From: a virus
Virus record (IMG/VR): IMGVR_UViG_3300044993_000080
Span: 1-64,000 of that record
Length of the DNA stretch: 64,000 bases
Reading direction: 5' to 3' (one strand)
Under the pieces are notes generated by a model that was not told the DNA's origin, did no database searches, and saw only the letters and a program-made list of their open reading frames with translations. A program made the position numbers and the translations under genes. The first letter of the stretch is position 1; each line of letters opens with the position of its first letter. Below, one piece after another: positions 1-64,000 of the stretch.

Positions 1-3000
1 GCCGGGTTCACCGTGACAATGAAGTCCGGGTCGCGCTGCCACTGCATCAGCCAATCGACCAGCGGCTTGAACCGCAAGCCGGTCTGGATGCTTTCGCGCC
101 ACAGCTTGTTTCCGGGGATGCCGGTCAGGGCCTCAAAGTAGGGCGTGAACGGCCCTTCGAGTTCCTTGAGCGGGTCGATCAGGTTTTGATCGAAGTGCCC
201 GGTCGTGGGGTCGAGATACTCCTCTTTGATGCAGTGCGTCGCGCTGGGAACGCCGGGGTAGTTGGTAACGACCCCTGCCGTAATGCCATTCGCTCCGATG
301 TTGTTGTGCGCCCCGGTCAGGGTCCCGCCACCGATTATCTCGATCTTGTTCGAGATATTCTCCTCACCTGCCCGCGTAGGGAGCCAGACGTTATTCAGGG
401 TCAGGCTCATCTGCGGAACGTCTACGGAGACCAGCCCCATGACCTGATCGGACTTGTTCGCCAGCAGCCGTTTGAAGTGATGAGGGATGGCGGCATAGTT
501 TGTCACGCTGAACATCGTCGGCGCACCGGGGTTGGTGCTGCTCTTTGTAAGCAACTGGTTGCGGAAGCCGCTCATGTGAACATGGTTTTCGACCGTCACA
601 TTGCCGAAAAGTCCGGTGCCCATCTGAAGGAAGACCGGCTGGGTTGGCGAAACGCTGATCCACGAACCGATATAGGTGTTGGGCAGGTTGGTATCCGCAA
701 GGTGCGTTTGAATGCCGTCGTGGTGCGTGGCGATGTTGTAGATCGCTGGGCCGCTTCCGTTCGACCAGACGTTGTTTGTCCAGGTGCCGTAGCGGCAGTA
801 GAGGCGCACCCAAGGCGTTGCAGGGGACGGCGCGAATTTCTGGGCGATGACAAAAACATCGCCGTTATCCGGAGCGGCTTCGAGAGTGCCATTCCCAATC
901 AGCATACCATTATAGGCGAACTGGAAATTAGGCTTGTTTTGATTGGCGTTCCCGAAAAACTGCGAGTAGTGGGCGACCATGATCCGGCGGCCTCGGATAG
1001 CCGCTGCCTCGTTCAGCGTGTTGGCGGTGTAATCGTAAACCCCAGCGTGATAAGCCCACAGGCCGCGAGGAAGATCGGCCGCCGCACTAAGGCCCGCCGC
1101 AGTGACGTTCTGCCAGATCGGGCGATTATTGCTATCCACACTCACCGCTACCTCAATCTCCTTGGTGCTCTGCATCAGGTCCAGCCTCATGCCGGTCGAG
1201 CGCCCAAGAAATACGTTGTTGGTGGAGTAAGTGATCGTCCCGCCGTGCAGGTAAGTGGCATCGTTCCATACGCGGTCGAGATAGAAGTTTTCCTGGCTCC
1301 AAGTGAATGTCCTGCCGGGCGGGCCGTCCGGGCTGAGGCCGCGAGGGACCATCTGGCAGGACGAGTTATCGACGTTCACGCTGGAGCCGTTTGGGGCTTG
1401 GGTCATGTTGATCGTCAGGTAGCCCTGAAAGATCGAGAGCGTCAGGTCGTCCATGTCGTCCTGAACCGTGACATTGCGCCGGTTCCGGGTATGCGTCGGG
1501 ATCGTGCCAAGCTGGATCGAATGGTTGAAGTTGAAGCTCCCTGCCGGGCGCAGCGTATGGGTGTTGCTTGTCCCAAGCTGTGTCTGCGAGACAAGTTCGC
1601 CTTCGTTGCTGCTCAAGGGAAAGACGCAGATATAATCCATCTTGGTCAGACCGGTCAGGTTGGTCTGACCAGTTGTCGCCCCTACCGCATTGAGCAAGCG
1701 GCTGATCCAGCCGTAAAGCCGAACGTCGTTCTTGAATGCCGAAGTGAGCGTGAAATTGTGCAGGTTCGGGCGAAACCAGCCGCCAGATACCGAAGGCAAA
1801 CACTCCTGCGTGTAGCGCCCCGGCCCCAAATTCAGCGTATAGTCATCCACCCGGTTCGAGTTGGTAGCCGTCTGCGGCCCGAAGTCGTAGCGGTCAGTGC
1901 TGTTCGGAAGGATGCCATAGGTATCGGTCGTCTCATTGGACGCCACAATCTCGATGCGAGGCACTAGCGGAAACCAGTCGCCCCCGCTCATGTAGCGGCT
2001 GTTGAGCAGCGCCAGCTTGCCGTTCGTGATTGCCGTTCGACAACGAGCAACACCGTGAAACAGTGCACCGATCTTTCCGGCAATGTCGGTGTTGATCGTC
2101 TCGGCAACAAAGTCCTTGTAGTAAGGCGCGCTGCCGGTTGTCGGGGTGATAAGCTGCGGAGCGCCCGAAGGCGGTGCTTCCAGATTGTTGCCCGCCGTCC
2201 AGTCGTGGATCATCATTTGGACGCCAACAGGGACATTGGCGAGGCTAACCTGCGGGAAGAAGTTTGTTCCAGCGGCGATGCCGTCAAATTGCGCCCACAC
2301 AAGCCAAACATCGTTCCCCGCGCTGTCCTGATAGGGCATCTTGGAGACGCCTGTAACGTATGCGCGAGTGGCATTGATGGTGGAGGAAATGGTAATCTCA
2401 CCAGCCGCGTCCACGGCAAAAGACACGCTGCTGGAAGTCCAACCAATTGAAAAGCTCCACGCTGTCCCTTTGACAGGCAAGGAGATAAGCATACTGGTGC
2501 GGCACCGATTGCCGAGCGCAGGGTTGACAAATCCGATGTTGTCAGCCCTGATAACGGTGTTGGTTGCGCTGTTCTGGAGGCTAGTCAGCAGCACGCCTTT
2601 CCCAGTGCCGCCGTGGATGTCGGGGCCGCTGTGCTCGCCAGCGTAAGCGCGAGAAATCCGGGACGGTCCATTGTTGAACAGGTAGGCTGCGCTTGTGTTT
2701 GTGTGGGGTGCGTCAACCTTGTGCCACGGTGCGCCGTATATCCGGCGAGCGGGCTCCATCAGCGCCCCCAGATATGTCCCCGTGTTATCATGGTAGGAGC
2801 GTTCCTTGCCTGCAACGAGTTGCGCCCAGCTACCGTCGGCTTTCCGTCCCCAAACTCCGTCCGTCGTCGTCCAAGTGGCGTAATTGGGGATGGTGATTTC
2901 CGCTGTGGAAGAAAGGATTTTGACCAAAGCAGCCTTGCCAGTGGCGGCTTCGGCCCGATCCGCCTCAATCGAAGCAATCTGACTGTCGGTGTCCCCGGTG

Positions 3001-3359
3001 CGCAGCCATGCGGCTGGGTCTCCCTGATACGTGTAGCGCCCCGTGTTGGGCACAAGATCACCTATCGTGGCGAGTGAGCCGCCCAGAGCAAACTCCCCAG
3101 CAACAGCCGGGTGGAAGGCGCTGTCCGCCAGCACAACCGATGGATCACCTTCAATCATGTTGGTGGCGTCGAGAAGTTCACTGCGCAAGTTGAAGCCTCG
3201 CGCGATGATCGCGCGCTGCCGCAGCCTGTCAGCATCGTCACGCGCTTGTCCGGCCTGCGTTGCCGCTGCCTGCGCGTCTTGAACATGCCCGGCCACCCCG
3301 AGCACCCCCTGAATGGTGGCAACGTCTTCGGGCGACAGGTTTTCGATGGGTTTGGTCAT
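1..3359 (-). CDS. Large tail fibre / receptor-binding protein, 3' end outside the window
   Basis: The minus strand is open from ATG at 3359 to the window edge, giving at least 1119 residues with no stop. An AAGAGGC ribosome site lies just upstream. The N-terminus has a short Ala/Gln/Asp-rich helical segment and then a Gly/Asn/Thr-rich, beta-prone body typical of tail fibres and spikes. It directly follows the J-type tip gene, the usual place for a fibre. No enzymatic motif was recognised, so fibre versus spike is open. Function is inferred from position and composition. Confidence 0.75.
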   Translation of the reverse strand, partial: MTKPIENLSPEDVATIQGVLGVAGHVQDAQAAATQAGQARDDADRLRQRAIIARGFNLRSELLDATNMIEGDPSVVLADSAFHPAVAGEFALGGSLATIGDLVPNTGRYTYQGDPAAWLRTGDTDSQIASIEADRAEAATGKAALVKILSSTAEITIPNYATWTTTDGVWGRKADGSWAQLVAGKERSYHDNTGTYLGALMEPARRIYGAPWHKVDAPHTNTSAAYLFNNGPSRISRAYAGEHSGPDIHGGTGKGVLLTSLQNSATNTVIRADNIGFVNPALGNRCRTSMLISLPVKGTAWSFSIGWTSSSVSFAVDAAGEITISSTINATRAYVTGVSKMPYQDSAGNDVWLVWAQFDGIAAGTNFFPQVSLANVPVGVQMMIHDWTAGNNLEAPPSGAPQLITPTTGSAPYYKDFVAETINTDIAGKIGALFHGVARCRTAITNGKLALLNSRYMSGGDWFPLVPRIEIVASNETTDTYGILPNSTDRYDFGPQTATNSNRVDDYTLNLGPGRYTQECLPSVSGGWFRPNLHNFTLTSAFKNDVRLYGWISRLLNAVGATTGQTNLTGLTKMDYICVFPLSSNEGELVSQTQLGTSNTHTLRPAGSFNFNHSIQLGTIPTHTRNRRNVTVQDDMDDLTLSIFQGYLTINMTQAPNGSSVNVDNSSCQMVPRGLSPDGPPGRTFTWSQENFYLDRVWNDATYLHGGTITYSTNNVFLGRSTGMRLDLMQSTKEIEVAVSVDSNNRPIWQNVTAAGLSAAADLPRGLWAYHAGVYDYTANTLNEAAAIRGRRIMVAHYSQFFGNANQNKPNFQFAYNGMLIGNGTLEAAPDNGDVFVIAQKFAPSPATPWVRLYCRYGTWTNNVWSNGSGPAIYNIATHHDGIQTHLADTNLPNTYIGSWISVSPTQPVFLQMGTGLFGNVTVENHVHMSGFRNQLLTKSSTNPGAPTMFSVTNYAAIPHHFKRLLANKSDQVMGLVSVDVPQMSLTLNNVWLPTRAGEENISNKIEIIGGGTLTGAHNNIGANGITAGVVTNYPGVPSATHCIKEEYLDPTTGHFDQNLIDPLKELEGPFTPYFEALTGIPGNKLWRESIQTGLRFKPLVDWLMQWQRDPDFIVTVNP

Positions 3360-3388
3360 AGACGCCTCTTGCAGGGTTCAAACTGGTT

Positions 3389-6300
3389 CTACGGTATATT
3401 GTAATTGGGGTCAAAGGGCCTGCGCCCGTAAAACTCGGGGAAGTATATGACATCAACGTAAAGGGACGTTTCCTGCGCGTCTGTATGGGTGTATGTCACA
3501 AGCATAACACCCGTATCGCTAGCGTTGGAAATAGTTATCAGGCCTGTGTTGGGGTCAATAGTGGCTGTAATCTCTGGATCAGGGACAATGGACCACGTTC
3601 CTCCCGTCAAGCCGGTGGAGCCCTCTAACGCCACCATGGCTACGCTGCGCGAGCTGGTGCTACCCTCGAACCACGTAGGCACTGACGGCGATGCTTCAAG
3701 CATACGAACTGCCCCGAGGCCAGTCAGGAAAGTTACATTGATGAGCAGGTCCGTGGCGACGCCATCGGTATGTGTGTAAACCACCACGAAAGAGCCTGAC
3801 CGCGTTACGTTGGAAAGCGCCACCAGCCCATTAGCGGCGTTTATCGAGAGCGTGGCACCGCCCATGATAACAGACTGGAGAGACCACGTCCCGCCTGACA
3901 AGGACACTCCGCCGCGAACCACATTGTGCGCCGCGTAACGCGTGGTGCCCGTAGCATTGCCCGCTGCGAACTCGCGGATTTCCAAGGTTGGAAACTGCGG
4001 CTCGATCTTGCGCTCGATAGCTGCAATATCCAGCGGGGTGGTTGCCAGCACATCAGTAGGCACGCCCGGCCCGAAAGCGTCATAGGGGACAACAATGACC
4101 TCGTGCACCTGAGCGGGCAGATCGACAAGATCAATCACCGTATTGGGGCCGTCGTATACGAGATCATCCTCTGCGACTGCGACACCTTCCGTCACGGTCG
4201 CTGCATAGACCCGCACTCCTCTGAAATCAGTGTCATTGGGCGGCAGATAAGTAACCCGCAGACCGCCAACATAGCCGAACACCGAAGGGGCATTGATGAA
4301 CTCTGGCGGGGGGTTGGAAACGGTAATTACCGAAGCTGGAGAGAGCCTCGCATACCTATCCCGGTAAACCACCGAAAACATAAGTTCGCGCGAAGGCGAG
4401 CCCTCGGTGTCCTCGAAGTTCTTCTCATAGCTGTAGACGTAATTCGTGTCGATTACGCTCTCCTCACGGAGCAAGGTCGTAGTCTCCCCGTCGACCGCGA
4501 ACACAGAAACGAGGCAATCTTGGAACATCGGGTCAGCGATGCCCTTAGAGTTCTCAGAGCCGGACAGACCTGCTTCCGATGCAAACGTGGATTGTGGTGT
4601 TACCAAACTCCACGTGATTTTCACGTCCCGGCCAGTGAACACAGAGCCGCCCTGCTGGAGTTGCAGGTCGGTAATCTGACCTAGGGCCAGTGCGTCATCG
4701 GGGGGCGCTACTGGCAAGGTGATGGTGTCCTCGATCACTGAGGAGTAAACCCCGTTGCGGTTAACCGCGAACGATTGGACGCGGTAATTACCCGGCTTGG
4801 CTCCACGGATCGAGAATGAAGGCGAGCCACTCGGCGGCAACGTCACCCACTCGCTGTTCTGATAGCTGTAGCGGGCCATGTAATGGTCGAGATACGGATC
4901 AGGGCTTTTACCTGCCCGAATGTCGATGATCCTCTGGTATTCGTCTATGCCGGTGACAAACCTTTGGGTCAGGGCGATAGACGGCGGGGGTGCTGTCACA
5001 GAAGAAGATGCCAGTGACATGTAGTTCGTCGTCTCAAGCAACCCGCCGTCTTCGTAGATATATGCGTAGCGCGCCTCGTCCCACTTCACGGCGGAGACCG
5101 TGAGCAGGTTTTCCCCCTCCTCCGAGATTTTCAAAACCACGTAGGTCTCTGGTGCAGCACCGTTCTGCAAAATCACGTATTGATCGTTCGGTGCAACCGG
5201 TTGCACAGGCGTTTCAAGAAGAGTGACGGTCTGGCCCGAATAGGTGCATTCGAGATATTCTATTGCGCCGTTGCTCGCGTGCTCGATCCAGATAATGCCG
5301 GTGCCGGATATGAACTCGCCCACAGTCAACGGTTCGCCGCCCAGCGTCAAGAGAGAGAACTTGTAGGAAAGTGCGTTATCGAGGTCAGTCGCAGGAACAG
5401 GACCGGGTGAACTGCTCACGGTCAACTCACTGCCATTGACGGCCAACACCCGGCCACCAGATACGGCGTTGCCGGAACGTCGGTCGCTGACAATGATGGT
5501 ATCCCCGGGAGCAAGGCCTAGTGCTCCGTCGCCGTCGACCGCCATGTGGTCGTAAGACGCCTGATAGGTAATCATGTCGCTCTCAAACTCTTGAGAGAAC
5601 AAGATCGCCCGGCCCATGCGGCGGGCCTGCGCACGACTGGAGCAGCCAAAAGCGCCGAAGTCCTTGGTCTTGTAACCGATCTCGCGGATCAGAGACGGTT
5701 CTTCGACACTCTCAATGGCCCGGCGAAAGAACAGGTCAGGGTCGTTCCATGAGACGTTGACGACGGAAACCCGCTGGCTGTCGCTCTCCCCCGTTCGGGT
5801 GAAACGCCCGCCGATCACGTTGGCATTAGTGACCAATTTGACGGGCGTGCGCGGCTGGTCGCCTACCACCCATAGGCGTGCCTGCATCCAGAACAGTGAG
5901 GCGCGGAAATTGGAGACGAGTTCCCTAAGAACTGCAAACGCTTCTCCGCGCGTGTTGATTACGGTGTTGCACACCCAGCGCGGCTCAAGACCTCCTTTGC
6001 CATCGCTGACCATCTCATCCGCAAACACCCCGGCTTGATAAAGCGTGGGGATGTCGAGGAAGTCAGGTTGCACGAACTGCCCCAGCCCGTAGCGTTTGTT
6101 AGTCACCAATTCATAGAGAACCCATGGGCCGCAGTTGGTGTAGTGCTTTTCTTCGGTCAGTGAGCCGTTGAATGGCCCTGTATACGTGCGGGTCACAGGG
6201 TCGTAGTTGTGCGGGATGCGGCACTTAATGCCTCGGACCCTGTATTGGCGTGTCGGGATTTGGTTGCCGAACTGCTTTGCGTCAATGACGTGCCCTACCA

Positions 6301-6985
6301 GCGCCAGATTGGGGTAGTAAAGGGTGTGCTCCACCACCCGAGTGTAGTTCGAAAACTTGATCCCGTCGTTGACTTTGAGGCTGTTCGCATCCGGCTTGGT
6401 GCGCTTTACCCGGATGGCTGTGATCCCGTTGGGGTCGCCGATGTCGATCCGATAATCGCGGTCGAAACCGTCAATCTGCTTCCCGGTGATGTTGCCGCTG
6501 TGGGCTACTTCGAACGGGCCTCCGTTTTCGCTGATCTCTATAACGAAGGTTACGGAAGTGCCGACTTGGTCCCCATCCTTCTCGACCTCAAAAAAAGCGC
6601 CTGTCGAGATTGTTACGATGACTGCGGTGACAGACCCGTCGTTGGGGAAACTGACCGTCTTATAGACATCGAACGGCAATTCTTGGTTCACCGGAATGGT
6701 GGAGAGGATGTCGGAGAACCCCGGAAAAGGGGCCTGCTCCGGGGTCCCGTTCGTGCCGTAAATCACCACGCCCTCGAAGTTCGGAGAACCGGCGCTGTCG
6801 ATCAGAGGGACTTCGTTGTAAAAGATGCTGCGCTTGCGCTCTTCCTCGGTGTCGCCTACCAGCCCTTCGATCTCTCCCTCTGACAAGAGGTCGAGCACAT
6901 GCGCAGTCTGGTTCGAAAAGAGGGTATCGGGAGCCTCTTTGGGTGTTTTGCCTCCTTTACCGGAGCCGGTCAAAAACATGGTCAC
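3389..6985 (-). CDS. J: Tail tip attachment / host-specificity protein, lambda gpJ family
   Basis: 1198 aa, close to lambda gpJ length. The N-terminal third carries the J-family pattern: an early LSEGEIEGLV segment, then hub-like beta domains, with fibronectin-like regions after about residue 700. The product sits at the tail tip and contacts the receptor. The GTG start overlaps the TGA of the I-type gene (GTGA); an ATG two codons later is an alternative. The last 150 residues hold two related beta repeats, each with a GGTWS start and a YTHTD core. A perfect 14-bp palindrome lies inside the coding region at 5202. Confidence 0.95.
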   Translation of the reverse strand: MTMFLTGSGKGGKTPKEAPDTLFSNQTAHVLDLLSEGEIEGLVGDTEEERKRSIFYNEVPLIDSAGSPNFEGVVIYGTNGTPEQAPFPGFSDILSTIPVNQELPFDVYKTVSFPNDGSVTAVIVTISTGAFFEVEKDGDQVGTSVTFVIEISENGGPFEVAHSGNITGKQIDGFDRDYRIDIGDPNGITAIRVKRTKPDANSLKVNDGIKFSNYTRVVEHTLYYPNLALVGHVIDAKQFGNQIPTRQYRVRGIKCRIPHNYDPVTRTYTGPFNGSLTEEKHYTNCGPWVLYELVTNKRYGLGQFVQPDFLDIPTLYQAGVFADEMVSDGKGGLEPRWVCNTVINTRGEAFAVLRELVSNFRASLFWMQARLWVVGDQPRTPVKLVTNANVIGGRFTRTGESDSQRVSVVNVSWNDPDLFFRRAIESVEEPSLIREIGYKTKDFGAFGCSSRAQARRMGRAILFSQEFESDMITYQASYDHMAVDGDGALGLAPGDTIIVSDRRSGNAVSGGRVLAVNGSELTVSSSPGPVPATDLDNALSYKFSLLTLGGEPLTVGEFISGTGIIWIEHASNGAIEYLECTYSGQTVTLLETPVQPVAPNDQYVILQNGAAPETYVVLKISEEGENLLTVSAVKWDEARYAYIYEDGGLLETTNYMSLASSSVTAPPPSIALTQRFVTGIDEYQRIIDIRAGKSPDPYLDHYMARYSYQNSEWVTLPPSGSPSFSIRGAKPGNYRVQSFAVNRNGVYSSVIEDTITLPVAPPDDALALGQITDLQLQQGGSVFTGRDVKITWSLVTPQSTFASEAGLSGSENSKGIADPMFQDCLVSVFAVDGETTTLLREESVIDTNYVYSYEKNFEDTEGSPSRELMFSVVYRDRYARLSPASVITVSNPPPEFINAPSVFGYVGGLRVTYLPPNDTDFRGVRVYAATVTEGVAVAEDDLVYDGPNTVIDLVDLPAQVHEVIVVPYDAFGPGVPTDVLATTPLDIAAIERKIEPQFPTLEIREFAAGNATGTTRYAAHNVVRGGVSLSGGTWSLQSVIMGGATLSINAANGLVALSNVTRSGSFVVVYTHTDGVATDLLINVTFLTGLGAVRMLEASPSVPTWFEGSTSSRSVAMVALEGSTGLTGGTWSIVPDPEITATIDPNTGLITISNASDTGVMLVTYTHTDAQETSLYVDVIYFPEFYGRRPFDPNYNIP
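5202..5215. repeat. 14-bp palindrome, centre CG, inside the J gene
   Basis: Perfect TGCAAC-CG-GTTGCA. It is the only perfect copy in the tail region and is read in the gene as V-Q-P-V-A. Confidence 0.6.
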
Positions 6986-7764
6986 TGATCGGCCTCCGTG
7001 AGCCGCTGCTCGATAAAGAAGTCAAAAGAACCGGGACCGAACCCTTCCTTGGGCACAGGGCCTAGTTTGCCCCCGACGTTTCGGTAGTTGCCACTACCTA
7101 TAGCCGCTGTGGTAATCGAAGCGGCCACACGAACAGGGCCTGTAATGACTTCTCCGATGATGATGGGGATAGCGCCGCCTTCGTCCTCTATTTCGCTAGG
7201 TCCGTCAAAACCGAAGGAAGTCGGGGTCCTCTCTTCCGTGCTCGTGGTAGGCGAGGGAGCAAGAAGTTGGTTGATACCCCCGAGAAACAAAGACGCTCCC
7301 AGCAACGCTACAGAACCATAGGACAGCCCGAGAAACCCCGTGCTGGTGGCGAAGGTCGCGCTAGGTGCGGCCCCGAACGCCCCGAATGCCGCGCCGCCCA
7401 CGCCGGTTGCTAGCAAAGCACCGCCAACTACGACCGAAAAAACGGTTTTGAGCGAACGGCTCTTCGACCCCTGCATCGCGGGTATCAAGTGCCAGTCGCC
7501 GTTGGATTGCGGGACGGTATACTGATGGGGGAGAACTTCGACTACCGTGCTGTCACCTAGCGTGATCTCGTCTTCCGAGTAGGTTATCCGCCCGGTGCCA
7601 CGCGCCAGATGGAATTGGCGGCGACGTAGGTAGATGTTGAAGCCGGGGTGGTTGCAGTCGACAATCCGGATTGCTTCGCCGATGGTCGCGGCGCATACGT
7701 CGTGTTCAGGTCCGTAAATGTCCGCCATCTCACCGTAAAGGTGGAGTTTTCTCAAGACCGTCAT
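6982..7764 (-). CDS. I: Tail assembly protein, lambda gpI family
   Basis: 260 aa from ATG 7764; a TTG at 7782 is possible. The N-terminus (RKLHLYGEMADIYG) and a ubiquitin-like beta domain match gpI. A Gly/Ala-rich hydrophobic segment near residues 100-165 and a Pro/Gly tail follow. In lambda, gpI acts with gpJ, K and L in building the tail tip. The gene overlaps the K-type gene upstream by about 35 nt and the J gene downstream by 4 nt, so translation is probably coupled. Confidence 0.88.
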   Translation of the reverse strand: MTVLRKLHLYGEMADIYGPEHDVCAATIGEAIRIVDCNHPGFNIYLRRRQFHLARGTGRITYSEDEITLGDSTVVEVLPHQYTVPQSNGDWHLIPAMQGSKSRSLKTVFSVVVGGALLATGVGGAAFGAFGAAPSATFATSTGFLGLSYGSVALLGASLFLGGINQLLAPSPTTSTEERTPTSFGFDGPSEIEDEGGAIPIIIGEVITGPVRVAASITTAAIGSGNYRNVGGKLGPVPKEGFGPGSFDFFIEQRLTEADQ

Positions 7765-8515
7765 AACGAAACACCGTGTCAATGTAAGGCCACCACCTCA
7801 ACAATGAGGTAGGGCCACTGAGAGAGGCCGGAGCGTGGTGTAGCATATAATCCCCGCCTGTATATACGGCGCAGTGATTTGGGAACCGCCCCCTGATCTT
7901 CCCCACCAGCATGTCGCTTCTTCGCAGGTCGTGCATGGGTATTTTACCCAGATTTCTCAGCCCAGCCGCCTGACAGTTCTTGAGGAATACGTCTTCACCC
8001 GCCTCAACGAAGTCGGGGTCGCAAGCAAAGTTCGGCAAGAGAACGCCGTGCTCCAGCCGCATCCAGTCTCGATACAGGGACCAGCAGTGGAATACTCCCC
8101 ACAGAAACTTGCGTCCTTCCAGCGGGGCTACGGGGAGATCGTCTCCCCACCACGTGACATGCCCTGCAACAACAGCGGGCGTTTCGTCGTTGTAAACTTT
8201 CATCACGGGCACGATGCCCCACGTGCGACCGTCCGCGATCTGCGCCACCTGATCCTGATAGCTGGGGGTCGGCTGGCCGTCCGGGTGGCTGTGAACGAAC
8301 GCCAGTGCGCGTTCGCTCGCCAGTGCAACGGCAACGGGATCGACAGAAAAGTGATTGGTGGGGTCGGGATGCACGTTTTTGGCTGGGACGTAGCCCTCGG
8401 GCATGACAAAGCCCACGGCCTCTTCCGGGTAGGCCGCGATTGCGTGCGCTTGAATATCGGCGATCACTGATGCCGGGAATGGATCGGGATTTCTAAGGGT
8501 GACAGCGGAAGCCAT
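7730..8515 (-). CDS. K: Tail tip assembly protein with JAMM and NlpC/P60 domains, lambda gpK family
   Basis: 261 aa. Residues about 25-90 form a JAMM/MPN metalloprotease domain, with HxH at 75/77, S85 and D88. Residues about 135-235 form an NlpC/P60 peptidoglycan peptidase domain, with candidate catalytic C144 (HCWSLYRDW) and H214 (NHCAVYTGG). This two-domain order is that of lambda gpK, which matures the tip and may open cell-wall peptides. It lies between the L-type and I-type genes as in lambda. Confidence 0.93.
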   Translation of the reverse strand: MASAVTLRNPDPFPASVIADIQAHAIAAYPEEAVGFVMPEGYVPAKNVHPDPTNHFSVDPVAVALASERALAFVHSHPDGQPTPSYQDQVAQIADGRTWGIVPVMKVYNDETPAVVAGHVTWWGDDLPVAPLEGRKFLWGVFHCWSLYRDWMRLEHGVLLPNFACDPDFVEAGEDVFLKNCQAAGLRNLGKIPMHDLRRSDMLVGKIRGRFPNHCAVYTGGDYMLHHAPASLSGPTSLLRWWPYIDTVFRYDGLEKTPPLR

Positions 8516-8517
8516 GT

Positions 8518-9276
8518 CTAAACCTCCTGCACGCCGCGCACGCCGGGGAAGGCCGAGTATGGCAGTGGGGCTGATTTACCGAAGCGGGCGACGCAACCCG
8601 TCGTTAGTTCTTTCGAACAGCGGTCGGCGGCGGGAGTAGTCGGCTCACCATTGACATCGAAGCACAACTCCCCCGTGTAGGGGCACCCGCCGTCCTCGAC
8701 AGGGAAGTAAACGAAGTCCCCCTGCCCGTCCGGGACGCGGTATTTGGCGTCGCACCAACGCTTGCGGACGATCCTGAGCGGTATTTGAACGCCGTCAAGA
8801 TCGGCAGGTGACTTGAGTTCCAACTCGACAAAAACATCATCAGCGGATGTCTTGCGGTTGACCACAAACAACTCTTCGCGGATGCGCGCGGAAGGATCGG
8901 CGTTGGGGTTAGGCACTACACCTCCCGCCCCGTCAGGCATGACATCAAGGAACTCGGCAAAGGTGGTGTATCTGCGAATTATCGCCCTGCGAAGATCGCT
9001 ATATTGCTGGAGCAAAGCGGGTATCGGTCCACCTGAGGACGCAATAGAAAAATTCGGCGAGGAAGGAGAACCACGACTGTCTGTTTCGACATCCGACATG
9101 GACACTGCAATCTGAACGTAGGTGTTTCCCCCAAAGACTATAGGAATGCGCTCTACGAAGACGTTGTTCGTGAAATAATGGACCGGGCCTCCAAGATGGG
9201 ACAGGTCCAACTCGTAAAGAGATACCACAGTGCCGACTGCGAATTGGCGGGTGATGCCCTTGAGAATATCACTCAT
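8518..9276 (-). CDS. L: Minor tail protein, lambda gpL family
   Basis: 252 aa. Five cysteines cluster in the C-terminal third (C175, C198, C205, C220, C228), matching the cysteine-rich C-terminus that binds an iron-sulfur cluster in lambda gpL. The N-terminal beta domain and the position between the M-type and K-type genes support the call. The ATG at 9276 lies immediately before the M-type stop. The product is expected in the tail tip beneath gpJ. Confidence 0.9.
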   Translation of the reverse strand: MSDILKGITRQFAVGTVVSLYELDLSHLGGPVHYFTNNVFVERIPIVFGGNTYVQIAVSMSDVETDSRGSPSSPNFSIASSGGPIPALLQQYSDLRRAIIRRYTTFAEFLDVMPDGAGGVVPNPNADPSARIREELFVVNRKTSADDVFVELELKSPADLDGVQIPLRIVRKRWCDAKYRVPDGQGDFVYFPVEDGGCPYTGELCFDVNGEPTTPAADRCSKELTTGCVARFGKSAPLPYSAFPGVRGVQEV

Positions 9277-9636
9277 TTACGCCTCGATGTCGAAGACCTC
9301 TACGAAGGTCGCGGTTATATTGTAAATATCGAAGGCCACTGTCTCGACCTCCCATTCAGGGCAGACATATAGTCTCGGCTGGGTCTCGTCCAGCAGTTGG
9401 TAGTAGAAGCTATTTACGCCCCTAGCTTCTGTCAAAAAGCCGTCGATGTAATCGGCTTCTTCCTTGGTAAGAGTAGACCACGAAAACTGACGCCGTAGAG
9501 GGTTGCTGTTGATGCCGTCTTGCGCCCGCTGCGCGAAGCCATCGCCGAACTCGGCCAACAACACCTTGGGCTTCATGGATCGGCGAGTGCCGGGGTTGAG
9601 CGGAACGCTGGGAGAAAATGTCAAAAACGAAGGCAT
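9277..9636 (-). CDS. M: Minor tail protein, lambda gpM-like
   Basis: 119 aa, near the usual gpM length. It begins with FSPSVPLNPGTRRSMKPKVL and has the LLAEFGDGF..R segment common to this distal tail-tip family. It sits between the tape measure and the L-type gene and abuts the latter. In lambda, gpM joins the tip to the tape-measure complex. The role comes from family and synteny; no catalytic residues are expected. Confidence 0.82.
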   Translation of the reverse strand: MPSFLTFSPSVPLNPGTRRSMKPKVLLAEFGDGFAQRAQDGINSNPLRRQFSWSTLTKEEADYIDGFLTEARGVNSFYYQLLDETQPRLYVCPEWEVETVAFDIYNITATFVEVFDIEA

Positions 9637-9638
9637 GA

Positions 9639-12600
9639 TTAGTTCCTCGACCTCGCAAGCCTGCCGCCGGGCTTGGCCTCATTCTGCACCCAGCGCTCCA
9701 GAAACTTGCCCATTTCCTGCTCAAGAGACTTGGACAATTCACGGCCCTGCTCGACACTCAAGTCTCCTGCGCCCCTACCTTCGTAAGGTATGGAGACCGT
9801 GACCTGTGGCGCAATGATAATGTTGCCCGCTGAGGCTTGTTGTTGGGGCAAACCCGACAAAACAACCGGGATGCGCCCACTCGGAACCGGAACGTAGGCC
9901 TCGGGGGTCGAGCCCTCACCGAACACCGCCACCTGCGGGCTTCTGGCGACACCGCCACGAGAATACTTGCGCAACGGCAGCTTGCCGTGCTCGGTCATCA
10001 CACCGCCGTCTTTGAAAAACGCACCTGCGATTGCGCCAAGGATGCCGCCGCCACTACTACCTAGTAGTGATTGCAGGAAGCCCACGAACCCTGACGCGGC
10101 TTCGCCTACACCGCCCTTGAATATATCAGCCGCCTCCACGGCCCCGGCGACTAGGGCCTCGGCTGGGTTATCGTTGGTTGCTGCACCCGGTTGCAAGAGC
10201 GATCCTAGACTACCTGTGTTTTGGATAATTACCGGGATCGCCCGATTAACCTGAAGGTAGCGATCAAGGATAGATGTCGGTTGTCCCGCTGCCTGCCCGC
10301 GCTGTCCGAACAGCCCGCCCAGTGCGTTGGTCGCTTGTCCTAGTATGCCGTTGACCCCGGCCCTGATGATGCCCCTGCTGATGCTCTGCACAAAGCCCCG
10401 AAATGATAACTTTCCGGTTTCGATAAACCCGGTGAGGCTGTCAGACAGCGATTGGAATGCGTCAGTGACGAAACCGCGTGCCTGATTGCGGAAGTTGCTC
10501 CACTCCTCCGAAAGGTCCATCAAGCCTTCTTGGATACCACCCAGCCAATCGCTCCGCGCGGCCAATTCGGCGGCTGCGGCTGCGTCCACTGCCTCGGCGT
10601 AAGCCCGCATCATCTCAACGCCCTGCGTAGTCGAATAGAGACCCTGTTCCTTTAGGTAGTTCTCGTATTCGAGCAGGCTGTTGATACGGTCACGCTGATG
10701 TTCCAGCACGCCGGACAAGCGGATTTCCATGTCTAGGTTGGTGAGCCGGTCCGCTAGATCGTTTCGCGCAGTAATTACCCCGCTAATGCGTTGCTGCTTA
10801 TCAAACTGCCGGATAAGCTCCTGCGTCTCTTCGCTGGCGATGTCCACGCCTTCCCGGCGCAACTTATTGATGAATTGCGCTCTTGCAATCGCCCGCTCTC
10901 GCAGTGCACCAATCCGACCCAGACCTGCCGCTTCATCTTCGTTCGTATTGATTGCGTCCTGCAATGCTGTGCGGGCCGTGTCGAGCGCTGTAAGTCGGCG
11001 AAGCTCGGCGGCCTGTCGGCGATATTCAGCAGTCTGAGTAGCGGTCAACTCGGTGTTGAGGCTGCGTGCTTTGTTCTCAAGTTCGATCAGGCCCTGCTCA
11101 TCTTGACGAGCGGTGCCCATGACTTTGAACAACCTAACCTGCTCGTTGTATGTCCGGGTCGTGTCGAACATGATGTCTAGTTCTTCAGTCCGACGCCGGA
11201 TGACCGATGCGGTTAGGCGCTCAACCTGCTCGGTTGACAGCCCCATTTTACGCAACGCGGCATCGCCCAGTGCGAGCGTCGAGTTGAGGAACCTCAACTG
11301 CTCATCGAACTCGCGCGCCTTTGCGATGAGCGGGTCATACGTGCTCTGAAGTTGCTTGAGTTTGTCAGCGGTTTCCTGTGCCCTCTCCGCTGCACCTCCA
11401 CTACCACTACCACCGCCAGTCGCCAAGGCGGGGTCGCCTGAACCGGGCCGGGCAATGCCACCCAGCGGGGTCTGCCGCGCGTTGGCAGTGCGCACGGCGG
11501 CGCGCTCCAAGATGCCGCTCACATAAGTCTGCTTAAACTGGTTCTGCGCGTTCTTGGCGAGGTCTTTACCGGTGCCGCTAATGCCTTTGACTGATAATCC
11601 TAGTTCTGCCGCACGCCCAAAATCGCCGGACAAGAGAGCAGCGCCCGCTGCCCCCACCTTGGCGATGTCGCCTAGGATATTGGCGATGATGATGCCAATA
11701 GACTGGCCAATAGTCAGGAATAGATTGATGACGTTATCCGCAAACGACACAAAGAAGGCAAGGCCGGTAGTCGTGGCGTCTTTAGTGTCCTTCTTTACGC
11801 CGCCGGTCATCCAACTCCAGTTCTCGGCGATCTGCTGGATGCTTTTCCCTATGCCCGCTGCAACAGTTGCAAATGTCTCGGTCACGATGTCGCCAAGCGC
11901 GATCTGTTTCCCAGCCAACTGCACAGTGCTGTCACTGAACACAATCATAAGCGCGATAAGCGTGCCCAGTGCTGTCAGTAAAGCACCAAACGGGTTCTTG
12001 GCCGCCGCCAGCGTCATGACCTTCATAGACGCAACCACTGACGCCGCCATACCCGCGAAACCACCCCTGACCGCGATGGCCGTGGCGATAGCTGTCAAGC
12101 GCAGCCGGATGAAGTTCGTGACAGTGAGCGCCAGCGCTACCTTCAGCACTGGTAGCAGGGCGATGAACGCCTTAAAGGAAACAATAGCTACGTCCATGGC
12201 GAGCTTGAGCCCCGTGCCGATGACCTGCACGATGTCCTTCAAGCCTTTGATGACTGCCGGGTCTCGCAGCAACAAACCCAAGTTTTGAATGGCCTGCGCG
12301 AAGCCTGCGGTGACGCCCGTGCTCTGCTCTATCTCGCCTACTGCAACGGTTGCAGCGGTGCGAAGCACAGTGAACGCCTGTCCAATGGTTACGGGGAACT
12401 GCGCAAACTCGGTTTCCAGCACGTCCTTCTGAGTGAGGATGGCCTGTATGACCGTCTCGGAGGTAATCTTTCCTTCTTGCCCCAGAATACGCAACTGACC
12501 TACGGTTGTGCCCATGCCCTCGGCGATGGCCTGCGCCAGTCGCGGGGTCTGTTCGAGCACTGACCGTAGTTCATCGCCGCGTAGCGTGCCGGACGCGAGA

Positions 12601-13493
12601 CCCTGCCCCAACTGAATGATGGCCGCGTTTGCGCTCTGCGCGCTAGCGCCGGAAACGGTGATGGCTTTGGCGACGAGTTCGGTCGCAACGAACGCATCTT
12701 CCTGCTCAATCCCAAGCTGCTGCGCCGCCTGCGACAAACGATAGTAGGTCGTGACGATGCCTTCTAGGCTCTGCCGGGTGTTGGTGGCGATGCCGACAAT
12801 GCGGTCGAACGTCTGTTTTTGCTGCTCAAGCCCGGTCGTGGTCAGTGACACGCGGGCGTAGAGGTTCTTGTATTCGTCCGAAAGTGAGGCGTAGGTGCGA
12901 ACGGCAAGCGCCGCTGCGCCAATGCCCGCAATAGAGCCAAGCCCTACGCCGCCACGTGCAAGCGCACCTGCTGCCGCCCCGGCCCCTGCGCTCACCCCGC
13001 TGCCCCCGGATCGGGGTGCGGCGCGCGCCATGCGCTCCAGCGCAGTCGTAGCCCGCAAGGCTGCCGTCGCAAGCCCCCTGAAACGACTACCCAGCTCCCC
13101 TGCCTCTGCTAGCGGTGATCCACGCCGACCTGCACCGCCCGCACGTCCGGCCCGGCTCCGGGCTATTCGATCAAGGTTCGTGGCCGCGCTCCGGGCTGCT
13201 CGGGCCAATATCGCAAGGTCTGTAGGGACGGAACCGCCGCGTCCACCTGCCCCGGCTGCGCCGCCTTGCCCGGCTGCGAGCCCACGCCCGGCCCCTGTGA
13301 CGGATCGAAGGGCGCGCGCTGTTTCCGTCGCTTTCTTGCGCAAGCGCTCCAGCGCCATCTCCTGAGCGCGGATGCCTTTGGTGCCCGCTTGGCCAGCCTG
13401 CCCTACACCCCGCAAGTCGCCCTTGATCTGGGTAAGCGCGGCCTTGGCTTGGTTTCGAACCTTGATGACGAAGAGCAGGTCTTTGTTCTTCAC
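9639..13493 (-). CDS. H: Tail tape measure protein
   Basis: 1284 aa. A basic, Ala/Gly/Arg-rich N-terminus is followed by a tape-measure core at about residues 185-400, hydrophobic helices at about 430-560 and long coiled-coil-rich stretches at about 680-960. At roughly 0.15 nm per residue the length implies a tail near 190 nm. The GTG start overlaps the T-frame stop (GTGA). Two near copies of the genome palindrome (10182, 12342) fall inside. The call rests on size, composition and position. Confidence 0.94.
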   Translation of the reverse strand: MKNKDLLFVIKVRNQAKAALTQIKGDLRGVGQAGQAGTKGIRAQEMALERLRKKATETARALRSVTGAGRGLAAGQGGAAGAGGRGGSVPTDLAILARAARSAATNLDRIARSRAGRAGGAGRRGSPLAEAGELGSRFRGLATAALRATTALERMARAAPRSGGSGVSAGAGAAAGALARGGVGLGSIAGIGAAALAVRTYASLSDEYKNLYARVSLTTTGLEQQKQTFDRIVGIATNTRQSLEGIVTTYYRLSQAAQQLGIEQEDAFVATELVAKAITVSGASAQSANAAIIQLGQGLASGTLRGDELRSVLEQTPRLAQAIAEGMGTTVGQLRILGQEGKITSETVIQAILTQKDVLETEFAQFPVTIGQAFTVLRTAATVAVGEIEQSTGVTAGFAQAIQNLGLLLRDPAVIKGLKDIVQVIGTGLKLAMDVAIVSFKAFIALLPVLKVALALTVTNFIRLRLTAIATAIAVRGGFAGMAASVVASMKVMTLAAAKNPFGALLTALGTLIALMIVFSDSTVQLAGKQIALGDIVTETFATVAAGIGKSIQQIAENWSWMTGGVKKDTKDATTTGLAFFVSFADNVINLFLTIGQSIGIIIANILGDIAKVGAAGAALLSGDFGRAAELGLSVKGISGTGKDLAKNAQNQFKQTYVSGILERAAVRTANARQTPLGGIARPGSGDPALATGGGSGSGGAAERAQETADKLKQLQSTYDPLIAKAREFDEQLRFLNSTLALGDAALRKMGLSTEQVERLTASVIRRRTEELDIMFDTTRTYNEQVRLFKVMGTARQDEQGLIELENKARSLNTELTATQTAEYRRQAAELRRLTALDTARTALQDAINTNEDEAAGLGRIGALRERAIARAQFINKLRREGVDIASEETQELIRQFDKQQRISGVITARNDLADRLTNLDMEIRLSGVLEHQRDRINSLLEYENYLKEQGLYSTTQGVEMMRAYAEAVDAAAAAELAARSDWLGGIQEGLMDLSEEWSNFRNQARGFVTDAFQSLSDSLTGFIETGKLSFRGFVQSISRGIIRAGVNGILGQATNALGGLFGQRGQAAGQPTSILDRYLQVNRAIPVIIQNTGSLGSLLQPGAATNDNPAEALVAGAVEAADIFKGGVGEAASGFVGFLQSLLGSSGGGILGAIAGAFFKDGGVMTEHGKLPLRKYSRGGVARSPQVAVFGEGSTPEAYVPVPSGRIPVVLSGLPQQQASAGNIIIAPQVTVSIPYEGRGAGDLSVEQGRELSKSLEQEMGKFLERWVQNEAKPGGRLARSRN

Positions 13494-13912
13494 CGCGCTG
13501 GCCTCTTTGGTGTCAGACGCGCGCCGCCCCTTGGATTACGCTCGTCCGTTGCGTTCTTCCGGCGCTCCTTCTCAAGCTCTTCCTGCTGGTGATGCTCTAC
13601 GGTGCTAATCGCCCCGTCGATCACCCGGAACATGGTCATCATATGCCCGGATTGATCCAGCAAGCCGCCCGCTTCGGGTAGTCGCCCTCCTTTGTAGTTG
13701 GCGTAATACCACAGTAGCTCGGAAACACCAGCCTCGTCTTCGTTGCCGGGCATGAACAGGCGCTTGGGGCACCTCGTGAGAGGCACCCCTTCGATTTCAT
13801 ACTTCTGCTTGGTGGGCTCCTCGCAACCCCACGCTACTTTGTTTCGCGCGGTGCAGGCTAGACAGTCTCGCTCTGGTAAGAGGTGGGTTGCGAGAATTGC
13901 GAGCCGGAGCCG
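13490..13912 (-). CDS. T: Tail assembly chaperone T extension, made as a G-T frameshift fusion
   Basis: This frame continues the upstream G gene after a -1 shift at the GGGAAAC heptamer (13912-13918). It adds about 140 aa, including a helical segment and a basic C-terminus. There is no convincing independent start. The stop overlaps the tape-measure GTG. Many long-tailed phages make both G and G-T from such a site, and both chaperone the tape measure. Its frame, position and slippery site all fit the lambda arrangement. Confidence 0.85.
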   Translation of the reverse strand, partial: RLRLAILATHLLPERDCLACTARNKVAWGCEEPTKQKYEIEGVPLTRCPKRLFMPGNEDEAGVSELLWYYANYKGGRLPEAGGLLDQSGHMMTMFRVIDGAISTVEHHQQEELEKERRKNATDERNPRGGARLTPKRPAR

Positions 13913-14364
13913 TTTCCCTCTTCTACGGTGGGCTGCTGACCTGTCATGATGATTTCCGCCAATTCGGCAATCACGATGTCCGGGATCAGGCCCATCGTTT
14001 CGTTGGTGACAATGTCGTAACTCTTGCCGCCGATGTTGCGCTTGCCGGTCTGCCACTTGACCTTCCGGGTGCACTCGGCGTCGAGATAGAAGTCCTCGGG
14101 CTCTTCAAGAGCCAGCGAACACACGTCGAAGTTGAACTGGTTCTGGCTGACGTGCGTGGTGATTTCCTCTTCCGGCTTTGACGGGTCGATACCGATCTTG
14201 GTCGTCTTGTCCTTCAGCAACCCCAGCACGCGGCTGTCGAGCACCTTCCACTTCCACTTGGTGGGCTTGTAGGTGTCATGGCCGGGCTCGCCTTCCTTGG
14301 GGCGAACGTCGAACTTGGAAACGTGGGTGAAGGTCTGGCCGACCTGAAGTGCGCGAATAGCCAT
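13858..14364 (-). CDS. G: Tail assembly chaperone, lambda gpG-like
   Basis: 168 aa from ATG 14364; a GTG two codons earlier (14370) lies nearer the AGGAG site. It is an acidic/basic mixed soluble protein with no membrane segment, directly before the tape measure and after the tail tube gene. The reading frame ends at 13858, about 50 nt past a canonical slippery heptamer. A fraction of ribosomes would shift to make the longer G-T product. Homology is inferred from layout rather than motif. Confidence 0.82.
   Translation of the reverse strand: MAIRALQVGQTFTHVSKFDVRPKEGEPGHDTYKPTKWKWKVLDSRVLGLLKDKTTKIGIDPSKPEEEITTHVSQNQFNFDVCSLALEEPEDFYLDAECTRKVKWQTGKRNIGGKSYDIVTNETMGLIPDIVIAELAEIIMTGQQPTVEEGNGSGSQFSQPTSYQSETV
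13912..13918 (-). promoter_or_regulatory. -1 ribosomal frameshift site GGGAAAC
   Basis: In the zero frame the minus strand reads G GGA AAC, a textbook X XXY YYZ heptamer. Lambda uses GGGAAAG at the same point. Slipping back one base joins the G frame to the T frame. Confidence 0.88.
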
Positions 14365-14396
14365 AGTCACTGTGCTCCTGTAATGGTGCTCGTTCC

Positions 14397-14410
14397 TGCA
14401 ACCGGGTGCA
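14397..14410. repeat. Near-palindrome TGCAACCGGGTGCA
   Basis: One mismatch to the 14-bp palindrome, in the gap between the small gene at 14427 and the G gene. With its flanks it can form a CCTGCA/TGCAGG stem. Confidence 0.45.
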
Positions 14411-14426
14411 GGGGCCCATCTCTACA

Positions 14427-14627
14427 TCATCTCTTGCAGGTAAGGGAAGGGTGCTTGTTAGCGACAAAGCGCTCAATCCACGTTCCGGCGTATTGATCCC
14501 GGACGGCCTCAGCGGCTGCGAGGGTCAGTTTTACGTCGAGCACTTCGACGTTAGGTTTGTCGCCGCCACGATGAAAAACACGGCGCAACACCACATACGT
14601 CTTCATTTCGAGCTTCGAGCTGCTCAC
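14427..14627 (-). CDS. Small hypothetical protein between tail tube and chaperone genes
   Basis: 66 aa from GTG 14627; an in-frame ATG at 14606 is an alternative. The product reads as a compact basic mixed alpha/beta protein (KTYVVLRRVFHRGG...). It fills the gap between the major tail protein and the G gene in the same direction. No family was recognised. The ribosome site (AAGGCT) is weak. Composition favours a real gene, but its role is unknown. Confidence 0.55.
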   Translation of the reverse strand: MSSSKLEMKTYVVLRRVFHRGGDKPNVEVLDVKLTLAAAEAVRDQYAGTWIERFVANKHPSLTCKR

Positions 14628-14714
14628 AGCCTTGTTCCCGTCCGATCCTGCGCCATATTACGCTACTATAACGCAACGTGGCACCGGTTCCTTTGCGGCG
14701 TTCCGCCCGGCGCG

Positions 14715-16016
14715 TCAGCAGAAAACGATAATCATCTCGTCGTTGCCGTTGATACGCTTCAGCATCGCCGACTTTTCGTAGGTCAGCAATCCGTTGCGGT
14801 CGCCGAACGACTGTTCGCTGGTCTGCGCTTTGCCACCGAAAAAGACCACTTGGTTGCCTACTTCGGTGCCCACACGGGTGATGAACGTCTTCGACTTCGC
14901 GCCAAGGAACTCGGCCCAAAACGGATGGTCGCTTTCGTGGGTCGCTTCCGGGTTGAAGCCGATAACCGGTGCGCGGCCCGCGATGCGCGAACCGAAATAG
15001 CCTTGTCGGTGGTTGACGCTCGGGCGGACCTGAATGTCGTTTGCCTGATCGAACGTCCACTGCTCGATCATCAGGTTGCGATTACCGCCCCACGTCAGTG
15101 TGGACAGTTCCACCTGCGAGGGAAGCGGCAAGTCACCGAAGTCCGCCACGGGGTCCGCCGCGTCCACCGGGTCCACGAAAGTGGTAGTGAAGTTGAATGT
15201 GACACGGGCAATATCGCCCGCCGGTGCCGTGATCTGGAATGTGCCAAGACCGGCGTTGCCTTCCATCTTGATCCCGTCGCGGAAAAGCTCCAGCGAAGCT
15301 GTCTTGAAGTCGCTGCTGACCGGCATGAGCTTGAGGCCCACGGGGAAAACTGCGACATACCAGCGCTGGCCCACGGTGAGCGAACCCGCCCACGTCATGG
15401 TAATAGACCCGCCCTTGGCCCCCAGTGCGATCTCGGTCACGCCGCTCTCGACACCTCCCTGCTCGGCGGGAGCGGCGATGTAGTCCCCATGAGCGGCGTC
15501 CTCGTCCTTGCTGTTCGACGTGACGGTGACGCCTGCGACCGTGGACGCACCTGCCGTGGTGACGGTAATGGTGTAAAGCACCGGGGCGGCGACTGTCGTG
15601 GCGTCGCCCGTGTTGGCGAAGGCGACGCGCGGTGAAGTCTTCGGGTTGTCCGGGTCCGGGATGACCGGCGACTGATTGTTGGTGCCGTCCATCTGGGTGA
15701 GCGCGTAGCCACACGCCCTGAACAACTTTGACAGGATCGGCTCGTCAGCGCTGAGGCCGGATTGTGCTCGCCCGTTCGACCGCACTTCTGTGGTGAAACT
15801 GAAGCCCGCTACCACTCGACCAATGAGGCTCTCGAAAGGCGAGAGATCGCCGGACACGTAGTCGCGCTCACGAAGCGAAGGATCGACCGTGAACTCCGGC
15901 TCCTGCACTTCGATTGCATCGTCTTCATCGAGGCCCGGATTGACGCCGACGGTGTTTTCGATCCCGAAAAGCAAAGTTGCCTTCTTCGTCAGAAGCCCGC
16001 CCAATTCACCCGCCAT
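14715..16016 (-). CDS. Major tail tube protein
   Basis: 433 aa. It has Gly/Thr/Asp-rich beta structure and an N-terminal GELGGLLTKKATLLFGIE segment like many phage tail tube subunits. Its place between the tail terminator candidate and the chaperone pair is that of lambda gpV. It is longer than gpV, with a central Ig-like or insertion domain at about residues 140-215. Its own promoter (16082-16110) and a good AGAAGGGGA ribosome site suggest high expression. Confidence 0.85.
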   Translation of the reverse strand: MAGELGGLLTKKATLLFGIENTVGVNPGLDEDDAIEVQEPEFTVDPSLRERDYVSGDLSPFESLIGRVVAGFSFTTEVRSNGRAQSGLSADEPILSKLFRACGYALTQMDGTNNQSPVIPDPDNPKTSPRVAFANTGDATTVAAPVLYTITVTTAGASTVAGVTVTSNSKDEDAAHGDYIAAPAEQGGVESGVTEIALGAKGGSITMTWAGSLTVGQRWYVAVFPVGLKLMPVSSDFKTASLELFRDGIKMEGNAGLGTFQITAPAGDIARVTFNFTTTFVDPVDAADPVADFGDLPLPSQVELSTLTWGGNRNLMIEQWTFDQANDIQVRPSVNHRQGYFGSRIAGRAPVIGFNPEATHESDHPFWAEFLGAKSKTFITRVGTEVGNQVVFFGGKAQTSEQSFGDRNGLLTYEKSAMLKRINGNDEMIIVFC

Positions 16017-16081
16017 GGTATTTCCCCTTCTCTAAGGTTAGCCGCCCTTCGCGGGCAAATCGACCCAAGCACGTGAGCGGC

Positions 16082-16110
16082 GTTATCGTGGATCACTCAG
16101 TAACTGTCAA
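16082..16110 (-). promoter_or_regulatory. Promoter TTGACA-17-GATAAC before the tail tube gene
   Basis: -35 at 16105-16110 and -10 at 16082-16087 with a 17-nt spacer. The leader contains a small GCCC/GGGC hairpin. Confidence 0.5.
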
Positions 16111-16122
16111 GTTCGCAACACG

Positions 16123-16635
16123 CTACCGGGCGAACGGATTGTTCGGCTTGGTGCGGTATTGCACTTCAATAATAAGCACACCCGCCGCTACGCTCGGCTT
16201 TTCGGACCCGACGTCCAGTTCGGAGCCCCGCTCAGTCGTCTGAAGCGCCAGCTTGTAGGCGGGTGCCGGTGGGTCCGCGTAAATGTCGCTACACTGAATG
16301 TCGAGCCCCGCAACCCGTTGCACTTCGCCAAGGACGGCGTTGAGGAGCGCCCCCACATCGTCCGTCTCTGCGTCACTGATCTTGACGTGGAACTCGAACA
16401 CGACGTTGAGGTAACGCAAGTCGTGTCCGATTTTTGGTTCGACCTTCTCGCTAGTGTCGTAGATACCCAGCGCGTAGCCCATCAATTGCTGTTGCTTTGT
16501 CAATGGCTTTCGGGACACGACATCCCACGTGATGAGCGCACCGTCCTGTCCGGCGATCTGCGACAGGTAGCGCCTCTCGAAGTGATTGACGATCCGCTCC
16601 CGGAAAGTCTTCTGTGATAGCAGTAAGTCCGGCAT
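16123..16635 (-). CDS. Tail terminator / minor tail protein, gpU-like position
   Basis: 170 aa alpha/beta protein. The pattern of an N-terminal helix (TFRERIVNHFERRY), a central strand set (DLRYLNVVFEFHVKIS) and a late LIIEVQYRT strand resembles tail-terminator proteins. It lies between the gp10-like and tail-tube genes, as gpU does between Z and V in lambda. A one-mismatch palindrome (16309-16322) is read in the gene as V-Q-R-V-A. Family assignment is by fold impression and synteny. Confidence 0.65.
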   Translation of the reverse strand: MPDLLLSQKTFRERIVNHFERRYLSQIAGQDGALITWDVVSRKPLTKQQQLMGYALGIYDTSEKVEPKIGHDLRYLNVVFEFHVKISDAETDDVGALLNAVLGEVQRVAGLDIQCSDIYADPPAPAYKLALQTTERGSELDVGSEKPSVAAGVLIIEVQYRTKPNNPFAR

Positions 16636-16642
16636 AGCGCCC

Positions 16643-17290
16643 TCACAAGTTCGCGTCGATGATGTCAGACATCTCTTCGAGTAGCTTGCTCTCGAAGTAG
16701 GACATCTCGGTCATCAGGGTTGGCTCCATCCTAAGTCGTGGCTTGATATAAACGCTCGACTTCAGAATGTAGAGAGGGGTCAATTCACGTGCCGATGGCA
16801 GCTTGCGGAAAATGATGAGGTTGCCGCGCCGTGACCGCTTCACGAACGTGTTGTCCCAGTCGCGGGCTCGGCGACGCAAGGGCACGCCCCTTGGATCAAG
16901 CGCGGCTGGCAACGGGATAGTGAGATACTGCGCGCGGGTGGCCCGGATAGTGCCACCCTCCTCGTGGAATGACAACGTGCCACCACTGATTTCCCCGACT
17001 GCTATCAGGTTGCCGTTGGCCGCTGCTACCTTGATGCTATCCGCGATAGAGCGAAGCCCACTACCTGACCGGCGCTGGAGTTTGTCACTGGGGTTGACGA
17101 CACGACCATTCCAACCGTTCCCGTGCATCTTCACTAGTTCTGCACTGACCTTCTCCAGCGACTGGAGCAAGAGCGGGCTGACCCGGACGACTGCCTTGTC
17201 GAACCCCGCTTCAAGGTCCGTGGCGAGCGCGGCAAAACCGGCTGCTACGTCACGATAGAGCGTGCCACTGATCCTGACCTCTACTGCCAT
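16643..17290 (-). CDS. Tail completion protein, HK97 gp10-like / lambda gpZ-like
   Basis: 215 aa. An N-terminal long helix with a central RRSGSGLRSIADSIKV segment and a Gly-rich turn is typical of the HK97 gp10 / gpZ family, which completes the tail end that joins the head. It is followed by a basic segment (about 140-165). The stop lies 7 nt before the next ATG, and the start overlaps the connector stop (ATGA type). No catalytic role is expected. Confidence 0.72.
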   Translation of the reverse strand: MAVEVRISGTLYRDVAAGFAALATDLEAGFDKAVVRVSPLLLQSLEKVSAELVKMHGNGWNGRVVNPSDKLQRRSGSGLRSIADSIKVAAANGNLIAVGEISGGTLSFHEEGGTIRATRAQYLTIPLPAALDPRGVPLRRRARDWDNTFVKRSRRGNLIIFRKLPSARELTPLYILKSSVYIKPRLRMEPTLMTEMSYFESKLLEEMSDIIDANL

Positions 17291-18021
17291 CAGCCCTTCC
17301 CAGTGCGCACGCGCTTGAGGCTGGCGACAATACTCGCCGCTTCCGGGGTAAGCCCGCCCCGCGCCATGAACGGTGCCGAATGCACGCGGTCCTTGCCGGA
17401 CACAGTGCGTTCACTGTCCATGCCCACGTTGTCCGCGCGCAGCTTAACATTCAGGAACTGGGTTTGGATCAGGGCCGCCGTCTTGAGGTAACTCGGAGCC
17501 GCGCCGGATAGGGTGCCGTCAGCTTCCGGGTAGCCTGCCGTGTAGCGGACTTTGATCCCGCGCAGGCGATACCGCGTCGAGACGTAGAGCACCACTGCAT
17601 CGTTCTCGTAGTCGATCCCGTAATGATCGTCCCGGCGCAACAGGTCGCGGTCGCTATGCCCGTCCTGCCCGGCGGGGTTGGGGTCATACCAGACATCAAA
17701 ATCGGCGTCCGGGTCGATGTTGACGCCTGCCAAGTAGATGATCTGCGGGTTGACGATGCTGCGCAGCCCCTGATCGTTGGTGTAGCGCCCACCGTTGAAG
17801 TCTCCCGCGCCGCCCAAGTCGTAGTCGATGCGCGTGTTGTCACGTGACGTAAAGAACTCGACATGCTCTTGGCGGGTCAGGAACCGGCCAGTGGCCTGCT
17901 CGATCTGGGTGGTGGCGAGCTTGGCCAGCGCGGTGTAGCGCGCGTCCAGCTTAGTGACCTCGGGCCGGACATCGAAGAACTCTTTGACTTCTTCTAGAGT
18001 GACCAGCGGGTAGCTCTCCAT
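17290..18021 (-). CDS. Head-tail connector protein, gp6-like
   Basis: 243 aa. The N-terminus (VTLEEVKEFF...LAKLATTQIEQATGR) is a helical pair like the HK97 gp6 / gp15-type adaptor ring that docks under the portal. A beta insertion and a late helix (SYLKTAALIQTQF) follow. It is the first gene after promoter 18071-18099 and precedes the gp10-like gene, as in HK97-type gene orders. The AGGAG ribosome site fixes the ATG at 18021. Confidence 0.72.
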   Translation of the reverse strand: MESYPLVTLEEVKEFFDVRPEVTKLDARYTALAKLATTQIEQATGRFLTRQEHVEFFTSRDNTRIDYDLGGAGDFNGGRYTNDQGLRSIVNPQIIYLAGVNIDPDADFDVWYDPNPAGQDGHSDRDLLRRDDHYGIDYENDAVVLYVSTRYRLRGIKVRYTAGYPEADGTLSGAAPSYLKTAALIQTQFLNVKLRADNVGMDSERTVSGKDRVHSAPFMARGGLTPEAASIVASLKRVRTGKG

Positions 18022-18040
18022 GGCGTGCTCCTGATAGCAT

Positions 18041-18072
18041 AAGGGCCGAAACGGTGATCCCGCCCGGCCCTT
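18041..18072 (-). terminator. Hairpin after the 18096 gene, in the connector leader
   Basis: Eight-bp stem AAGGGCCG/CGGCCCTT with a 16-nt loop and no clear T tract. It overlaps the start of the transcript from promoter 18071-18099, so it may be a weak terminator or a leader structure. Confidence 0.4.
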
Positions 18073-18099
18073 AATCTACCGTATTCGGTATCGGGTCAA
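18071..18099 (-). promoter_or_regulatory. Promoter TTGACC-17-GATTAA before the connector gene
   Basis: -35 at 18094-18099 and -10 at 18071-18076. The TGA stop of the upstream gene is part of the -35 element. Confidence 0.45.
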
Positions 18100-18419
18100 G
18101 ACTTGTGGACCTTGACCGCTGCGCCGGAGCGGCTGCGTTCGCGCGGCTCGACCTTTGATGCAGGCTCCCCTGCCTTGCGGAAAATGAACTTGCAACGCGG
18201 CTCGTATTCTTCCTCGCCGTCTTCGTCGATTGTGCCGGTTCGGACCATCTGAACCGCCTTCCGTTCGAGACGTGTCTTGGTGCTCTCATCTACGGGTGTT
18301 TCGACACCCCGGACAAAGTGCATCGGCTTGTCTGTGCCCAGTGTGTAGGACCGCCCTCGCGTGAGGGTGGCGATCCAAGGCAGGGTTTCTTCGATATGGG
18401 TTTCGGCGGCTTGGCCCAT
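18096..18419 (-). CDS. Hypothetical small protein downstream of the capsid gene
   Basis: 107 aa. The N-terminal half is beta-like, followed by a charged TIDEDGEEEYE loop and a basic, Ser/Arg/Lys-rich end containing RERSRSG. An AAGGAG site 8 nt upstream sets the ATG. Position between the capsid and connector genes suggests a virion or head-completion role, but no family was recognised. Its stop codon is embedded in the next promoter's -35. Confidence 0.7.
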   Translation of the reverse strand: MGQAAETHIEETLPWIATLTRGRSYTLGTDKPMHFVRGVETPVDESTKTRLERKAVQMVRTGTIDEDGEEEYEPRCKFIFRKAGEPASKVEPRERSRSGAAVKVHKS

Positions 18420-18473
18420 CGGTATTGCTCCTTGCTGCGGTTATGCTGCGGATACTGGTCTTGTATGCGAACA

Positions 18474-18513
18474 GGGCGGGGCTTGCAACCCGTTGCAGGT
18501 GCAAACCCCGCCC
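18474..18513 (-). terminator. GC-rich hairpin enclosing a palindrome after the capsid gene
   Basis: GGGCGGGG (18474-18481) pairs with CCCCGCCC (18506-18513), and the TTGCA/TGCAA sequences just inside extend the stem. The loop side holds a perfect 14-bp palindrome. There is no T tract, so it may stabilise the capsid mRNA end rather than terminate. Confidence 0.45.
18484..18497. repeat. 14-bp palindrome, centre CC
   Basis: Perfect copy in the gap between the capsid gene stop and the start of the next gene, nested in a larger hairpin. Confidence 0.75.
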
Positions 18514-18537
18514 CAATCACCAGCGGGTGTCTGGTGC

Positions 18538-19470
18538 TTACGCGCCCAGATCGACCAGCTTCACGACCGCATCGACTTCTTCGATGGCAAAGCCGATGCG
18601 CATGGTCAGGACGATGATCCACGACCGGGCGCGAATATCGCGCTCCCGCTCGATGCGGACGTTCCGCTGGATACCGAAGATGACGTTCTTCGGGTCGAGC
18701 AAAAGGCCGTTCGCTTCGGGCATGAGGGCTGCACCGATAAGCGGGGTGCCCAGCACCGGCAAAGGTGCGTTGCCCAGCAGGGTGGCGTCTCCGAGGTTGG
18801 TGCCCCGGTTGGCAACCTGCACGCGGTAGTCACTTTCGACATCCATCGAAGTGATGTAGCGCAGGCTCGACAAGTTGCGGCGGAACCGCGTCGGCATACC
18901 CTTCTTCATTTCGTTGAACACGTTGATCGAGATCGGATCGCCGTCCGCGTCGATGACGTTCTGGTCCGACATCTTCAGGACGCCGTCGAGCGTGGCGAGG
19001 TAGGGATCGCCCGAACCCGTGTCGCCGAGGATCAGGAGCTCCTCAAGGTCCAGCGCGACGCGCTCGGCCAGAAGGGTCAGGATCGTATTGGCGAGTTGAT
19101 CCCGCTCGATGTTGTCTTCGAGCAGGTCATCGTGGATGTGGATTTCCGCGATGTATTCGGTGGTTTCGAGCAACACCTGCCCGAAGTCGGGCTTCGCACG
19201 ATCAGCCGCCGCCAGATAGCGGGTGTTGTTGTTCGCGTTGGTAAACCCGCCGCCGCCCGTGTTCGGTGCCGGACGCAACACACGCGAGCCGAAACCGATC
19301 TTCGGGATTTTCGCCGAAGGTGCATTCATCTGCTGCGGACGCACCTGACGGATCAGCGTCGGTTCGTCGATGATGTTCTGGTAGAAGGTGTTCTGGTGCT
19401 CGGCGTCGAGCACACCCCCATTGGCGGTGAGATCGGCCAGTGCCAGATCAGCGCGCTGCACTTTGTCCAT
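18538..19470 (-). CDS. Major capsid protein, HK97 fold
   Basis: 310 aa. A helical N-terminal arm is followed by an E-loop-like region. LLETTEYIAEIHIHDDLLEDN and the helix with RVALDLEELLILGD match the P-domain spine pattern of HK97-type capsids, and A-domain strands follow (PLPVLGTPLIGAALMPE). It lies after the protease and scaffold candidate, the standard order. There is no large N-terminal delta domain, consistent with a separate scaffold gene. Expression is probably high. Confidence 0.92.
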   Translation of the reverse strand: MDKVQRADLALADLTANGGVLDAEHQNTFYQNIIDEPTLIRQVRPQQMNAPSAKIPKIGFGSRVLRPAPNTGGGGFTNANNNTRYLAAADRAKPDFGQVLLETTEYIAEIHIHDDLLEDNIERDQLANTILTLLAERVALDLEELLILGDTGSGDPYLATLDGVLKMSDQNVIDADGDPISINVFNEMKKGMPTRFRRNLSSLRYITSMDVESDYRVQVANRGTNLGDATLLGNAPLPVLGTPLIGAALMPEANGLLLDPKNVIFGIQRNVRIERERDIRARSWIIVLTMRIGFAIEEVDAVVKLVDLGA

Positions 19471-19525
19471 TTCGTGTTACCTCTTGCTTGAGTGGGTGGT
19501 TGTTAGTTTCGCTAGAGTGCTGCGC

Positions 19526-20857
19526 CTAGTCCCGTGCGTGGCGGCTCCCAAAAGCCGAGAGAAGGGACTTGCTCGCACGCGAGCGCTCCTCGGGCTTCTT
19601 GTCGGTGCTTTCAACGCCGGGCAGGTCTTCTGCTCCCTTACGGGTTTGGCTGGTCGAATTGTCGGCCTCCACCCGCTCCTGAAGCTCCCGCTCGGCTTTG
19701 TCGGCCCGCTCCGTTGCCGCGCGGGCTTCGTTGCTTGCCGTCTCGGCGCGTTGGGTTGCTTCAGCCGCAGCCGTCAGGGCAGCGGCAAGCCGCTCGTTGA
19801 CAGGCTGCATCGCCTTCTCGACAGCAGCAGCAACCAGTGCTGTGATGTCTGTCGGCTGTTCAACTGTCGAGACCGCCGAACGGGTGGTTTCGACAGCTTC
19901 GCTCTCTTCGGCGGTGCGGAACACTGCCGTGAGTTCTTCGGCGGCCTCACTCGCCGCCATGAGGTAGGCTTCCAGAAGTGCCAGTGCGGCGGTCTTGATG
20001 GCCGCCACCACTTCATCCGAGAGACCGGCGTAATCGGCGTCGTAGACGATCCAACCGAGTTGGTTGACGACGCGCCCCAGTTCGCCCGCTTCATAGACAC
20101 CCTTGGTCTTCTGCGTCTTGGCGATTTGTTGCACGATCTCAAGAGCGCGCTCTTCGTAGGTTTGCTCGACCGTCGCAGGCTCGTCGGTCTGTCCTTCCGG
20201 CACAAGCTCTTCGCCCGGCTGGCTGACCGGATCGGTCTGTTCAGAGACAGGCGCTTCGCCGCCGTCGCCCTCTGGTGTGGTGCGGGTGCGCGCGGGCGGG
20301 TCGATAACCGACTTGTCGCCTTCGGGCTTCTCTTCCGAACGAGCGGTGTTTTCTTGCTGGCCGACTTCCGGGGCCGCGCCGGGTCCGTCGCTTTCAGCAG
20401 GCTCGTCCGCCACATCTTCGCCGGTGAGCTTGCCCACGAATACCGAAACGCCGTCTGCTGCGGCTTCGATGCGCGCCACACTGCCGGTCTCGAAGCGGGT
20501 CTCGCTGTCCGTGACCTCGAAGCCCTTGGCGGTGGCGGTGATGGTGTAGTCTTCGTAACCTCCCGCATCGAGCCACGCCTTGACAGCGTTCTCGTCAGCG
20601 AACTGGCTCTTCTGGAACTCGAACTGCATGATGCCGTAGCCTTTCGGTGCGATGGCCTCGACCTTGGCGCTTGCCTTCTGCTTGATCTTCATAGTCGGGT
20701 TCTCCGTGCCTGCCCCGGACGCCGGAACGGCTGCGTCCATCTTGATTACTCGATAAGGTCGTTGGTTCGCTCCCGCCCGAACCTGCGAAACAAAGCTCGG
20801 GTCCGGGTTGCAGAGTGCGGTCGCCTTGATCGTCCGCTTGATCGGCCTGATCTTCAT
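19526..20857 (-). CDS. Scaffold-like protein between protease and capsid genes
   Basis: 443 aa. A folded N-terminal part (about 1-145) is followed by a long acidic, Pro/Glu-rich linker and a C-terminal Ala/Glu coiled coil (about 340-405), ending in a Ser/Arg/Lys tail. This composition and position fit a capsid scaffold removed by the adjacent protease. An AGGGAG site sets the ATG. Residues 187-192 are PPARTR, the short motif that recurs in other proteins here. Confidence 0.65.
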   Translation of the reverse strand: MKIRPIKRTIKATALCNPDPSFVSQVRAGANQRPYRVIKMDAAVPASGAGTENPTMKIKQKASAKVEAIAPKGYGIMQFEFQKSQFADENAVKAWLDAGGYEDYTITATAKGFEVTDSETRFETGSVARIEAAADGVSVFVGKLTGEDVADEPAESDGPGAAPEVGQQENTARSEEKPEGDKSVIDPPARTRTTPEGDGGEAPVSEQTDPVSQPGEELVPEGQTDEPATVEQTYEERALEIVQQIAKTQKTKGVYEAGELGRVVNQLGWIVYDADYAGLSDEVVAAIKTAALALLEAYLMAASEAAEELTAVFRTAEESEAVETTRSAVSTVEQPTDITALVAAAVEKAMQPVNERLAAALTAAAEATQRAETASNEARAATERADKAERELQERVEADNSTSQTRKGAEDLPGVESTDKKPEERSRASKSLLSAFGSRHARD

Positions 20858-20869
20858 GGTTCGCGCTCC

Positions 20870-21460
20870 CTAAACCAAATCGAAACGATGCGAGTGGCCG
20901 GAGACCTTCTCGGTCATCGTGCCGTGCTTGATGATGTGCGTGTGGCCGTCAGGCCCCGGCGACGTCATGCCGCGAACGACGCGGCCCCGATCATCGACCT
21001 GCACGAAAAACAAATGCTCGTGATCCACACCCTTGATTGTGCGGGTCTTGCCCACGTGATCCCGGACCACGCTGCACTCGACCTCATATTCGACTAGGTT
21101 GACCATAGCCTCGAAGCTGAAGCCGTTGAGGTCGCCCTTCAAGACGGCCTCCCACACCTCGTCTCTCGGGCACTTGACGCCCATAACCCATGCGCCTTCG
21201 GTGAAGTCCGGGTCGCCAGCGCGGGCCACGAAACTCTCGATAGGGTAGGAGCCGTTCGGGATGTTGTCGTGGTTGGTGTCGATGACGTTGGCCAGATCAA
21301 GCTGCATGAACTTGTGGGCCATCTCTTCGACGTGCTCGGGCAACATGAACTCACCATAAGTGTCGAGCACATTAGGCGCATAAACCTCCGCATACACAAT
21401 GCGGCGATCAGCGTCGATGCGCCGGATCATTGCCGTCATTTTGCGTGCTTCGGTTGTCAT
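20870..21460 (-). CDS. Prohead protease, XkdF-like serine protease
   Basis: 196 aa. It has VYAPNVLDTYGEFM..EHVEEMAHKFM followed by DTNHDN, and later a GFSFEAMV strand. These match the XkdF/U35-type prohead protease pattern, with the histidine in NHDN and the serine in GFSFEAM as likely catalytic residues. It precedes the scaffold and capsid genes as expected for capsid maturation. A late HEHLFFVQV segment and His-rich end are unexplained. Confidence 0.8.
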   Translation of the reverse strand: MTTEARKMTAMIRRIDADRRIVYAEVYAPNVLDTYGEFMLPEHVEEMAHKFMQLDLANVIDTNHDNIPNGSYPIESFVARAGDPDFTEGAWVMGVKCPRDEVWEAVLKGDLNGFSFEAMVNLVEYEVECSVVRDHVGKTRTIKGVDHEHLFFVQVDDRGRVVRGMTSPGPDGHTHIIKHGTMTEKVSGHSHRFDLV

Positions 21461-21490
21461 TACCCTACCCGCTTGGTGGTGAATGACGGC

Positions 21491-21519
21491 GTTTTATGCT
21501 GTCACGGTATGTGCGTCAA
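21491..21519 (-). promoter_or_regulatory. Promoter TTGACG-17-TAAAAC before the protease gene
   Basis: -35 at 21514-21519 and -10 at 21491-21496. A perfect palindrome lies 7 bp upstream, centred near -49. It probably drives protease, scaffold and capsid. Confidence 0.5.
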
Positions 21520-21526
21520 GTGCGCT

Positions 21527-21540
21527 TGCAACGGGTTGCA
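21527..21540. repeat. 14-bp palindrome, centre GG
   Basis: Perfect copy just upstream of the protease promoter -35 and after the head morphogenesis gene stop. Confidence 0.8.
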
Positions 21541-21559
21541 ATATAGTTTGCCGCTACTA

Positions 21560-22519
21560 TTAGTAATCAACCGCAACAAGCCGGGACCGGCAATTGCCGT
21601 GAAGCGGCGGCACTGCAACACCCGCTGCGAGCATCTGCTCCGGGGTCAGTCCGGTCACGTCGCTGGCTTTCAACCATGGCGCTACAATTTTGATCTCGTC
21701 GCCTTGCGCAGCCGCCACGCGATCCATGTATAGGCTCAAATCACCAATACGCCAGCGCGTGCCGTTAGTCGCCTGACAAATCTCGGATGTTCGGCTGTCG
21801 ATGGTCGCCTGAAACATCATGCCCGTAAAGCCGTATGCTTGCGCAGTCTTGATGTAGCCGTAATGGTAAGCACGCGATGCAGCGCCGTTGGCGACAAGGC
21901 TCCAGTAAGGAACACTGCGCAGCCGCCGATCCAGCAGCGCGCGGATTGCCCTCAACTGCTCACCGTCATTGGCGAGCCCATCGAGCACGGCGGCGTGCAC
22001 TGCGTCTACCACGACTGGCATGACGTGCACGTTGAAATACTGGTTGGTGTAATACTTTGCGCTGGCACTCATCCCGTTGGTGATCTGTAACCGCTGAAGA
22101 TCGGACAATAGCGGCCCGAACGCTATGTCGTGTTGGCCTAAGGTGATGATGTTCCACAAGGTCTGCCGGACACTGTTGTCGAGCCCACGTGGCCAATGCT
22201 GCGCCTGCCAGACCGCCCCGGCTGTCACCATGGCCGCTGTGATGTGTTGCTCATCGACATAGGTGCCGGACAGGGCCGCCTCCAAGTCGGGCTGGATAAT
22301 GTCAGCTATTCGGACGGCGTTGTCGCTCAACTGCTGGGTAAGTTCGATCTCCCCATCAACGAACGGGGCATCGCCGGTCTCTTGCCTCAATACCCGGCGC
22401 AAGCCCGAATAATCCACAACTGCGCGCTCCAGCCGCATCAACGTGATCCGGTCAAGAGCGTCCTCAGTCGCGTGGGTTCCGCAGCACCCGCAATTGATGT
22501 GCTCGGCGAAAAAGCTCAT
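21560..22519 (-). CDS. Minor head / head morphogenesis protein, Mu gpF-like
   Basis: 319 aa. The C-terminal 100 residues carry TIDSRTSEICQ followed by VPPLHGNCRSRLV, the signature of the Mu gpF / SPP1 gp7 head morphogenesis domain. It directly follows the portal gene with a 4-nt overlap, the usual order. An N-terminal CGCCGTH cluster could bind a metal. The role is a minor head protein present in one or few copies per virion. Confidence 0.85.
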   Translation of the reverse strand: MSFFAEHINCGCCGTHATEDALDRITLMRLERAVVDYSGLRRVLRQETGDAPFVDGEIELTQQLSDNAVRIADIIQPDLEAALSGTYVDEQHITAAMVTAGAVWQAQHWPRGLDNSVRQTLWNIITLGQHDIAFGPLLSDLQRLQITNGMSASAKYYTNQYFNVHVMPVVVDAVHAAVLDGLANDGEQLRAIRALLDRRLRSVPYWSLVANGAASRAYHYGYIKTAQAYGFTGMMFQATIDSRTSEICQATNGTRWRIGDLSLYMDRVAAAQGDEIKIVAPWLKASDVTGLTPEQMLAAGVAVPPLHGNCRSRLVAVDY

Positions 22520-24351
22520 TGGACGGCCACCACCTGCTCTCGCGCCGGGTTGAAGTCGGCGGTCAGGTGAGAGCCCTCATCCAATGGACTGATGCGTGGT
22601 CTGGTTCGGGGTGGTGGGCTGACTTCGCGGTCCCGGTAGGAGGCCTGCTTGTTGGTTTGCAGCAATGTGGCCAAGTCACCCATGACGCGGCGGATCGCAC
22701 GGCGTTTGCGCTGCGCGGTTTCCTCCTCTACTTCTTCTGCGCCTTCTGGTTCTTCATCACCTTCGGGGTCTTCCTCGAACTCCTCGGTTTCCTCGATGGC
22801 GGCCATGATCTCCTCGAAGCCCTTGATCTTACCGGCGGTGGCAAGCGCCCTCACCACCGCCCACGGGTAATTGCCCCACGGCTCGATAATCGTGGGGATG
22901 TCGAGCCCGAATTGTTCATTGGCTAGGCCGATAGCGACGTTCGGTGTCATCGCGCCGACTTCGTCAAACGCCCTCACGGCGCTGACGACCCCTTCCGGGT
23001 TGCTGATGCGCGGCGGGTTGGAACGGACCTCCCAATACTTAACGCCGTAAGGCCCCAGAATGTGTCGGTTGATGATGTCGTCCAGCACGGCCCGCTCCGG
23101 CCCGAATACTTGGCTCTCGGCGACCTCGTAGGCCACCTGTGCCGTGGAGCGGGTAAAGTCCTGTGAGTGGCCGGTAAAGAGCGCAGACAGCCGGAAGCTC
23201 GACCGCACTTTCTCCTGCTGTGCCTTGTCGTATTCGAGAAACTGCCCTTCCTTGATGCGCTCGCCTGCCAGTGGCTTCAGGTCCACTTTCGGGGCCGGAA
23301 TGGTGCCATCCTTTGACGCGGCGGTCTCATCACCCTCGACTTCGATGATGAGCACGCGGTTCTGGGCGGCGCGCCCACGGGCCGCTGTGACATGGCTTTC
23401 GATCTGCTCGATGGTGCCCGTCGCCAGCGTGCCACCGCTCACCAGCACGGCCATCGCCGGGATGGCGTTCTCCTTGAAGAAGTCAAGGTTGGTCAGTTCT
23501 GCCTGCCTTGATCCTTGAATGGCAACAAGATTGTTGAACCACCGGGGCAATCCGTAGTCCTGCCCCGGATAGTATTGCCTGACCATGATTATCTCGGTCG
23601 CGGTGTCCTCATACTTAAGGTTCTGCTCGACCTTGCCGTTGGTCGGGTTGATGTCTCGTGGGTCTCCGAACTCCTTGAAGTAAACCTTCTTGGTGCCGAC
23701 AATCTGGACAAAGCGCCGGAAGTGGCGGCGGGTGACGGCGTTCGCCTTGCGCCCAAACTGATTGACTTCAGTGACAACCTGCACGGCCTCCTTCTCGCGG
23801 GTGGTAATCCGCATGGTGTGCGCCGGGATGTGGCCCATGAAAACAGGCAACTTGTCCTTGGTCCTGCCCACCTCGATGTAACTGAAGCCCAGACCCTCAA
23901 TATCCCAGCGCAGCCGCTTGCGTAGCTCGACCAGTGAGTGCTCGGGGTGGATCGACCCCAGCAGGCTTTCAATGTTGGCCTTCTCAATTTGCGCGGCCTC
24001 AGTCTGCTCCTCACCGTCCGGCCCGACGTATTCGAGCCTCCAACCGTGGCCTTCGATGTTGATGACCATGGCTTCGATGCACTGACGCAAAATCGAGTTG
24101 TCGTTCGGCATCCGCAAGAGTGCTGCGAGGTTGACGGGAGGCGGCTGAATACGGAAGTCGCTCGCTCCCCCGACATCGTAGAGGTTATAAGTGCTGAACG
24201 GGTCCGGAATGGACTGCGAGAAGTCACCCCGCTGGACGGACTGAAGAATATCGTCCCCGTCCTGCGCGGTAGAACGACCCACGACATAAGTGCGGTCCCC
24301 TGCCTTACGACGTGCACGTGTCCGGGCAGGCGGGTTGATCGTGACGGCCAT
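22516..24351 (-). CDS. Portal protein, PBSX/SPP1-like
   Basis: 611 aa. The wing and stem pattern of portals is visible: a PPVNLAALLRMPNDNSILRQCIEA segment, RRFVQIVG..KVYFKEFGDPRDIN, FFKENAIPAMAVLVSGG, then YDKAQQEKVRSSFRLSALFTGHS. A glutamate-rich stretch at about 535-560 precedes the end. The motif PPARTR is at residues 7-12 and PPPRTR at 579-584. The product is the dodecameric DNA gate at the head vertex. It has its own promoter (24381-24409). Confidence 0.93.
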   Translation of the reverse strand: MAVTINPPARTRARRKAGDRTYVVGRSTAQDGDDILQSVQRGDFSQSIPDPFSTYNLYDVGGASDFRIQPPPVNLAALLRMPNDNSILRQCIEAMVINIEGHGWRLEYVGPDGEEQTEAAQIEKANIESLLGSIHPEHSLVELRKRLRWDIEGLGFSYIEVGRTKDKLPVFMGHIPAHTMRITTREKEAVQVVTEVNQFGRKANAVTRRHFRRFVQIVGTKKVYFKEFGDPRDINPTNGKVEQNLKYEDTATEIIMVRQYYPGQDYGLPRWFNNLVAIQGSRQAELTNLDFFKENAIPAMAVLVSGGTLATGTIEQIESHVTAARGRAAQNRVLIIEVEGDETAASKDGTIPAPKVDLKPLAGERIKEGQFLEYDKAQQEKVRSSFRLSALFTGHSQDFTRSTAQVAYEVAESQVFGPERAVLDDIINRHILGPYGVKYWEVRSNPPRISNPEGVVSAVRAFDEVGAMTPNVAIGLANEQFGLDIPTIIEPWGNYPWAVVRALATAGKIKGFEEIMAAIEETEEFEEDPEGDEEPEGAEEVEEETAQRKRRAIRRVMGDLATLLQTNKQASYRDREVSPPPRTRPRISPLDEGSHLTADFNPAREQVVAVQ

Positions 24352-24380
24352 CAGTGTCCTCGCGGGTTTGTAACCGGGGC

Positions 24381-24409
24381 ACCATAATCGGGCATCGCTT
24401 ACATATCAA
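24381..24409 (-). promoter_or_regulatory. Promoter TTGATA-17-TATGGT before the portal gene
   Basis: -35 at 24404-24409 and -10 at 24381-24386 with a 17-nt spacer. The -35 lies inside the last codons of the upstream gene. Confidence 0.5.
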
Positions 24410-25910
24410 GCTGCACCCGCCTCTTGGCTCCCATGGTGCTTGTTGCAACGGGTTGCAAAACCCCACTCTCCGTGAACTGCAACTCGTTGGGCGGCAAATC
24501 CGCAAACAACTGGGTCAGGGTGTTGACGTGGTGATTATGCCCACTCCGCTTCGCATCCTTGCCAACGCTGGAGTAGTTGGACCCGCAAAGTATCACCCCG
24601 CCCGGTGCGTTGCGCAAGAGCACCGGGAAATTCTTGGTGCATACAGGAAAGTCGGGGCGACCATCCCACACGATCTTCGAGCGCAGATACTTGCGGCGGT
24701 GCATGGCGTGCTGAAGCGCGCTGGCGAAGTAGGTGTTAGACTGAATAGCGTGGGTGACGCGTGGGTCCATGCCGCGCTGTGGTGATAGGGGCGCGCTCTG
24801 GGTGCATTCGGCATCAGAGACAGCAACAGGAAGGATAAAAGCGACTTTGCACGTCTCAGCGATCCGCGTCCGCCACATGACGTGCTCGATGAATAGGAAC
24901 CGATGGTAGCCGTTGCTGCGGTGGATCAGCACGTGATCGCCGCTATTCAGCACATCCTCGGCTCGCCGTCCGTAGCGCCCGTCCGGGAATGTGCGAAATG
25001 CCAGCAACCGCCCGGCGCACCCACTGACCTGTCTGTTGTCATATGCGTGCTCGACCGGGAACGGGGTGTTGTTGCGGTCTTCGAGCACGAGCCGCCGTTT
25101 GCTGTATCGGTGCTCTGCGCCCTTATCGCCCTTTACGTGACCCTGTGTCGCAGCCAGTGCGGCGCGGGCGGTGTTGACGGCTGACGCCCGTAAGTTGTTG
25201 TCCAGTTTTTCCTTGTGCAGTTCGCGGTTCGAATTGGCACACCATTTCTCGTATATATCCGAGATTACACACGTGAACCGACTATTGACCTGCATGTGGG
25301 TGTAGCCGACCTCGCGCGGCTCCAGCCACGGGTAGCGGGTGTCGTAAATGAGCGCCACCCAGTCGATATACCATAGAAGCTGGCCGTCCACTTCAACATC
25401 GCAGTCTTTAGGGTTGGAAATGTCAAAGTGGGCGACTAGGAAATCATAGGTTCGTATGTTTGTCCCGCCGATACATTGCGCCGCCGTCAATAGCTCGTCG
25501 TGACTGATTTCGGTATAGACCACGGTGTCTTCGCCGCTGTCGTTCGGGATAGTGGAGAGCACCCGGACGATCTCTGCCTGAAGCCAATCGTCGTCTATCG
25601 AAAGCACAGGCACAACCTGATCTTTGTGAACATCCTGCGTCATACGCCAGCCCTGAGGAATGTGCGGGAACTTGGCATCTTCGCCGGGCGCAAGATAGTA
25701 ACAGATGCTGTGGCCCCAGTAGCCGTTATGGCCGCCAATGTTGTAGTGGGCTCGCCGCGCTTGCAGAACATGAACGTCGAGCACCGTGTAAGCCCCGTCG
25801 CAAACGGTCTCGTCTCCGATCCTGCTGAACTCGGGTCTGTAATGGAAGCGGCTGCTGCTCCAATCGCGTGTGTGCCGGACGTGGATGGGGTTAATACTGA
25901 TACGCGCCAA
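24399..25910 (-). CDS. Unknown 503-aa protein
   Basis: The promoter and an AGGAG site 7 nt before a TTG at 25910 favour that start; an in-frame TTG at 25916 is too close to the site. The soluble protein is rich in His, Trp and Asp, with repeated Y/W/H patterns and no membrane segment. No family was recognised. It stands alone between promoter 25935-25963 and the portal promoter. Its last residues are encoded across a perfect palindrome (24444-24457), read as L-Q-P-V-A-T. Confidence 0.75.
   Translation of the reverse strand: MARISINPIHVRHTRDWSSSRFHYRPEFSRIGDETVCDGAYTVLDVHVLQARRAHYNIGGHNGYWGHSICYYLAPGEDAKFPHIPQGWRMTQDVHKDQVVPVLSIDDDWLQAEIVRVLSTIPNDSGEDTVVYTEISHDELLTAAQCIGGTNIRTYDFLVAHFDISNPKDCDVEVDGQLLWYIDWVALIYDTRYPWLEPREVGYTHMQVNSRFTCVISDIYEKWCANSNRELHKEKLDNNLRASAVNTARAALAATQGHVKGDKGAEHRYSKRRLVLEDRNNTPFPVEHAYDNRQVSGCAGRLLAFRTFPDGRYGRRAEDVLNSGDHVLIHRSNGYHRFLFIEHVMWRTRIAETCKVAFILPVAVSDAECTQSAPLSPQRGMDPRVTHAIQSNTYFASALQHAMHRRKYLRSKIVWDGRPDFPVCTKNFPVLLRNAPGGVILCGSNYSSVGKDAKRSGHNHHVNTLTQLFADLPPNELQFTESGVLQPVATSTMGAKRRVQLDM
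24444..24457. repeat. 14-bp palindrome, centre GG, at a gene end
   Basis: Perfect copy inside the last 20 codons of the unknown 503-aa gene, about 35 bp upstream of the portal promoter -35. Confidence 0.7.
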
Positions 25911-25934
25911 TTTCAATCTCCTCTCGACACTGGC

Positions 25935-25963
25935 ATATTGCCATAGCCTAGATTTATTGTCAA
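25935..25963 (-). promoter_or_regulatory. Promoter TTGACA-17-CAATAT
   Basis: -35 at 25958-25963 and -10 at 25935-25940. The leader ends in a GAGAGGAG ribosome site before the 503-aa gene. Confidence 0.6.
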
Positions 25964-25969
25964 GCGCAA

Positions 25970-26638
25970 TCAGTCGAGATTGATCTGGCGAGTGCTAGGC
26001 CTGACAGGCAAACGCCTTGCCGAGATATACCCTTGCTGCGTATTATTCATGGTCTCTGACCATGTTTTGCAGTTAGTGCCCCCCGCGCTGTCCATTAACC
26101 GGTTGACTACATCCGGCGTCTCCCGTGCGATGCGCAACAACACAGGGTCGTCTATCCTGCTTCCTACTTCGCCTGTCATGGCCCTGACCAGTCGAGAGAG
26201 CCCTGCGTGCTCTGATGTGTGAACATAAATGAACTGGTCCGCCGCCGTGATAGCGAAAAAATGATTGTAGCCCTCCGTGTCTCGGAAGGTGTTCTCATTC
26301 CACTGCCCCACATGCGGTTGCGGCAACGCGCTCCACGATCTCTGGTGTTCCACGGACAACCAGATGACCGGCACGTCGGTGTCGATCATGTCCTGATCCG
26401 TAGGCTCTCGGTCGCTGACGACGATGACCTGCTTCGCGTCCTCAAACGCCAAGGGCATAGTATGCCGCCAATTCTCGCCCGCCACGTTGCGGTCCCGCAA
26501 GTCTTTCAACTCGGCTTCCTGCTGACCGCACTTCATCAAGAGCGCACGATACTTCCCCAGAATGCCTACCCCGGAATAAACCGTCATACCCGTGGCGATA
26601 ACGAGACCCATCACTAACCACGCGCTGACATCACCCAT
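25970..26638 (-). CDS. Membrane-anchored hypothetical protein
   Basis: 222 aa from the ATG that overlaps the upstream TGA. One membrane helix spans about residues 5-27 (AWLVMGLVIATGMTVYSG). A short coiled stretch with KCGQQEAELKDLRDR and a soluble domain (about 55-222) follow. No signal peptidase site is obvious, so a type II or N-in anchor is possible. It is the last gene of the three-gene operon from promoter 27243-27271. No family was recognised. Confidence 0.75.
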   Translation of the reverse strand: MGDVSAWLVMGLVIATGMTVYSGVGILGKYRALLMKCGQQEAELKDLRDRNVAGENWRHTMPLAFEDAKQVIVVSDREPTDQDMIDTDVPVIWLSVEHQRSWSALPQPHVGQWNENTFRDTEGYNHFFAITAADQFIYVHTSEHAGLSRLVRAMTGEVGSRIDDPVLLRIARETPDVVNRLMDSAGGTNCKTWSETMNNTQQGYISARRLPVRPSTRQINLD

Positions 26639-26991
26639 CACTGCCGCTCCTTCGTCGCAAACTTCCCTCTGCCTGCATTAAACGGATAGTCTAGCGGGTG
26701 CTTGCTCTTGCCGGTTTTCGGGTCTCGCTCGTGCATCCACCTACGGAAATGAGCGTCGAACATGTAGCAGGGCAGTTGCGCGTTCGGAAACTTGGTCTGG
26801 TTCGGGTGTGGCACCTGCAACGTCACAACTGGCCATCCGAGCTTGCGAAGCTCGCTGCACCGAGCGTTGATGGCAAAACAGTTGTATTCGATGATGCTGC
26901 TAATCGGAGTGATCTTGTCGCCGGACAGCAAACCCATCAAAACACGCCACTGCTGGGTGCCCTCTTCGGGTAGTGGATTAGGGCGGGTCAC
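26638..26991 (-). CDS. Helix-turn-helix protein, HTH_39-like
   Basis: 117 aa from GTG 26991, which overlaps the upstream stop (GTGA) and has a GGAG site. Residues about 20-65 (ITPISSIIEYNCFAINARCSELRKLGWPV) resemble the HTH_39 domain found in small phage DNA-binding proteins. A basic C-terminus with KTGKSKHPLDYPF follows. Translation is coupled to both neighbours. A regulatory or DNA-binding role is likely, but the target is unknown. Confidence 0.72.
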   Translation of the reverse strand: MTRPNPLPEEGTQQWRVLMGLLSGDKITPISSIIEYNCFAINARCSELRKLGWPVVTLQVPHPNQTKFPNAQLPCYMFDAHFRRWMHERDPKTGKSKHPLDYPFNAGRGKFATKERQ

Positions 26992-27218
26992 AGGGGATAC
27001 TCCAACCGCTTGAGGTAAGCCGCCGCATCGAGATGGGGACGACGAGTGCGCAACCAATGCACCCAATAGACGTCAATAGGCAACGGGGAGCGGTGAGGCC
27101 GGGGCGGCACGGGGCCGCGACTGCCGGATGCAAAAGGGAACGCCTTGCAGAAGGCGTCGAACGCATCGAGCACTTCGCAAGAGCTAGGAAGGCCAGCGGG
27201 AACAAAAGGTGCAGACAT
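26988..27218 (-). CDS. Small hypothetical protein, first gene of an operon
   Basis: 76 aa. A GAGGAG site 7 nt before the ATG and promoter 27243-27271 upstream mark it as operon leader. The sequence is Pro/Arg/Phe-rich, with a DVYWVHWLRTRRPHLDAAAYL helix near the end. No family was recognised. The stop overlaps the GTG of the HTH gene. Confidence 0.72.
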   Translation of the reverse strand: MSAPFVPAGLPSSCEVLDAFDAFCKAFPFASGSRGPVPPRPHRSPLPIDVYWVHWLRTRRPHLDAAAYLKRLEYPL

Positions 27219-27242
27219 ATCAAATCTCCTCTCGACCCTTAC

Positions 27243-27271
27243 GGCCTAGCATAGCTGAGATTTGATGTCAA
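27243..27271 (-). promoter_or_regulatory. Promoter TTGACA-17-TAGGCC
   Basis: -35 at 27266-27271. It shares the CAAATCTNNGC.ATG core with the other cassettes, but the -10 is poor. It lies just after the small RNA terminator and before the 76-aa gene. Confidence 0.45.
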
Positions 27272-27278
27272 CCCATGT

Positions 27279-27317
27279 AAAAAACGGCCCTGTCTCGCAG
27301 GGGGAGACAGGGCCGTT
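27279..27317 (-). terminator. Strong intrinsic terminator
   Basis: Perfect 14-bp stem (27283-27296 with 27304-27317), 7-nt loop and a run of six T on the minus strand. It ends the candidate small RNA transcript. Confidence 0.92.
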
Positions 27318-27392
27318 CGTTTCGGCTAGTGGAAGGCGACACGAAACCTTGTCGAGAGGGAAACGTGCCTTTCTCAACACTCGCCTACTTAA
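27279..27392 (-). ncRNA. Candidate phage small RNA, about 114 nt
   Basis: A promoter (27399-27427) and the strong terminator bound a segment with no credible gene. Two further hairpins precede the terminator: GTTGAGA/TCTCGAC (27351-27378) and GTTTCG/CGAAAC (27319-27347). The only open frame would read through the terminator. It could be a trans-acting RNA, a decoy or a leader. Boundaries come from promoter and terminator positions only. Confidence 0.62.
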
Positions 27393-27398
27393 GTCCCC

Positions 27399-27427
27399 AA
27401 GTTAGACTGGCAAACCCTGAATGTCAA
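27399..27427 (-). promoter_or_regulatory. Promoter TTGACA-17-TAACTT for the small RNA
   Basis: -35 at 27422-27427 and -10 at 27399-27404 with a 17-nt spacer. A perfect palindrome lies 11 bp upstream, centred near -53. Confidence 0.6.
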
Positions 27428-27438
27428 GCGGGCTATGA

Positions 27439-27452
27439 TGCAACCCGTTGCA
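27439..27452. repeat. 14-bp palindrome, centre CC
   Basis: Perfect copy just upstream of the small RNA promoter and just after the stop of the 102-aa gene. Confidence 0.8.
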
Positions 27453-27456
27453 CGCT

Positions 27457-27765
27457 TTAAGCGTTGAGACGCTCCGCGATCCACGCGGCGGTCGATCCCC
27501 GGACATCCAAGTCGCCATCCAACACCACGCAAATGCTGCGCCCTTGACTGTCGAAAACGTTGGGGCCGTCGCTGTGATAAGGCCCCCGCCCACGCTTGCG
27601 CCCCCCGGATTGTGAGGCCTCGACTGCACTGGTGTCCGGGGTCTCTTCCTCGGTTTCAAGTGCTGATGACGGCTCGGCGGCCACCACGCCCGTGGGACCT
27701 TCGATAGCTGCGGTGTCCGGGCGAGTGACGCGGGTGCGCGGGCTCGGGGTCTTGGTCTCGCTCAT
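27457..27765 (-). CDS. Hypothetical 102-aa protein with N-terminal Pro/Arg motif
   Basis: An AAGGAGG site precedes the ATG. The N-terminus has PSPRTRVTRP, a member of the recurring Pro/Arg motif group. An acidic Ser/Thr-rich linker follows, then a basic GGRKRGRG patch and a small C-terminal segment (VFDSQGRSICVVLDGDLDVRG) that may fold as a beta hairpin plus helix. No family was recognised. Confidence 0.7.
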   Translation of the reverse strand: MSETKTPSPRTRVTRPDTAAIEGPTGVVAAEPSSALETEEETPDTSAVEASQSGGRKRGRGPYHSDGPNVFDSQGRSICVVLDGDLDVRGSTAAWIAERLNA

Positions 27766-27840
27766 AATCTTCCTCCTTCGCTGTGGTGCTTGATACGCTG
27801 CCTATTAGCCGCCGTCCAGATTGATCGTCCGTGGGCGTTC

Positions 27841-28098
27841 TCACTGGCGGACAAGGGGGTCGCTTGCGAGCGCCGCTCTACCCGCTGCGGTGACGCTGTA
27901 TGTCACTAGATTGTGCTTCACTTCATGACGGGACACGAAACCTCGTTCCCTCAATGATCGTAGTGCAGGAGCAACCCTGCTGGAAGCCTTGGCGCGCTCA
28001 TGACCCAGAGCCAACCCCAGCAGGGTTGGTGTAAAACCGTCGCCGATTTGTTTTGCTGCCCGAAGTGCAGCTAATTCAGATTTCTTCAGCCTATCCAT
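27841..28098 (-). CDS. Small winged helix-turn-helix regulator candidate
   Basis: 85 aa after a GGAGGAG site. Helices at about 5-22 and 28-50 and a C-terminal wing (HEVKHNLVTYSVTAAGRAAL) give the layout of a MarR/PadR-like winged helix domain, in which TYSVTAAGRAAL is a typical wing and final helix. It is a single-domain protein and could bind a palindromic operator. No direct evidence links it to the 14-bp palindrome. Confidence 0.7.
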   Translation of the reverse strand: MDRLKKSELAALRAAKQIGDGFTPTLLGLALGHERAKASSRVAPALRSLRERGFVSRHEVKHNLVTYSVTAAGRAALASDPLVRQ

Positions 28099-28140
28099 TT
28101 GCTCCTCCGTGGTCCGCCTATACTCATTGGTTGTGCGGGT

Positions 28141-28154
28141 TGCAACGAGTTGCA
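28141..28154. repeat. 14-bp palindrome, centre GA
   Basis: Arms TGCAAC and GTTGCA are perfect. It sits in the gap between the winged-helix gene start and the stop of the 28159 gene. Confidence 0.75.
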
Positions 28155-28158
28155 GCCG

Positions 28159-28845
28159 TCATAACATAACGCCCCCTTTGTCCGCGACATATAGCTTGGG
28201 TGACTGGATGCGCTGTTTACCCGCGCCTTCCAACGCGCTACGGATAAGCGCGATCCCTTCGTTTTCGTTCATTATCTCGCCGTGCCGCCAAACCTCGTAA
28301 TCTACCCAGCGCTTGATGTGCACTCGCCCGGTGTCATCGAGCCGGTAGTCGCTAACTGGGTATAGTTTGCGGTCCACCGCACGCGGCCACGTGATCGAAT
28401 AACTATAGGACCGCGCCTGCACGAATACGACTGGCCGATCCGGCATGACGGTGTGGTCCACCGCAATGTCGAAGGGCACACCGTTCTTAGTGGCCGGTAG
28501 CCCGTCCAGCCGCTTCGTGTATTTCGGTGCGGCGAGGTAAGGGCAGACCTTGAGCGCGTAGCTGGAGCACTCGTGGTGCATAGGGCTGTCGATGTAGCAG
28601 CCGTGAGGGTGGAAAGCCGATAGCGGCCCTCCTACCCACCATAGGTCGCCGATCTCCAGCTCTCCGCCGCATATCGGGCAAAGCATTTCCTCCAACGCCT
28701 GCCACGACTTGCGATCATCGTTGACCGTAAACAGCGGCTCCCCTGCGTTGTCACGCGCCACGTTCCATGGGATAGGGAAGCCCCGCCGATCTCTCGGCAG
28801 GTGCTCCATGCGTTCAGGGACAGGCACGTCCCACCACTTAAACAT
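28159..28845 (-). CDS. Hypothetical protein with zinc-ribbon-like cysteines
   Basis: 228 aa from the ATG at 28845, which overlaps the end of the upstream gene. LCPICGGEL and later HHECSSYALKVCPYL give CxxC and HxxC...C groups that could bind a metal at about residues 55-105. The N-terminus is Trp/Pro-rich (MFKWWDVPVPERMEHLP). It is the last gene of the operon starting at promoter 31427-31455. The family is seen in phages but has no known role. Confidence 0.75.
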   Translation of the reverse strand: MFKWWDVPVPERMEHLPRDRRGFPIPWNVARDNAGEPLFTVNDDRKSWQALEEMLCPICGGELEIGDLWWVGGPLSAFHPHGCYIDSPMHHECSSYALKVCPYLAAPKYTKRLDGLPATKNGVPFDIAVDHTVMPDRPVVFVQARSYSYSITWPRAVDRKLYPVSDYRLDDTGRVHIKRWVDYEVWRHGEIMNENEGIALIRSALEGAGKQRIQSPKLYVADKGGVML

Positions 28846-29878
28846 GGCAATCGACCGCAACAAGGATCGTGTCCGGGTCCATGGCTTCGAGCCGGGCCAT
28901 GATTTCGCGGTGCCAGTGCTTATTCTCACCGGCAACTACGGCGAACATCAGCATCTGGCCCTTCTCGTGCCAGCCGTCCTTATCGACCAAAGCAAAGGGC
29001 AGGACGGTCGTGGCGGCCTTGCGGAATACCACGTCATCACGCGGGCCGATCCAGTCGGTCACGCTGTCGAAAAAGTCAATGATCTTGCCCCCGGCCCAAT
29101 GCTTTCTGTTTTTGTCGGTCGCGTCGAATGCCACGACTTCACGGGCCGCTACGATTGCGGGCTGCTGGTTGAATACCTTCCGGGCCGTGTCGTAATCAGA
29201 AGCATAGCGTTCTTTGATAGTCTCCCACGTCTCGGGCTTGGGGTGCTGCGCCATCGCCGCGTGGATGTCGTCATAGTAACGTCCGTAACGCTCCGTGGCA
29301 GTCTCGATGCGCTGCTTGAACGGCCAATCGCCCAGCCGGATCGAGTTGCCGTCTCTGCGAAAGCCCTGAAGCGCAGCCGGGACGTTCGGGTTGTCCTCGG
29401 TGCCCTCCTCGCTGAACATGCCGCTCCAGCGCCCGCCAATGACATACCAGTCCCACTTACGGTTCGGGTTGGTGCGGTTCACCACGCGGATGACCTCGTG
29501 CTCGCAGCCGACAACCTTGCCGTCATCGGCTGCGAGCTTGATCTGGAGCTTGGCTTTGGCCGGGCGAACTTCGATGTAGCCGTATTTGTGTTTACCGCTG
29601 ATGTCCGGCGTCTCGCCTTCCATGACAAACTCCAGCCCGTAGTGGCTGCGCGCCCAGTCGGCGAAGCTCGTCACTTCCCCGCTGCGGGTCGTCGCGTATT
29701 CCCAGCTTGCGCGCGCCCCGTCGGTCTCGTCGACATCGACCACGTATTCGTTGTCTATGCCGGTGCACTCGAACTCGTGGTAAGGTGCGAGCATCGGGGC
29801 GATGGCCGCGCTCAGATCGCCATTGGCCTCGGCCACCTTCTCTGGCGGCACCGCTACTATCACGACAAAATGCGACAT
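28838..29878 (-). CDS. Conserved phage hypothetical protein (KWDWY-GGRW type)
   Basis: 346 aa. It starts MSHFVVIVAV, has LAPYHEFE..G..NEYVVDVDET near residue 30-55 and KWDWYVIGGRWSGMF near 140-155. This signature recurs in phage proteins of unknown function. The C-terminus has a helical, Lys/Asp-rich region. An AACAGGAG site lies upstream. It is coupled to the zinc-ribbon-like gene after it. No catalytic residues could be named. Confidence 0.78.
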   Translation of the reverse strand: MSHFVVIVAVPPEKVAEANGDLSAAIAPMLAPYHEFECTGIDNEYVVDVDETDGARASWEYATTRSGEVTSFADWARSHYGLEFVMEGETPDISGKHKYGYIEVRPAKAKLQIKLAADDGKVVGCEHEVIRVVNRTNPNRKWDWYVIGGRWSGMFSEEGTEDNPNVPAALQGFRRDGNSIRLGDWPFKQRIETATERYGRYYDDIHAAMAQHPKPETWETIKERYASDYDTARKVFNQQPAIVAAREVVAFDATDKNRKHWAGGKIIDFFDSVTDWIGPRDDVVFRKAATTVLPFALVDKDGWHEKGQMLMFAVVAGENKHWHREIMARLEAMDPDTILVAVDCHV

Positions 29879-29892
29879 TCATTCAACTCCTG

Positions 29893-30609
29893 TTATGGGT
29901 GGTGTCGGGTTTGACCCACTCCGGGTGCTTCGCCCTCTTCCATCTTGAGAGAGCCTTCATTCCAGCCTACCGGCCATCTAAAGGTGTCACTGTTGACGCC
30001 CCAGAGGTGGTATTGGTTAGCTGTATCCACCACGCGATCCTCGCATGGGTAGAGTTCGACGGCCTCGCAGTTCGGGCCTAGCAGTTCGTTCTTGATGCGC
30101 TGCATGTCCGCCCAGTGGGCGCGCAACGGCTTCTGGTCGTGGCGCTTGATTGACAGGTGCACCATCTCGATCACGCCACCTTCACCATCCATGGTGAGAG
30201 TGCGCCGGACCGCCACGTGATACCGGGAATTGATGTAGTGCTCGTCTTCCATAGTCGTGAGGTAGATCGCGCGCATCTCTTCCATGGTCTTGCCGGACTT
30301 GGCACCTAGAATGCGAAAGCGCTCTTCCGCTCCGGCGGTGAAGAGCTGGCGCAGGTCTACGTCTGCGGGCTTGAATGGCGTCCATTCCGGGTCCGCGTCG
30401 AGCCGCCGCAGCCGCTCTCGGTAGAGGTCGTCGAGTATCCGCTCGTAATCCTGTGCCGGGCGCTGGCCAATCTCCGCGACGGCATACTTGAAGTCCTCGA
30501 CCATCTCGGGGATATTCGAGTGCAGTCCGGCCACTACCGCCATAACACGGTCGATCTTTTCTTTCAGGTCTGCGTCGGTGAGCCCGCGCAAAATTTCGGG
30601 AGTAATCAC
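29893..30609 (-). CDS. Hypothetical protein with DUF7694-like domain
   Basis: 238 aa from GTG 30609, which overlaps the upstream TGA. The C-terminal third has MQRIKNELLGPNCEAVELYP followed by VVDTANQYHLWGV, the pattern I associate with DUF7694. The N-terminal two thirds are helical and charged. Function unknown. It is a middle gene of the operon from promoter 31427-31455. Confidence 0.75.
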   Translation of the reverse strand: MITPEILRGLTDADLKEKIDRVMAVVAGLHSNIPEMVEDFKYAVAEIGQRPAQDYERILDDLYRERLRRLDADPEWTPFKPADVDLRQLFTAGAEERFRILGAKSGKTMEEMRAIYLTTMEDEHYINSRYHVAVRRTLTMDGEGGVIEMVHLSIKRHDQKPLRAHWADMQRIKNELLGPNCEAVELYPCEDRVVDTANQYHLWGVNSDTFRWPVGWNEGSLKMEEGEAPGVGQTRHHP

Positions 30610-31400
30610 AGCCTAACCACCCTTCGTTTCGTATATGAGGTCGCGGAACCGGACGGTGCTTTGGGTTGCTTAGTTGCAACCGGGTGCAGCGCCACGGGCG
30701 GGTCATCATGGCCGTAGCCCAGCCGGGTCGCCCTGCGCGGAAGGTAAGGCTCCGGGCCGACCTGCGAACGATCCCAGTTGGCGTAGTGTGCACGGGACCA
30801 CGTGTCTTCGGGATCAGCTTCAGCGCGGGCCTTGTCGCGCTCCAGCGCGACCATCAAAAGGTGAAGGCGAGGCACTTGACCCTCCGCCATGCTTTCGCGG
30901 CAAGCCCCCGCGTCAGTCCACCACGTGCCGCCTGCGAACAGGTAGAGGTATTCGCACCACGTCTCATTGTAGGCGTCCCAGAGGTCTGCGAAACTGGCAT
31001 AGCTGCCCATCATGCGCTCGTAATCGCCTCTGTCCCGCCCGTAGAAACGACACATGCGGCTCTCAGGCATGGCGCTGATCTGGGCAAGCTCGTAGATAAC
31101 GCGGCTGGGCTTGCCGTCTGTGTCGAGATACTGGCCCTTCTCTTCCAGAGACAGGGCGTCGAACTCGGCTCTGAAGTTACGCTTGATGTTAAAGCGCCAC
31201 TCGAAGTCGTGCTTGACGCCGATCACCTCACCCAACGATGACATATCACCGTGCCGGAACAGGTGCCGCGCGCCGTTGAAGCCGTGGTAATACTTCATCA
31301 GATACACGCCGTTGTAGGGCAGGTATCCGTCGCTGTGGCAATAGATCGCGTCGTAATGACCGTCCGGCTGGCGGATGGCTAGGCAACTGCGGGTGCTCAT
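30606..31400 (-). CDS. Conserved phage hypothetical protein (MSTRSC family)
   Basis: 264 aa. MSTRSCLAIRQPDGHYDAIYCHSDGYLPYNG at the start is typical of a family common in large phages and of unknown role. A GAGGAA site sets the ATG at 31400. The C-terminus, encoded across the near-palindrome at 30675, is basic and likely disordered. First gene of a five-gene overlapping operon. Confidence 0.8.
   Translation of the reverse strand: MSTRSCLAIRQPDGHYDAIYCHSDGYLPYNGVYLMKYYHGFNGARHLFRHGDMSSLGEVIGVKHDFEWRFNIKRNFRAEFDALSLEEKGQYLDTDGKPSRVIYELAQISAMPESRMCRFYGRDRGDYERMMGSYASFADLWDAYNETWCEYLYLFAGGTWWTDAGACRESMAEGQVPRLHLLMVALERDKARAEADPEDTWSRAHYANWDRSQVGPEPYLPRRATRLGYGHDDPPVALHPVATKQPKAPSGSATSYTKRRVVRL
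30675..30688. repeat. Near-palindrome TGCAACCGGGTGCA inside a gene end
   Basis: One mismatch to the 14-bp palindrome, read in the gene as L-H-P-V-A-T. Confidence 0.45.
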
Positions 31401-31426
31401 AATCAACTTCCTCTCGACTAGGCGAG

Positions 31427-31455
31427 ACTATGGCCTAGGCAAGATTTGTTGTCAA
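31427..31455 (-). promoter_or_regulatory. Promoter TTGACA-17-CATAGT
   Basis: -35 at 31450-31455 and -10 at 31427-31432. The TGA of the upstream gene is inside the -35. Drives the operon 31400-28159. Confidence 0.58.
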
Positions 31456-32021
31456 GCGATTTTTCGCAGTTTGTCCTTGTAATGTATCTCGATCTGAAGG
31501 GCGCTTTCCATGTAGAACGGCCCCACACTGGTCGTAAAGTCCATTACGATTCTGCCGCCCACGATCTGGGTGATGCACTTCTGGGTCGCGTTGAGTTCAT
31601 TGAAGTGCTCGATGATGTGCTGCTCCAGTTCGAGATAACACTCGTCATCCATGAGCGCCCATTTAAGCAAAGTGCGCAGCGTGTATTCGTAAAAGAAGGC
31701 CGGGGCGGCATAGACGGGTAAGGCCCATTTGCGATCACCTGATCGGACCTTCCCATATTCCTCGACTACGCACTTGATCGTAGGCGAAAGCTCTTTCTTG
31801 TAGCGCGGGTCCAGCACGACCGGGACTGGTAGTCTCGGGTCAGCGTAGCCCGCCTCTCGATACATAGTCCTGCCTGCCCCAGCAGGGACCCAATGCGCGT
31901 GATCCTCTAACGGTTGCTGACGTGCGGGCGGAATGACTGAGACTGGGGCCGGACGGCTACGAGCGCGCGGCGCTAAAGTGACGGGTGGGCGTGAGCGCGG
32001 CGGAGGTGAAACAACTGTCAT
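31452..32021 (-). CDS. Hypothetical protein with Pro/Arg-rich N-terminus
   Basis: 189 aa. Residues 6-11 are PPPRSR, and ARSRPAP plus IPPAR follow within the first 35 residues, so the N-terminus carries several copies of the recurring motif. The remainder (about 60-189) looks like a folded mixed alpha/beta domain. A GAGGAG site sets the ATG. It is alone under promoter 32045-32073. Its stop codon lies within the next promoter. Confidence 0.72.
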   Translation of the reverse strand: MTVVSPPPRSRPPVTLAPRARSRPAPVSVIPPARQQPLEDHAHWVPAGAGRTMYREAGYADPRLPVPVVLDPRYKKELSPTIKCVVEEYGKVRSGDRKWALPVYAAPAFFYEYTLRTLLKWALMDDECYLELEQHIIEHFNELNATQKCITQIVGGRIVMDFTTSVGPFYMESALQIEIHYKDKLRKIA

Positions 32022-32044
32022 GGGGCTCCTCTTTGTGAGTGCCC

Positions 32045-32073
32045 ATAGTAAAGTAACCGGGATTTTACGTCAA
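32045..32073 (-). promoter_or_regulatory. Promoter TTGACG-17-TACTAT
   Basis: -35 at 32068-32073. The -10 (32045-32050) is one of the best matches in the window. Serves the 189-aa gene. Confidence 0.62.
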
Positions 32074-32080
32074 GCGAAAC

Positions 32081-32407
32081 TTAGAGCAGACTGATGTTCC
32101 TGCACGCCTTGATTTTGAAGATCGAGTAATAGAGACCAACAAAACAAACGATCATAACGACCGCAAGCGGGACAAGACACAGCCCCAAGATGAACGGCTT
32201 GACGTAGGGCATGAGGTTGTCCAGCGTGTGAAACAAACTCAATGCTACGGCGGGTATAATCACCGTGGAAAGCGATGACAGCATGAACAGGATGAAGCGC
32301 CCTTGCCACGTCATAAAGATGTGACCCCCACGGACACAGAACCCTTGGGCTTTGCACTCTTTGCAGATGTTTCGCGCCTCTCCAATCTCGCGCTCCAATA
32401 ACTGCAT
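32081..32407 (-). CDS. Small two-helix membrane protein
   Basis: 108 aa from ATG 32407 (AAGGTGGCGA site). The N-terminal 30 residues have CKECKAQGFC, possibly metal binding. Two membrane helices follow, at about 37-60 and 70-97, ending in a basic tail. The fold could suit a holin or a superinfection-exclusion protein, but nothing proves either. It has its own promoter (32454-32482), so the operon is a single gene. Confidence 0.72.
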   Translation of the reverse strand: MQLLEREIGEARNICKECKAQGFCVRGGHIFMTWQGRFILFMLSSLSTVIIPAVALSLFHTLDNLMPYVKPFILGLCLVPLAVVMIVCFVGLYYSIFKIKACRNISLL

Positions 32408-32453
32408 TACACTCGCCACCTTGGGTGTGGCCAAAACGGCCAAGCTGGGTAGT

Positions 32454-32482
32454 TTAATGAACCTCGACGCAATAATTGTCAA
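32454..32482 (-). promoter_or_regulatory. Promoter TTGACA-17-CATTAA
   Basis: -35 at 32477-32482 and -10 at 32454-32459, upstream of the small membrane protein. A one-mismatch palindrome lies about 33 bp upstream. Confidence 0.48.
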
Positions 32483-32514
32483 GTGCCTCAGGTTATGGCC
32501 ACAGCCCTTGCAAT

Positions 32515-32528
32515 AGCAACGGGTTGCA
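32515..32528. repeat. Near-palindrome AGCAACGGGTTGCA
   Basis: One mismatch to the 14-bp palindrome, between the 32554 gene stop and promoter 32454-32482. Confidence 0.5.
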
Positions 32529-32553
32529 AATTACGGGTTCGTAAATCTTGGTC

Positions 32554-32901
32554 TCAATCACGGTCTTTCGGTTCCTCAATAAAGACTTCTGGGGTTCCGA
32601 TTACCGCCCCTGTCGCCGCCGCAAAAGCGGTGACTGCTTCTTCCATGAGGAAAAGGATCGTGGCCCCGATGTCCGGTTGTCCGTCCGGAGCGATCTGGTT
32701 TGCGACCTGCTCCGAGGTAAAGCCCCGTGCTTCACCTACGAATATAGCTGCGGTGCGCAGCCGCTCCTCGCTAGTGATACTGATGTCCACCACGTAGGTG
32801 GCGATTGTGGCAGGCCCAGATACGACAATCGGGCGGGACCGCGCCCTGACTGCCACAGGCGTTGTCGCCCTCGCTGCACTGTGCTTTGCTTTGATGGTCA
32901 T
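32554..32901 (-). CDS. Hypothetical 115-aa protein with Arg-rich N-terminus
   Basis: The first 30 residues are basic and include VRARSRPIVV, a loose variant of the recurring Pro/Arg motif. The rest is a small alpha/beta domain (TYVVDISITSEERLRTAAIFVG) with an acidic tail ending in EEPKDRD. It follows the Cys-protease-like gene closely. No family was recognised. Confidence 0.68.
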   Translation of the reverse strand: MTIKAKHSAARATTPVAVRARSRPIVVSGPATIATYVVDISITSEERLRTAAIFVGEARGFTSEQVANQIAPDGQPDIGATILFLMEEAVTAFAAATGAVIGTPEVFIEEPKDRD

Positions 32902-32907
32902 ACATCA

Positions 32908-33657
32908 TCACCCCGTGTAGTATTTGCCGCCACTCCAGCGCTCCACAGTGCCGTCAGCCAACACCCGTTCGTAAAACTGGCCATCGTCGTCTAGTTCCCA
33001 CTGCGACGCGTCCCGGATGGCGGCCATGGCGAGCACCGCTGCGCGGTCTACCTCACCGGGCTCCAGCGCTTCCGCATATGCGTCCATGCCATCAGTCAGC
33101 GCCTTGCGCGGCATCATCTCGCCAAAGGCTAAGAGGTTAGGGGTCCCGTGCTCTCTAAACCATGCAAGGTGGTTGGCGAGCGGTATGCTGATCCCCATGT
33201 AAACACACCGGGCACGGTATCCGGGAATGAGGTCACTCTCGGTCATGCTGTTGACGATAGACAGCCATGTCGGGTCTGACACTGATCCGTCAGGGTGCGT
33301 TACCCAAGCGTGATGCGTGGGCACCGACTGCTCCATACAGGCCCACCCCTCAGTGTATCGAAGCTCGCGGTGCTCAAGCGCCAACTGCATAGCGTTGGCA
33401 AAACAGTTGCCCGCTTTCATCTCCGGAAACGCGGACGCTGTGATTAACGCGGGTTTGGCTGTCGTGTTGAATAACACCATCTCCTCGGTGCACGAGTAGC
33501 GAAGCCGGAACGGCGGTGGCTGCCTCTGCACCATCTTGCGGCGCAACCACGTAGCTGCGGCAAGCTCCAACTTCAGAAACCGCACCAACAACTCCATGCG
33601 GTCTTCGGGCGGGGCAGTGAAGACCGAAGCATAATGCCGGAGCCCAGCGCCAATCAC
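32908..33657 (-). CDS. Papain/transglutaminase-like fold protein candidate
   Basis: 249 aa from GTG 33657 (GTGA overlap). C85 in GNCFANAMQLAL, H116 in HHAWV and D128 in SDPTW form a plausible Cys-His-Asp triad in the right order and spacing for papain-like or transglutaminase-like folds. The N-terminal 60 residues are helical and basic. A role in cleaving a host protein or cell-wall peptide is only a guess. It lies between two small genes of unknown role. Confidence 0.6.
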   Translation of the reverse strand: MIGAGLRHYASVFTAPPEDRMELLVRFLKLELAAATWLRRKMVQRQPPPFRLRYSCTEEMVLFNTTAKPALITASAFPEMKAGNCFANAMQLALEHRELRYTEGWACMEQSVPTHHAWVTHPDGSVSDPTWLSIVNSMTESDLIPGYRARCVYMGISIPLANHLAWFREHGTPNLLAFGEMMPRKALTDGMDAYAEALEPGEVDRAAVLAMAAIRDASQWELDDDGQFYERVLADGTVERWSGGKYYTG

Positions 33658-33962
33658 GATCTCTTCACCAGCTTGACGCGGGCACCGCCGGTATAGGTGT
33701 AGGTCTTCTCAACTACCCAGTCGTCGCCTGTGTGCTCCGACAGGATGTCGGCGACTTTGCGCGGCGTGAGCTTCGAGTGCTTCGCCAGTTCGGCGTGCGA
33801 AAACTCGATCTCGCGGATCGCTACACTGGTATACATCAGGACGGTAACGTCCAGCCCGTGCGCGTCGCGGTAGTGAGCGATGATCTCGGCGGCCTCACGG
33901 TCACGCGCCTCCTCCATCATCGCCTCTTCACGGTCTTCGTCGTATGTCCGGTCACAGTCCAT
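33654..33962 (-). CDS. Small helix-rich hypothetical protein, possible winged helix
   Basis: 102 aa from ATG 33962 after GAGAGGAG. An acidic N-terminal helix (DEDREEAMMEEARDREAAE) is followed by SHAELAKHSKLTPRKVADIL, which could be a helix-turn-helix, and a short C-terminal beta wing (VEKTYTYTGGARVKLV). Coupled to the Cys-protease-like gene. Served by promoter 33986-34014. Confidence 0.68.
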   Translation of the reverse strand: MDCDRTYDEDREEAMMEEARDREAAEIIAHYRDAHGLDVTVLMYTSVAIREIEFSHAELAKHSKLTPRKVADILSEHTGDDWVVEKTYTYTGGARVKLVKRS

Positions 33963-33985
33963 TTTAGTCTCCTCTCGACATAAGA

Positions 33986-34014
33986 GGAATGGCATAGCCC
34001 GGATTTTATGTCAA
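33986..34014 (-). promoter_or_regulatory. Promoter TTGACA-17-CATTCC
   Basis: -35 at 34009-34014. It shares the TAAAATC..GGCTATGC spacer with other cassettes; the -10 is weak. Confidence 0.5.
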
Positions 34015-34037
34015 GCAAAAGCTGTGGAAAACTACCG

Positions 34038-34424
34038 CTAATGCAGCGCCTCTCGGAGCAAACGAACCGCATGGTCCAACGTGTCTTCGTAGTCCCACCC
34101 CTCGATCTCGGTAAGATGGTAGAACACGTCATCAGGCGAGTGGCACGACTGACCGCCGAACCATTCCTTGCACCGCTCGCAAGCAAGTAGCAGACCCTCC
34201 GAAGTCAGGCGGTGGTAGCCGTGAACGGATAACCGGATCATCTTGTCCGGCAAGACAAGTATGTTGGGGCTCGGTGCGTTCAGAAGATGACGAGGCATAG
34301 GGCGAATATTACCATCCACATCGCCAATGACGCCCCGAATATGACCCTGCCCCTGATATACAGCGGGTATTTCTTCATCTGCGACTTCGGGCAGTCTTCG
34401 CGCATGGGCCGCGTCCTTCTTCAT
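34038..34424 (-). CDS. Hypothetical 128-aa protein
   Basis: The ATG overlaps the upstream ParB-fold gene stop (ATGA). An N-terminal helix is followed by a Gly-rich VIGDVDGNIRPMP segment and CERCKEWFGGQSCHSPDD, a possible zinc site with CxxC and a later Cys/His. No family was recognised. It is the last gene of the operon from promoter 35141-35169. Confidence 0.7.
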   Translation of the reverse strand: MKKDAAHARRLPEVADEEIPAVYQGQGHIRGVIGDVDGNIRPMPRHLLNAPSPNILVLPDKMIRLSVHGYHRLTSEGLLLACERCKEWFGGQSCHSPDDVFYHLTEIEGWDYEDTLDHAVRLLREALH

Positions 34425-34933
34425 GCAATCCTGCTGTCGATAGGGTTGATATGTTGGTTATTGAGCCGTTCCCGCTCAAAGTCGTTCAACTCCTGTGGGA
34501 TGTCGATCAAATAGGGCTCCCAAAGCTCGGGCGGTAGCTCGTAAGCCGGAAGGTGCGTCCAGCCCCAGTAAGCGGCCCGGGTGTAGCGGTGGATGCCGTC
34601 AATGATAAGGTGCTCGTCTGGTGTGTCGATACCAACGCCGGGCATGTGCGCGAGCAAGATCGGGTAGTTGCACACATCGTGCGCAGTGATGCGGTTCCAG
34701 CGGTGCGCCTCGATCCCACGATGCTGCATGGCGAACATGGTGAATGCCAGATCAATCGGGCACTGGATAATCGGAGGCGGTGCAGCCATCTTGGCGATTG
34801 CGTTATTGATGCGCTCGACCGCGAAGTGCCGGACTACGCCCGTCTTGTTGTCCACGTGGCTGAACACAACCTCACCCCGCACAGGGACGCCCTGTTCGTC
34901 GAACTCAAGGTCCAATTCCCACCAGCGGATCAT
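34421..34933 (-). CDS. ParB/sulfiredoxin-fold protein
   Basis: 170 aa from ATG 34933 (ATGA overlap with the upstream gene). IDGIHRYTRA at residues 111-120 is the ParB box II / IbrB-like motif, and the spacing to the N-terminal strands fits a single ParB/Srx domain without a helix-turn-helix. It belongs to the same broad family as the three proteins at 51404-54711 but is more diverged. It may bind or modify a nucleotide; the role is unknown. Confidence 0.7.
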   Translation of the reverse strand: MIRWWELDLEFDEQGVPVRGEVVFSHVDNKTGVVRHFAVERINNAIAKMAAPPPIIQCPIDLAFTMFAMQHRGIEAHRWNRITAHDVCNYPILLAHMPGVGIDTPDEHLIIDGIHRYTRAAYWGWTHLPAYELPPELWEPYLIDIPQELNDFERERLNNQHINPIDSRIA

Positions 34934-35115
34934 GTGCGCACCGGTCGAAGATCGCCGCACAGTCGGCGCATAGCAAATTGAATGAACGCACGCTTCTCAG
35001 GGTTCGTCTCGGCCTCAAGCTCGACACGATAGCGTTCATAGCCTTCCAGTCGGCGCTGACGCTCCTGTTGGTTTTCGACCGGCTGTTGGGTCCCGTAGTT
35101 TCGAATGACGACCAT
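34930..35115 (-). CDS. Small basic hypothetical protein
   Basis: 61 aa from ATG 35115, placed by the AAGGGAG site. Arg/Glu/Gln-rich, predicted mostly as one long helix (ENQQERQRRLEGYERYRVEL). First gene under promoter 35141-35169 and coupled to the ParB-fold gene. No family was recognised. Confidence 0.68.
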   Translation of the reverse strand: MVVIRNYGTQQPVENQQERQRRLEGYERYRVELEAETNPEKRAFIQFAMRRLCGDLRPVRT

Positions 35116-35140
35116 GTCAGTTCTCCCTTTCGATAAGTGA

Positions 35141-35169
35141 AGACTGCCATAGGCTAGATTTGTTGTCAA
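35141..35169 (-). promoter_or_regulatory. Promoter TTGACA-17-CAGTCT
   Basis: -35 at 35164-35169 and -10 at 35141-35146. The spacer shares CAAATCTAGCCTATGG with other cassettes. Confidence 0.52.
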
Positions 35170-35216
35170 GCGCCACGGTCTGGCTCGTCGAAAATGAGCG
35201 CCCGTGACGGGCGCGC

Positions 35217-35230
35217 TGCAATAGGTTGCA
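35217..35230. repeat. Near-palindrome TGCAATAGGTTGCA
   Basis: One mismatch in an arm, about 48 bp upstream of promoter 35141-35169's -35. Confidence 0.42.
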
Positions 35231-35313
35231 AGCACTTGGGTTCGACCTTCGGCGCGAAGGGCGTCCTTCGCCGCTTCGTCTGGTTTGGCGGGTCATTGGG
35301 TATCATGCGCCCA

Positions 35314-35529
35314 TCAGGTGTGGGTGCTGATGCTCGACATCTCGGCGTTGCGATGTTGATTGCGGCTGGGTGGTGGCGCGGTCGCCTGCGTAGGCTCGCT
35401 CGGGCAACTCACGGGCGATCTCTCGCGGGTGTAGCCTAGCTCACGCCCTGCCTCTTCCATCAGGATCAGGACACGCCGGGTGGTGCGTGGGTTTGCGAGG
35501 CTTGCGGGGATCGATACCAGACCCGGCAT
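35314..35529 (-). CDS. Possible small protein, 71 aa
   Basis: ATG 35529 with only a weak AGGT upstream. The first 40 residues (SLANPRTTRRVLILMEEAGRELGY) look protein-like; the rest is Pro/Ser/Thr-rich. It fills the gap between the 136-aa gene and promoter 35141-35169. It could be an artefact of high GC. Confidence 0.4.
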   Translation of the reverse strand: MPGLVSIPASLANPRTTRRVLILMEEAGRELGYTRERSPVSCPSEPTQATAPPPSRNQHRNAEMSSISTHT

Positions 35530-35560
35530 CACGCCACAACCTAGTTTTGATGCCAAGCCG

Positions 35561-35971
35561 TCACTCGGCGATGGGCGCGCGGGTCTTCTGGAGCCGGGCG
35601 TAGTTGGCCGCCCCGGTGTGGCCGCTGATGTAGGCGTCCTTGGCTGTGGTTTTGGCTGGGTCGCCACGATACTCGGCGCGGTTGTCCTCGCCCTTCTCGT
35701 AGTCCTCCCACCCGCGCCTGAAGTCGGTATTCCATCCACCCTTGTTAACCGGGCCTGCCGTGGTCTGCTCGATCTCGGGCTTGGGCGACTTGACGGGCTC
35801 CGGAGCAGGCTCGGGCTCTACCTTAACGACAGGTGCGGCCTCGGACGTTACAGGCGAGAGTTCCTTGGTCTTCGGCTTGGATGTGCGTTTGGGTGCGGAT
35901 GTCTTTGCTGAGGCGGTCGCTGCCGTCTCGGTCTTCTGGGTCCGGGCGGGTGGGTTGGGTGCGTCCGACAT
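35561..35971 (-). CDS. Hypothetical protein with N-terminal Pro/Arg motif and disordered linker
   Basis: 136 aa from ATG 35971 (GGAGG site). Residues 6-11 are NPPART. A long Lys/Pro/Ala/Thr-rich linker (12-75) is followed by a small domain with WNTDFRRGWEDYEKG and a basic end. The domain may be structural or peptide-binding; no family was recognised. It is the only complete gene under promoter 36000-36028. Confidence 0.7.
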   Translation of the reverse strand: MSDAPNPPARTQKTETAATASAKTSAPKRTSKPKTKELSPVTSEAAPVVKVEPEPAPEPVKSPKPEIEQTTAGPVNKGGWNTDFRRGWEDYEKGEDNRAEYRGDPAKTTAKDAYISGHTGAANYARLQKTRAPIAE

Positions 35972-35999
35972 GGTGGCCTCCGTTGCAATGAGGGCACCA

Positions 36000-36028
36000 C
36001 CCTTACGCCTGCTGGGTTTTATGGTCAA
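36000..36028 (-). promoter_or_regulatory. Promoter TTGACC-17-TAAGGG
   Basis: -35 at 36023-36028 includes the TGA stop of the upstream 75-aa gene. -10 at 36000-36005. Confidence 0.45.
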
Positions 36029-36252
36029 GCAATGTTCCGGGCCTGACCCTCTTTCTGACGCGCGGCCCACGCCAACGCGGCGGCGCTCGGTTTGCCTGCC
36101 GCGTTGGCGGCTTCGAGCGATGCCAGTAATTGCTTGGCGAGCCGCTTGCCCTCGGGCAACTGGATCACCATCCAACATGGCTGCGTCTTGCCCCGGTGCT
36201 CAGCGGTGGTCTCTATACGGAACTCAAGCCCGCCGTGCCTCGATCTGCCCAT
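36025..36252 (-). CDS. Small basic hypothetical protein
   Basis: 75 aa from ATG 36252, which lies inside the end of the HNH gene. Arg/Lys/Ala-rich with a strand (FRIETTAEHRGKTQPCWMVIQL) and a C-terminal Ala helix. There is no strong ribosome site, so coupling to the HNH gene is likely. No family was recognised. Confidence 0.55.
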   Translation of the reverse strand: MGRSRHGGLEFRIETTAEHRGKTQPCWMVIQLPEGKRLAKQLLASLEAANAAGKPSAAALAWAARQKEGQARNIA

Positions 36253-37000
36253 TAGCACTGGCTGCAACTGCCCGATGCCTTCGAATATCCGGCAGTGCCC
36301 AATCTTGGTCCTGCGAGATAGACGCAATAATCGGTATGGGTCGTTGCAACGGGTTGCAGCCAATCGCTTCCTCGGGCTTTCCATAGTTGTCCTCTAACCA
36401 GTGGTTCCAAAAGTCCTTCGGCATGAAAGGCCGATACCATTCCGGGGGATCGAAACGTGGGTGCGCAACAGGTAACAGGCCGTCGCTGCTTGGTGGTGGC
36501 TCTTCGTAGCCGAGATGGACCAGCTTCCAGTAAAGCCGCTGGTTGCTGTTCTGCTGCGCTTTCTGGGCGCGGCGGGTAGCGTGGTAGCGGACGTTTCTCT
36601 CTGCCACGTTGTCGGCCATCGACTGAGGCCTGACGTGCTCGATACATAATGAGTTGGGGTTGCCGTCCGGGGTGTGAGGACAGTAATGCCCTGCTGTGTC
36701 TGTGCCGAGGTCGAACCCGTGAATATAGACGGCGCTCCAACGGTGAGCGAACCATCTGCGACCCTCGAACCAGAACGCGCCGTAGCGGGTATTGCAGCCT
36801 TGGCCTGATGTGGTGCCGCCCGTCCAGACGACGCATCCGGTCTCGGGTTCGAAGCGGCACTTAGACGCAAAACGCTCCAGTGCTGTCTTCGGTTTGCGAC
36901 CCGCTGGTTCTTCGTAGCTGCCTGCTTGGGCTCGCGCTTGAAGAACTTCGCGCTCGGCTCCCCGACCGTCACAACCGCGCATTGCGTATCCACACCACAT
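36224..37000 (-). CDS. HNH endonuclease, homing or phage type
   Basis: About 258 aa from ATG 37000. CVVWTGGTTSGQGCNTRYGAFWF and HRWSAVYIHGF, then CIEHVRPQSMADN, form an HNH core of the kind seen in phage freestanding endonucleases. The catalytic His is probably in CIEHVRPQ. The true start is unclear: the overlapping -1 frame (from 37020) also encodes a plausible N-terminus for about 40 residues, so a frameshift or sequence error is possible. A palindrome sits near its end (36345). Confidence 0.72.
   Translation of the reverse strand: MWCGYAMRGCDGRGAEREVLQARAQAGSYEEPAGRKPKTALERFASKCRFEPETGCVVWTGGTTSGQGCNTRYGAFWFEGRRWFAHRWSAVYIHGFDLGTDTAGHYCPHTPDGNPNSLCIEHVRPQSMADNVAERNVRYHATRRAQKAQQNSNQRLYWKLVHLGYEEPPPSSDGLLPVAHPRFDPPEWYRPFMPKDFWNHWLEDNYGKPEEAIGCNPLQRPIPIIASISQDQDWALPDIRRHRAVAASANGQIEARRA
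36345..36358. repeat. 14-bp palindrome, centre GG, inside the HNH gene
   Basis: Perfect copy read in the HNH frame as C-N-P-L-Q. Its position within the 3' part of the gene is unlike the promoter-linked copies. Confidence 0.6.
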
Positions 37001-37100
37001 CGGAGTTTGTCATAGAACACCCCATAGCTGATCCGATAGAATTGACTGCGCTTATAGTAGTAGCAGTCGCAGTTAGTCCAAGAATAAGTACTTGCTGCAA

Positions 37101-37129
37101 ATTATGACACATCCTTTCTATACTGTCAA
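37101..37129 (-). promoter_or_regulatory. Promoter TTGACA-17-CATAAT (inner of a tandem pair)
   Basis: -35 at 37124-37129. The -10 CATAAT (37101-37106) is close to consensus. Its spacer differs from the common cassette. Confidence 0.55.
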
Positions 37130-37156
37130 CATGACATGAACGACTTTCATTGTCAA
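37128..37156 (-). promoter_or_regulatory. Promoter TTGACA-17-CATGTT (outer of a tandem pair)
   Basis: -35 at 37151-37156, overlapping the inner promoter. A one-mismatch palindrome lies 7 bp upstream. Confidence 0.42.
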
Positions 37157-37163
37157 GCACCAC

Positions 37164-37177
37164 TGCAACCCGTCGCA
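37164..37177. repeat. Near-palindrome TGCAACCCGTCGCA
   Basis: One mismatch, centred about 49 bp upstream of the outer tandem promoter's expected start. Confidence 0.5.
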
Positions 37178-37197
37178 ACGACCTACTCTTCGTTTTA

Positions 37198-37761
37198 TTA
37201 GGGTTGTAATGAGCGAGCGCGGCGCTCGAAATCGTATGCCTTGGTCTCGATGTGGGTCAGGACATCCGGGTTCCAGATGCAGCCACTGGCGCAATCCCAC
37301 CCGTAATACCAGTTGCTAATCTGGTTGGTGATGTCACCCATCCCGCCCAGTCGGCAAGACCAGAAGTAATGGGCGATGACGATCCCGCCGAAGTCGCGGG
37401 CAACCCGGTCCCACTCTATGTTGTAGCGGGCGAACCGCGAGGAAAGCCGCACGTCCCTCGCATACTCGCGGTGGAAGGCGCACATCTCATCAAACTGGGT
37501 GATGAGCTTCACGCCGGACGTGTCGAGTTCGTAGGTGTGCACGAACTTCAGGCTGTCCAGTCCCCACCCCTCACTCTTGCACCATGTCGGCCAGTCGTGG
37601 TTGCTGTCCGGCACGCTGATCCACCCGCCCATGGGCTTACCCACTGGAGCCTCGCGCCCGTCTGGCAAGAAGTATCCACCTCCCTGTGGTTGCTGCTCCG
37701 GGGTGTAGCGCCGCTCCTCCCAATCGTAGGTCTCGGCCTTGGTGTATTTCTCGACAATCAC
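37198..37761 (-). CDS. Hypothetical 187-aa protein
   Basis: GTG 37761 is set by AAAGG 8 nt upstream. The sequence is aromatic-rich (several W/Y/F), with a Cys pair near residues 160-170 (DCASGC). No family was recognised. It is the last gene of the operon from promoter 40484-40512. Confidence 0.72.
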   Translation of the reverse strand: MIVEKYTKAETYDWEERRYTPEQQPQGGGYFLPDGREAPVGKPMGGWISVPDSNHDWPTWCKSEGWGLDSLKFVHTYELDTSGVKLITQFDEMCAFHREYARDVRLSSRFARYNIEWDRVARDFGGIVIAHYFWSCRLGGMGDITNQISNWYYGWDCASGCIWNPDVLTHIETKAYDFERRARSLQP

Positions 37762-37765
37762 GTAG

Positions 37766-39556
37766 TCAGCCTTTCACGTGGTAGTGGTGTTCGACCGGCT
37801 TGTTGGGGTCGCCCCGGCCATTCGGATAGGTGCGCCACGTGCGCTTCGCGCCACAGTTCAAGCACTCCCATTTGTTGGGTTCGAACTCGGTCCACCATTC
37901 GCCGCCCGGCCCGTGATCGCACAGGCCCTTGGCTTTGACCTCCCGGTAGCGCTTGTCGTGCACGAAATGACCGCGCACGGTGTGCCAGCCGACGTGGCGC
38001 TTCTCGCGGTCCTCATCGTGCTCTCGGCTGATAAGCTGGACGCCGGGAGCCCGGTCGAGGTCTATGGTGACGATGCGGTGGGCATGAAGCGGTCGCTTGC
38101 CTTTGTGTGTGGAGCGCCAACGCCGGGGCACGTCCGTGTATTTGATAGCCTGATTGCTCGGCGTGTTGATCGCCAATAGCAGCGCCACGATGAGCGGCAC
38201 GTCCCCGGCGAAGTGCCCATAGTAGATTTGCGATAGCAAGGCGGCTCCACCAGGGCCGGACAGGACGCCGAACCCGTGCTGCGCTCTAAGAGACAAGGCC
38301 ACGTTGTCGCCTGCGAGGTCGAGCAACGTCTTGCCCATGTAAAAGCGATTGAGGTCCGCCCGCGTGCCGTTGATGCGTTCGATCTCACGCGCCAGCTTGT
38401 CCTGCGACGGCACAGTGTTGAGTTCGTAGTAGATCGGGCTCCACACAGGCGGCAAGCCGGGCGCTTGGCTGGCAACATAAACCCGACCTCCGGTGAATAA
38501 GAACCCTATGCGCTCGTCTACGTCCGGGCCCGACTGAGCTTGATTGAGTCCGAAGTGGTCAGCCCATACGATACTCGGCAACTCGATCCAACACTGCTCG
38601 AAAGGTGGTCGGGCAAACTCGGCGTTTTGCGCAAGCTGCTCCGGGAAGGCGCTAACCGCTTCTGCAACCCGTTGCACGGCTGCGCTGTCGAGCACCATCT
38701 TCTCGACGTGCTTCAGCGTGTTCGTGAGGCGCTTGATCGTCTGGCCGGTGATGACCCGCTTCTGGTGGACCGGCGAGTGCACGATCTCGTCTGCCAGTGT
38801 CGGCCACTTCCATAGCTCGCCCTCGCCTTGCACGGGAACGGACATCAGGCTTTCCACCACATCAGCCGGGACCGGCGTGCCGTTGGCGACGAAGCGCCCC
38901 AGCAAGTCCCCCATGAAGCGATGCAGCGATGGGGTGACGGGCTTGTTGGCCTCCATCCGCTGAATGAACTCGCCCAGCATGTCACGCTCGTGGCGTAGGC
39001 TGTCCAGCGTCGCGCCGGGCAAGGTCTCAAGCTCGAAACCAGAGAACACCTTGCGCACCTGATCTTTGAGCGCAACGGTGATGGCGTCGATCTGCGCCTG
39101 CTCGGCAGCATCAGCGTCCACGGTGATCTCGACTTTGGCTTCCCAGTTCTCGGCCTCCAGACGGGCAATCTCTTCGTCCGTGAGGGAGCCGGGGTCGGCG
39201 TGGATTTTGTTCTCGATGTCCCGATACCACTTGTCCTCGTGGTAGGGCGGCGGCATCCCGGTATCGCCGTGCACCAGTCGCAGGAACTTGGTTCGCTGGA
39301 TATTGTCGCGGTCGATGACGATTTCTGCCAGTGGCCGGGGCGTGCCCCTCTCGTGCTTGGCGAGATACTTGGCCGCAGCGCGTGGCGACATTATCTTGAA
39401 GCTCGGCGGCCCGCCGCCCACGATCTCTGTCTTGGTCAAGTCCAACGTCTCGTCATCGTGTATGATGCGAGGCCCGCCCTTGGCGTTGACCAGCACCGCG
39501 ACCTTGCCAGTCGAAGCTCGGCGCTGACGGCGTGTCAACGGATCGCCGTCTGTCAT
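37766..39556 (-). CDS. Large hypothetical phage protein with C-terminal zinc-ribbon-like end
   Basis: 596 aa. Long helical segments (about 150-300) and a middle beta/alpha region follow a short basic start. Near residues 460-510 lie VALLLAINTPSNQ and RSTHKGKRPLHAHRIVTID. The end has WHTVRGHFVHDKRY and WECLNCGAKRTW (CxxC), features seen in several unassigned phage proteins. A perfect palindrome (38663) is inside. Function unknown; the ATG overlaps the upstream TGA. Confidence 0.8.
   Translation of the reverse strand: MTDGDPLTRRQRRASTGKVAVLVNAKGGPRIIHDDETLDLTKTEIVGGGPPSFKIMSPRAAAKYLAKHERGTPRPLAEIVIDRDNIQRTKFLRLVHGDTGMPPPYHEDKWYRDIENKIHADPGSLTDEEIARLEAENWEAKVEITVDADAAEQAQIDAITVALKDQVRKVFSGFELETLPGATLDSLRHERDMLGEFIQRMEANKPVTPSLHRFMGDLLGRFVANGTPVPADVVESLMSVPVQGEGELWKWPTLADEIVHSPVHQKRVITGQTIKRLTNTLKHVEKMVLDSAAVQRVAEAVSAFPEQLAQNAEFARPPFEQCWIELPSIVWADHFGLNQAQSGPDVDERIGFLFTGGRVYVASQAPGLPPVWSPIYYELNTVPSQDKLAREIERINGTRADLNRFYMGKTLLDLAGDNVALSLRAQHGFGVLSGPGGAALLSQIYYGHFAGDVPLIVALLLAINTPSNQAIKYTDVPRRWRSTHKGKRPLHAHRIVTIDLDRAPGVQLISREHDEDREKRHVGWHTVRGHFVHDKRYREVKAKGLCDHGPGGEWWTEFEPNKWECLNCGAKRTWRTYPNGRGDPNKPVEHHYHVKG
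38663..38676. repeat. 14-bp palindrome, centre CC, inside a gene
   Basis: Perfect copy in the 596-aa gene, read as V-Q-R-V-A. Confidence 0.6.
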
Positions 39557-39789
39557 CTGAACACCTTGGTCTTGGTGTTCGGGTGCACGCTGGCATGTGT
39601 GTTCAAGAACTCGGACAACTGAATATCGTTGACCGGCACGTCGAACTCATCAACGATCACCATGTTGTTGTCGCGCTTGCCGCACGCGGCGGCCTCTGCC
39701 AACCTGCGGTTGCTGTCGCTAAACCACGCGACAAGTGCGGGCTCACGCGGATCGCCGATGTAGATGTGGCGAATAAGTTTCCGTGGCAT
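39553..39789 (-). CDS. Small hypothetical protein
   Basis: 78 aa. A basic N-terminus (MPRKLIRHIYIGDPRE) leads to a small alpha/beta domain, then a Lys-rich end. It is coupled to the 596-aa gene (ATGA) and follows the DUF6011-like gene by 1 nt. No family was recognised. Confidence 0.66.
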   Translation of the reverse strand: MPRKLIRHIYIGDPREPALVAWFSDSNRRLAEAAACGKRDNNMVIVDEFDVPVNDIQLSEFLNTHASVHPNTKTKVFR

Positions 39790-39790
39790 G

Positions 39791-40459
39791 TCAAGCTCCC
39801 CACCCGTAGGACTTCTCGCAGACCGGGCCGATGCCCTTGGCGACGCTCTTTGGGTCCGTCAATTCGCGCCCGCAACAGCAGCAGACACCAAACTGCTTGC
39901 CGTAGGCGATAGCGGCGGTGTGCGGGTCTGCGCAGACCTTCAGGATCGCCTGTTCGGTCTCTTCGTCGCACTCGCGGTAGCTGCGAACGAACCGCCCTTC
40001 GTGGACTTTGCCGTAATAGGTCCCATCGTGACGGCTCTTGACATAGACCGCGCCGGGGTTGCGGCTGCGAACGCCAGCCGGGCTGAAGGCGAAGTCGGCG
40101 AACCGCAGCTTGGGATACTTGATCCCTGCGTCCTTGGCCTTGGCGAATGCGGTCTCCAGCGCCGTGACTGAACAGGACGGCGCGCTCGCTTCTATCTTGC
40201 GGATCGCGTGAGTGCGCTCGGCGTCCTTGCGGATGCAGTTGTGGATGGCTGCGACCTGCCTTTCGGTCAAACTCCCGTAGCGGTGAAGCCCGGCATTGAG
40301 ACTGCACGCAAAATCGAAGCCACGGCGTGATTTCTCCTCGATCCACGCCCATTCAGTCGGGTGTGCGTCTTTCCACGCCTGCACGACTGCGTGATCGGCG
40401 TTGGCCGGACGTGCGGGTGATGCGTGTTTCTGGTAGAAGCGGTTCTGGTAGTAAGTCAT
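39791..40459 (-). CDS. Hypothetical protein with DUF6011-like C-terminal zinc domain
   Basis: 222 aa from ATG 40459 (AAGGGAG site). The C-terminus has FGVCCCCGRELTDPKSVAKG followed by IGPVCEKSYG, the CxxCGR...S...GiGPxC pattern of DUF6011. The N-terminal and middle parts are helical and charged, with LRFADFAFSPAG. Function unknown; DUF6011 is common in actinobacterial and phage genomes. First gene of its operon. Confidence 0.8.
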   Translation of the reverse strand: MTYYQNRFYQKHASPARPANADHAVVQAWKDAHPTEWAWIEEKSRRGFDFACSLNAGLHRYGSLTERQVAAIHNCIRKDAERTHAIRKIEASAPSCSVTALETAFAKAKDAGIKYPKLRFADFAFSPAGVRSRNPGAVYVKSRHDGTYYGKVHEGRFVRSYRECDEETEQAILKVCADPHTAAIAYGKQFGVCCCCGRELTDPKSVAKGIGPVCEKSYGWGA

Positions 40460-40483
40460 TTCAATCTCCCTTTCGACCCTCAC

Positions 40484-40512
40484 ACATTGGCCTAGGCGAG
40501 ATTTTATGTCAA
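40484..40512 (-). promoter_or_regulatory. Promoter TTGACA-17-CAATGT
   Basis: -35 at 40507-40512 and -10 at 40484-40489. A perfect palindrome is 9 bp upstream of the -35. It drives the operon 40459-37198. Confidence 0.62.
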
Positions 40513-40521
40513 GCGGAAAGT

Positions 40522-40535
40522 TGCAACGGGTTGCA
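40522..40535. repeat. 14-bp palindrome, centre GG
   Basis: Perfect copy centred near -51 from the predicted start of promoter 40484-40512. Confidence 0.82.
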
Positions 40536-40629
40536 AATCTACTCTATCATCAGCGGGCGGTGTGAGCCCACTCACCGTCTTGCATGGAGCTTGCAGGGCA
40601 CCGGGGCTCGATGTCAAGCGCCGGGGCCT

Positions 40630-41376
40630 TCACAAGACGATGGCCCTGCGCTTACGCCCATCATGAACAGGCTGGGCGACTTGCACGGGAGATGCGAGCC
40701 CGGTAAAGCCCGCGATCCGGCACACGTAGCGGCAATACCCATACCCCTCAGTATTAACGAGGTAGTGGTCCCTGCCGCCGACCTGCACAATCAGTGTGGT
40801 GATGTTGTGCTTGTCAAACTCGGCCTGAACCGCTTCGGAAAAATCATCGCACGGCTCGTAGTTACTGCCTGACGGGAAAATCTCACGTCGATTGAGGATG
40901 GGAATGTAATGCCGCAAGATGGCGATCTGGTCCCACTCGATCTCTTCGTCAACGTCGCCCCAGCAAGACGGCTTGCGGTTAAAACAGGGCAGCGCGCCAA
41001 TCTCACCAGCGAAGCGCCCGCTATAACCCAGTATGGCCTTGCGGACATCAAGCGCTGCATCCACGTGGTCTTGGGTAACAACATGCAGCGTCGGCGCTGC
41101 AAGGGGTTGCGGAACGGACGACTGAACCCGATCAGCTACATTGAAGAGCATGGCAAACCACTCAGCGTAGCTGACAACCTGAACCCCGTATAGAGCCGCT
41201 GCGCGTATTTTGCTGGTGCCACTATTAGGGTTGGCCGCCACAAGGTAGGTGACGTCGAAGTCCACCTTGTCCCGGACGTTGTGACCGGCTTGGGTCGTGA
41301 GTTGCTCCCACTGTTGGCGGGTGAGATGCTTGCCGCTTGGTGTGAAGCCCCGGCCCGTGAAAACGACTGTGCTCAT
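40630..41376 (-). CDS. BRCT-domain protein
   Basis: 248 aa. Residues 1-78 form a BRCT domain: VVFTGRGF, then TYLVAANPNSGTSKIRAA and VVSYAEWFAML with the conserved Trp. The remainder (80-248) is an unknown alpha/beta region with several Cys/Trp residues. BRCT domains bind phosphopeptides or DNA ends and occur in NAD+-dependent DNA ligases; this gene lacks any ligase core. A GGAGAC site sets the ATG. A role in DNA repair is plausible. Confidence 0.78.
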   Translation of the reverse strand: MSTVVFTGRGFTPSGKHLTRQQWEQLTTQAGHNVRDKVDFDVTYLVAANPNSGTSKIRAAALYGVQVVSYAEWFAMLFNVADRVQSSVPQPLAAPTLHVVTQDHVDAALDVRKAILGYSGRFAGEIGALPCFNRKPSCWGDVDEEIEWDQIAILRHYIPILNRREIFPSGSNYEPCDDFSEAVQAEFDKHNITTLIVQVGGRDHYLVNTEGYGYCRYVCRIAGFTGLASPVQVAQPVHDGRKRRAIVL

Positions 41377-41401
41377 CTATGGTCTCCATCTAGGGTGGCT
41401 G

Positions 41402-41959
41402 TCACGCACGTCTCCGTCTGGCAGGCGGATTGACCACTGGTTCTTGGGCTTTGGCAAGTTCGGCTCGACGCTGCGCGATGATCTCTTCCAGCATCTGAAA
41501 ATGCGCGGGGTCAGTCAGACCCATCACCAGTTCCTGAAGCTGACTGCGGTTTTCGAGCGCGGCCATGGCGACTGCGCCCTCCCACGTCCGGGCACAAGCC
41601 GGGCACTGCTTGCCCTCGCTGATGCCCCGACGATTGCCGTGCCATTTGCTATCGCTGCCGTCGCGCAACGGATAAGGCTCCGCGCCAACTGCGAACTCGG
41701 GGATGGCGTCCGGGGCAGGCTTTGGCCTAGGCGGCAGGGAGATCGTCGAGTTGCCGCCCTTGACCTTCACCTGCCCCGGTTCCGTGTTATCGCCGCCTTG
41801 GGTGGCTGCGACTTCGGAAATGATCTGGTTGAAGGCGTTCGTCAGCCCGGCGTGGCTGGTGTCCACGTCCCAAGGACCGAATGATGCGCCCGTCGCCTTT
41901 GCGTCGCTCTGTGTGCGGGCGATGGTCAACGGGGTGGTATCGCAGCGATAGAACCTCAT
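41402..41959 (-). CDS. Hypothetical protein with C-terminal Pro/Arg motif
   Basis: 185 aa. Residues 1-70 are a mixed alpha/beta segment. A Pro-rich PPRPKPAPD stretch precedes CPACARTW (CxxC). Helices follow, and the end is VVNPPARRRRA, a strongly basic form of the recurring Pro/Arg motif. Coupled to the 75-aa gene upstream (ATGA). No family was recognised. Confidence 0.72.
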   Translation of the reverse strand: MRFYRCDTTPLTIARTQSDAKATGASFGPWDVDTSHAGLTNAFNQIISEVAATQGGDNTEPGQVKVKGGNSTISLPPRPKPAPDAIPEFAVGAEPYPLRDGSDSKWHGNRRGISEGKQCPACARTWEGAVAMAALENRSQLQELVMGLTDPAHFQMLEEIIAQRRAELAKAQEPVVNPPARRRRA

Positions 41960-42183
41960 TGCGCCATCTCCCAGATGACCTGCTCGGCGATCTGCTCGAT
42001 CCGCGCGGCGTCTGCTTCGTCCTGCGCGTCCCAGTCAAAGTCCAGTGCGTCCTCGATACCTGCGAGGTATGCGCCCTGCAACACGACCGGGATACCGGCT
42101 TCGCGCATGTGGGTGGTCAGGTCATGGAGCGGCGCGGTGTGCGCGGCGGCCTGACCGGCTTGGTATGCTTCTTCACGGGTCAT
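41956..42183 (-). CDS. Small acidic helical protein
   Basis: 75 aa after promoter 42210-42238, with an AGGAG site 8 nt before the ATG. Two or three predicted helices; Ala/Asp/Glu-rich. The C-terminal half (DEADAARIEQIAEQVIWEM) may form a coiled coil. No family was recognised. Confidence 0.68.
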   Translation of the reverse strand: MTREEAYQAGQAAAHTAPLHDLTTHMREAGIPVVLQGAYLAGIEDALDFDWDAQDEADAARIEQIAEQVIWEMAQ

Positions 42184-42209
42184 TTGACAATCTCCTACTC
42201 GACCATCAT

Positions 42210-42238
42210 ATGGTGGCCTAGGCGAGATTTTATGTCAA
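42210..42238 (-). promoter_or_regulatory. Promoter TTGACA-17-CACCAT
   Basis: -35 at 42233-42238 with the common TAAAATCTCGCC spacer. The stop of the upstream frame-shifted gene is inside the -35. Confidence 0.5.
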
Positions 42239-42511
42239 GCGGAAAAGTGCAACGCCCGTGCACCATCGCGGCAAATCATCTCGGGGCGCACGGGCCTAAC
42301 TGGCTTGTGCGGCAGGAACTCGTGATCCCAATTAACCCATACCCCGTCTACGCGCCCGCTAGAAAGGTGCGAGACCGTGCCCTTCCAAATGACACGCTGG
42401 TTCTCCCGTGGTGATCGTGAATAAAGGACCGCCCCGGCTTCCGGTGTAAACGCTGAAAGTGACGCCCATGATCTGCGGCTCGGGCCGGGCGACAGGGCGG
42501 ACGCGCGGCAT
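42235..42511 (-). pseudogene. Frame-shifted paralogue of the 59076-59321 gene
   Basis: The ATG at 42511 overlaps the upstream TAA and opens a 50-codon frame to 42359. Near 42400 the next frame takes over and encodes VSHLSSGRVDGVWVNWDHEF and RPVRPEMICRDGAR, matching the intact 81-aa protein at 59076 (VSHLSSERVGAVWVDWDYEF, RPVRPEMLCREEAR). One base extra or missing near the junction would explain it. It may be a decayed copy, a programmed shift or a sequence error. Confidence 0.6.
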
Positions 42512-42900
42512 TACCCCTTGGTCAGCCATTCGTCCTTGCCCACGCGGCGAATATGCGTGCTCTTGAGTTGCGGGTATCGTCGCCTAAAGTGAGCCAACGC
42601 GCCAGCCATTGTAACAGCATCGCTGTAGAAGGCCGCCCTGCTGTCTTTCTCTGTAATGAAGTAGATTGCCCATCGGCGGGTGCCGTCATGCTCGTGGCCG
42701 TCTATCAGCGTCACTTTACCACCCGACATCGGCGGCTCCCATTGGTTGATAATGGCAAGATTGCGCATCTGCCCGGCGTCGAACACCTCAACCGTGCCAG
42801 TCGGTGATGTCACGCGCCAGCGGCTCTGCGCGAGCGGTTCGATAATGAAGCCCCGGCTTCGACAATGGGCGACTACGCTGTCCAGTTCATTCGTTGGCAC
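42511..42900 (-). CDS. Hypothetical 129-aa protein
   Basis: GTG 42900 follows GAAGGG by 6 nt; a longer frame starts upstream at 42981 but runs through a palindrome. The protein looks beta-rich, with SRWRVTSPTGTVEVFDAG and VTLIDGHEHDGTRRWAIYF and a basic C-terminus. No family was recognised. Its stop overlaps the ATG of the frame-shifted paralogue. Confidence 0.62.
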   Translation of the reverse strand: MPTNELDSVVAHCRSRGFIIEPLAQSRWRVTSPTGTVEVFDAGQMRNLAIINQWEPPMSGGKVTLIDGHEHDGTRRWAIYFITEKDSRAAFYSDAVTMAGALAHFRRRYPQLKSTHIRRVGKDEWLTKG

Positions 42901-42961
42901 TTGCGACCCTTCAACCTTTCGCACCGTCGCTCTCGATGCTCTCGATGCTACCAAACCTGTC

Positions 42962-42975
42962 TGCAACCCGTTGCA
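42962..42975. repeat. 14-bp palindrome, centre CC, inside a promoter spacer
   Basis: Perfect copy lying between a TTGACG (42981-42986) and a weak CAGACA (42958-42963). If these act as a promoter, the palindrome would sit between its elements. Confidence 0.65.
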
Positions 42976-43051
42976 GGACACGTCAAGTGAAACTCTTGAT
43001 CCAGTCGGATAGGGTTCCCGGCGACTGACGAGCCCAACACAACAGACCTGC

Positions 43052-43243
43052 TCACGCTACGGTCCTTTCCGTCATCAGCACCATCATGGACGCGCGCTGC
43101 GCGATCTGGCCCACCGGCAGTCCGTTGGCGTGAGCGATAAACAGCGCGCCCGCCGCAATCTCGGTGAGCACATCCTGAAGCTCATCGAGTGTCTGGATAT
43201 CCCGGACCCGCGACATCATCGTCTCTATCAAAGGCCTGTCCAT
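43052..43243 (-). CDS. Small hypothetical protein
   Basis: 63 aa from ATG 43243, which overlaps the upstream TGA (TGATG). Helical with Met/Leu-rich stretches (DIQTLDELQDVLTEIAAGAL). Last gene of the operon from promoter 43647-43675. Confidence 0.6.
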   Translation of the reverse strand: MDRPLIETMMSRVRDIQTLDELQDVLTEIAAGALFIAHANGLPVGQIAQRASMMVLMTERTVA

Positions 43244-43620
43244 CAATGGACACCCATCATGACGCGGCGGCACTTGTCGGCCATCAATTCCGGGTGGTCG
43301 AGCATGTCGAGCGTGGTGAAGTTGTTTTGTCCTCCCCTGTAGTCCTTGCGGCCATTGCAGGTGCGATAGAGGATGTCATTGCCCCGGCCCATGCACGACT
43401 GCGAGACCTGCACGTAGATGCGCTCGCCGTGCAGCGTGGTCTCTCCGGACACTGCCGGACCGGCCATGTTGGTGCGGATGTCGTAGCTGCCAGCGGGCAA
43501 TCCTAGGTGCTGGGCTACCTGCTTGAGCCGCGACTTGGCGGTGCGGTGGAATTTGCGTTTGTGGGCGTCTTCGTCAGCGGTGTAGCCCTGCACGGGCTTG
43601 TTCCAATCAAATGTCGGCAT
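43243..43620 (-). CDS. Hypothetical 125-aa protein
   Basis: ATG 43620 follows AAGGAG. Basic N-terminus (KRKFHRTAKSRLKQVAQHLGL) with a possible small helix-turn-helix, then beta-rich segments and CMGRGNDILYRTC. Could be a DNA-binding phage protein. First gene under promoter 43647-43675. Confidence 0.7.
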   Translation of the reverse strand: MPTFDWNKPVQGYTADEDAHKRKFHRTAKSRLKQVAQHLGLPAGSYDIRTNMAGPAVSGETTLHGERIYVQVSQSCMGRGNDILYRTCNGRKDYRGGQNNFTTLDMLDHPELMADKCRRVMMGVH

Positions 43621-43646
43621 AGTCGCCACTCCTTCTCGATAGATCA

Positions 43647-43675
43647 GGTGTAGCGTAGCCGGGATTTTATGTCAA
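43647..43675 (-). promoter_or_regulatory. Promoter TTGACA-17-TACACC
   Basis: -35 at 43670-43675 with the common spacer; the leader ends in AAGGAG before the 125-aa gene. No palindrome is close by. Confidence 0.5.
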
Positions 43676-43683
43676 GCGGAAAG

Positions 43684-43711
43684 TGGGGCGCTTCTGTTTC
43701 CCGGTGCGCCC
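43684..43711 (-). terminator. GC-rich hairpin after the 43722 gene
   Basis: Seven-bp stem GGGGCGC/GCGCCCC with a 14-nt loop, between the 43722 stop and promoter 43647-43675. The T tract is short. Probable weak terminator. Confidence 0.45.
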
Positions 43712-43721
43712 CGAACCGATG

Positions 43722-44024
43722 TCAAGCGCAGTTAAGCGGCGAGACGAAGTGCAGTTTCCTGCGGGTTGTCGTTGGCATTTCTGCTAACTGTCCCGTCACG
43801 GTGGGCCAATCCGGGTCGCGTCTCTGTGTCCAGTCTGGCTGTCGATCCTGTTTCACCCCCGTCAAGAGCACCGCACCTACCCTCGCTTTCGCGTTTTTGC
43901 GCCCGAAGTAATCGCCCATGCACAGACTTTCCCTACCCGACGAGGTAGCAGCGACGCTCATGGTGGAGGTGGCGGGCACTGCCCCCGCGTCCAGCCGTTC
44001 CTTCGCAGGCCGTATATCGACCAT
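43722..44024 (-). CDS. Hypothetical 100-aa protein, possibly from a leaderless mRNA
   Basis: ATG 44024 lies at the predicted start of the promoter at 44031-44059, so the transcript may be leaderless. An internal ATG at 43921 with GGGAAAG 8 nt upstream could make a 66-aa product instead. Basic and Arg/Thr-rich, with a short Gly/Val/Leu core. No family was recognised. It is the only gene between this promoter and the hairpin. Confidence 0.55.
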   Translation of the reverse strand: MVDIRPAKERLDAGAVPATSTMSVAATSSGRESLCMGDYFGRKNAKARVGAVLLTGVKQDRQPDWTQRRDPDWPTVTGQLAEMPTTTRRKLHFVSPLNCA

Positions 44025-44030
44025 AGACGC

Positions 44031-44059
44031 ACAATAACCTACACCGGATTTGTAGTCAA
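44031..44059 (-). promoter_or_regulatory. Promoter TTGACT-17-TATTGT
   Basis: -35 at 44054-44059 and -10 at 44031-44036, close to consensus. The downstream ATG is about 7 nt past the -10. It is divergent from the plus-strand gene at 44201. Confidence 0.6.
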
Positions 44060-44133
44060 ACCCTGTTTGGCAAGTCCGTGCGCCCCCGCATACGGCGTTC
44101 GTTCCGAACCGGGTCTCGCTGATAGCCCTCGTG

Positions 44134-44147
44134 TGCAACGGGTTGCA
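44134..44147. repeat. 14-bp palindrome, centre GG, in a divergent region
   Basis: Perfect copy between promoter 44031-44059 and the plus-strand gene at 44201. Confidence 0.75.
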
Positions 44148-44200
44148 GCGTGCTCGGTGTTCGGGTAAGCGTCCGGGTGTAATTCAATGGGAGCCCGGAC

Positions 44201-44476
44201 ATGGCCAAGATCACCCTGACTTTCTTCAAGCGCGCCGCCGCCGTGGATGGTGTGCCCTCTTCGGCTGGCGGCGCGCCCACGGGCCATGACAGCCTGACGG
44301 CGGCGGGCTCGGCAGATGCCGCCCCTGCGGGATCGAAGCTCGTGCGGATCGCCACTGACACTGCCTTTACCAGCAATGTCTACGGGGCGGGCACTGAAAC
44401 GCTCCACCCGGCCAACTCGGCGGAGTTGTTCCCCGTGAAGGCCGGGCAGATCGTCACGTTCACTGCCGTGGCGTAA
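44201..44476 (+). CDS. Plus-strand small protein, beta-rich, possible virion-associated
   Basis: 91 aa, the only clear plus-strand gene. GGGAG lies 7 nt before the ATG inside the right arm of a GTCCGGG/CCCGGAC hairpin (44171-44200 region). The protein has an Ala/Gly/Ser linker, then VRIATDTAFTSNV and a late ELFPVKAGQIVTFTAVA strand pair. This pattern recurs in small phage proteins of unknown role. It ends 17 nt inside the convergent 44460 gene. Confidence 0.78.
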   Translation: MAKITLTFFKRAAAVDGVPSSAGGAPTGHDSLTAAGSADAAPAGSKLVRIATDTAFTSNVYGAGTETLHPANSAELFPVKAGQIVTFTAVA

Positions 44477-45095
44477 GCTCTGGCGTCGCCTCATCGGCCT
44501 CTGCCTGATTGCCTGCCTGATTGCCGTCCGCAAGTGCCTTGGCCCACAGGGCAATGGCCTGCTGTTTGGAGCACGTGGGTGTCTTTTCCACGCATTGAAG
44601 GTATTGCTGCATCCCGGTGATGCTCACCGTAAGGTAGGCCAGCCGCTCGCCGTCCTTCATACCGGCGCTGTAGCCGCGCGGGTAAATGACGCCCACGCCG
44701 ATCAGGATACCCGCGACAAGCCCCAACGCGGCGGTCAGGATCGTCCCCTTGAGGTTGATTTTTGACGCGGTGAACGGCGTCGCACAGTCCAGAAACGCGA
44801 ACTTGTCGTTGGTGGGCAAATCATCGAAGTCAGTGCAGCCAACCATGTTAGCTGCGTCGAGCGCCAGCAATTCGGCGTCCATCGACAGGCCTTCCTTGTC
44901 GTGGTCCGGTGCGTCTGGCACTGGCAACGGCTTGGCCTTCTTCTCGAAAGACGGCTTCTTCGCTGTGCGTGGCTTGGCCGAGGCTTTGGTTTTCGGTGCG
45001 TCGGATACGTTGGGCTTCTTCGCGGGCGGGCGCGTAATGCGCGGCTTGACGGAAGGGGCTTGGGCCTTTCTCACAGGTGTTTTCTTCTCGGTCAT
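44460..45095 (-). CDS. Predicted bitopic membrane protein with basic N-terminus
   Basis: 211 aa. The first 70 residues are Lys/Pro/Ala-rich and disordered (VKPRITRPPAKK). One membrane helix near 115-140 carries repeated Gly spacing (GLVAGILIGVGVIY), like a glycine zipper. The C-terminal 70 residues are soluble, with two Cys. The family is unknown. It ends in an overlap with the plus-strand gene 44201 and is the last gene of the operon from promoter 47687-47715. Confidence 0.7.
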   Translation of the reverse strand: MTEKKTPVRKAQAPSVKPRITRPPAKKPNVSDAPKTKASAKPRTAKKPSFEKKAKPLPVPDAPDHDKEGLSMDAELLALDAANMVGCTDFDDLPTNDKFAFLDCATPFTASKINLKGTILTAALGLVAGILIGVGVIYPRGYSAGMKDGERLAYLTVSITGMQQYLQCVEKTPTCSKQQAIALWAKALADGNQAGNQAEADEATPELTPRQ

Positions 45096-45421
45096 TTCTG
45101 TGTGTTCCTTTGCAGCTTGTTGGCGAGCCTCCTCATCGCGTTTTCTCCCAGTTCAGTTAGCCGGACCTCGCCTTTCCCGGCATCAAACTGAATGAGTTTG
45201 TGGCCACCACCTTCCGCCAGATAGGGGAGTTTGCGGATAATATGTAATTCCATAGTGTCGTAAATACTCTTGGCGAGCGAATACGGCAGGATAGCCCAAT
45301 CATCTCCGCCCATGGTCTCCAGCGTGTCCCGACACGCCCTGCTGGCCGTAGGCGGGCATACCGCGATGCCCAGTGCGATCACCCCTCGCTGCACTGCGAT
45401 GTCGCGTTCGTGTTCGTTCAT
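45092..45421 (-). CDS. Hypothetical 109-aa protein
   Basis: The ATG overlaps the upstream TGA. Helical N-terminal part with two Cys and a C-terminal basic end (LTELGENAMRRLANKLQRN). A winged-helix-like pattern is possible but not firm. Translation is coupled on both sides. Confidence 0.65.
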   Translation of the reverse strand: MNEHERDIAVQRGVIALGIAVCPPTASRACRDTLETMGGDDWAILPYSLAKSIYDTMELHIIRKLPYLAEGGGHKLIQFDAGKGEVRLTELGENAMRRLANKLQRNTQK

Positions 45422-45720
45422 AGTCTCTTCTCTTCCTCAAGTAGCTGATCGTGTGCCCGCGCCAGAGCCTGCTGAATGCCCAACGGATACTTGGCCTCGA
45501 CTGCGTAGGCGAAACCCTGTTGTAGCATAGCTCGCGCGAAGGCGATGAAGTCCTTGTGCGTGAGGCTGACCACATATGCCGCGATGCCGCCGGAGACAGC
45601 GCGGGTCAGTCCCAGTGCGTCCCCCGCCTCAATACTGTTGCCACTGAATGTCTCGAAGTGGATGATCGCCTCGTGGATCGCATCCTCCAGCGACTTGGTT
45701 TCCAGTATCTGCTCTGTCAT
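45418..45720 (-). CDS. Small acidic helical protein
   Basis: 100 aa, ATGA-coupled to both neighbours. Predicted three or four helices, e.g. LEDAIHEAIIHFETFSG and FARAMLQQGFAYAVEAK. No family was recognised; it could be a small adaptor or regulator. Confidence 0.64.
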   Translation of the reverse strand: MTEQILETKSLEDAIHEAIIHFETFSGNSIEAGDALGLTRAVSGGIAAYVVSLTHKDFIAFARAMLQQGFAYAVEAKYPLGIQQALARAHDQLLEEEKRL

Positions 45721-46448
45721 GTCTGTTTTCCTGCAACGGGTTGCACCGGTCTCGACCGGGCAGGTGGGTTGATCTCTGTGTCGGGGTTTTCATCACACCA
45801 ATGCGCCACGGTCGAGTAGAGCCCTGCGCGGATGTATCTGCGAACGGCCTTCTTCTCCTCGACCGTGCGATGGCCTACCTGACGGTTGCACAGGGCGTGC
45901 GCCAAAACGAGGTTGTCGAGATTGTCGGTGCCCCCAAGGTGGCGCGCCAGCAAATGCTCGACCGTGGGCTTCATATCAGGATTGGTCTCGTCTTCAAGAC
46001 AAGGCTGTCCGCAATACCAGCATTCATCGCCGTCCCGCTCACGCAAGAGGTCTCTGGTTCTACGTGCCCACGATGGGCGCTTGGAGCCCGGTTCGCGTAG
46101 GCGCTTGCGCTCGGTCTCCTTCATCAGCTTCATGCGGCTCTGATCCGGGAAGGGTCTCCGGGCGACAAACAGGCTCCAGTGCATGGACGAGCAGCCGCTG
46201 AAAGTGACGCGCCCATCATTCTTGCGCCATACTATGTGCGTCGCCGGGCGCTTGGCTTTGCCTCGTTGGGTCGCATCCCATGCGAGGTATCGCAACACCT
46301 CGAACTCGCTCTTCGTATCAACGACCACCCCGCCGCCCGACTCGATCCATAACACGAAGTCCTTCAATCGAGCCCGGAAGGCGAGCGCCCGTGCCTCCTG
46401 ATATTCGCTGGAGTTGCCATGCACGCTGGGTAATGCGCGGTTCTTCAT
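45717..46448 (-). CDS. HNH endonuclease with C-terminal Pro/Arg motif
   Basis: 243 aa from ATG 46448, beside AAGGA. The HNH domain at about 143-200 contains CWYCGQPC, PTVEHLLARHLGGTDN, then LVLAHALCNRQVG, a complete HNH with zinc cysteines. The C-terminus reads INPPARSRPVQPVAG and is encoded across the palindrome at 45732. The N-terminal 140 residues have an FAF/WIE-rich beta part. A role in packaging or recombination is possible. Confidence 0.82.
   Translation of the reverse strand: MKNRALPSVHGNSSEYQEARALAFRARLKDFVLWIESGGGVVVDTKSEFEVLRYLAWDATQRGKAKRPATHIVWRKNDGRVTFSGCSSMHWSLFVARRPFPDQSRMKLMKETERKRLREPGSKRPSWARRTRDLLRERDGDECWYCGQPCLEDETNPDMKPTVEHLLARHLGGTDNLDNLVLAHALCNRQVGHRTVEEKKAVRRYIRAGLYSTVAHWCDENPDTEINPPARSRPVQPVAGKQT
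45732..45745. repeat. 14-bp palindrome, centre GG, at the HNH gene end
   Basis: Perfect copy in the last codons of the HNH gene, read as V-Q-P-V-A. Confidence 0.7.
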
Positions 46449-46528
46449 TCCTTGCTGTCCCTGCCCGGCGTGGGTGCCGTGAGGCGCACGTCGATCTCGG
46501 TCTTGGGAGCGCCGGGCCTCACCCGACC

Positions 46529-46894
46529 TCAGCCACGGTCCGGGCGTTGGGTGAGACACGACCCTGCGAGCGCCTGTATCTCGGCTTCGCTGATGCTGGC
46601 GGGGTTGCGCAGCGCACGGGCGGCGATCTTGCCGACCTCTTCGGATGTCAGTTCGCCGGACGTGGGCAAGCGGCTCGGTTTCTCTTCTTCGCCCGCCTCG
46701 ATCTTGGCTCCGTGCCGGGGCTCGACCGCGCCTGACAACAGGCACTGAATAACGGTCACGTCCTTGTGATCTGCCCGGAACTCGGCAAGCGCCTTTTCCA
46801 TGTTGTTGGCGGTGTAATAGACCCGCTTGTGGGTGGCGGTGTTTCGCTTGTCCGCGATGTGCGCGGGCATGAAGGTTATGACGTATTGTTCCAT
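46529..46894 (-). CDS. Hypothetical phage protein with C-terminal AGSxLTQ element
   Basis: 121 aa from ATG 46894 (GGAGGTC site). The N-terminal half is a beta/alpha domain (QYVITFMPAHIADKR...RVYYTANNMEKALAEF). The C-terminus has EEVGKIAARALRNPASISEA followed by IQALAGSCLTQRPDR, a pattern found at the ends of many phage proteins. Its role is unknown. Confidence 0.75.
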   Translation of the reverse strand: MEQYVITFMPAHIADKRNTATHKRVYYTANNMEKALAEFRADHKDVTVIQCLLSGAVEPRHGAKIEAGEEEKPSRLPTSGELTSEEVGKIAARALRNPASISEAEIQALAGSCLTQRPDRG

Positions 46895-46921
46895 GATGTG
46901 GACCTCCACCTATGATGCCCG

Positions 46922-47119
46922 TTATCTACCGCCTGCGTGATCCGGGCAATAGTGCTCCCACTGGCCGTTAATCTCATTCCTGCGGGTTCGCCAACGAGCC
47001 CTTTTAAGCTCCTCTCGGGCTTCCATGAAGTCGTCGGTCTCACACTCCACGATCTCGGCGCAACGCTTGCCGTCGCACTCGAAGTAAATGTCACCGTTGG
47101 GCTCGCGGGATACCGTCAC
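46922..47119 (-). CDS. Small zinc-binding-like protein
   Basis: 65 aa from GTG 47119, overlapped by the 24-aa upstream frame. C-x4-C (ECDGKRC) and a later CPDH make a four-ligand cluster. Central basic helix with RARWRTRRNE. Possible small regulator or nuclease adaptor. Confidence 0.66.
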   Translation of the reverse strand: MTVSREPNGDIYFECDGKRCAEIVECETDDFMEAREELKRARWRTRRNEINGQWEHYCPDHAGGR

Positions 47120-47190
47120 TGATCCGCCCCGACGTAAATACCTGCCTCAACTCTCTTGGTGGCTACCCCCCTGTTCGTAATGACGCTCAC
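47116..47190 (-). CDS. Possible 24-aa translationally coupled gene
   Basis: GTG 47190 follows the upstream TGA directly, and its own TGA overlaps the next GTG. AAGGA lies 11 nt upstream. The frame encodes a small Val/Ala/Arg peptide. The tight overlap supports a real gene but the size is small. Confidence 0.4.
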   Translation of the reverse strand: MSVITNRGVATKRVEAGIYVGADQ

Positions 47191-47451
47191 TCACGTTGCG
47201 TTCCTTCTGTTGGCTTCGTCCATGGCGAGTGCCATGCCGAAGGCGGCCTGCTCGGCAGCGATCTTGGCGTCCACTGCGGCTTGCGACACTGCCCAGCATG
47301 TCTTCTCTACCATGCGTCCGAAGAACGGGCACTTGGTGCGGATAAGCTCTCCCCGGCGCACGGCGGCGTTGAGGGCACGCTTGGCGTCCGCGTCGATCTG
47401 CCCGATGTCGATGATCGGCTGCGTCTTGGCTACGGCCACCCAATCCGTCAT
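47191..47451 (-). CDS. Hypothetical 86-aa protein
   Basis: ATG 47451 overlaps the upstream TGA (ATGA). Residues about 15-45 form a helix (DADAKRALNAAVRRGEL), followed by CPFFGRMVEKTC, a possible metal or disulfide site, and an Ala-rich helix. No family was recognised. Confidence 0.68.
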   Translation of the reverse strand: MTDWVAVAKTQPIIDIGQIDADAKRALNAAVRRGELIRTKCPFFGRMVEKTCWAVSQAAVDAKIAAEQAAFGMALAMDEANRRNAT

Positions 47452-47663
47452 ATGCGGTTGCCCCACGAACGGCTGTCAGTATCAGCCCGCCCTGACTGAC
47501 TGGCGATCAGAGCGCGCATCTGCTTAATGTGCTTGCGCATGAAGGCCGGGTCATGGCGCAACTGGTTGTGAATACGATCACGCTGCTGGACGTGCCGGTA
47601 GGCTTGCATTTCGTCCATACCGGTTTCGGCCATGATTTCCTGAATACGTGCTTCACGTGCCAT
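47448..47663 (-). CDS. Small basic helical protein, operon leader
   Basis: 71 aa from ATG 47663 (GAGGAG site). Helical, with AREARIQEIMAETGMDEMQA and RHDPAFMRKHIKQM. First gene of the operon extending to 44460. No family was recognised. Confidence 0.68.
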   Translation of the reverse strand: MAREARIQEIMAETGMDEMQAYRHVQQRDRIHNQLRHDPAFMRKHIKQMRALIASQSGRADTDSRSWGNRI

Positions 47664-47686
47664 CTCAAACTCCTCTCGACTTGATA

Positions 47687-47715
47687 ACGTTAGAATAGCG
47701 CACATTTATTGTCAA
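47687..47715 (-). promoter_or_regulatory. Promoter TTGACA-17-TAACGT
   Basis: -35 at 47710-47715 and -10 at 47687-47692. A one-mismatch palindrome lies 11 bp upstream, centred near -53. Confidence 0.55.
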
Positions 47716-47726
47716 GAGGATAAACC

Positions 47727-47740
47727 TGCACCCGGTTGCA
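47727..47740. repeat. Near-palindrome TGCACCCGGTTGCA
   Basis: One mismatch, between terminator 47742-47772 and promoter 47687-47715. Confidence 0.55.
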
Positions 47741-47741
47741 A

Positions 47742-47772
47742 GAAAAAGGGCCAGTCGTAAGACCGGCCCTTT
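47742..47772 (-). terminator. Intrinsic terminator after the 47839 gene
   Basis: 11-bp stem (one G-T pair), loop of four, then TTTTTCT on the minus strand. It separates the terminase-region transcript from the next operon. Confidence 0.85.
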
Positions 47773-47838
47773 TGAAGTATGGGAGAGGATGCTTAAAGGC
47801 GCGTCCCTTATAGCACGCCCACGCCGAAGTGCAAGACC

Positions 47839-48564
47839 TTACGGCGTGGTCGTGGTCACGTTGATCGTGCGGTTGACGGGCGCAGTCACACCATCGGTGA
47901 TGACCGCGACAAAACTGAACGTGATGTTCGCACCGAAGGCTGGGGCGGTGAGCGCGAAATTGGGGGCCATGGTGAAAGTGACGCCGCCGATAACGACCTC
48001 GCGGTCGAGTTCCCAGTTCTTGCCGTCCACCGAAAGGACCGATAGGGTCTCCGTGGTGTTCTCGGCGTTGGTGACGCCCGAGAGCAAATTGATGTTGAAT
48101 GCAGCGTCGTTGGCGATGCTGTAGTTGAGCGGCGCAGCAACCGGCTGCGCACCCCGGTTCGTGGCCCAATCGTCAGCAAGATCGGACGGGTCCGGGATCG
48201 TGCTTTGGTTGTTGTCGGCGGCGAACTTCTGGAGCTTCGCAACAATGCGCTGGGCGCTCGGGAAATAGCCATTGTTCGACGCACTGACACTGGCGAGCGC
48301 GAAGTCGGCCAGTGCTTCCGCATCGGCGATGTAGTCGTCCCAGTCGGTGCCATCCGCATCGAGTTTGGCGAGTTGGGCGGTGCGCAGCTTCAGCAGTGCG
48401 AACGCTGCCAGCGCCAGCGCGTCGTCTGCCGGGATGATCGGCGGGTTGCGGTGCACGTCGCCCTTGACGAGTTTCGCCATGGTCGTGAGGTTGTGGTTGA
48501 TAAGGAAACGGCGGGCGAGATATTCGACCGGCTGCTTCTGCGAGTTTACGGGGATCGTGACCAT
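47839..48564 (-). CDS. Hypothetical structural-like protein
   Basis: 241 aa, ATG preceded by CAGGAG. The N-terminal half is helical (LARRFLINHNLTTMAKLVKG), and the C-terminal half is a beta-rich Ig-like domain (VVIGGVTFTMAPNF...FSFVAVITDGV). It follows TerL in the same direction and ends in a strong terminator. A role as head decoration or minor virion protein is possible, but no family was recognised. Confidence 0.65.
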   Translation of the reverse strand: MVTIPVNSQKQPVEYLARRFLINHNLTTMAKLVKGDVHRNPPIIPADDALALAAFALLKLRTAQLAKLDADGTDWDDYIADAEALADFALASVSASNNGYFPSAQRIVAKLQKFAADNNQSTIPDPSDLADDWATNRGAQPVAAPLNYSIANDAAFNINLLSGVTNAENTTETLSVLSVDGKNWELDREVVIGGVTFTMAPNFALTAPAFGANITFSFVAVITDGVTAPVNRTINVTTTTP

Positions 48565-48604
48565 GGCATGGCTCCTGTATGATGGAGACTACCCGCTACA
48601 CCGT

Positions 48605-48618
48605 TGCAACGGGTTGCA
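48605..48618. repeat. 14-bp palindrome, centre GG
   Basis: Perfect copy between TerL and the 47839 gene, downstream of the weak -10 at 48627-48632. Confidence 0.72.
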
Positions 48619-48626
48619 CGTGGTGT

Positions 48627-48655
48627 AGCAGGTCAGTGGCCGGATAGCAAGTCAA
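48627..48655 (-). promoter_or_regulatory. Weak promoter TTGACT-17-CCTGCT
   Basis: -35 at 48650-48655 overlaps the TerL TGA; the -10 (48627-48632) is poor. It may give some transcription of the 47839 gene. Confidence 0.3.
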
Positions 48656-50652
48656 CGGCGGCGGATGACCGCCTTGCGGCGGACTTGCTGCTTGCGGCGG
48701 CTGGCCGGAGGTGTGCGCTGGCGGTTCCCGTCACTGTCTGTAGTCTCCATGCCTGTGCGGATCAGGCGACTAGTCAGCGCTTCGTTGATAGCCCCTACTA
48801 CACCGTCCGATACGTCCTTGGTGCCGCGCGGTGGATGGTCTACTTTGTTTTTGATCGGAAAGTGCTCTACCGTCTGCCACTCATACTTGAGCAATTCGCA
48901 GCCCGGCTGGATGTCTAACCGATCCTGATACAGGATGTCGCGGGCGGCCTCATACGGCGCGGTGCCCCGGTCCACACTCACCACGTCGCTGTGCACGCCG
49001 AACTTGCGCGTGATCTGAATGCTTTCTGCGGAACCGAACCCGTCGAACGTGAGGCTCTGAAGATTGACGCCATGTCTGGTGAGAGAAAGCACAAACTGCC
49101 GGACCCGCGCGATGTCGATCTCATTCATCACATCAGGCTGAATGCCGATAGCCGCTACCACGGTGAGCTTGGGCAGAACCTCGAACGTGCCGGGCTCGAC
49201 ATCGCTCTCCTGATTGATCCATCCGTCATGCCGGACAATGCCGATCCCGCAACGGTCCTTGTTCTTGGACAAGTCAACGTGTGCAAAGTGCGGGCGGTCC
49301 CGGACGCGCTCTCCGGGTAAGTTGTCGATGATCCACTCCGGAAAGTCGTCTTCTGCCAGCACCCACTCGTCTTGTTTAACCCATGGTTTGAGCCCGCGCT
49401 CTTCACCGCGTTGAATGGCATCTGTAATCTTGTTCTTCCGCCGAAAGAATGGCGTAATGGCATCGGTGGAAATCCCGATAACGTCTCGGAGCGCAGCATC
49501 GGGGTTTTTCTTGAATTGCACCTTGTAGGGCATCGGCACTTTGTAAATAGTCGCATCAGCGGGGAAATGGACGCCCGGCTTCTCCCAGTCTTCCAGCACC
49601 CGGCTTCCGTATTCGTCGGTGCCCACCAGCAAGTCAAACGTGGCGTATCCGCCGTCTGCGAAGCGCGGGTTCTTGGCAAACTGGCTGTATCGCAGTGTTA
49701 TGAAGTTCTTGGGTATCGGATTTGCGCCGTGCCGCTCTTCCTCATAGATGCGCTCCATTTCGTCGATCTTGCGATCCAAGAAGTCGTTCTTGTAGCGGGT
49801 TGATGACACCGCGCTGATCGAGCCTATGCTAACACCCTTTGTGGTAAATGAACGCTGGCGACGGCGTTCGATGTTGCTGAACACCTCTTCGGCCTGATCG
49901 TAATAGCCGCCCATGCCTTGCGCGCCGGGCACCTGCTTACTGTCTTCGATGATGGCCATGAAGTTAACCTCGTCCAGAATGGCCGCGAACACCGCCTGCC
50001 CAAGCAAACTCTGGAGACTGGCCGCCGTGGGCACGATCTGGATGTTGCCTTCAAGCTCAAGCAGGCTCTCCAGCTTGTCGTTCCATCCTACCCACTTCTG
50101 GGTATATCTCATGCCGGTGAACATCTTGCGGAACGGCTGGTAAAGCACGCGCTTGGTGATCGTCGGACTGACACTCTGAAGCATCCCCACAATGGTCGTC
50201 ATTGGTGTAAGCCCGAATAGCCGCTGTGGTTGCTCATAGCACGTCAAGAGGTAGGTCTGGTAGGCCAGCGTCCCGGTGGAAAGATGCGACTTTCCCCAGC
50301 CGGTAGCGCCGCCTAGCAAATTGAGGTGAATGGGCTGCTCGCCAATGAGCACGTCCGGGTTCATCATCCTAAGCTCTTCGCGCAGCGTTGGCCAAATATC
50401 GTATTCGACCCCTGCAAGAAACTCCTTGCTCTCCACGAACTCGTCAATGGTAACAGGGGTGCGCCTCATCCGCCCGATAGCTTCAAAGAACGCCGGATTG
50501 TCGCGCAGGATAAGCTCTTCGGCGGCGTTCTTGAATATTGCAGCCTCGCGCGGAAAGCCGGACGCCAACGCGTGCGAATAGGCACGCTCGGCATCGAGCT
50601 TCAATTGGGTAAGACGGGATCGGTGCGATTTGTTGGTCTTGGCTAGGCTCAT
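48652..50652 (-). CDS. terL: Terminase large subunit
   Basis: 666 aa. Walker A GGATGWGKS (K121), Walker B AILDEVN (D227, E228), and an RNase-H-like nuclease region near 465 with FAHVDLSKNKDRCG, FDGFGS and KDVSDG give a full ATPase plus nuclease. The basic end (residues about 640-666) is rich in Arg. It follows TerS by 1 nt. The product cuts and pumps phage DNA into the prohead through the portal. Confidence 0.95.
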   Translation of the reverse strand: MSLAKTNKSHRSRLTQLKLDAERAYSHALASGFPREAAIFKNAAEELILRDNPAFFEAIGRMRRTPVTIDEFVESKEFLAGVEYDIWPTLREELRMMNPDVLIGEQPIHLNLLGGATGWGKSHLSTGTLAYQTYLLTCYEQPQRLFGLTPMTTIVGMLQSVSPTITKRVLYQPFRKMFTGMRYTQKWVGWNDKLESLLELEGNIQIVPTAASLQSLLGQAVFAAILDEVNFMAIIEDSKQVPGAQGMGGYYDQAEEVFSNIERRRQRSFTTKGVSIGSISAVSSTRYKNDFLDRKIDEMERIYEEERHGANPIPKNFITLRYSQFAKNPRFADGGYATFDLLVGTDEYGSRVLEDWEKPGVHFPADATIYKVPMPYKVQFKKNPDAALRDVIGISTDAITPFFRRKNKITDAIQRGEERGLKPWVKQDEWVLAEDDFPEWIIDNLPGERVRDRPHFAHVDLSKNKDRCGIGIVRHDGWINQESDVEPGTFEVLPKLTVVAAIGIQPDVMNEIDIARVRQFVLSLTRHGVNLQSLTFDGFGSAESIQITRKFGVHSDVVSVDRGTAPYEAARDILYQDRLDIQPGCELLKYEWQTVEHFPIKNKVDHPPRGTKDVSDGVVGAINEALTSRLIRTGMETTDSDGNRQRTPPASRRKQQVRRKAVIRRR

Positions 50653-50653
50653 G

Positions 50654-51382
50654 TCAAAGCTCGCCGACTATTTTCGACCCCGGCACCAGTCCGACACGTG
50701 GCTCCTGATAACCACCCTCAAGAAACCTCTGCGCCATCTCTTTCAGGACGTTCGCACTGCCGCTGTCTTCGTCGTCACTCACCAGCGGGGCTCGCATCGG
50801 CGTGCTCTCGAACAGCCCGGCGACCTGCAACAATCGCGCCATGTCCATGTTGCTCCGCAGGATGACCTCCAAGGCGCGCATCCTACGGTTCCAATTCTTT
50901 GCGTGGTTTCCGGACAAGGCTATCTCGCGCCATGCGACCGCGCGCGCTTCTTCCATCTCTGCGATCATTGGGCCAATGAAGTCGAAAGCATCGCGCCCCT
51001 TGGCCTGCTCTCTGATCCTGCGGGTTAACTTTTCGCGCAACCACTTATAGGAGCCGTATGAGATATTCATCCGCTGGCAGATGACATTCACGGGCGTCTT
51101 GGCAAGCAAGAATTGATGCAGTGTCGAGAGCAACACGTCTTGGCCCGCGTCTTTGTCAACGCGCGACATCGCGTCAGCTACATCCCGGACGTGAACCTGC
51201 GGGATGGAAGTCTCGCCCGTGGCAGGGTCTCGCACAGGCTGCATTGCGGGCGGACCATCCCAAGCGGCGAAGTGGCCGTTTTCGGGATCATCCATGGGGA
51301 CCGGGCGCTGCGCTGTCCGGGCGCGCGAACGGGGCGGCGGGTCAGCCGCTGGCCTCACCCTGCGCCTCGGATTGATCGCCAC
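50654..51382 (-). CDS. terS: Terminase small subunit candidate with Pro/Arg N-terminus
   Basis: 242 aa. The N-terminal 25 residues are strongly basic and contain PPPRSR (15-20), part of the recurring motif. At about 85-135 a region with TPVNVICQRMNISYGSYKWL and REKLTRRIREQAKG looks like a helix-turn-helix plus coiled segment, as in DNA-binding TerS. Position just before TerL is standard. Expected to recognise the packaging site; no domain search was possible. Confidence 0.7.
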   Translation of the reverse strand: MAINPRRRVRPAADPPPRSRARTAQRPVPMDDPENGHFAAWDGPPAMQPVRDPATGETSIPQVHVRDVADAMSRVDKDAGQDVLLSTLHQFLLAKTPVNVICQRMNISYGSYKWLREKLTRRIREQAKGRDAFDFIGPMIAEMEEARAVAWREIALSGNHAKNWNRRMRALEVILRSNMDMARLLQVAGLFESTPMRAPLVSDDEDSGSANVLKEMAQRFLEGGYQEPRVGLVPGSKIVGEL

Positions 51383-51403
51383 GACCTAGCCCCTGCCTAG
51401 GCT

Positions 51404-51943
51404 CTATGCCGTCTTCGGGCGTTTGCCGCTCCGGTCAGCCGGAACCCATGCCCGACTGTAGGCGTGATCCGGGATTTCGAGCTTCGTGAATACGCTTTCT
51501 TGCAGGAGCAAGTCGATCTCGCTGCGGTCCGCGCCAAGCTCTTCGCACAACTGCGGGATCGGCACTGCGTGGTCTCGCACTAGGCTCGTGACAAGTTCGT
51601 GCATCCGGGCGGCGACGTGCGATCCCTTAGCGCGATTGATGCGCACGGTCAGCATCTTGCGCTCGGCGTCGGTGATGTCGAGCACGGCGCACGGAACGGC
51701 AGTGCCGAACTTGGCGCGCAAGTCCTCGTCCACCTTGGCGAGTGTCGAACGGTGGAACCCGTCAATGATAAGGTAACGCCCGTTTGCAGTCTCGGCCACT
51801 AGGACCGGCTGTATCCAGCCTTGTTTGAGAAGCGATAGCTTCAGCAGCCGCATTTCCGGGCCAATGACCACATTGGGGTTGTAGTCGTTGGCGTCAAGAA
51901 GATCAACGTCGATCCACTGGATGTTGTCGATAGGGTGGTTCAC
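51404..51943 (-). CDS. ParB/sulfiredoxin-fold protein (IbrB-like)
   Basis: 179 aa from GTG 51943. DGFHR at 61-65 within LIIDGFHRSTLAK is the ParB box II motif, and the N-terminal WIDVDLLDANDYN matches the ParB box I region. A helix-turn-helix seems absent. It lies between the PAPS-reductase-like gene and TerS. IbrB proteins pair with IbrA PP-loop proteins elsewhere, so this may form such a pair with the 52034 gene. Function unproven. Confidence 0.8.
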   Translation of the reverse strand: MNHPIDNIQWIDVDLLDANDYNPNVVIGPEMRLLKLSLLKQGWIQPVLVAETANGRYLIIDGFHRSTLAKVDEDLRAKFGTAVPCAVLDITDAERKMLTVRINRAKGSHVAARMHELVTSLVRDHAVPIPQLCEELGADRSEIDLLLQESVFTKLEIPDHAYSRAWVPADRSGKRPKTA

Positions 51944-51968
51944 TGTCTATCCCTCTGTTCTGCTCCGG

Positions 51969-51982
51969 TGCAACGGGTTGCA
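51969..51982. repeat. 14-bp palindrome, centre GG, upstream of the third ParB gene
   Basis: Perfect copy in the leader of the 51943 gene, downstream of promoter 52009-52037. Confidence 0.72.
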
Positions 51983-52008
51983 AGCCGGGATGCTGCCGAG
52001 ACTGATCT

Positions 52009-52037
52009 TCTTAGCCCGTGCCGGGCGTCCGCGTCAA
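52009..52037 (-). promoter_or_regulatory. Promoter TTGACG-17-CTAAGA
   Basis: -35 at 52032-52037 overlaps the PAPS-reductase-like gene's TGA; -10 at 52009-52014. It may boost the ParB3-TerS-TerL unit. Confidence 0.42.
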
Positions 52038-53254
52038 TTACAGCCCGCGCGTGCAGCGGCCTCAGCCTCAGCTTGCCGCTCGTAGTCGATCATACTCTGG
52101 TCCGGGTTCGAGTGCACTTGGATACCTTTTTGCCAGTCTCCGCTCACCACCTTCTGGAACACGTGCAGGATCGGGTAGCCGAAGCACGCGCCTTTATCGC
52201 TGTATTTTCCCCTGCGCTTGTTGTTATTTTTGCTGATCCACGCCGTCTTGACGGCCTTGATCGCGCGCTCCCGATTTACCGGGTCGTCGATCTCGTCTTC
52301 GATGTAGCGGATAATCCCCTCGAAACTCTTGGGATACCGACTGATGACAGCGAAGCGATCCACGTCCTTCCAGTAGCGCTCGTGGGTAGCGACCTCAGGG
52401 AATACGTCTATGATCTGCTCGAAAAACTTGGGATACATGACCCGCAAGCGCTTCAAGTAGTTGTATGCTTTGTCGTGGAGCGGGGTCGAAACGCGCAGTG
52501 GAGCGCCAGCGAATAACTCCTGCTCGTAAATTCGACAATAACTGATCCCCCGGTCATAGAAGTAGCGGAATACGTCCCGCTCACTCCAGTCGTAAATCAC
52601 CTTGATGAAGTCACTGTCCTTAGCGCCGCCGCTGTCCCCCGCGATGTAATTGTAAGTGTTCTTGATTACGTTCGAGGCCCGGAACCGCATCAGGCTCTCT
52701 TGGGCTCGGATGCCGTTGAATACCCCGATCTTCCCTTTCCACCCCAGCTTCAGGTTGGTAAGCGCCTGCATCTCGTGCTGGTCGAGCGGCAAGTTCTCTG
52801 GGTGAAGCTGGCGGATCGCACAAGAAGGCGGTTCCCGCAGATGCTTGCGGTTTACGTCCCACTGCACGTAGGGCAGGTGCTTACCCATGATGAAATAGTG
52901 CGACTTCATCGGCACGGCGAAGTAATGAAGCCGCCATTTTTCGGGTTCGTCATTGAGCTTCAGCACGAAGTCGATGACCTCTTGCGGGATAAGCTCTTCG
53001 TCGCGGAACACCACGTCAAGCGGCTGGGTCCACCCCATTTCGTCCATCACCTCGCGCACAAGGTGGAGCACGACTAGGCTGTCCTTACCACCCGAATAGG
53101 AGACAGCGCAGCGGTCGTAGATCGTCAGGCAATGCCTGATGCGCTTCTTCGCTTCGGTCAGCACATCGCTGTCGATATAATGGACGCGGTTCTCGGCGAA
53201 AACATGCGGGCGATCTGCGGGGGCGATAGCCCTCTCTGCCTCGTAGGACAGCAT
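52034..53254 (-). CDS. PAPS-reductase-like PP-loop protein (IbrA-like)
   Basis: 406 aa. SGGKDS at 54-59 is the PP-loop. DEELIPQEVIDFVLKL and PPSCAIRQLHPENL follow, and GIRAQESLMR is the ordered third element typical of this family. The C-terminus has DKGACFGYPILHVF..V and a basic end. Family members include PAPS reductases, DndC-like sulfur transferases and IbrA. No CCTxxK pair of true PAPS reductases was seen, so a reductase role is unlikely. It lies between ParB-fold genes. Confidence 0.85.
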   Translation of the reverse strand: MLSYEAERAIAPADRPHVFAENRVHYIDSDVLTEAKKRIRHCLTIYDRCAVSYSGGKDSLVVLHLVREVMDEMGWTQPLDVVFRDEELIPQEVIDFVLKLNDEPEKWRLHYFAVPMKSHYFIMGKHLPYVQWDVNRKHLREPPSCAIRQLHPENLPLDQHEMQALTNLKLGWKGKIGVFNGIRAQESLMRFRASNVIKNTYNYIAGDSGGAKDSDFIKVIYDWSERDVFRYFYDRGISYCRIYEQELFAGAPLRVSTPLHDKAYNYLKRLRVMYPKFFEQIIDVFPEVATHERYWKDVDRFAVISRYPKSFEGIIRYIEDEIDDPVNRERAIKAVKTAWISKNNNKRRGKYSDKGACFGYPILHVFQKVVSGDWQKGIQVHSNPDQSMIDYERQAEAEAAARAGCN

Positions 53255-53255
53255 G

Positions 53256-54008
53256 TCAGGCTGCCTCGACTTCGAGGTTGGCCGGGAAGCCCATGTCCGT
53301 CAGCAGCAATTGCAGGCGCTCGCCGTTCGTGCCCGCCAACGGGTAGCGGGTGCGCAGCACTGACAGCATGTGCGTGAAGCGATTGTAGGACAGGTCCGAA
53401 GCGAAGCGCAGCGACGTGCGGTGCACGGGCGGGATGTAACCGGCCCAAGCCTTGCGGTTCGCCCCGATCCCGTTGTCTTCGATCTTGGCGTCCGCACTGC
53501 CGGGTCCGGCGTCGCGCTCTTGGTATTCGCCGCCGTCCGGCGCGCTCCAGTTGTCCCCTGCAAAGGGCTCGCCCACGTCTCGCATACCGGGCATGAACAA
53601 CACGTCCTCTTCGCTGAAGCCCAGCGATATGTAGTCGCCTGACCCGACATCGAGGCGCTTGAACTCCTCCGCCACTGCGGCCATGTCCATCGGCGTGATC
53701 TGTTGGATTTGGTTGTGGGCGATGGCATAGCCCTTGCGCTCGGCCTCATCAAGCGTGAGCACGATGCAGGGCACGTCCGTCATCCCAAGCTCGGTAGCCG
53801 CGTCGAAACGCCCATGGCCTTCCACGATCATGTAGTGGCCTCGGCGCGACGGGTGGCGCACCACGCCGATAGGGTCGAGAAACCCAAAGCGCCGGATACT
53901 GGCCATGATCTGGTTGATATTGATCTCGTTGTGGGTGTTGACATTTTCGGGGTCAGGGACCAGCCGGTTAAGGGCGATCTGCTGGATGCGATCTTCAGAC
54001 AGTGACAT
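53256..54008 (-). CDS. ParB/sulfiredoxin-fold protein with extended C-terminus
   Basis: 250 aa from ATG 54008 (AAGGAGC site). EGHGR at 63-67 is the box II motif; residues 1-60 fit the box I region, and VPCIVLTLDEAERKGYAIAHNQIQ completes the ParB N-terminal domain to about 120. No obvious ParB helix-turn-helix follows; the rest (about 130-250) is charged and partly disordered. Translated in coupling with the preceding ParB gene. Confidence 0.82.
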   Translation of the reverse strand: MSLSEDRIQQIALNRLVPDPENVNTHNEININQIMASIRRFGFLDPIGVVRHPSRRGHYMIVEGHGRFDAATELGMTDVPCIVLTLDEAERKGYAIAHNQIQQITPMDMAAVAEEFKRLDVGSGDYISLGFSEEDVLFMPGMRDVGEPFAGDNWSAPDGGEYQERDAGPGSADAKIEDNGIGANRKAWAGYIPPVHRTSLRFASDLSYNRFTHMLSVLRTRYPLAGTNGERLQLLLTDMGFPANLEVEAA

Positions 54009-54711
54009 GGGCCTGCTCCTTTTCAATATCGGGATCATCGGTATGGCCTGCCAGATAGTCAAGCGGGATGTCGCCGGGGAAAGCCGCTGCGAGCTCCGCA
54101 TAGAGCACCGGATCGACCTTGGCGATTGCGGCCATCAGGACTTCGCCGCCCATGGACTTTGCTGCGCCCTTGCGCACCTCTTCGGCCATGAAGGCACTGA
54201 ACCGGGCCTTGTCTTCCTTGCTGTCCCACACCACGTCATAAGTCAGTGGTGCGCCATCAGCGGCGGTCGAGCCCTGCTCGGCTCGCTCCTCTGGGTCCCC
54301 AAAGTGAACGAATAGGTTGTCTACGATCTTGTCGCTGAAGCCCATATCCCCGAACGCAATGTCGTGGCCCTCTCCCACCAGCGATTGCAGAGTAGTGAAT
54401 AGAGCACCAAAGTCAAAAGTCGATGTCAGCGCGATCTTGTTGTGCGCGATGCGGTAAAGGTCGAGATCGTCCGCACTGGCGTCGCTTATGACCAGCACGG
54501 GCACGTCCACCAGTTGAAGCCTTTGCGCGGCAAGCCACCTGCCGTGACCTTCGACAATGACCCCTTCGGGCGTGATTGCGATGGGGTCGTTGAAGCCAAA
54601 TCGCGTGATTGACGCGGCGATTGCGGCCACGTCTTCATCATTGTGTTGCTTCGAGTTGGTCTCATAGGGCACGAGTTGATGAACCTCGCGCCGCTCCATT
54701 ATCAGCTTCAT
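53995..54711 (-). CDS. ParB/sulfiredoxin-fold protein
   Basis: 238 aa from ATG 54711 (AGGAGG, 8 nt). EGHGR at 54-58 with LVPYETNSKQHN and DLYRIAHNKIAL form a ParB/Srx domain. The C-terminal 110 residues are Asp/Glu/Ala-rich with DVVWDSKEDKARFSAFM, suggesting a second small domain. It overlaps the next ParB gene by 14 nt. First of the four-gene cluster leading to TerS. Confidence 0.82.
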   Translation of the reverse strand: MKLIMERREVHQLVPYETNSKQHNDEDVAAIAASITRFGFNDPIAITPEGVIVEGHGRWLAAQRLQLVDVPVLVISDASADDLDLYRIAHNKIALTSTFDFGALFTTLQSLVGEGHDIAFGDMGFSDKIVDNLFVHFGDPEERAEQGSTAADGAPLTYDVVWDSKEDKARFSAFMAEEVRKGAAKSMGGEVLMAAIAKVDPVLYAELAAAFPGDIPLDYLAGHTDDPDIEKEQAHVTV

Positions 54712-54773
54712 GTCCGATGCCTCCTGAACGGTTTCCGCCTCATAAACTGCGGGGCGGCCCGATGTCCAGTGTT

Positions 54774-54787
54774 GCAACGGGTTGCAG
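54774..54787. repeat. 14-bp palindrome, centre GG, upstream of the first ParB gene
   Basis: Perfect copy between the 54921 stop and the ParB start at 54711. Confidence 0.75.
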
Positions 54788-54920
54788 CGTAATTTCAGAT
54801 GGGTGAGCCGGGATCGTCCTAGACCTGCCTCGAAGGGCTCTTGGGTCAGGCGTCCCGGCTCGCAAGCGGGGTGGGCGATCTTGGGGCCGTGGCCCGGTGC
54901 AGCGCCCGCGCTTGCTTATG

Positions 54921-55136
54921 TCAAACGAAACGCCGCAAACGACACGCCGCAACCCGTGACGCAACCCGTGACGCAATCGCATCTGCAATCGGGTCTTTGG
55001 CGCTCAATACTGCGGCGACCTCGCCTGCGGTGGCGACACCATTTTCGACCAGCTTCATCATCTCGACAATCTGGCGAGTGGTGTCTTTCTCGTGAACCAT
55101 CTGGATGATGGCGATCTTGGTCTTCAGTTCGGTCAT
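54921..55136 (-). CDS. Small hypothetical protein with Arg-rich tail
   Basis: 71 aa from ATG 55136 (AAGGGAG site). A helix (IVEMMKLVENGVATAGEVAAVLSAK) is followed by a basic end whose codons contain a tandem 12-bp repeat (54949-54972). Its TGA lies in a TTGACA. It is first after promoter 55163-55191. No family was recognised. Confidence 0.68.
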   Translation of the reverse strand: MTELKTKIAIIQMVHEKDTTRQIVEMMKLVENGVATAGEVAAVLSAKDPIADAIASRVASRVAACRLRRFV

Positions 55137-55162
55137 TTGAAATCTCCCTTTCGACCCCTTAA

Positions 55163-55191
55163 TCATGGCTTAGGCGAGATTTTATGTCAAG
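55163..55191 (-). promoter_or_regulatory. Promoter TTGACA-17-CATGAT (near-identical cassette)
   Basis: -35 at 55186-55191. Nearly 60 bp are shared with the cassettes at 58611 and 60742. A one-mismatch palindrome lies 8 bp upstream, centred near -50. Confidence 0.62.
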
Positions 55192-55199
55192 CGGAAAGT

Positions 55200-55213
55200 T
55201 GCAACGGGTCGCA
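55200..55213. repeat. Near-palindrome TGCAACGGGTCGCA
   Basis: One mismatch, just upstream of promoter 55163-55191 and after the 55219 gene. Confidence 0.6.
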
Positions 55214-55218
55214 GAAAT

Positions 55219-55386
55219 CTAACTCTTGAGCTTGGTGTTATGCTTGGCCTTGAACGCCTCCCCCGCCTTGCAGTAGGCGCACGGCTTCTTCGTGGCGTAT
55301 CCCTTCTGGCCTAGCGAGGCCGCCGCCCGGCCCCAACGCCAGCCCTTGTCGAGACAGTAAGCGCACGAAGCCGTAGGCTTGCTCAT
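55219..55386 (-). CDS. Small zinc-ribbon-like protein
   Basis: 55 aa from ATG 55386, which overlaps the upstream TGA (ATGA). Two CxxC motifs (CAYC at residues about 8 and 36) make a zinc ribbon. The rest is Lys/Gly/Trp-rich. Likely a DNA- or RNA-binding or adaptor protein; no family was named. Confidence 0.72.
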   Translation of the reverse strand: MSKPTASCAYCLDKGWRWGRAAASLGQKGYATKKPCAYCKAGEAFKAKHNTKLKS

Positions 55387-55976
55387 GGCGATACTTGACG
55401 GCGGCGTCCGCGCGGCTGGATCGGCGACAGCGCCGCTTCCGGGGGGCTCGGGAAGCTCCACAGTGCGTGGATGGGCTCTCTCAGGTCTCGGGCCTTGAAC
55501 AGGTCGCGCCCCAGCCCGCACGCCGTGGCATAACTTGCCCAGAGTTCACCGTCCTTGGGGAGCCCGCGCGGATAAATGCGGTCGAAGCCCCAATTCCCCA
55601 GCACCTTGGTTGGGCTCATCACCAACATCGTGAACCACGCACCGTGCTGGTAGTGGTCATAGACGAGATCGAACCATGATCTGGGATCGGTGAAGCGGGC
55701 GTGCAACCGGGCGTGGGTGCGCTTGCTGACAGGATACCAGTCGCCCACGTTGCGGTAGTCTTCGAGATGGGTGAAGATGTAACCACTACCCCTCAAGTCG
55801 TCCGGGCGGCTGAAGCCGGTGATGCTGCATGTGTCCGGACTTCCGCGTTGGCGGCGCAAGATGCGCTGCGGTGGGTTGGTGGCGATGCGCTCTTCCCAAC
55901 TGAAGCCGTTGTAGCGTCGGGACTTGGACAAGAGCTTGCCCGTGGCGAGGAGGTCGTTGATCGTTGCAATAGCCAT
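55383..55976 (-). CDS. HNH-like protein, possibly degenerate
   Basis: 197 aa. CSITGFSRP, FTHLEDYRN and RTHARLHARF are spaced as in some HNH nucleases, but only one CxxC-like element is visible and the metal pairs are incomplete. The C-terminus is Pro/Arg-rich. No clear ribosome site precedes the ATG at 55976. It could be a nuclease or only a structural relative. Confidence 0.55.
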   Translation of the reverse strand: MAIATINDLLATGKLLSKSRRYNGFSWEERIATNPPQRILRRQRGSPDTCSITGFSRPDDLRGSGYIFTHLEDYRNVGDWYPVSKRTHARLHARFTDPRSWFDLVYDHYQHGAWFTMLVMSPTKVLGNWGFDRIYPRGLPKDGELWASYATACGLGRDLFKARDLREPIHALWSFPSPPEAALSPIQPRGRRRQVSP

Positions 55977-56011
55977 GTATCAATGCTCGCATAAGCTGAG
56001 GGGTAAGTGAA

Positions 56012-56041
56012 GCCCGAACTCGCCATTCGGGCGGGTTCGGC
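56012..56041 (-). terminator. Terminator-like hairpin after the methyltransferase gene
   Basis: 11-position stem with one mismatch, starting at the TAA of the 56042 gene, then a modest T-containing stretch. Confidence 0.5.
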
Positions 56042-56740
56042 TTAGTCGGCGGGCACCATCAGCACGGCGTCCTTATGTCGGAACACTTCACGCCATGTCG
56101 GGCCGAGTGCGTAGATTTCCCGGTCCGTGTTATAGATCGGATGTGCGACCCGGTTCTTGTAGGGTCCGTATGCCCGGCCCTGCAATACGAGGTAGCGCAC
56201 CCCGGCCTCACGTGCAGCCTCGCCAAACGCATGACCAGCCGGTTTCCAGATAGCTTCGGAGCGCGCCCACGGGTCTGCGTCCTCTGGGTGCTTCTTCGTA
56301 GCCCCTTCCTTCGCGTAGGTCGTGGCAAAGAGTTCTGACAGGACGCGCCGGGCAAGCCACGTAGTGAACCCCTGCTGCACCCATTCCCGCGCTTGGGCCC
56401 GAAACGCCTCACCCCGAACATCCAGCGGCACTGCGGCCATGGTCACGCCGGGGCACCGGGCGCGAAGGTGCATGTTGAACACCTCCACGCTGGGAGCATC
56501 GAGCTCTAGCCCTAGGCACTTGGTCCACCCCATCTGCACTGCCCGGATTGCCAGCATCCCATGGCAGGCCCCGAAGTCGATTGCGCCCGTGCGATCTGCG
56601 ACGGGTATCTGCGCCATGGCCACCGCCATTTGATCGTGAATAGCTGGAAGTGTGCCATCCGCGAGATAGGCGTCGATGTGCTTGAAATCGGCAAATACAC
56701 TGCCATTGTGCTGCGGCTTCAGGGTCTCTTTAAGGCTCAT
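56042..56740 (-). CDS. Methyltransferase-like protein (class I fold)
   Basis: 232 aa from ATG 56740 (AAGGA upstream); GTG 56776 is an alternative. DFGACHG at 55-61 fits motif I of SAM-dependent methyltransferases, and GLELD at 77-81 fits the acidic motif II residue. The remaining Rossmann strands and VRYLVLQGRA near 185 are consistent. No DPPY/NPPY-type catalytic motif was seen, so the substrate is unknown. Confidence 0.6.
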   Translation of the reverse strand: MSLKETLKPQHNGSVFADFKHIDAYLADGTLPAIHDQMAVAMAQIPVADRTGAIDFGACHGMLAIRAVQMGWTKCLGLELDAPSVEVFNMHLRARCPGVTMAAVPLDVRGEAFRAQAREWVQQGFTTWLARRVLSELFATTYAKEGATKKHPEDADPWARSEAIWKPAGHAFGEAAREAGVRYLVLQGRAYGPYKNRVAHPIYNTDREIYALGPTWREVFRHKDAVLMVPAD

Positions 56741-56812
56741 ACGATTGGCAATCCTTGGGTTCTGCCCTATCGGCACATTGAGTTGGTTTTATGGGTGGCG
56801 TCAGGTCTCTCT

Positions 56813-56841
56813 ACGATAACGTAGCGTGGATTTTAAGTCAA
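56813..56841 (-). promoter_or_regulatory. Promoter TTGACT-17-TATCGT
   Basis: -35 at 56836-56841 and -10 at 56813-56818, upstream of the methyltransferase-like gene. The 56842-57020 gap above it shows nothing else recognisable. Confidence 0.5.
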
Positions 56842-57020
56842 CGCGCGGGTTCGCAAATCAGGTCTCTGATCTGCATGTTATCTAGAGCAGGTTGTGCGGA
56901 TTGTGTCTGTAGCGCCAGTGGTGCTTGGCCAGTCGGCCACACTTGTCCGGGGCGAATGGGCGCGGTCTTTGCGGCACTGATGCTTTGGTGCTTTCGGAGC
57001 CGGTGGTGTATGTTCGAGCT

Positions 57021-57332
57021 TCACCGACCCATCTCTTCGCGCCACTGCATAGCAACCCGTTGCAGGGTCTGGACTGCGAGCGCGAAATCCTTGTTAGTTT
57101 CGATCTTGGCGGGCGCAGCTTTGAGCGCGTGGAATACCGTGCTGCTGTTGTATCCGAAGCGCCGGGCGATCCGATTGCGAGACCATCCGTGCTCTTTCAG
57201 GACATACCAGACAGCATGGCGCGCTTCGATCATCTCGCTCTCTTGGCTCTTGGTAATCTTGCGCACACCATAGAACGCCGCCGCGCTCGTGGTCAGGCGA
57301 TCAGAAAGTGCGACGGGTAGGCCGTCATTCAT
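57021..57332 (-). CDS. Helix-turn-helix protein resembling DnaA domain IV
   Basis: 103 aa. Residues about 35-78 (EARHAVWYVLKEHGWSRNRI, then FGYNSSTVFHALKA) resemble the DnaA C-terminal DNA-binding domain: an R-xx-xWY helix, a turn, and the NxSTVxHA recognition helix. There is no AAA+ domain. It could bind an origin or operator, or compete with host DnaA. A near-palindrome (57051) is read in its last codons as L-Q-R-V-A. It is coupled to the 43-aa gene. Confidence 0.7.
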   Translation of the reverse strand: MNDGLPVALSDRLTTSAAAFYGVRKITKSQESEMIEARHAVWYVLKEHGWSRNRIARRFGYNSSTVFHALKAAPAKIETNKDFALAVQTLQRVAMQWREEMGR

Positions 57333-57460
57333 GCGCTTCCCGCCTCTCTAGGTTCCATGTCGCGGCCCACCCATCCATAGTCCTGATTGAACACCGTGCG
57401 TCGGTGCATGGTGCTGGCGGCGGGGAATGCCTCGTCATCGCAACCCGTTGCAAGTGTCAT
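57329..57460 (-). CDS. 43-aa protein coupled to its neighbours
   Basis: ATG 57460 overlaps the upstream TGA (ATGA) and the TGA overlaps the next ATG (ATGA). The first codons span a one-mismatch palindrome (57439). The product is a small mixed peptide with FNQDYGWVGRDMEPREAG. The double overlap argues strongly that it is translated. Confidence 0.55.
   Translation of the reverse strand: MTLATGCDDEAFPAASTMHRRTVFNQDYGWVGRDMEPREAGSA
57439..57452. repeat. Near-palindrome CGCAACCCGTTGCA in a gene start
   Basis: One mismatch; it lies in the first eight codons of the 43-aa gene. Confidence 0.48.
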
Positions 57461-57720
57461 GCCCTGAACTCCCCTGTGATCGTGCGGCGGCGATTGATGT
57501 CGCGGACGGCCTGCACCATCACCCGGCTGTCCGGCCCCAACTCGAACGGTCCGTAGAGCGTGACCTCTTGCCGGGTGCCGACCGGGCGCGGGATGCCCCT
57601 CGCAAAGCTGAGGGCACCCGGCATCGCTGCTTTGGCGCTGTCGGCCTCGATCATCGTTTGCTCAAACCAGACCGAGCCATTGTCAGGCTTGTTCTCGACA
57701 CTGGCGACATAGAACATCAT
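57457..57720 (-). CDS. Hypothetical 87-aa protein
   Basis: ATGA-coupled to both sides. Beta-rich with MFYVASVENKPDNGSVWFEQ and a late VQAVRDINRRR basic segment. No family was recognised. Confidence 0.66.
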   Translation of the reverse strand: MMFYVASVENKPDNGSVWFEQTMIEADSAKAAMPGALSFARGIPRPVGTRQEVTLYGPFELGPDSRVMVQAVRDINRRRTITGEFRA

Positions 57721-58157
57721 CGCTGGACCCCCACGATTTCGATAGCCTGCACGTCACCGCGCGCCACCGCCATGTGGGCGATGTGTGGGTATGTTGTCGC
57801 CAGCGGGAATACCCACTCCATCTCGGAGCCATCGTTGAAGATGACATTCACGGTAATACGGTCCGTGTCATTCAAGTCGATGGGGTCCGGCACGTCGGTC
57901 ATCTGGATGCACCGTGCGATGCTTTCGGGTGTGTGAGTTACAATCATCGGTCGTGTCTCCTCTGGCTCAAGGTTGTGAGGCATGATAGATACCAGCGGCG
58001 TGAGTTGGTTCGTCTCGCCGGGCGCGCGATCCAGCCGGACAAACACAAACCCGCTTTCAGACATACCTTCTACAGCCCCGGTGCGCCCGGTGTAGGTGGA
58101 GAGCCCGGTGCCAATATACCGGACGCGGGCTCCGTAGGTTACGGCCTCGGGTGCCAT
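57717..58157 (-). CDS. Hypothetical 146-aa protein
   Basis: ATGA-coupled. The N-terminal half is a small beta barrel-like segment (VTYGARVRYIGTGLSTYTG, SGFVFVRLD), like an SH3-type fold; the second half is acidic with ITVNVIFNDGSEMEWVFPL. No family was recognised. Confidence 0.68.
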   Translation of the reverse strand: MAPEAVTYGARVRYIGTGLSTYTGRTGAVEGMSESGFVFVRLDRAPGETNQLTPLVSIMPHNLEPEETRPMIVTHTPESIARCIQMTDVPDPIDLNDTDRITVNVIFNDGSEMEWVFPLATTYPHIAHMAVARGDVQAIEIVGVQR

Positions 58158-58585
58158 CAGTCAGCACTCACGAGGCGGACGGTGGCACCAGATGCGATCT
58201 GGAACGACTTCGGGATGCCGTAGAGATCAGCGGCCTTTTCAGTGACCCAGTAGAGATTGTTTTTGCGATTGCGGTTAAAGCTGGCGTCGCGCTTGATCGA
58301 GCCGTTGTAGTAAATCTTGTCGAACGCGGCCTCGCCAAGATGCTCCAGAATGTCGATCTGATCCACTGCGCGGTTGTTGCGCAAAAAGTGAGCGATCTCG
58401 TCGTCAGTCGGCTTCGACTGGCGGACCTTGCGACCGGCGTAGTCGGTGATGAAATCAGCCTCTTCGACCACCGGCAGATAGGTCGCGGTGACGGCTGCGC
58501 ACAGGATTTTGGCTGCGCGGCTGTTGGCCTGAGCCTCGCGCTTGACGCGACGGTTGGCAATTTGGCGGGCGGTAAGTTTGGTCAT
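58157..58585 (-). CDS. Hypothetical 142-aa basic protein, operon leader
   Basis: ATG 58585 after AAGGGAG. Basic N-terminus (ARQIANRRVKREAQANSRAAK) and a central LRNNRAVDQIDILEHLGEAA. The C-terminal half looks like a small domain with KNNLYWVTEKAADLYGI. First gene after promoter 58611-58639. No family was recognised. Confidence 0.68.
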   Translation of the reverse strand: MTKLTARQIANRRVKREAQANSRAAKILCAAVTATYLPVVEEADFITDYAGRKVRQSKPTDDEIAHFLRNNRAVDQIDILEHLGEAAFDKIYYNGSIKRDASFNRNRKNNLYWVTEKAADLYGIPKSFQIASGATVRLVSAD

Positions 58586-58610
58586 TTGAAATCTCCCTTT
58601 CGACCCCTTA

Positions 58611-58639
58611 ATCATGGCTTAGGCGAGATTTTATGTCAA
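58611..58639 (-). promoter_or_regulatory. Promoter TTGACA-17-CATGAT (near-identical cassette)
   Basis: -35 at 58634-58639 and -10 at 58611-58616; matches the 55163 and 60742 cassettes almost base for base. Confidence 0.62.
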
Positions 58640-58667
58640 GCGAAAAAACGATATTTAACGTCGATTT

Positions 58668-58681
58668 TGCAACAAGTTGCA
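58668..58681. repeat. 14-bp palindrome, centre AA
   Basis: Both arms are perfect; it is 28 bp upstream of promoter 58611-58639's -35, farther than in most cassettes. Confidence 0.68.
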
Positions 58682-58689
58682 AGAGTTGA

Positions 58690-59079
58690 TTAACTCTTTC
58701 GAGCGTCCACAATCTTGCCCCAGTCTGCCCGCGTCTTGTTTTTGTGGCAAATCTTGCACCGGGTCCGCAAGTTGCTCGGTTGCCAGTGTTCGGGCCTATT
58801 GGCGAGCCGCAAAGGCGTATCGTGATCGGCTTCCCAATCATCGGTGATTTGGCCGCAATCGCAGCACTTGCCCTTATCGCGGCCCCACAGAAAACGCCGG
58901 GTAACGGCGGGGTCGCTCATTATCTTCCACCTGACTAGACATAGCTGATGCCAGCGGCGGCGGGTCTGGATCATCCCACCCTCGGTGATTGGCTCTCCGC
59001 ACATCCGGCACCATCCGGGCCTTGCGCTCTCGTAAAACGGTGGGCGGGGTGGACGACGGTGAACCTGCTTCCGCGTCAT
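58690..59079 (-). CDS. HNH endonuclease
   Basis: 129 aa from ATG 59079 (ATGA overlap). CRMCGEP, CDCGQITDDWEADHDTPLRL and CKICHKNKTR give zinc cysteines and an HNH core with the catalytic His in EADHDTP. Basic N-terminus. Last gene of the operon from promoter 60742-60770. A role in packaging or recombination is typical. Confidence 0.85.
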   Translation of the reverse strand: MTRKQVHRRPPRPPFYESARPGWCRMCGEPITEGGMIQTRRRWHQLCLVRWKIMSDPAVTRRFLWGRDKGKCCDCGQITDDWEADHDTPLRLANRPEHWQPSNLRTRCKICHKNKTRADWGKIVDARKS

Positions 59080-59321
59080 ACCACGATGGCCCGTGCTTCC
59101 TCCCGGCATAGCATCTCGGGCCGGACCGGGCGGTTGGTCTTGTGGGGTAGGAACTCGTAGTCCCAGTCAACCCATACGGCTCCGACGCGTTCGCTGGAAA
59201 GATGCGAGACCCTGCCGTGCCACACGACCCTCTGTCCCCTCCGCTTGGCGAGGATAGAGGTCACTAGACAAGGCTCGACCGTGCGAACGCGCATACCCGG
59301 CTGGAAGTCTTCTCGGTCCAT
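59076..59321 (-). CDS. Small protein, intact paralogue of the 42235 frame-shifted gene
   Basis: 81 aa from ATG 59321 (TGATG). MRVRTVEPCLVTSILAKRRG is followed by VVWHGRVSHLSSERVGAVWV and RPVRPEMLCREEAR; the last two are also found in the copy at 42235. The fold looks like a small beta barrel of the PUA/ASCH or SH3 kind, but none is confirmed. Coupled to the ligase and HNH genes. Confidence 0.7.
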   Translation of the reverse strand: MDREDFQPGMRVRTVEPCLVTSILAKRRGQRVVWHGRVSHLSSERVGAVWVDWDYEFLPHKTNRPVRPEMLCREEARAIVV

Positions 59322-60286
59322 CACATATCCAGTGGTGAGCGAATGTTCTTGAATGAAGGGAAGCGCGGGGCCTTCTGCGCGCCGTGCGGCTTGTGTCTGT
59401 AGGTCAAGATCGCGCTCCCAATGTAGCGGTCCCGGTTCTCCCAGAACTCTTTGCCCATAGCGTGGTCAAATCCCGTCCCGCAGTCGAACTCGACCCCTGT
59501 GAGCCGGTCCCGGCACTTCCACGCGCCTAGCCGCCCCAGAGGCCGCCGTGCGTCAACCGTGGACGCCCGCTCTAGGAACCCCTGCTCGTTGCGCACACCC
59601 TCGTTAGTGTTCTCGAATGCCTCGACCGCTCCGATGATGTCGGCTTCGGAAGTCGCCCACGCAGTGAGCCGCATCAAGCCCTGTTCCTTTACAGTCGAGC
59701 GCCCGAACTTGTAGGGCGCATCCAGCCTGCGGTAAACTAGGCCTTCCAGCCGCTGCTCGACAACCCAACGCCGCTCTACATGATCCACCTGCTCCTGTGA
59801 GCGGCAAACGGTAAACGGCACGATGTCAACCCACTCGGGCACCCGGCGGTCTGCCACCATCGCCTCGATGTGCTTGCGGCGATCCCGAAAGGGCATATCG
59901 CGGTCGATGCCGTTCTCGGGCGTCGGTTGGATGTCGAACAGATACCAGCGCAACTTCGGAGTGTAGGCTACCGTCATCACTGCGCTCGTAGTGCGGTTGC
60001 AAAGCCACTGGCCGCCCGGATCGAATACACCGTCCGTATCGGTGATAAACTCACCGTCGAGCCCGTCGAGATTGAAGCCTGCGTCGTGCGCCATACTGAA
60101 CATGTGGTTGAGATAGCGATTGGGGAACGCCTTCAGGCGGCGGGTGAAGGGCTTCGCGTGGCGGCACAAGCCACGCACTCCGTCCACCTTGCCGGTGACG
60201 CCGATGGGCCACGTGATCTGGCTGGGGTCCGGCGCGGTAGCGGCAAGCATGGGGTGTCCCGGAAACTTATCAGTAGGCGCAGTCAC
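59321..60286 (-). CDS. ATP-dependent DNA ligase
   Basis: 321 aa from GTG 60286 (GAAGGAG site, GTGA overlap). Motif I KVDGVR (33-38) with the AMP-linked Lys33; LDGLDGEF (74-80) as motif III; EGLVYR (181-186) as motif IV; KEQGLMRL near 200 for motif V. An OB-fold C-terminus with CRDRLTGVEFDCGTG follows. It seals nicks with ATP in repair or replication. Confidence 0.88.
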   Translation of the reverse strand: MTAPTDKFPGHPMLAATAPDPSQITWPIGVTGKVDGVRGLCRHAKPFTRRLKAFPNRYLNHMFSMAHDAGFNLDGLDGEFITDTDGVFDPGGQWLCNRTTSAVMTVAYTPKLRWYLFDIQPTPENGIDRDMPFRDRRKHIEAMVADRRVPEWVDIVPFTVCRSQEQVDHVERRWVVEQRLEGLVYRRLDAPYKFGRSTVKEQGLMRLTAWATSEADIIGAVEAFENTNEGVRNEQGFLERASTVDARRPLGRLGAWKCRDRLTGVEFDCGTGFDHAMGKEFWENRDRYIGSAILTYRHKPHGAQKAPRFPSFKNIRSPLDM

Positions 60287-60516
60287 GAGACCTTCTCCTT
60301 CATCTTGGTAGCGAACGCGATCCCGCCAGCTACCCACTGCTCGTGGGCCATGTCGCTGAAGCGCGGGCACATCACGCTCTGTGTTTCAAAAGCCCCGGTA
60401 GGTCCGTCGATGTCATCGAACTCGTAGTAGTGGTAGCCATCACCCCGGTATAGCCTCACCTCCGGGTGCCCTGCCGCCGCGATGGCCTTGGTGACAGTGT
60501 GAACGCCGCGTGCCAT
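60283..60516 (-). CDS. Hypothetical 77-aa protein
   Basis: TGATG-coupled upstream and GTGA-coupled downstream to the ligase. A small mixed alpha/beta protein with VTKAIAAAGHPEVRLYRGDG and YYEFDDIDGPTGAFETQS. No family was recognised. Confidence 0.66.
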   Translation of the reverse strand: MARGVHTVTKAIAAAGHPEVRLYRGDGYHYYEFDDIDGPTGAFETQSVMCPRFSDMAHEQWVAGGIAFATKMKEKVS

Positions 60517-60716
60517 CAGGCGAACTCGGCCACGAGACAGGCAAGCTCTTCGTCCATGTCGATCATGCGGCTCCAGTCATCTTCCGACAGGTGCTCGCGC
60601 TGATCGTCGCTGATCCACGGATAGGCTTGCGACAGGTGGATGATGTCCCCGTCCGCGTTGCGTTGGAGCGCGGCAAACTCGGCATCGGTGAACTGCTCGG
60701 TGCGGTCATCAAACAT
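60516..60716 (-). CDS. Small acidic protein, operon leader
   Basis: 66 aa from ATG 60716 (AAGGGAG site). Asp/Glu-rich (MIDMDEELACLVAEF), predicted two helices. First gene after promoter 60742-60770, in an operon with the ligase and HNH. An acidic leader could act as an anti-host factor, but that is only a guess. Confidence 0.66.
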   Translation of the reverse strand: MFDDRTEQFTDAEFAALQRNADGDIIHLSQAYPWISDDQREHLSEDDWSRMIDMDEELACLVAEFA

Positions 60717-60741
60717 TTGAAATCTCCCTTTCGACCCCTCA

Positions 60742-60770
60742 ATCATGGCTTAGGCGAGATTTTATGTCAA
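60742..60770 (-). promoter_or_regulatory. Promoter TTGACA-17-CATGAT (near-identical cassette)
   Basis: -35 at 60765-60770. A one-mismatch palindrome lies 8 bp upstream, centred near -50. Confidence 0.62.
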
Positions 60771-60778
60771 GCGAAAAC

Positions 60779-60792
60779 CGCAACGGGTTGCA
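60779..60792. repeat. Near-palindrome CGCAACGGGTTGCA
   Basis: One mismatch, between promoter 60742-60770 and terminator 60803-60841. Confidence 0.62.
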
Positions 60793-60802
60793 AGGTTTCA
60801 TT

Positions 60803-60841
60803 AACGAAAACCGCCGCCTCTCCCAGCCGGAAAGGCGGCGG
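60803..60841 (-). terminator. Intrinsic terminator after the 60872 gene
   Basis: Nine-bp stem CCGCCGCCT/AGGCGGCGG, loop of 13, then TTTTCGTT on the minus strand. Confidence 0.82.
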
Positions 60842-60871
60842 CTCTGCTTCGTTACGACCGGAAGGTGGCCC

Positions 60872-62131
60872 CTACGCGGTCGCTTCGGTGACTTTGGGTT
60901 CTTCGACTTCCGCCCCAGCGTCGAACTCGAACTCGCTGCCGTCCGCATCGACATAGCTGATCTTCTGGAGACCAAACTTGGCGGCCATCAATTCGAGCGT
61001 GTCTTCGAGCGAGAGGTCCGTGCCGGTTCCGGTGCCGCGCCAGTCGCCGCAGATGTATATCAGCGCCTTGTTCAGGTCCTGCTCGCCGATCTGGGTCTGC
61101 GCTTCCTTGAGGGCTTCGTTGACCGTGTTGGCGTCCTCTTCGGCGATCTTGAAGGTGAACGTGGTCAGTTGCACCGTCTCGTTCTGACCGCGCGTCGTGA
61201 CCTTGTAGGACTTCTTGATGTGCGCGATCAACTCGTCCCGCGTCATCTCGTCGGCCTTCTTGGTCAGCTTGTCGAAGTCGCGCTTCAGTTCCGCCGCGTC
61301 GATGCGCGCCAGTTCCTTGAGCTTCGACCACCCGATGCTGGCGAGCGACGCTTCGTCCGCGCCGATCATGGCGAACTTGACGTAAATCTTCATCAGGTAG
61401 TCGGCCTTGCGCGGCTCGATACCCAGCGTCTCGCGGACGTAACTCTCGAAGCCCTTGCTGCCGTCGTAGCCCAACGATTTGTAGGCCCCGGTCTCACGGA
61501 TATGGCGCAAGACGCCGCCCAGCGTGAAATCGGTCTGCTCGGCACGATCCACCAGCGCCTTGGCGGCTTCCAGTGCATCCTGCTCGGACAGGATTTCCTT
61601 GACGCTGGCGAGGTCCGCGATTTCGGTAACGGCGGTCGCCTTGATTTCGGCCTTGGGTTCCGTCTTGGCGGCGGCCTTGGTGTTCGCCTTGGTGTTCGCC
61701 TTGGACTTGGCCTTCGGAGACGCCTTGGCAGGCCCGGCAGCGGCGGCTCCGGCTTTCGCCTTGGCAGTCGCCTTGGACTTCGCAGCCGGTTTCGCTTCGA
61801 CCACCTCTTCGACTTCGACCGCCTCCTCGACTTCGACCGCCTCCTCGACCGCCTCCTCGACTTCGCCTTCGTCATCGAGTTCTGCGAGTTCCAGCTCTTC
61901 GGGGAACACGCGCTCGGCATACTTGGGCGTGCCGTCATCATTCAGGATGTCGTTGCCTTCATCATCGACGGCTACCACCACGATGTCCGCTTCGTTTTCG
62001 AAGCGTTCGATCCGCACGGGCATATCCGCTTCAAGGACGGTCTCCTGACCTTCCTCGATTTGGGCGTAGCCCTTGAAAATCGCGTAGCCGTTGACCTTGA
62101 AGCCAGCGGCGATTGCAGGATGTTCTGCCAT
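60872..62131 (-). CDS. Acidic/alanine-rich protein with a conserved phage central domain
   Basis: 419 aa. Residues about 40-115 are acidic with a near-repeated Glu/Val stretch; about 116-170 is a Lys/Ala-rich linker; the core (about 185-285, VLRHIRETGAYKSLGYDG, then GIEPRKADYLMKIY and IGWSKLKEL) resembles a small DNA-binding or oligomeric domain seen in other phages; the end is acidic. Single-gene operon with its own promoter and terminator. Possibly a single-strand-binding-like or chromatin protein; unproven. Confidence 0.68.
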   Translation of the reverse strand: MAEHPAIAAGFKVNGYAIFKGYAQIEEGQETVLEADMPVRIERFENEADIVVVAVDDEGNDILNDDGTPKYAERVFPEELELAELDDEGEVEEAVEEAVEVEEAVEVEEVVEAKPAAKSKATAKAKAGAAAAGPAKASPKAKSKANTKANTKAAAKTEPKAEIKATAVTEIADLASVKEILSEQDALEAAKALVDRAEQTDFTLGGVLRHIRETGAYKSLGYDGSKGFESYVRETLGIEPRKADYLMKIYVKFAMIGADEASLASIGWSKLKELARIDAAELKRDFDKLTKKADEMTRDELIAHIKKSYKVTTRGQNETVQLTTFTFKIAEEDANTVNEALKEAQTQIGEQDLNKALIYICGDWRGTGTGTDLSLEDTLELMAAKFGLQKISYVDADGSEFEFDAGAEVEEPKVTEATA

Positions 62132-62200
62132 TTTCTCACTCCGTTTATCTGACCCTTAGGTCAACCTAGGCCCGCTCTCCTCTCGGCAACGGGCCTGCAC

Positions 62201-62229
62201 ACAATAGGCAAAACGACATTTTATGTCAA
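62201..62229 (-). promoter_or_regulatory. Promoter TTGACA-17-TATTGT
   Basis: -35 at 62224-62229; the -10 at 62201-62206 is among the best in the window. A perfect palindrome is 7 bp upstream, centred near -49. Confidence 0.68.
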
Positions 62230-62236
62230 GCGAAAC

Positions 62237-62250
62237 TGCAACCCGTTGCA
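62237..62250. repeat. 14-bp palindrome, centre CC
   Basis: Perfect copy upstream of promoter 62201-62229, between it and the RuvC-like gene stop. Confidence 0.82.
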
Positions 62251-62259
62251 AGCGCAGGG

Positions 62260-62832
62260 TCACACCATCAACTCGACAGCGGCTAGGGCATCTTTTTGGG
62301 GAGAGGTGAGACTGAACGCATCACCATGTAGAAACGCTCCGATTAAGATGCTGACACACGCTGCGTCTGCTTCGTCCTCTTGCTCGACCGATATGCCGTA
62401 ACGCTGGCGCAAATGCAAGCGCACTTCCTTCTTGGGTGTGTTGCCCTTGCAAGTTATGAACTTCTTCACGGTCGTGGGCGTCCCTATGTAAGACACAACG
62501 CCGCGCTCCAGTAGCTCCAGCTTGGCAACCCCGCCCCACTCTCCGAGTGCGTGGTGCCGGGATGTGGACCCAAACGAGTAACCCTCAACACCTCCGATGA
62601 CTTTGCCCGTCCAGCAAACATTGCAGTCCAGCACCCGGCGCATCCGGTCCCGTAGGTCTCGCAGACGGTGAGTGCCGCGAAGTGGCGAGGCAATTGAGAA
62701 AGTCTCGATATGGCCGTCTTTATAGACAGCGATGCCCGTGTTGGTCAGCGATAAGTCCAACCCGATAATCGTCTCGGAAAGCCGGGGGAGACCCGACTGT
62801 ATTGGCCGGGTGCGAGGGCGCGGGCTCGTCAT
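62260..62832 (-). CDS. RuvC-like Holliday junction resolvase
   Basis: 190 aa from ATG 62832 (ATGA overlap). GLDLSLTNTG with D26, E83 in VEGYSFG, and D153/D156 in EDEADA give the RuvC-fold acidic set. K/R-rich helices around 120-145 would bind junctions. The N-terminus MTSPRPRTRP is a form of the recurring Pro/Arg motif. Paired with the Cas4-like nuclease upstream. Confidence 0.8.
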   Translation of the reverse strand: MTSPRPRTRPIQSGLPRLSETIIGLDLSLTNTGIAVYKDGHIETFSIASPLRGTHRLRDLRDRMRRVLDCNVCWTGKVIGGVEGYSFGSTSRHHALGEWGGVAKLELLERGVVSYIGTPTTVKKFITCKGNTPKKEVRLHLRQRYGISVEQEDEADAACVSILIGAFLHGDAFSLTSPQKDALAAVELMV

Positions 62833-63776
62833 GGCAAGCTGAAGCACAGGTTGGCTCGCTTGCACCCCTTGGCGCGGGTGCATGTCGGCGTTACGCATGG
62901 TCTGGGCAAAAGGCGTCGATCTAGGTTGGCTTCCTTGATGCGCTGCGCGGCTGCGAACATCGCGTCGATCTGCGGTTGCCACTGTTCCCAATGGACGTGG
63001 TATTCCTTATAGACAGCACGGGTGCCGCCGAACTTAAAGTCCTTTCGGCCATAGACGATAATGGCTATGTCCATCACCGGATAACCCATCAACTTGTAAA
63101 GGTGACGGTATCCGAGAACCTGCAACACGTGGTCTGCCAACGGGCTCTTGAGCGCGTCGAACTGGTCCTTGGCCATGCTCTTGATTTCTACGGGCAGATA
63201 GAAACCCATTTCAATCAACGTGAAGTCCGGGGAGCCAACTACGGCAGCCTCGTGGTCAATCAATAGCGGCTCGCGGTAATACTCAAGGTGCCCCCAGCAC
63301 GTCCCACACGTGCGCGTGGCGGGATAGCTACCCACGTGCTCCGAATGGCCGCACCTGCATACCCATTTACCGTGGACGCCATGGAAAGCTCGCGCCTTGA
63401 TCGCGCTCTCTCGGATGTGCTTTTCGACCGCCCGGCCTATCGCCCAGATAATCTTCATGCCGCCACTCACTGTCTCGTGGATGGGCACGCCGTGCTGGCG
63501 ACTGATTGTCTGTTCACGCTCACACACTCCGATCAGGCTGGAAAGGTGCGTGTATCCGTATTCGTTGCCCCCAGAGCGAGTGATGCGCGGATTGGCGTCC
63601 CCAGAGCCGACAAGCCGGGTAACATGCTCCGGATCAAGCTGCGGCTGGCTTCGGGTAATTTGTCGGACGTCCGGCGTGGGTAAGTCATCCGCGCTGCGCG
63701 ACAGGACCGGGGCGCGGATGGTTGTGGGTTCCCGGGTAGTGACGATCCGGGGAGTGGGCGGCTCGTAAGGCATCAT
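62829..63776 (-). CDS. Cas4/RecB-like PD-(D/E)xK nuclease with iron-sulfur-type cysteines
   Basis: 315 aa from ATG 63776; other in-frame starts exist upstream and no strong ribosome site fixes it. D184 in GSPDFTLIE and EIK (197-199) give the PD-(D/E)xK core. C85 together with three C-terminal Cys in the CVTPTCTRAKGCKRANLC region matches the Cas4 iron-sulfur layout. A CxC/CxxC ribbon at 140-160 is extra. It may process DNA ends with the RuvC-like enzyme. Confidence 0.78.
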   Translation of the reverse strand: MMPYEPPTPRIVTTREPTTIRAPVLSRSADDLPTPDVRQITRSQPQLDPEHVTRLVGSGDANPRITRSGGNEYGYTHLSSLIGVCEREQTISRQHGVPIHETVSGGMKIIWAIGRAVEKHIRESAIKARAFHGVHGKWVCRCGHSEHVGSYPATRTCGTCWGHLEYYREPLLIDHEAAVVGSPDFTLIEMGFYLPVEIKSMAKDQFDALKSPLADHVLQVLGYRHLYKLMGYPVMDIAIIVYGRKDFKFGGTRAVYKEYHVHWEQWQPQIDAMFAAAQRIKEANLDRRLLPRPCVTPTCTRAKGCKRANLCFSLP

Positions 63777-63856
63777 GTGCTTAATGTGCTTAGGGCCATG
63801 CACCGGGTCTTCGCGGACCGGGAAGGGCGAGTGTCGTGTGAAGCGCTCAAAAAGGC

Positions 63857-64000
63857 TCACTTTGCACCCCGTTGCAAAAGCACGTCGAGAACCCATGTTT
63901 CCATGACTAGCACGGTCTTCGGGCTCCGGGACGTGTTATCAATCTCGATCTCCATAACTGGCACCTCGCCTGCCTGAAGCGCGGCGGTCTCAATCTTCTC
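63857..64000 (-). CDS. 3' end of an unidentified gene (5' end outside the window)
   Basis: The last 47 codons read MEIEIDNTSRSPKTVLVMETW and end in TGA at 63857. Only the C-terminus is visible, and no family was recognised. A one-mismatch palindrome (63863) is encoded in its last residues. Confidence 0.55.
   Translation of the reverse strand, partial: EKIETAALQAGEVPVMEIEIDNTSRSPKTVLVMETWVLDVLLQRGAK
63863..63876. repeat. Near-palindrome TGCACCCCGTTGCA
   Basis: One mismatch, in the last codons of the partial gene at the right edge. Confidence 0.45.

Follow-up and report, generated by a model that had tools for sequence, protein, structure and literature searches.

Several described systems resemble the phage locus analysed here. 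In the DNA of phage Rosebush, dPreQ0 is present at about 28% of G (PMC6884629), and a DNA modification with Cx-SAM, the carboxymethylation by CmoA/CmoX/CmoY, has been proven in a setting with ParB neighbours (PMC12783734). In the pair IbrA-IbrB, or YbdN-YbdM of E. coli, a PAPS-type PP-loop protein adjoins an IbrB-type ParB, and this combination of a PP-loop enzyme and ParB3, as it is called below, is encoded as an operon, ybdN-ybdM, on the chromosome of almost every E. coli. The PP-loop PAPS-reductase fold is also that of the phosphorothioation enzymes DndC and BrxP, and prophage PAPS-reductase-like proteins have been said, in a remark only, to resemble DndC (PMC8092301). Our literature search found no paper describing a PAPS-reductase/ParB phage system and no report of a modified nucleoside in any phage bearing the cassette described below.

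The cassette lies in a stretch of 64,000 nucleotides, hereafter the window, from a virus record of 84 kb (IMGVR_UViG_3300044993_000080). It consists of four genes and is followed by two neighbours outside the module:

53995..54711, minus strand: ParB1, 238 aa, ATG start; ParB-fold protein related to the lead-ParB family of phage modification cassettes
53256..54008, minus strand: ParB2, 250 aa; paralogue of ParB1, its ATG overlapping the ParB1 stop by 14 nt
52034..53254, minus strand: PP-loop/PAPS protein, 406 aa; 1-nt gap after ParB2
51404..51943, minus strand: ParB3, 179 aa, GTG start; IbrB/YbdM-type, 90-nt gap after the PP-loop gene
50654..51382, minus strand: TerS, probable terminase small subunit; 21-nt gap after ParB3
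48652..50652, minus strand: TerL, terminase large subunit; 1-nt gap after TerS

The order is thus ParB1, ParB2, PP-loop, ParB3, TerS, TerL, on a single strand and almost without gaps, and the ORF coordinates confirm the places and the order that the initial annotation had given for the four cassette genes. TerL has no match in Pfam or PHROG and is recognised by 43% identity with annotated Rhizobium phage terminases and 44% with a protein of Aeromonas phage HJ05, whereas TerS is named for its position and its homology to the gene preceding TerL in HJ05 (5e-12) and PA_L9 (7e-9).

The three ParB proteins match Pfam ParB_N with E-values of 1e-4 (ParB1, below Pfam's own cut-off), 5e-10 (ParB2) and 7e-6 (ParB3, barely reaching the cut-off), and the ParB families of PHROG with 1.6e-34 (ParB1, phrog_620), 1.7e-33 (ParB2) and 1.3e-58 (ParB3, phrog_2159). 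The ParB fold of ParB1 and ParB3 is confirmed by these PHROGs, by the AlphaFold model of ParB1 (pLDDT 82), whose top PDB match is the CTP-binding ParB 7bm8 (E = 7.5e-7), and by a profile search of the PDB with ParB3, which retrieves ParB (E = 2e-8). The N-terminal fold is that of the ParB CTPase superfamily; the proteins may bind or hydrolyse CTP, and the cut-off of a curated ParB model is not reached. What had been counted as three distinct ParB folds is partly so: ParB3, with its motifs NxxNPN, DGFHR and NRA(K/R)G, belongs to a separate family, but ParB1 and ParB2 are paralogues with 38% identity over 133 aa. Relatives of ParB1 include the lead ParBs from HJ05 (3e-14) and PA_L9 (3e-16).

The PP-loop protein matches Pfam PAPS_reduct (E = 9e-15) and the PHROG PAPS reductase phrog_2302 (E = 5e-97), and its AlphaFold model (pLDDT 89) finds CysH, FAD synthase and CysD in the PDB. 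SGGKDS, DEELIP and GIRAxES-type motifs are invariant or almost so across the close family. Sequence and model together indicate that it is probably a PAPS-reductase-type PP-loop ATP pyrophosphatase, an adenylating enzyme. It scores 18 bits in a curated CysH model whose cut-off is 154, and so does not classify as CysH. Cysteines at positions 113 and 217, present in part of the family, were considered and dropped because their co-occurrence is inconsistent. The label IbrA-type applies in the sense of a distant kinship (29% identity over 242 aa to a Klebsiella YbdN-type protein); Pfam finds DUF3440 in that Klebsiella protein (4e-33) but not in the window protein, and full assignment to IbrA was rejected for this reason. 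The IbrB-type label of ParB3 holds, as ParB3 adjoins the PP-loop gene and is 37% identical over 169 aa to a Klebsiella YbdM-type protein. ParB3, the constant partner of the PP-loop protein, covaries and co-evolves with it (r = 0.906). Enterobacterial ybdN-ybdM loci differ from the window in having no lead ParB.

An alignment-based scan with the PP-loop protein alone found 81 viral loci; such an alignment was needed, a single PP-loop sequence yielding only two loci of close relatives. A ParB gene lies just downstream of the PP-loop gene in 78 of the 79 viral loci with enough sequence and upstream of it in 70 of the 73 with room upstream, 11 of these 73 having two leading ParBs. The usual form is ParB-PPloop-ParB, and the initial view that three ParB proteins next to a single PP-loop enzyme are unusual is not supported. 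The arrangement is not due to chance, because it recurs in dozens of unrelated phages. The same cassette is present in Laroyevirus Salgado (gp5-8), Pipefishvirus Jackstina (gp1-4), M. abscessus prophi79-1 (gp92-98), Bacillus phage 031MP004 (gp79-84) and Rhizobium phage RHph_I4 (EVC24_113-116), with ParB-PPloop-ParB3 homologous to that of the window, one or two lead ParBs and an optional methyltransferase. The known phage copies are annotated piecemeal.

Two further genes of the window lie near the cassette:

56042..56776, minus strand: SAM methyltransferase, phrog_11826; accessory gene carried by some of the cassettes
55383..55976, minus strand: HNH-like HxEDY protein, family match E = 5e-33; frequent accessory

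The methyltransferase, which occurs in 11 of the 81 viral loci, is homologous to gp8 of Arthrobacter phage Salgado (7e-15) and gp98 of prophi79-1 (4e-8), both of which sit inside the same type of cassette. In 27 loci a member of the HxEDY family lies close to the PP-loop gene, and the window copy seems, from its sequence, to have lost the zinc cysteines. Other tailoring enzymes that cluster with PP-loop loci are GNAT (17 loci) and TauD (three loci).

Comparison of related phages clarifies that the position of the cassette is a slot in which other modification cassettes can stand. Ares, BlueHusk and Jackstina were examined in place of Rosebush, PG1 and Pipefish, so that statements on Rosebush and Pipefish rest on phages of the same genus. 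The Rosebush deazaguanine cassette occupies the same slot before a homologous terminase (Mycobacterium/Gordonia set) and is led by the same ParB family, members of which mostly share 42-60% identity among actinophages. In Rosebushvirus Ares the slot holds DpdA, QueC/D/E and FolE, whereas the window has the PP-loop gene and ParB3 instead of TGT/DpdA or Que genes, and TGT/DpdA (PF01702) is absent from the whole 84-kb record. To our knowledge, Rosebush is the only one of the slot-sharing phages for which a modified nucleoside in virion DNA is known. The slot of LittleMunchkin contains an amino acid:DNA transferase (1e-27), a Tet_JBP-like protein and a kinase, and that of Nigel a Tet_JBP-like protein (4e-6) and a kinase; a PDB search with the slot kinase gave generic P-loop matches only. 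Evaa, HJ05 and PA_L9 carry a ParB-methyltransferase fusion together with a CmoA-like Cx-SAM synthase (7e-35 to 6e-26), and HJ05 and PA_L9 share both TerS and TerL with the window. The window differs from these Cx-SAM cassettes in that neither it nor L100 contains a CmoA-like gene; Cx-SAM cassettes employ an asparagine-synthetase-like ligase, whereas adenylation in the window, if any, would use the PP-loop enzyme.

Among 80 ParB-led loci chosen regardless of their partners, 28 carry TET, 15 deazaguanine, 12 PP-loop, 12 MT/CmoA and four ABC-GNAT/FMT genes, and nine none of these, so that 71 of the 80 possess exactly one of five chemistries. Two chemistries in one locus were never observed (0/80) as compared to 16.9 expected (minimum 10 in 10,000 permutations); this exclusivity is inflated, because the loci have common ancestors and their available flanks are limited. 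The window conforms to this pattern, with a slot-family lead ParB upstream of one chemistry module and the terminase and no alternative cassette in the window or L100. ParB in modification operons may, reportedly, have been mentioned by Iyer et al. in 2013.

Because of this substitution and mutual exclusivity, the window cassette is best regarded as an interchangeable module of a terminase-linked, ParB-led locus. In our view the four genes are likely to be a cassette for DNA hypermodification, belonging to a set of five or more chemistry modules that phages exchange within a ParB-led slot upstream of the terminase. The initial annotation had also proposed a DNA-modifying system; substitution by known modification cassettes, evidence not available to it, now supports this prediction. 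Counting against it are the Rhizobium phages, in which the cassette is distant from the terminase, the weak scores behind the TET label (4e-6, 1e-3; PDB 0.04) and the identity of only 25-35% between ParB1/ParB2 of the window and the actinophage lead ParBs.

For the biochemistry of the cassette we infer the following steps. ParB1 and ParB2, as ParB-type nucleotide-binding proteins, would load on phage DNA and provide targeting or access. The PP-loop enzyme would then cleave ATP to AMP and PPi and adenylate either a carbonyl oxygen of a DNA base or a small donor molecule, and ParB3 might present the DNA or finish the transfer. In some phages the product could be tailored by the optional methyltransferase, a GNAT acyltransferase or a 2-oxoglutarate oxygenase, before the neighbouring terminase would package the finished DNA, protected from host nucleases. 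PP-loop enzyme and ParB3 may act on another substrate, since E. coli has ybdN-ybdM without known DNA modification.

A role outside DNA chemistry, as an IbrAB/YbdNM-like regulator or metabolic pair that alters host or phage gene expression or sulfur/citrate metabolism, would be consistent with the homology to YbdN-YbdM, with the repression of the ybdN-ybdM operon by CitR (PMC9068703) and with phage annotations naming the genes IbrA/IbrB co-activators. However, it leaves unexplained the mutual exclusivity and the lead ParB common to deazaguanine and Cx-SAM cassettes, and we regard it as unlikely. A packaging accessory, in which the ParBs bind or nick DNA and guide the terminase in concatemer processing or initiation while the PP-loop enzyme gives energy or regulation, is also rather improbable. 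The system had been proposed to be tied to packaging, and the proximity to terminases of several families is real and recurrent, the next large ORF being mostly a terminase (Terminase_6N in 24/55, GpA in 17/55); ParB-fold proteins can nick DNA, according to work cited in PMC12839542. The linkage is positional only, and since the Rhizobium cassettes lie far from the terminase, the genes would at most be candidates for a direct part in packaging. Moreover, related phages with homologous TerL swap the cassette for DNA-modification catalysts, both the ParB and the PP-loop gene are missing from the slot in Pegunavirus BlueHusk, and PP-loop enzyme and ParB3 exist as a bacterial chromosomal pair.

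Phosphorothioation by a DndC-like enzyme, an analogy drawn in the initial annotation, is very improbable despite weak PADLOC similarity to DndC (0.0016) and BrxP (2e-8). In contrast to DndC and BrxP, the window family has no conserved Fe-S cysteines, the only cysteine that close relatives retain being lost across the wider family; cysteine desulfurase (PF00266) is absent from the ten phage records searched, although host IscS could still act, and no DndD or DndE occurs among the annotated neighbours. Partition of a phage-plasmid by plasmid-like ParB is hardly credible, as in spite of the resemblance to CTPase ParB the 84-kb record has no ParA-type AAA_31 gene (PF13614), three ParBs are co-inherited with an enzyme and the curated ParB cut-off is missed.

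The preferred reading of a hypermodification cassette can be extended, more tentatively: ParB might be a general targeting platform with exchangeable catalysts, a single ParB family serving no fewer than five unrelated chemistries at a terminase-linked locus, and the PP-loop enzyme with ParB3 might install an undescribed modification via ATP-dependent adenylation. If so, YbdN-YbdM of E. coli would be a chromosomal relative of this module, with nucleic-acid chemistry, and this would be a working hypothesis for ybdN-ybdM, genes that are very common in E. coli. Phage DNA hypermodifications have mostly been discovered chemistry by chemistry, and a constant ParB with swapped chemistries beside the terminase provides a search rule, namely to inspect the genes that follow this ParB. 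It also raises the question of why the ParB stays constant, be it for targeting, nicking or as a CTP-gated clamp, and isolated phages with the cassette exist, making it simple to test. Most likely, the cassette represents an unstudied way in which phages chemically mark their DNA.

The four-gene cluster before the terminase genes described in the initial annotation is real: its positions and order on the minus strand are confirmed, and Pfam and PHROGs identify three ParB domains and one PAPS_reduct domain. The six genes, in order of transcription, are:

54711-53995, minus, ParB1, first
54008-53256, minus, ParB2, second, -14 nt gap after ParB1
53254-52034, minus, PAPS-reductase-like PP-loop protein, third, 1 nt gap after ParB2
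51943-51404, minus, ParB3, fourth, 90 nt gap after the PP-loop gene
51382-50654, minus, TerS, fifth, 21 nt gap after ParB3
50652-48652, minus, TerL, sixth, 1 nt gap after TerS

ParB1 and ParB2 are paralogues, and ParB3 belongs to a separate family. The predicted folds are supported by AlphaFold models of the PP-loop protein (pLDDT 89; closest solved structures CysH, FAD synthase, and CysD) and of ParB1 (pLDDT 82; CTP-binding ParB, Noc, and KorB). An ATP-dependent DNA ligase (PF01068, DNA_ligase_OB_2) is encoded within the same gene block (59321-60370, minus).

The cluster is more general than first supposed. When 80 viral loci were fetched with the PP-loop protein alone, phage locus L006 was added (81 loci scored) and their ORFs were searched by local profiles, 78 of the 79 loci with enough room had a ParB at most 2 kb beyond the PP-loop gene on its downstream side, touching that gene or at most 60 nt away in 56 of these 79, and a ParB lies upstream in 70 of 73 loci with room, 11 of which have two, as in the window. 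Among 62 non-redundant loci, distances of the PP-loop protein correlate with those of ParB3 at r=0.906 and with those of the lead ParB, the one upstream, at r=0.544 (neither equalled in 2,000 permutations), so that PP-loop protein and ParB3 form a tight pair to which the lead ParB is more loosely attached.

TerL (666 aa) has no match in Pfam or PHROGs; it shares 43% identity with annotated Rhizobium phage terminases, and tblastn finds relatives in 346 phage records, many labelled terminase. A scan of the first downstream ORF of at least 350 aa in 55 loci gave Terminase_6N in 24, GpA_ATPase in 17, and others in smaller numbers; as we take the first two to be mutually exclusive families, linkage to the terminase arose with several terminase types. 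The proposed tie to packaging holds for gene position: the terminase adjoins the cassette in many loci. The linkage is recurrent, yet not universal, as the Rhizobium phages L338C and RHph_I4 carry these genes at a long distance from the terminase.

Among phages whose terminase is a homologue of the one in Pipefishvirus Jackstina, the place before the terminase is filled by:

Ares: DpdA, QueC/D/E, and FolE
Nigel: TET/JBP-like protein and kinase
LittleMunchkin: TET/JBP-like protein, amino acid:DNA transferase, and kinase
Evaa: ParB-methyltransferase and CmoA-like protein
Fresco (Gordonia phage, L016): ABC-ATPase/GNAT-like (603-1808) and formyltransferase-like (1805-2449) proteins
Jackstina and prophi79-1: PP-loop protein and ParB3
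BlueHusk: kinase only

One ParB family, mostly at 42-60% identity, comes first in all of these except BlueHusk. Two phages that share the window's terminase lineage, HJ05 of Aeromonas and PA_L9 of Pseudomonas, whose TerS and TerL following the slot are homologous to the window's, carry a ParB, a ParB-methyltransferase, and a CmoA-like gene there, which is an independent case of exchange. Rosebush DNA contains 96,530 dPreQ0 per million nucleotides (PMC6884629), and in Synechococcus phage S-B43 a cytosine modification that depends on CmoA, whose gene has ParB neighbours, has been proven (PMC12783734). The Fresco pair is a candidate for an unstudied modification chemistry.

Eighty viral loci were also fetched by alignment of the lead ParBs, disregarding their partners, and classified by local profiles as TET (28), deazaguanine (15), PP-loop (12), methyltransferase/CmoA (12), or ABC-GNAT/formyltransferase (4), with no chemistry class recognised in 9. 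None of the 80 holds two classes, compared with a mean of 16.9 and a minimum of 10 under independent placement (10,000 permutations), a figure that overstates the strength of the result because these loci share ancestry. Shared ancestry notwithstanding, substitution among chemistry classes is clear. Of the 12 PP-loop loci, 11 also hold ParB3, which occurs once without the PP-loop gene. None of the other slot cassettes was found in the 84,416-base IMG/VR virus record of which the window forms 64,000 bases.

The cassette is best explained as a predicted DNA-modification module. A main doubt is that in E. coli the PP-loop-ParB3 pair forms an ordinary operon of the chromosome, ybdN-ybdM, present at 80% coverage or more in 5,373 of 5,426 genomes; enterobacterial genomes have the pair without the lead ParB, and YbdN-type proteins carry DUF3440, whereas the window's PP-loop protein does not. 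Dnd-type sulfur transfer, an analogy drawn initially, is disfavoured: no conserved Fe-S or catalytic cysteines were found in the PP-loop family, and no cysteine desulfurase in ten phage records searched. As the protein also falls below the curated CysH cut-offs, adenylation without such transfer is favoured for the putative modification module. The motifs kept (SGGKDS, DEELIP, and GIRAxES-type) fit, as expected, an ATP pyrophosphatase that would adenylate a substrate, possibly a base carbonyl or a small donor, with ParB3 as its constant partner and DNA engagement probably supplied by ParB1/2.

Accessory enzymes suggest further tailoring of the product: a SAM methyltransferase (window 56042-56776) homologous to genes within Arthrobacter and M. 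abscessus phage cassettes, its family occurring in 11 of the 81 loci; a GNAT protein in 17 loci, at most about 0.7 kb downstream of the PP-loop gene; an HxEDY HNH-like protein in the vicinity of that gene in 27, including the window; and a TauD-type oxygenase near it in 3. In two phage loci this 2-oxoglutarate oxygenase directly follows the PP-loop gene, ahead of ParB3 (L006 7184-8155; L047 8113-8778).

Elsewhere, the window encodes a permuted (two-piece) alphaproteobacterial-type tmRNA (43682-44077, minus; tag ANDNPQETALRLAA; Rfam alpha_tmRNA 117 bits, E=2.4e-31). In PA_L9, ARAGORN places a permuted tmRNA downstream of TerL, with tag ANDTSFDVRLAA and an Rfam score (35 bits) under the cut-off; the Rhizobium phages, HJ05, JP1, and the L006 contig yielded none. 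Beyond the window, at 71864-74845 of the record (L100 7864-10845, minus), a single 993-aa protein unites a family A DNA polymerase, a 3'-5' exonuclease and, at its N-terminus, a domain of the uracil-DNA-glycosylase superfamily (PF03167, E=9.5e-6).

As a predicted modification module, the cassette would join a known kind, the phage hypermodification cassettes.
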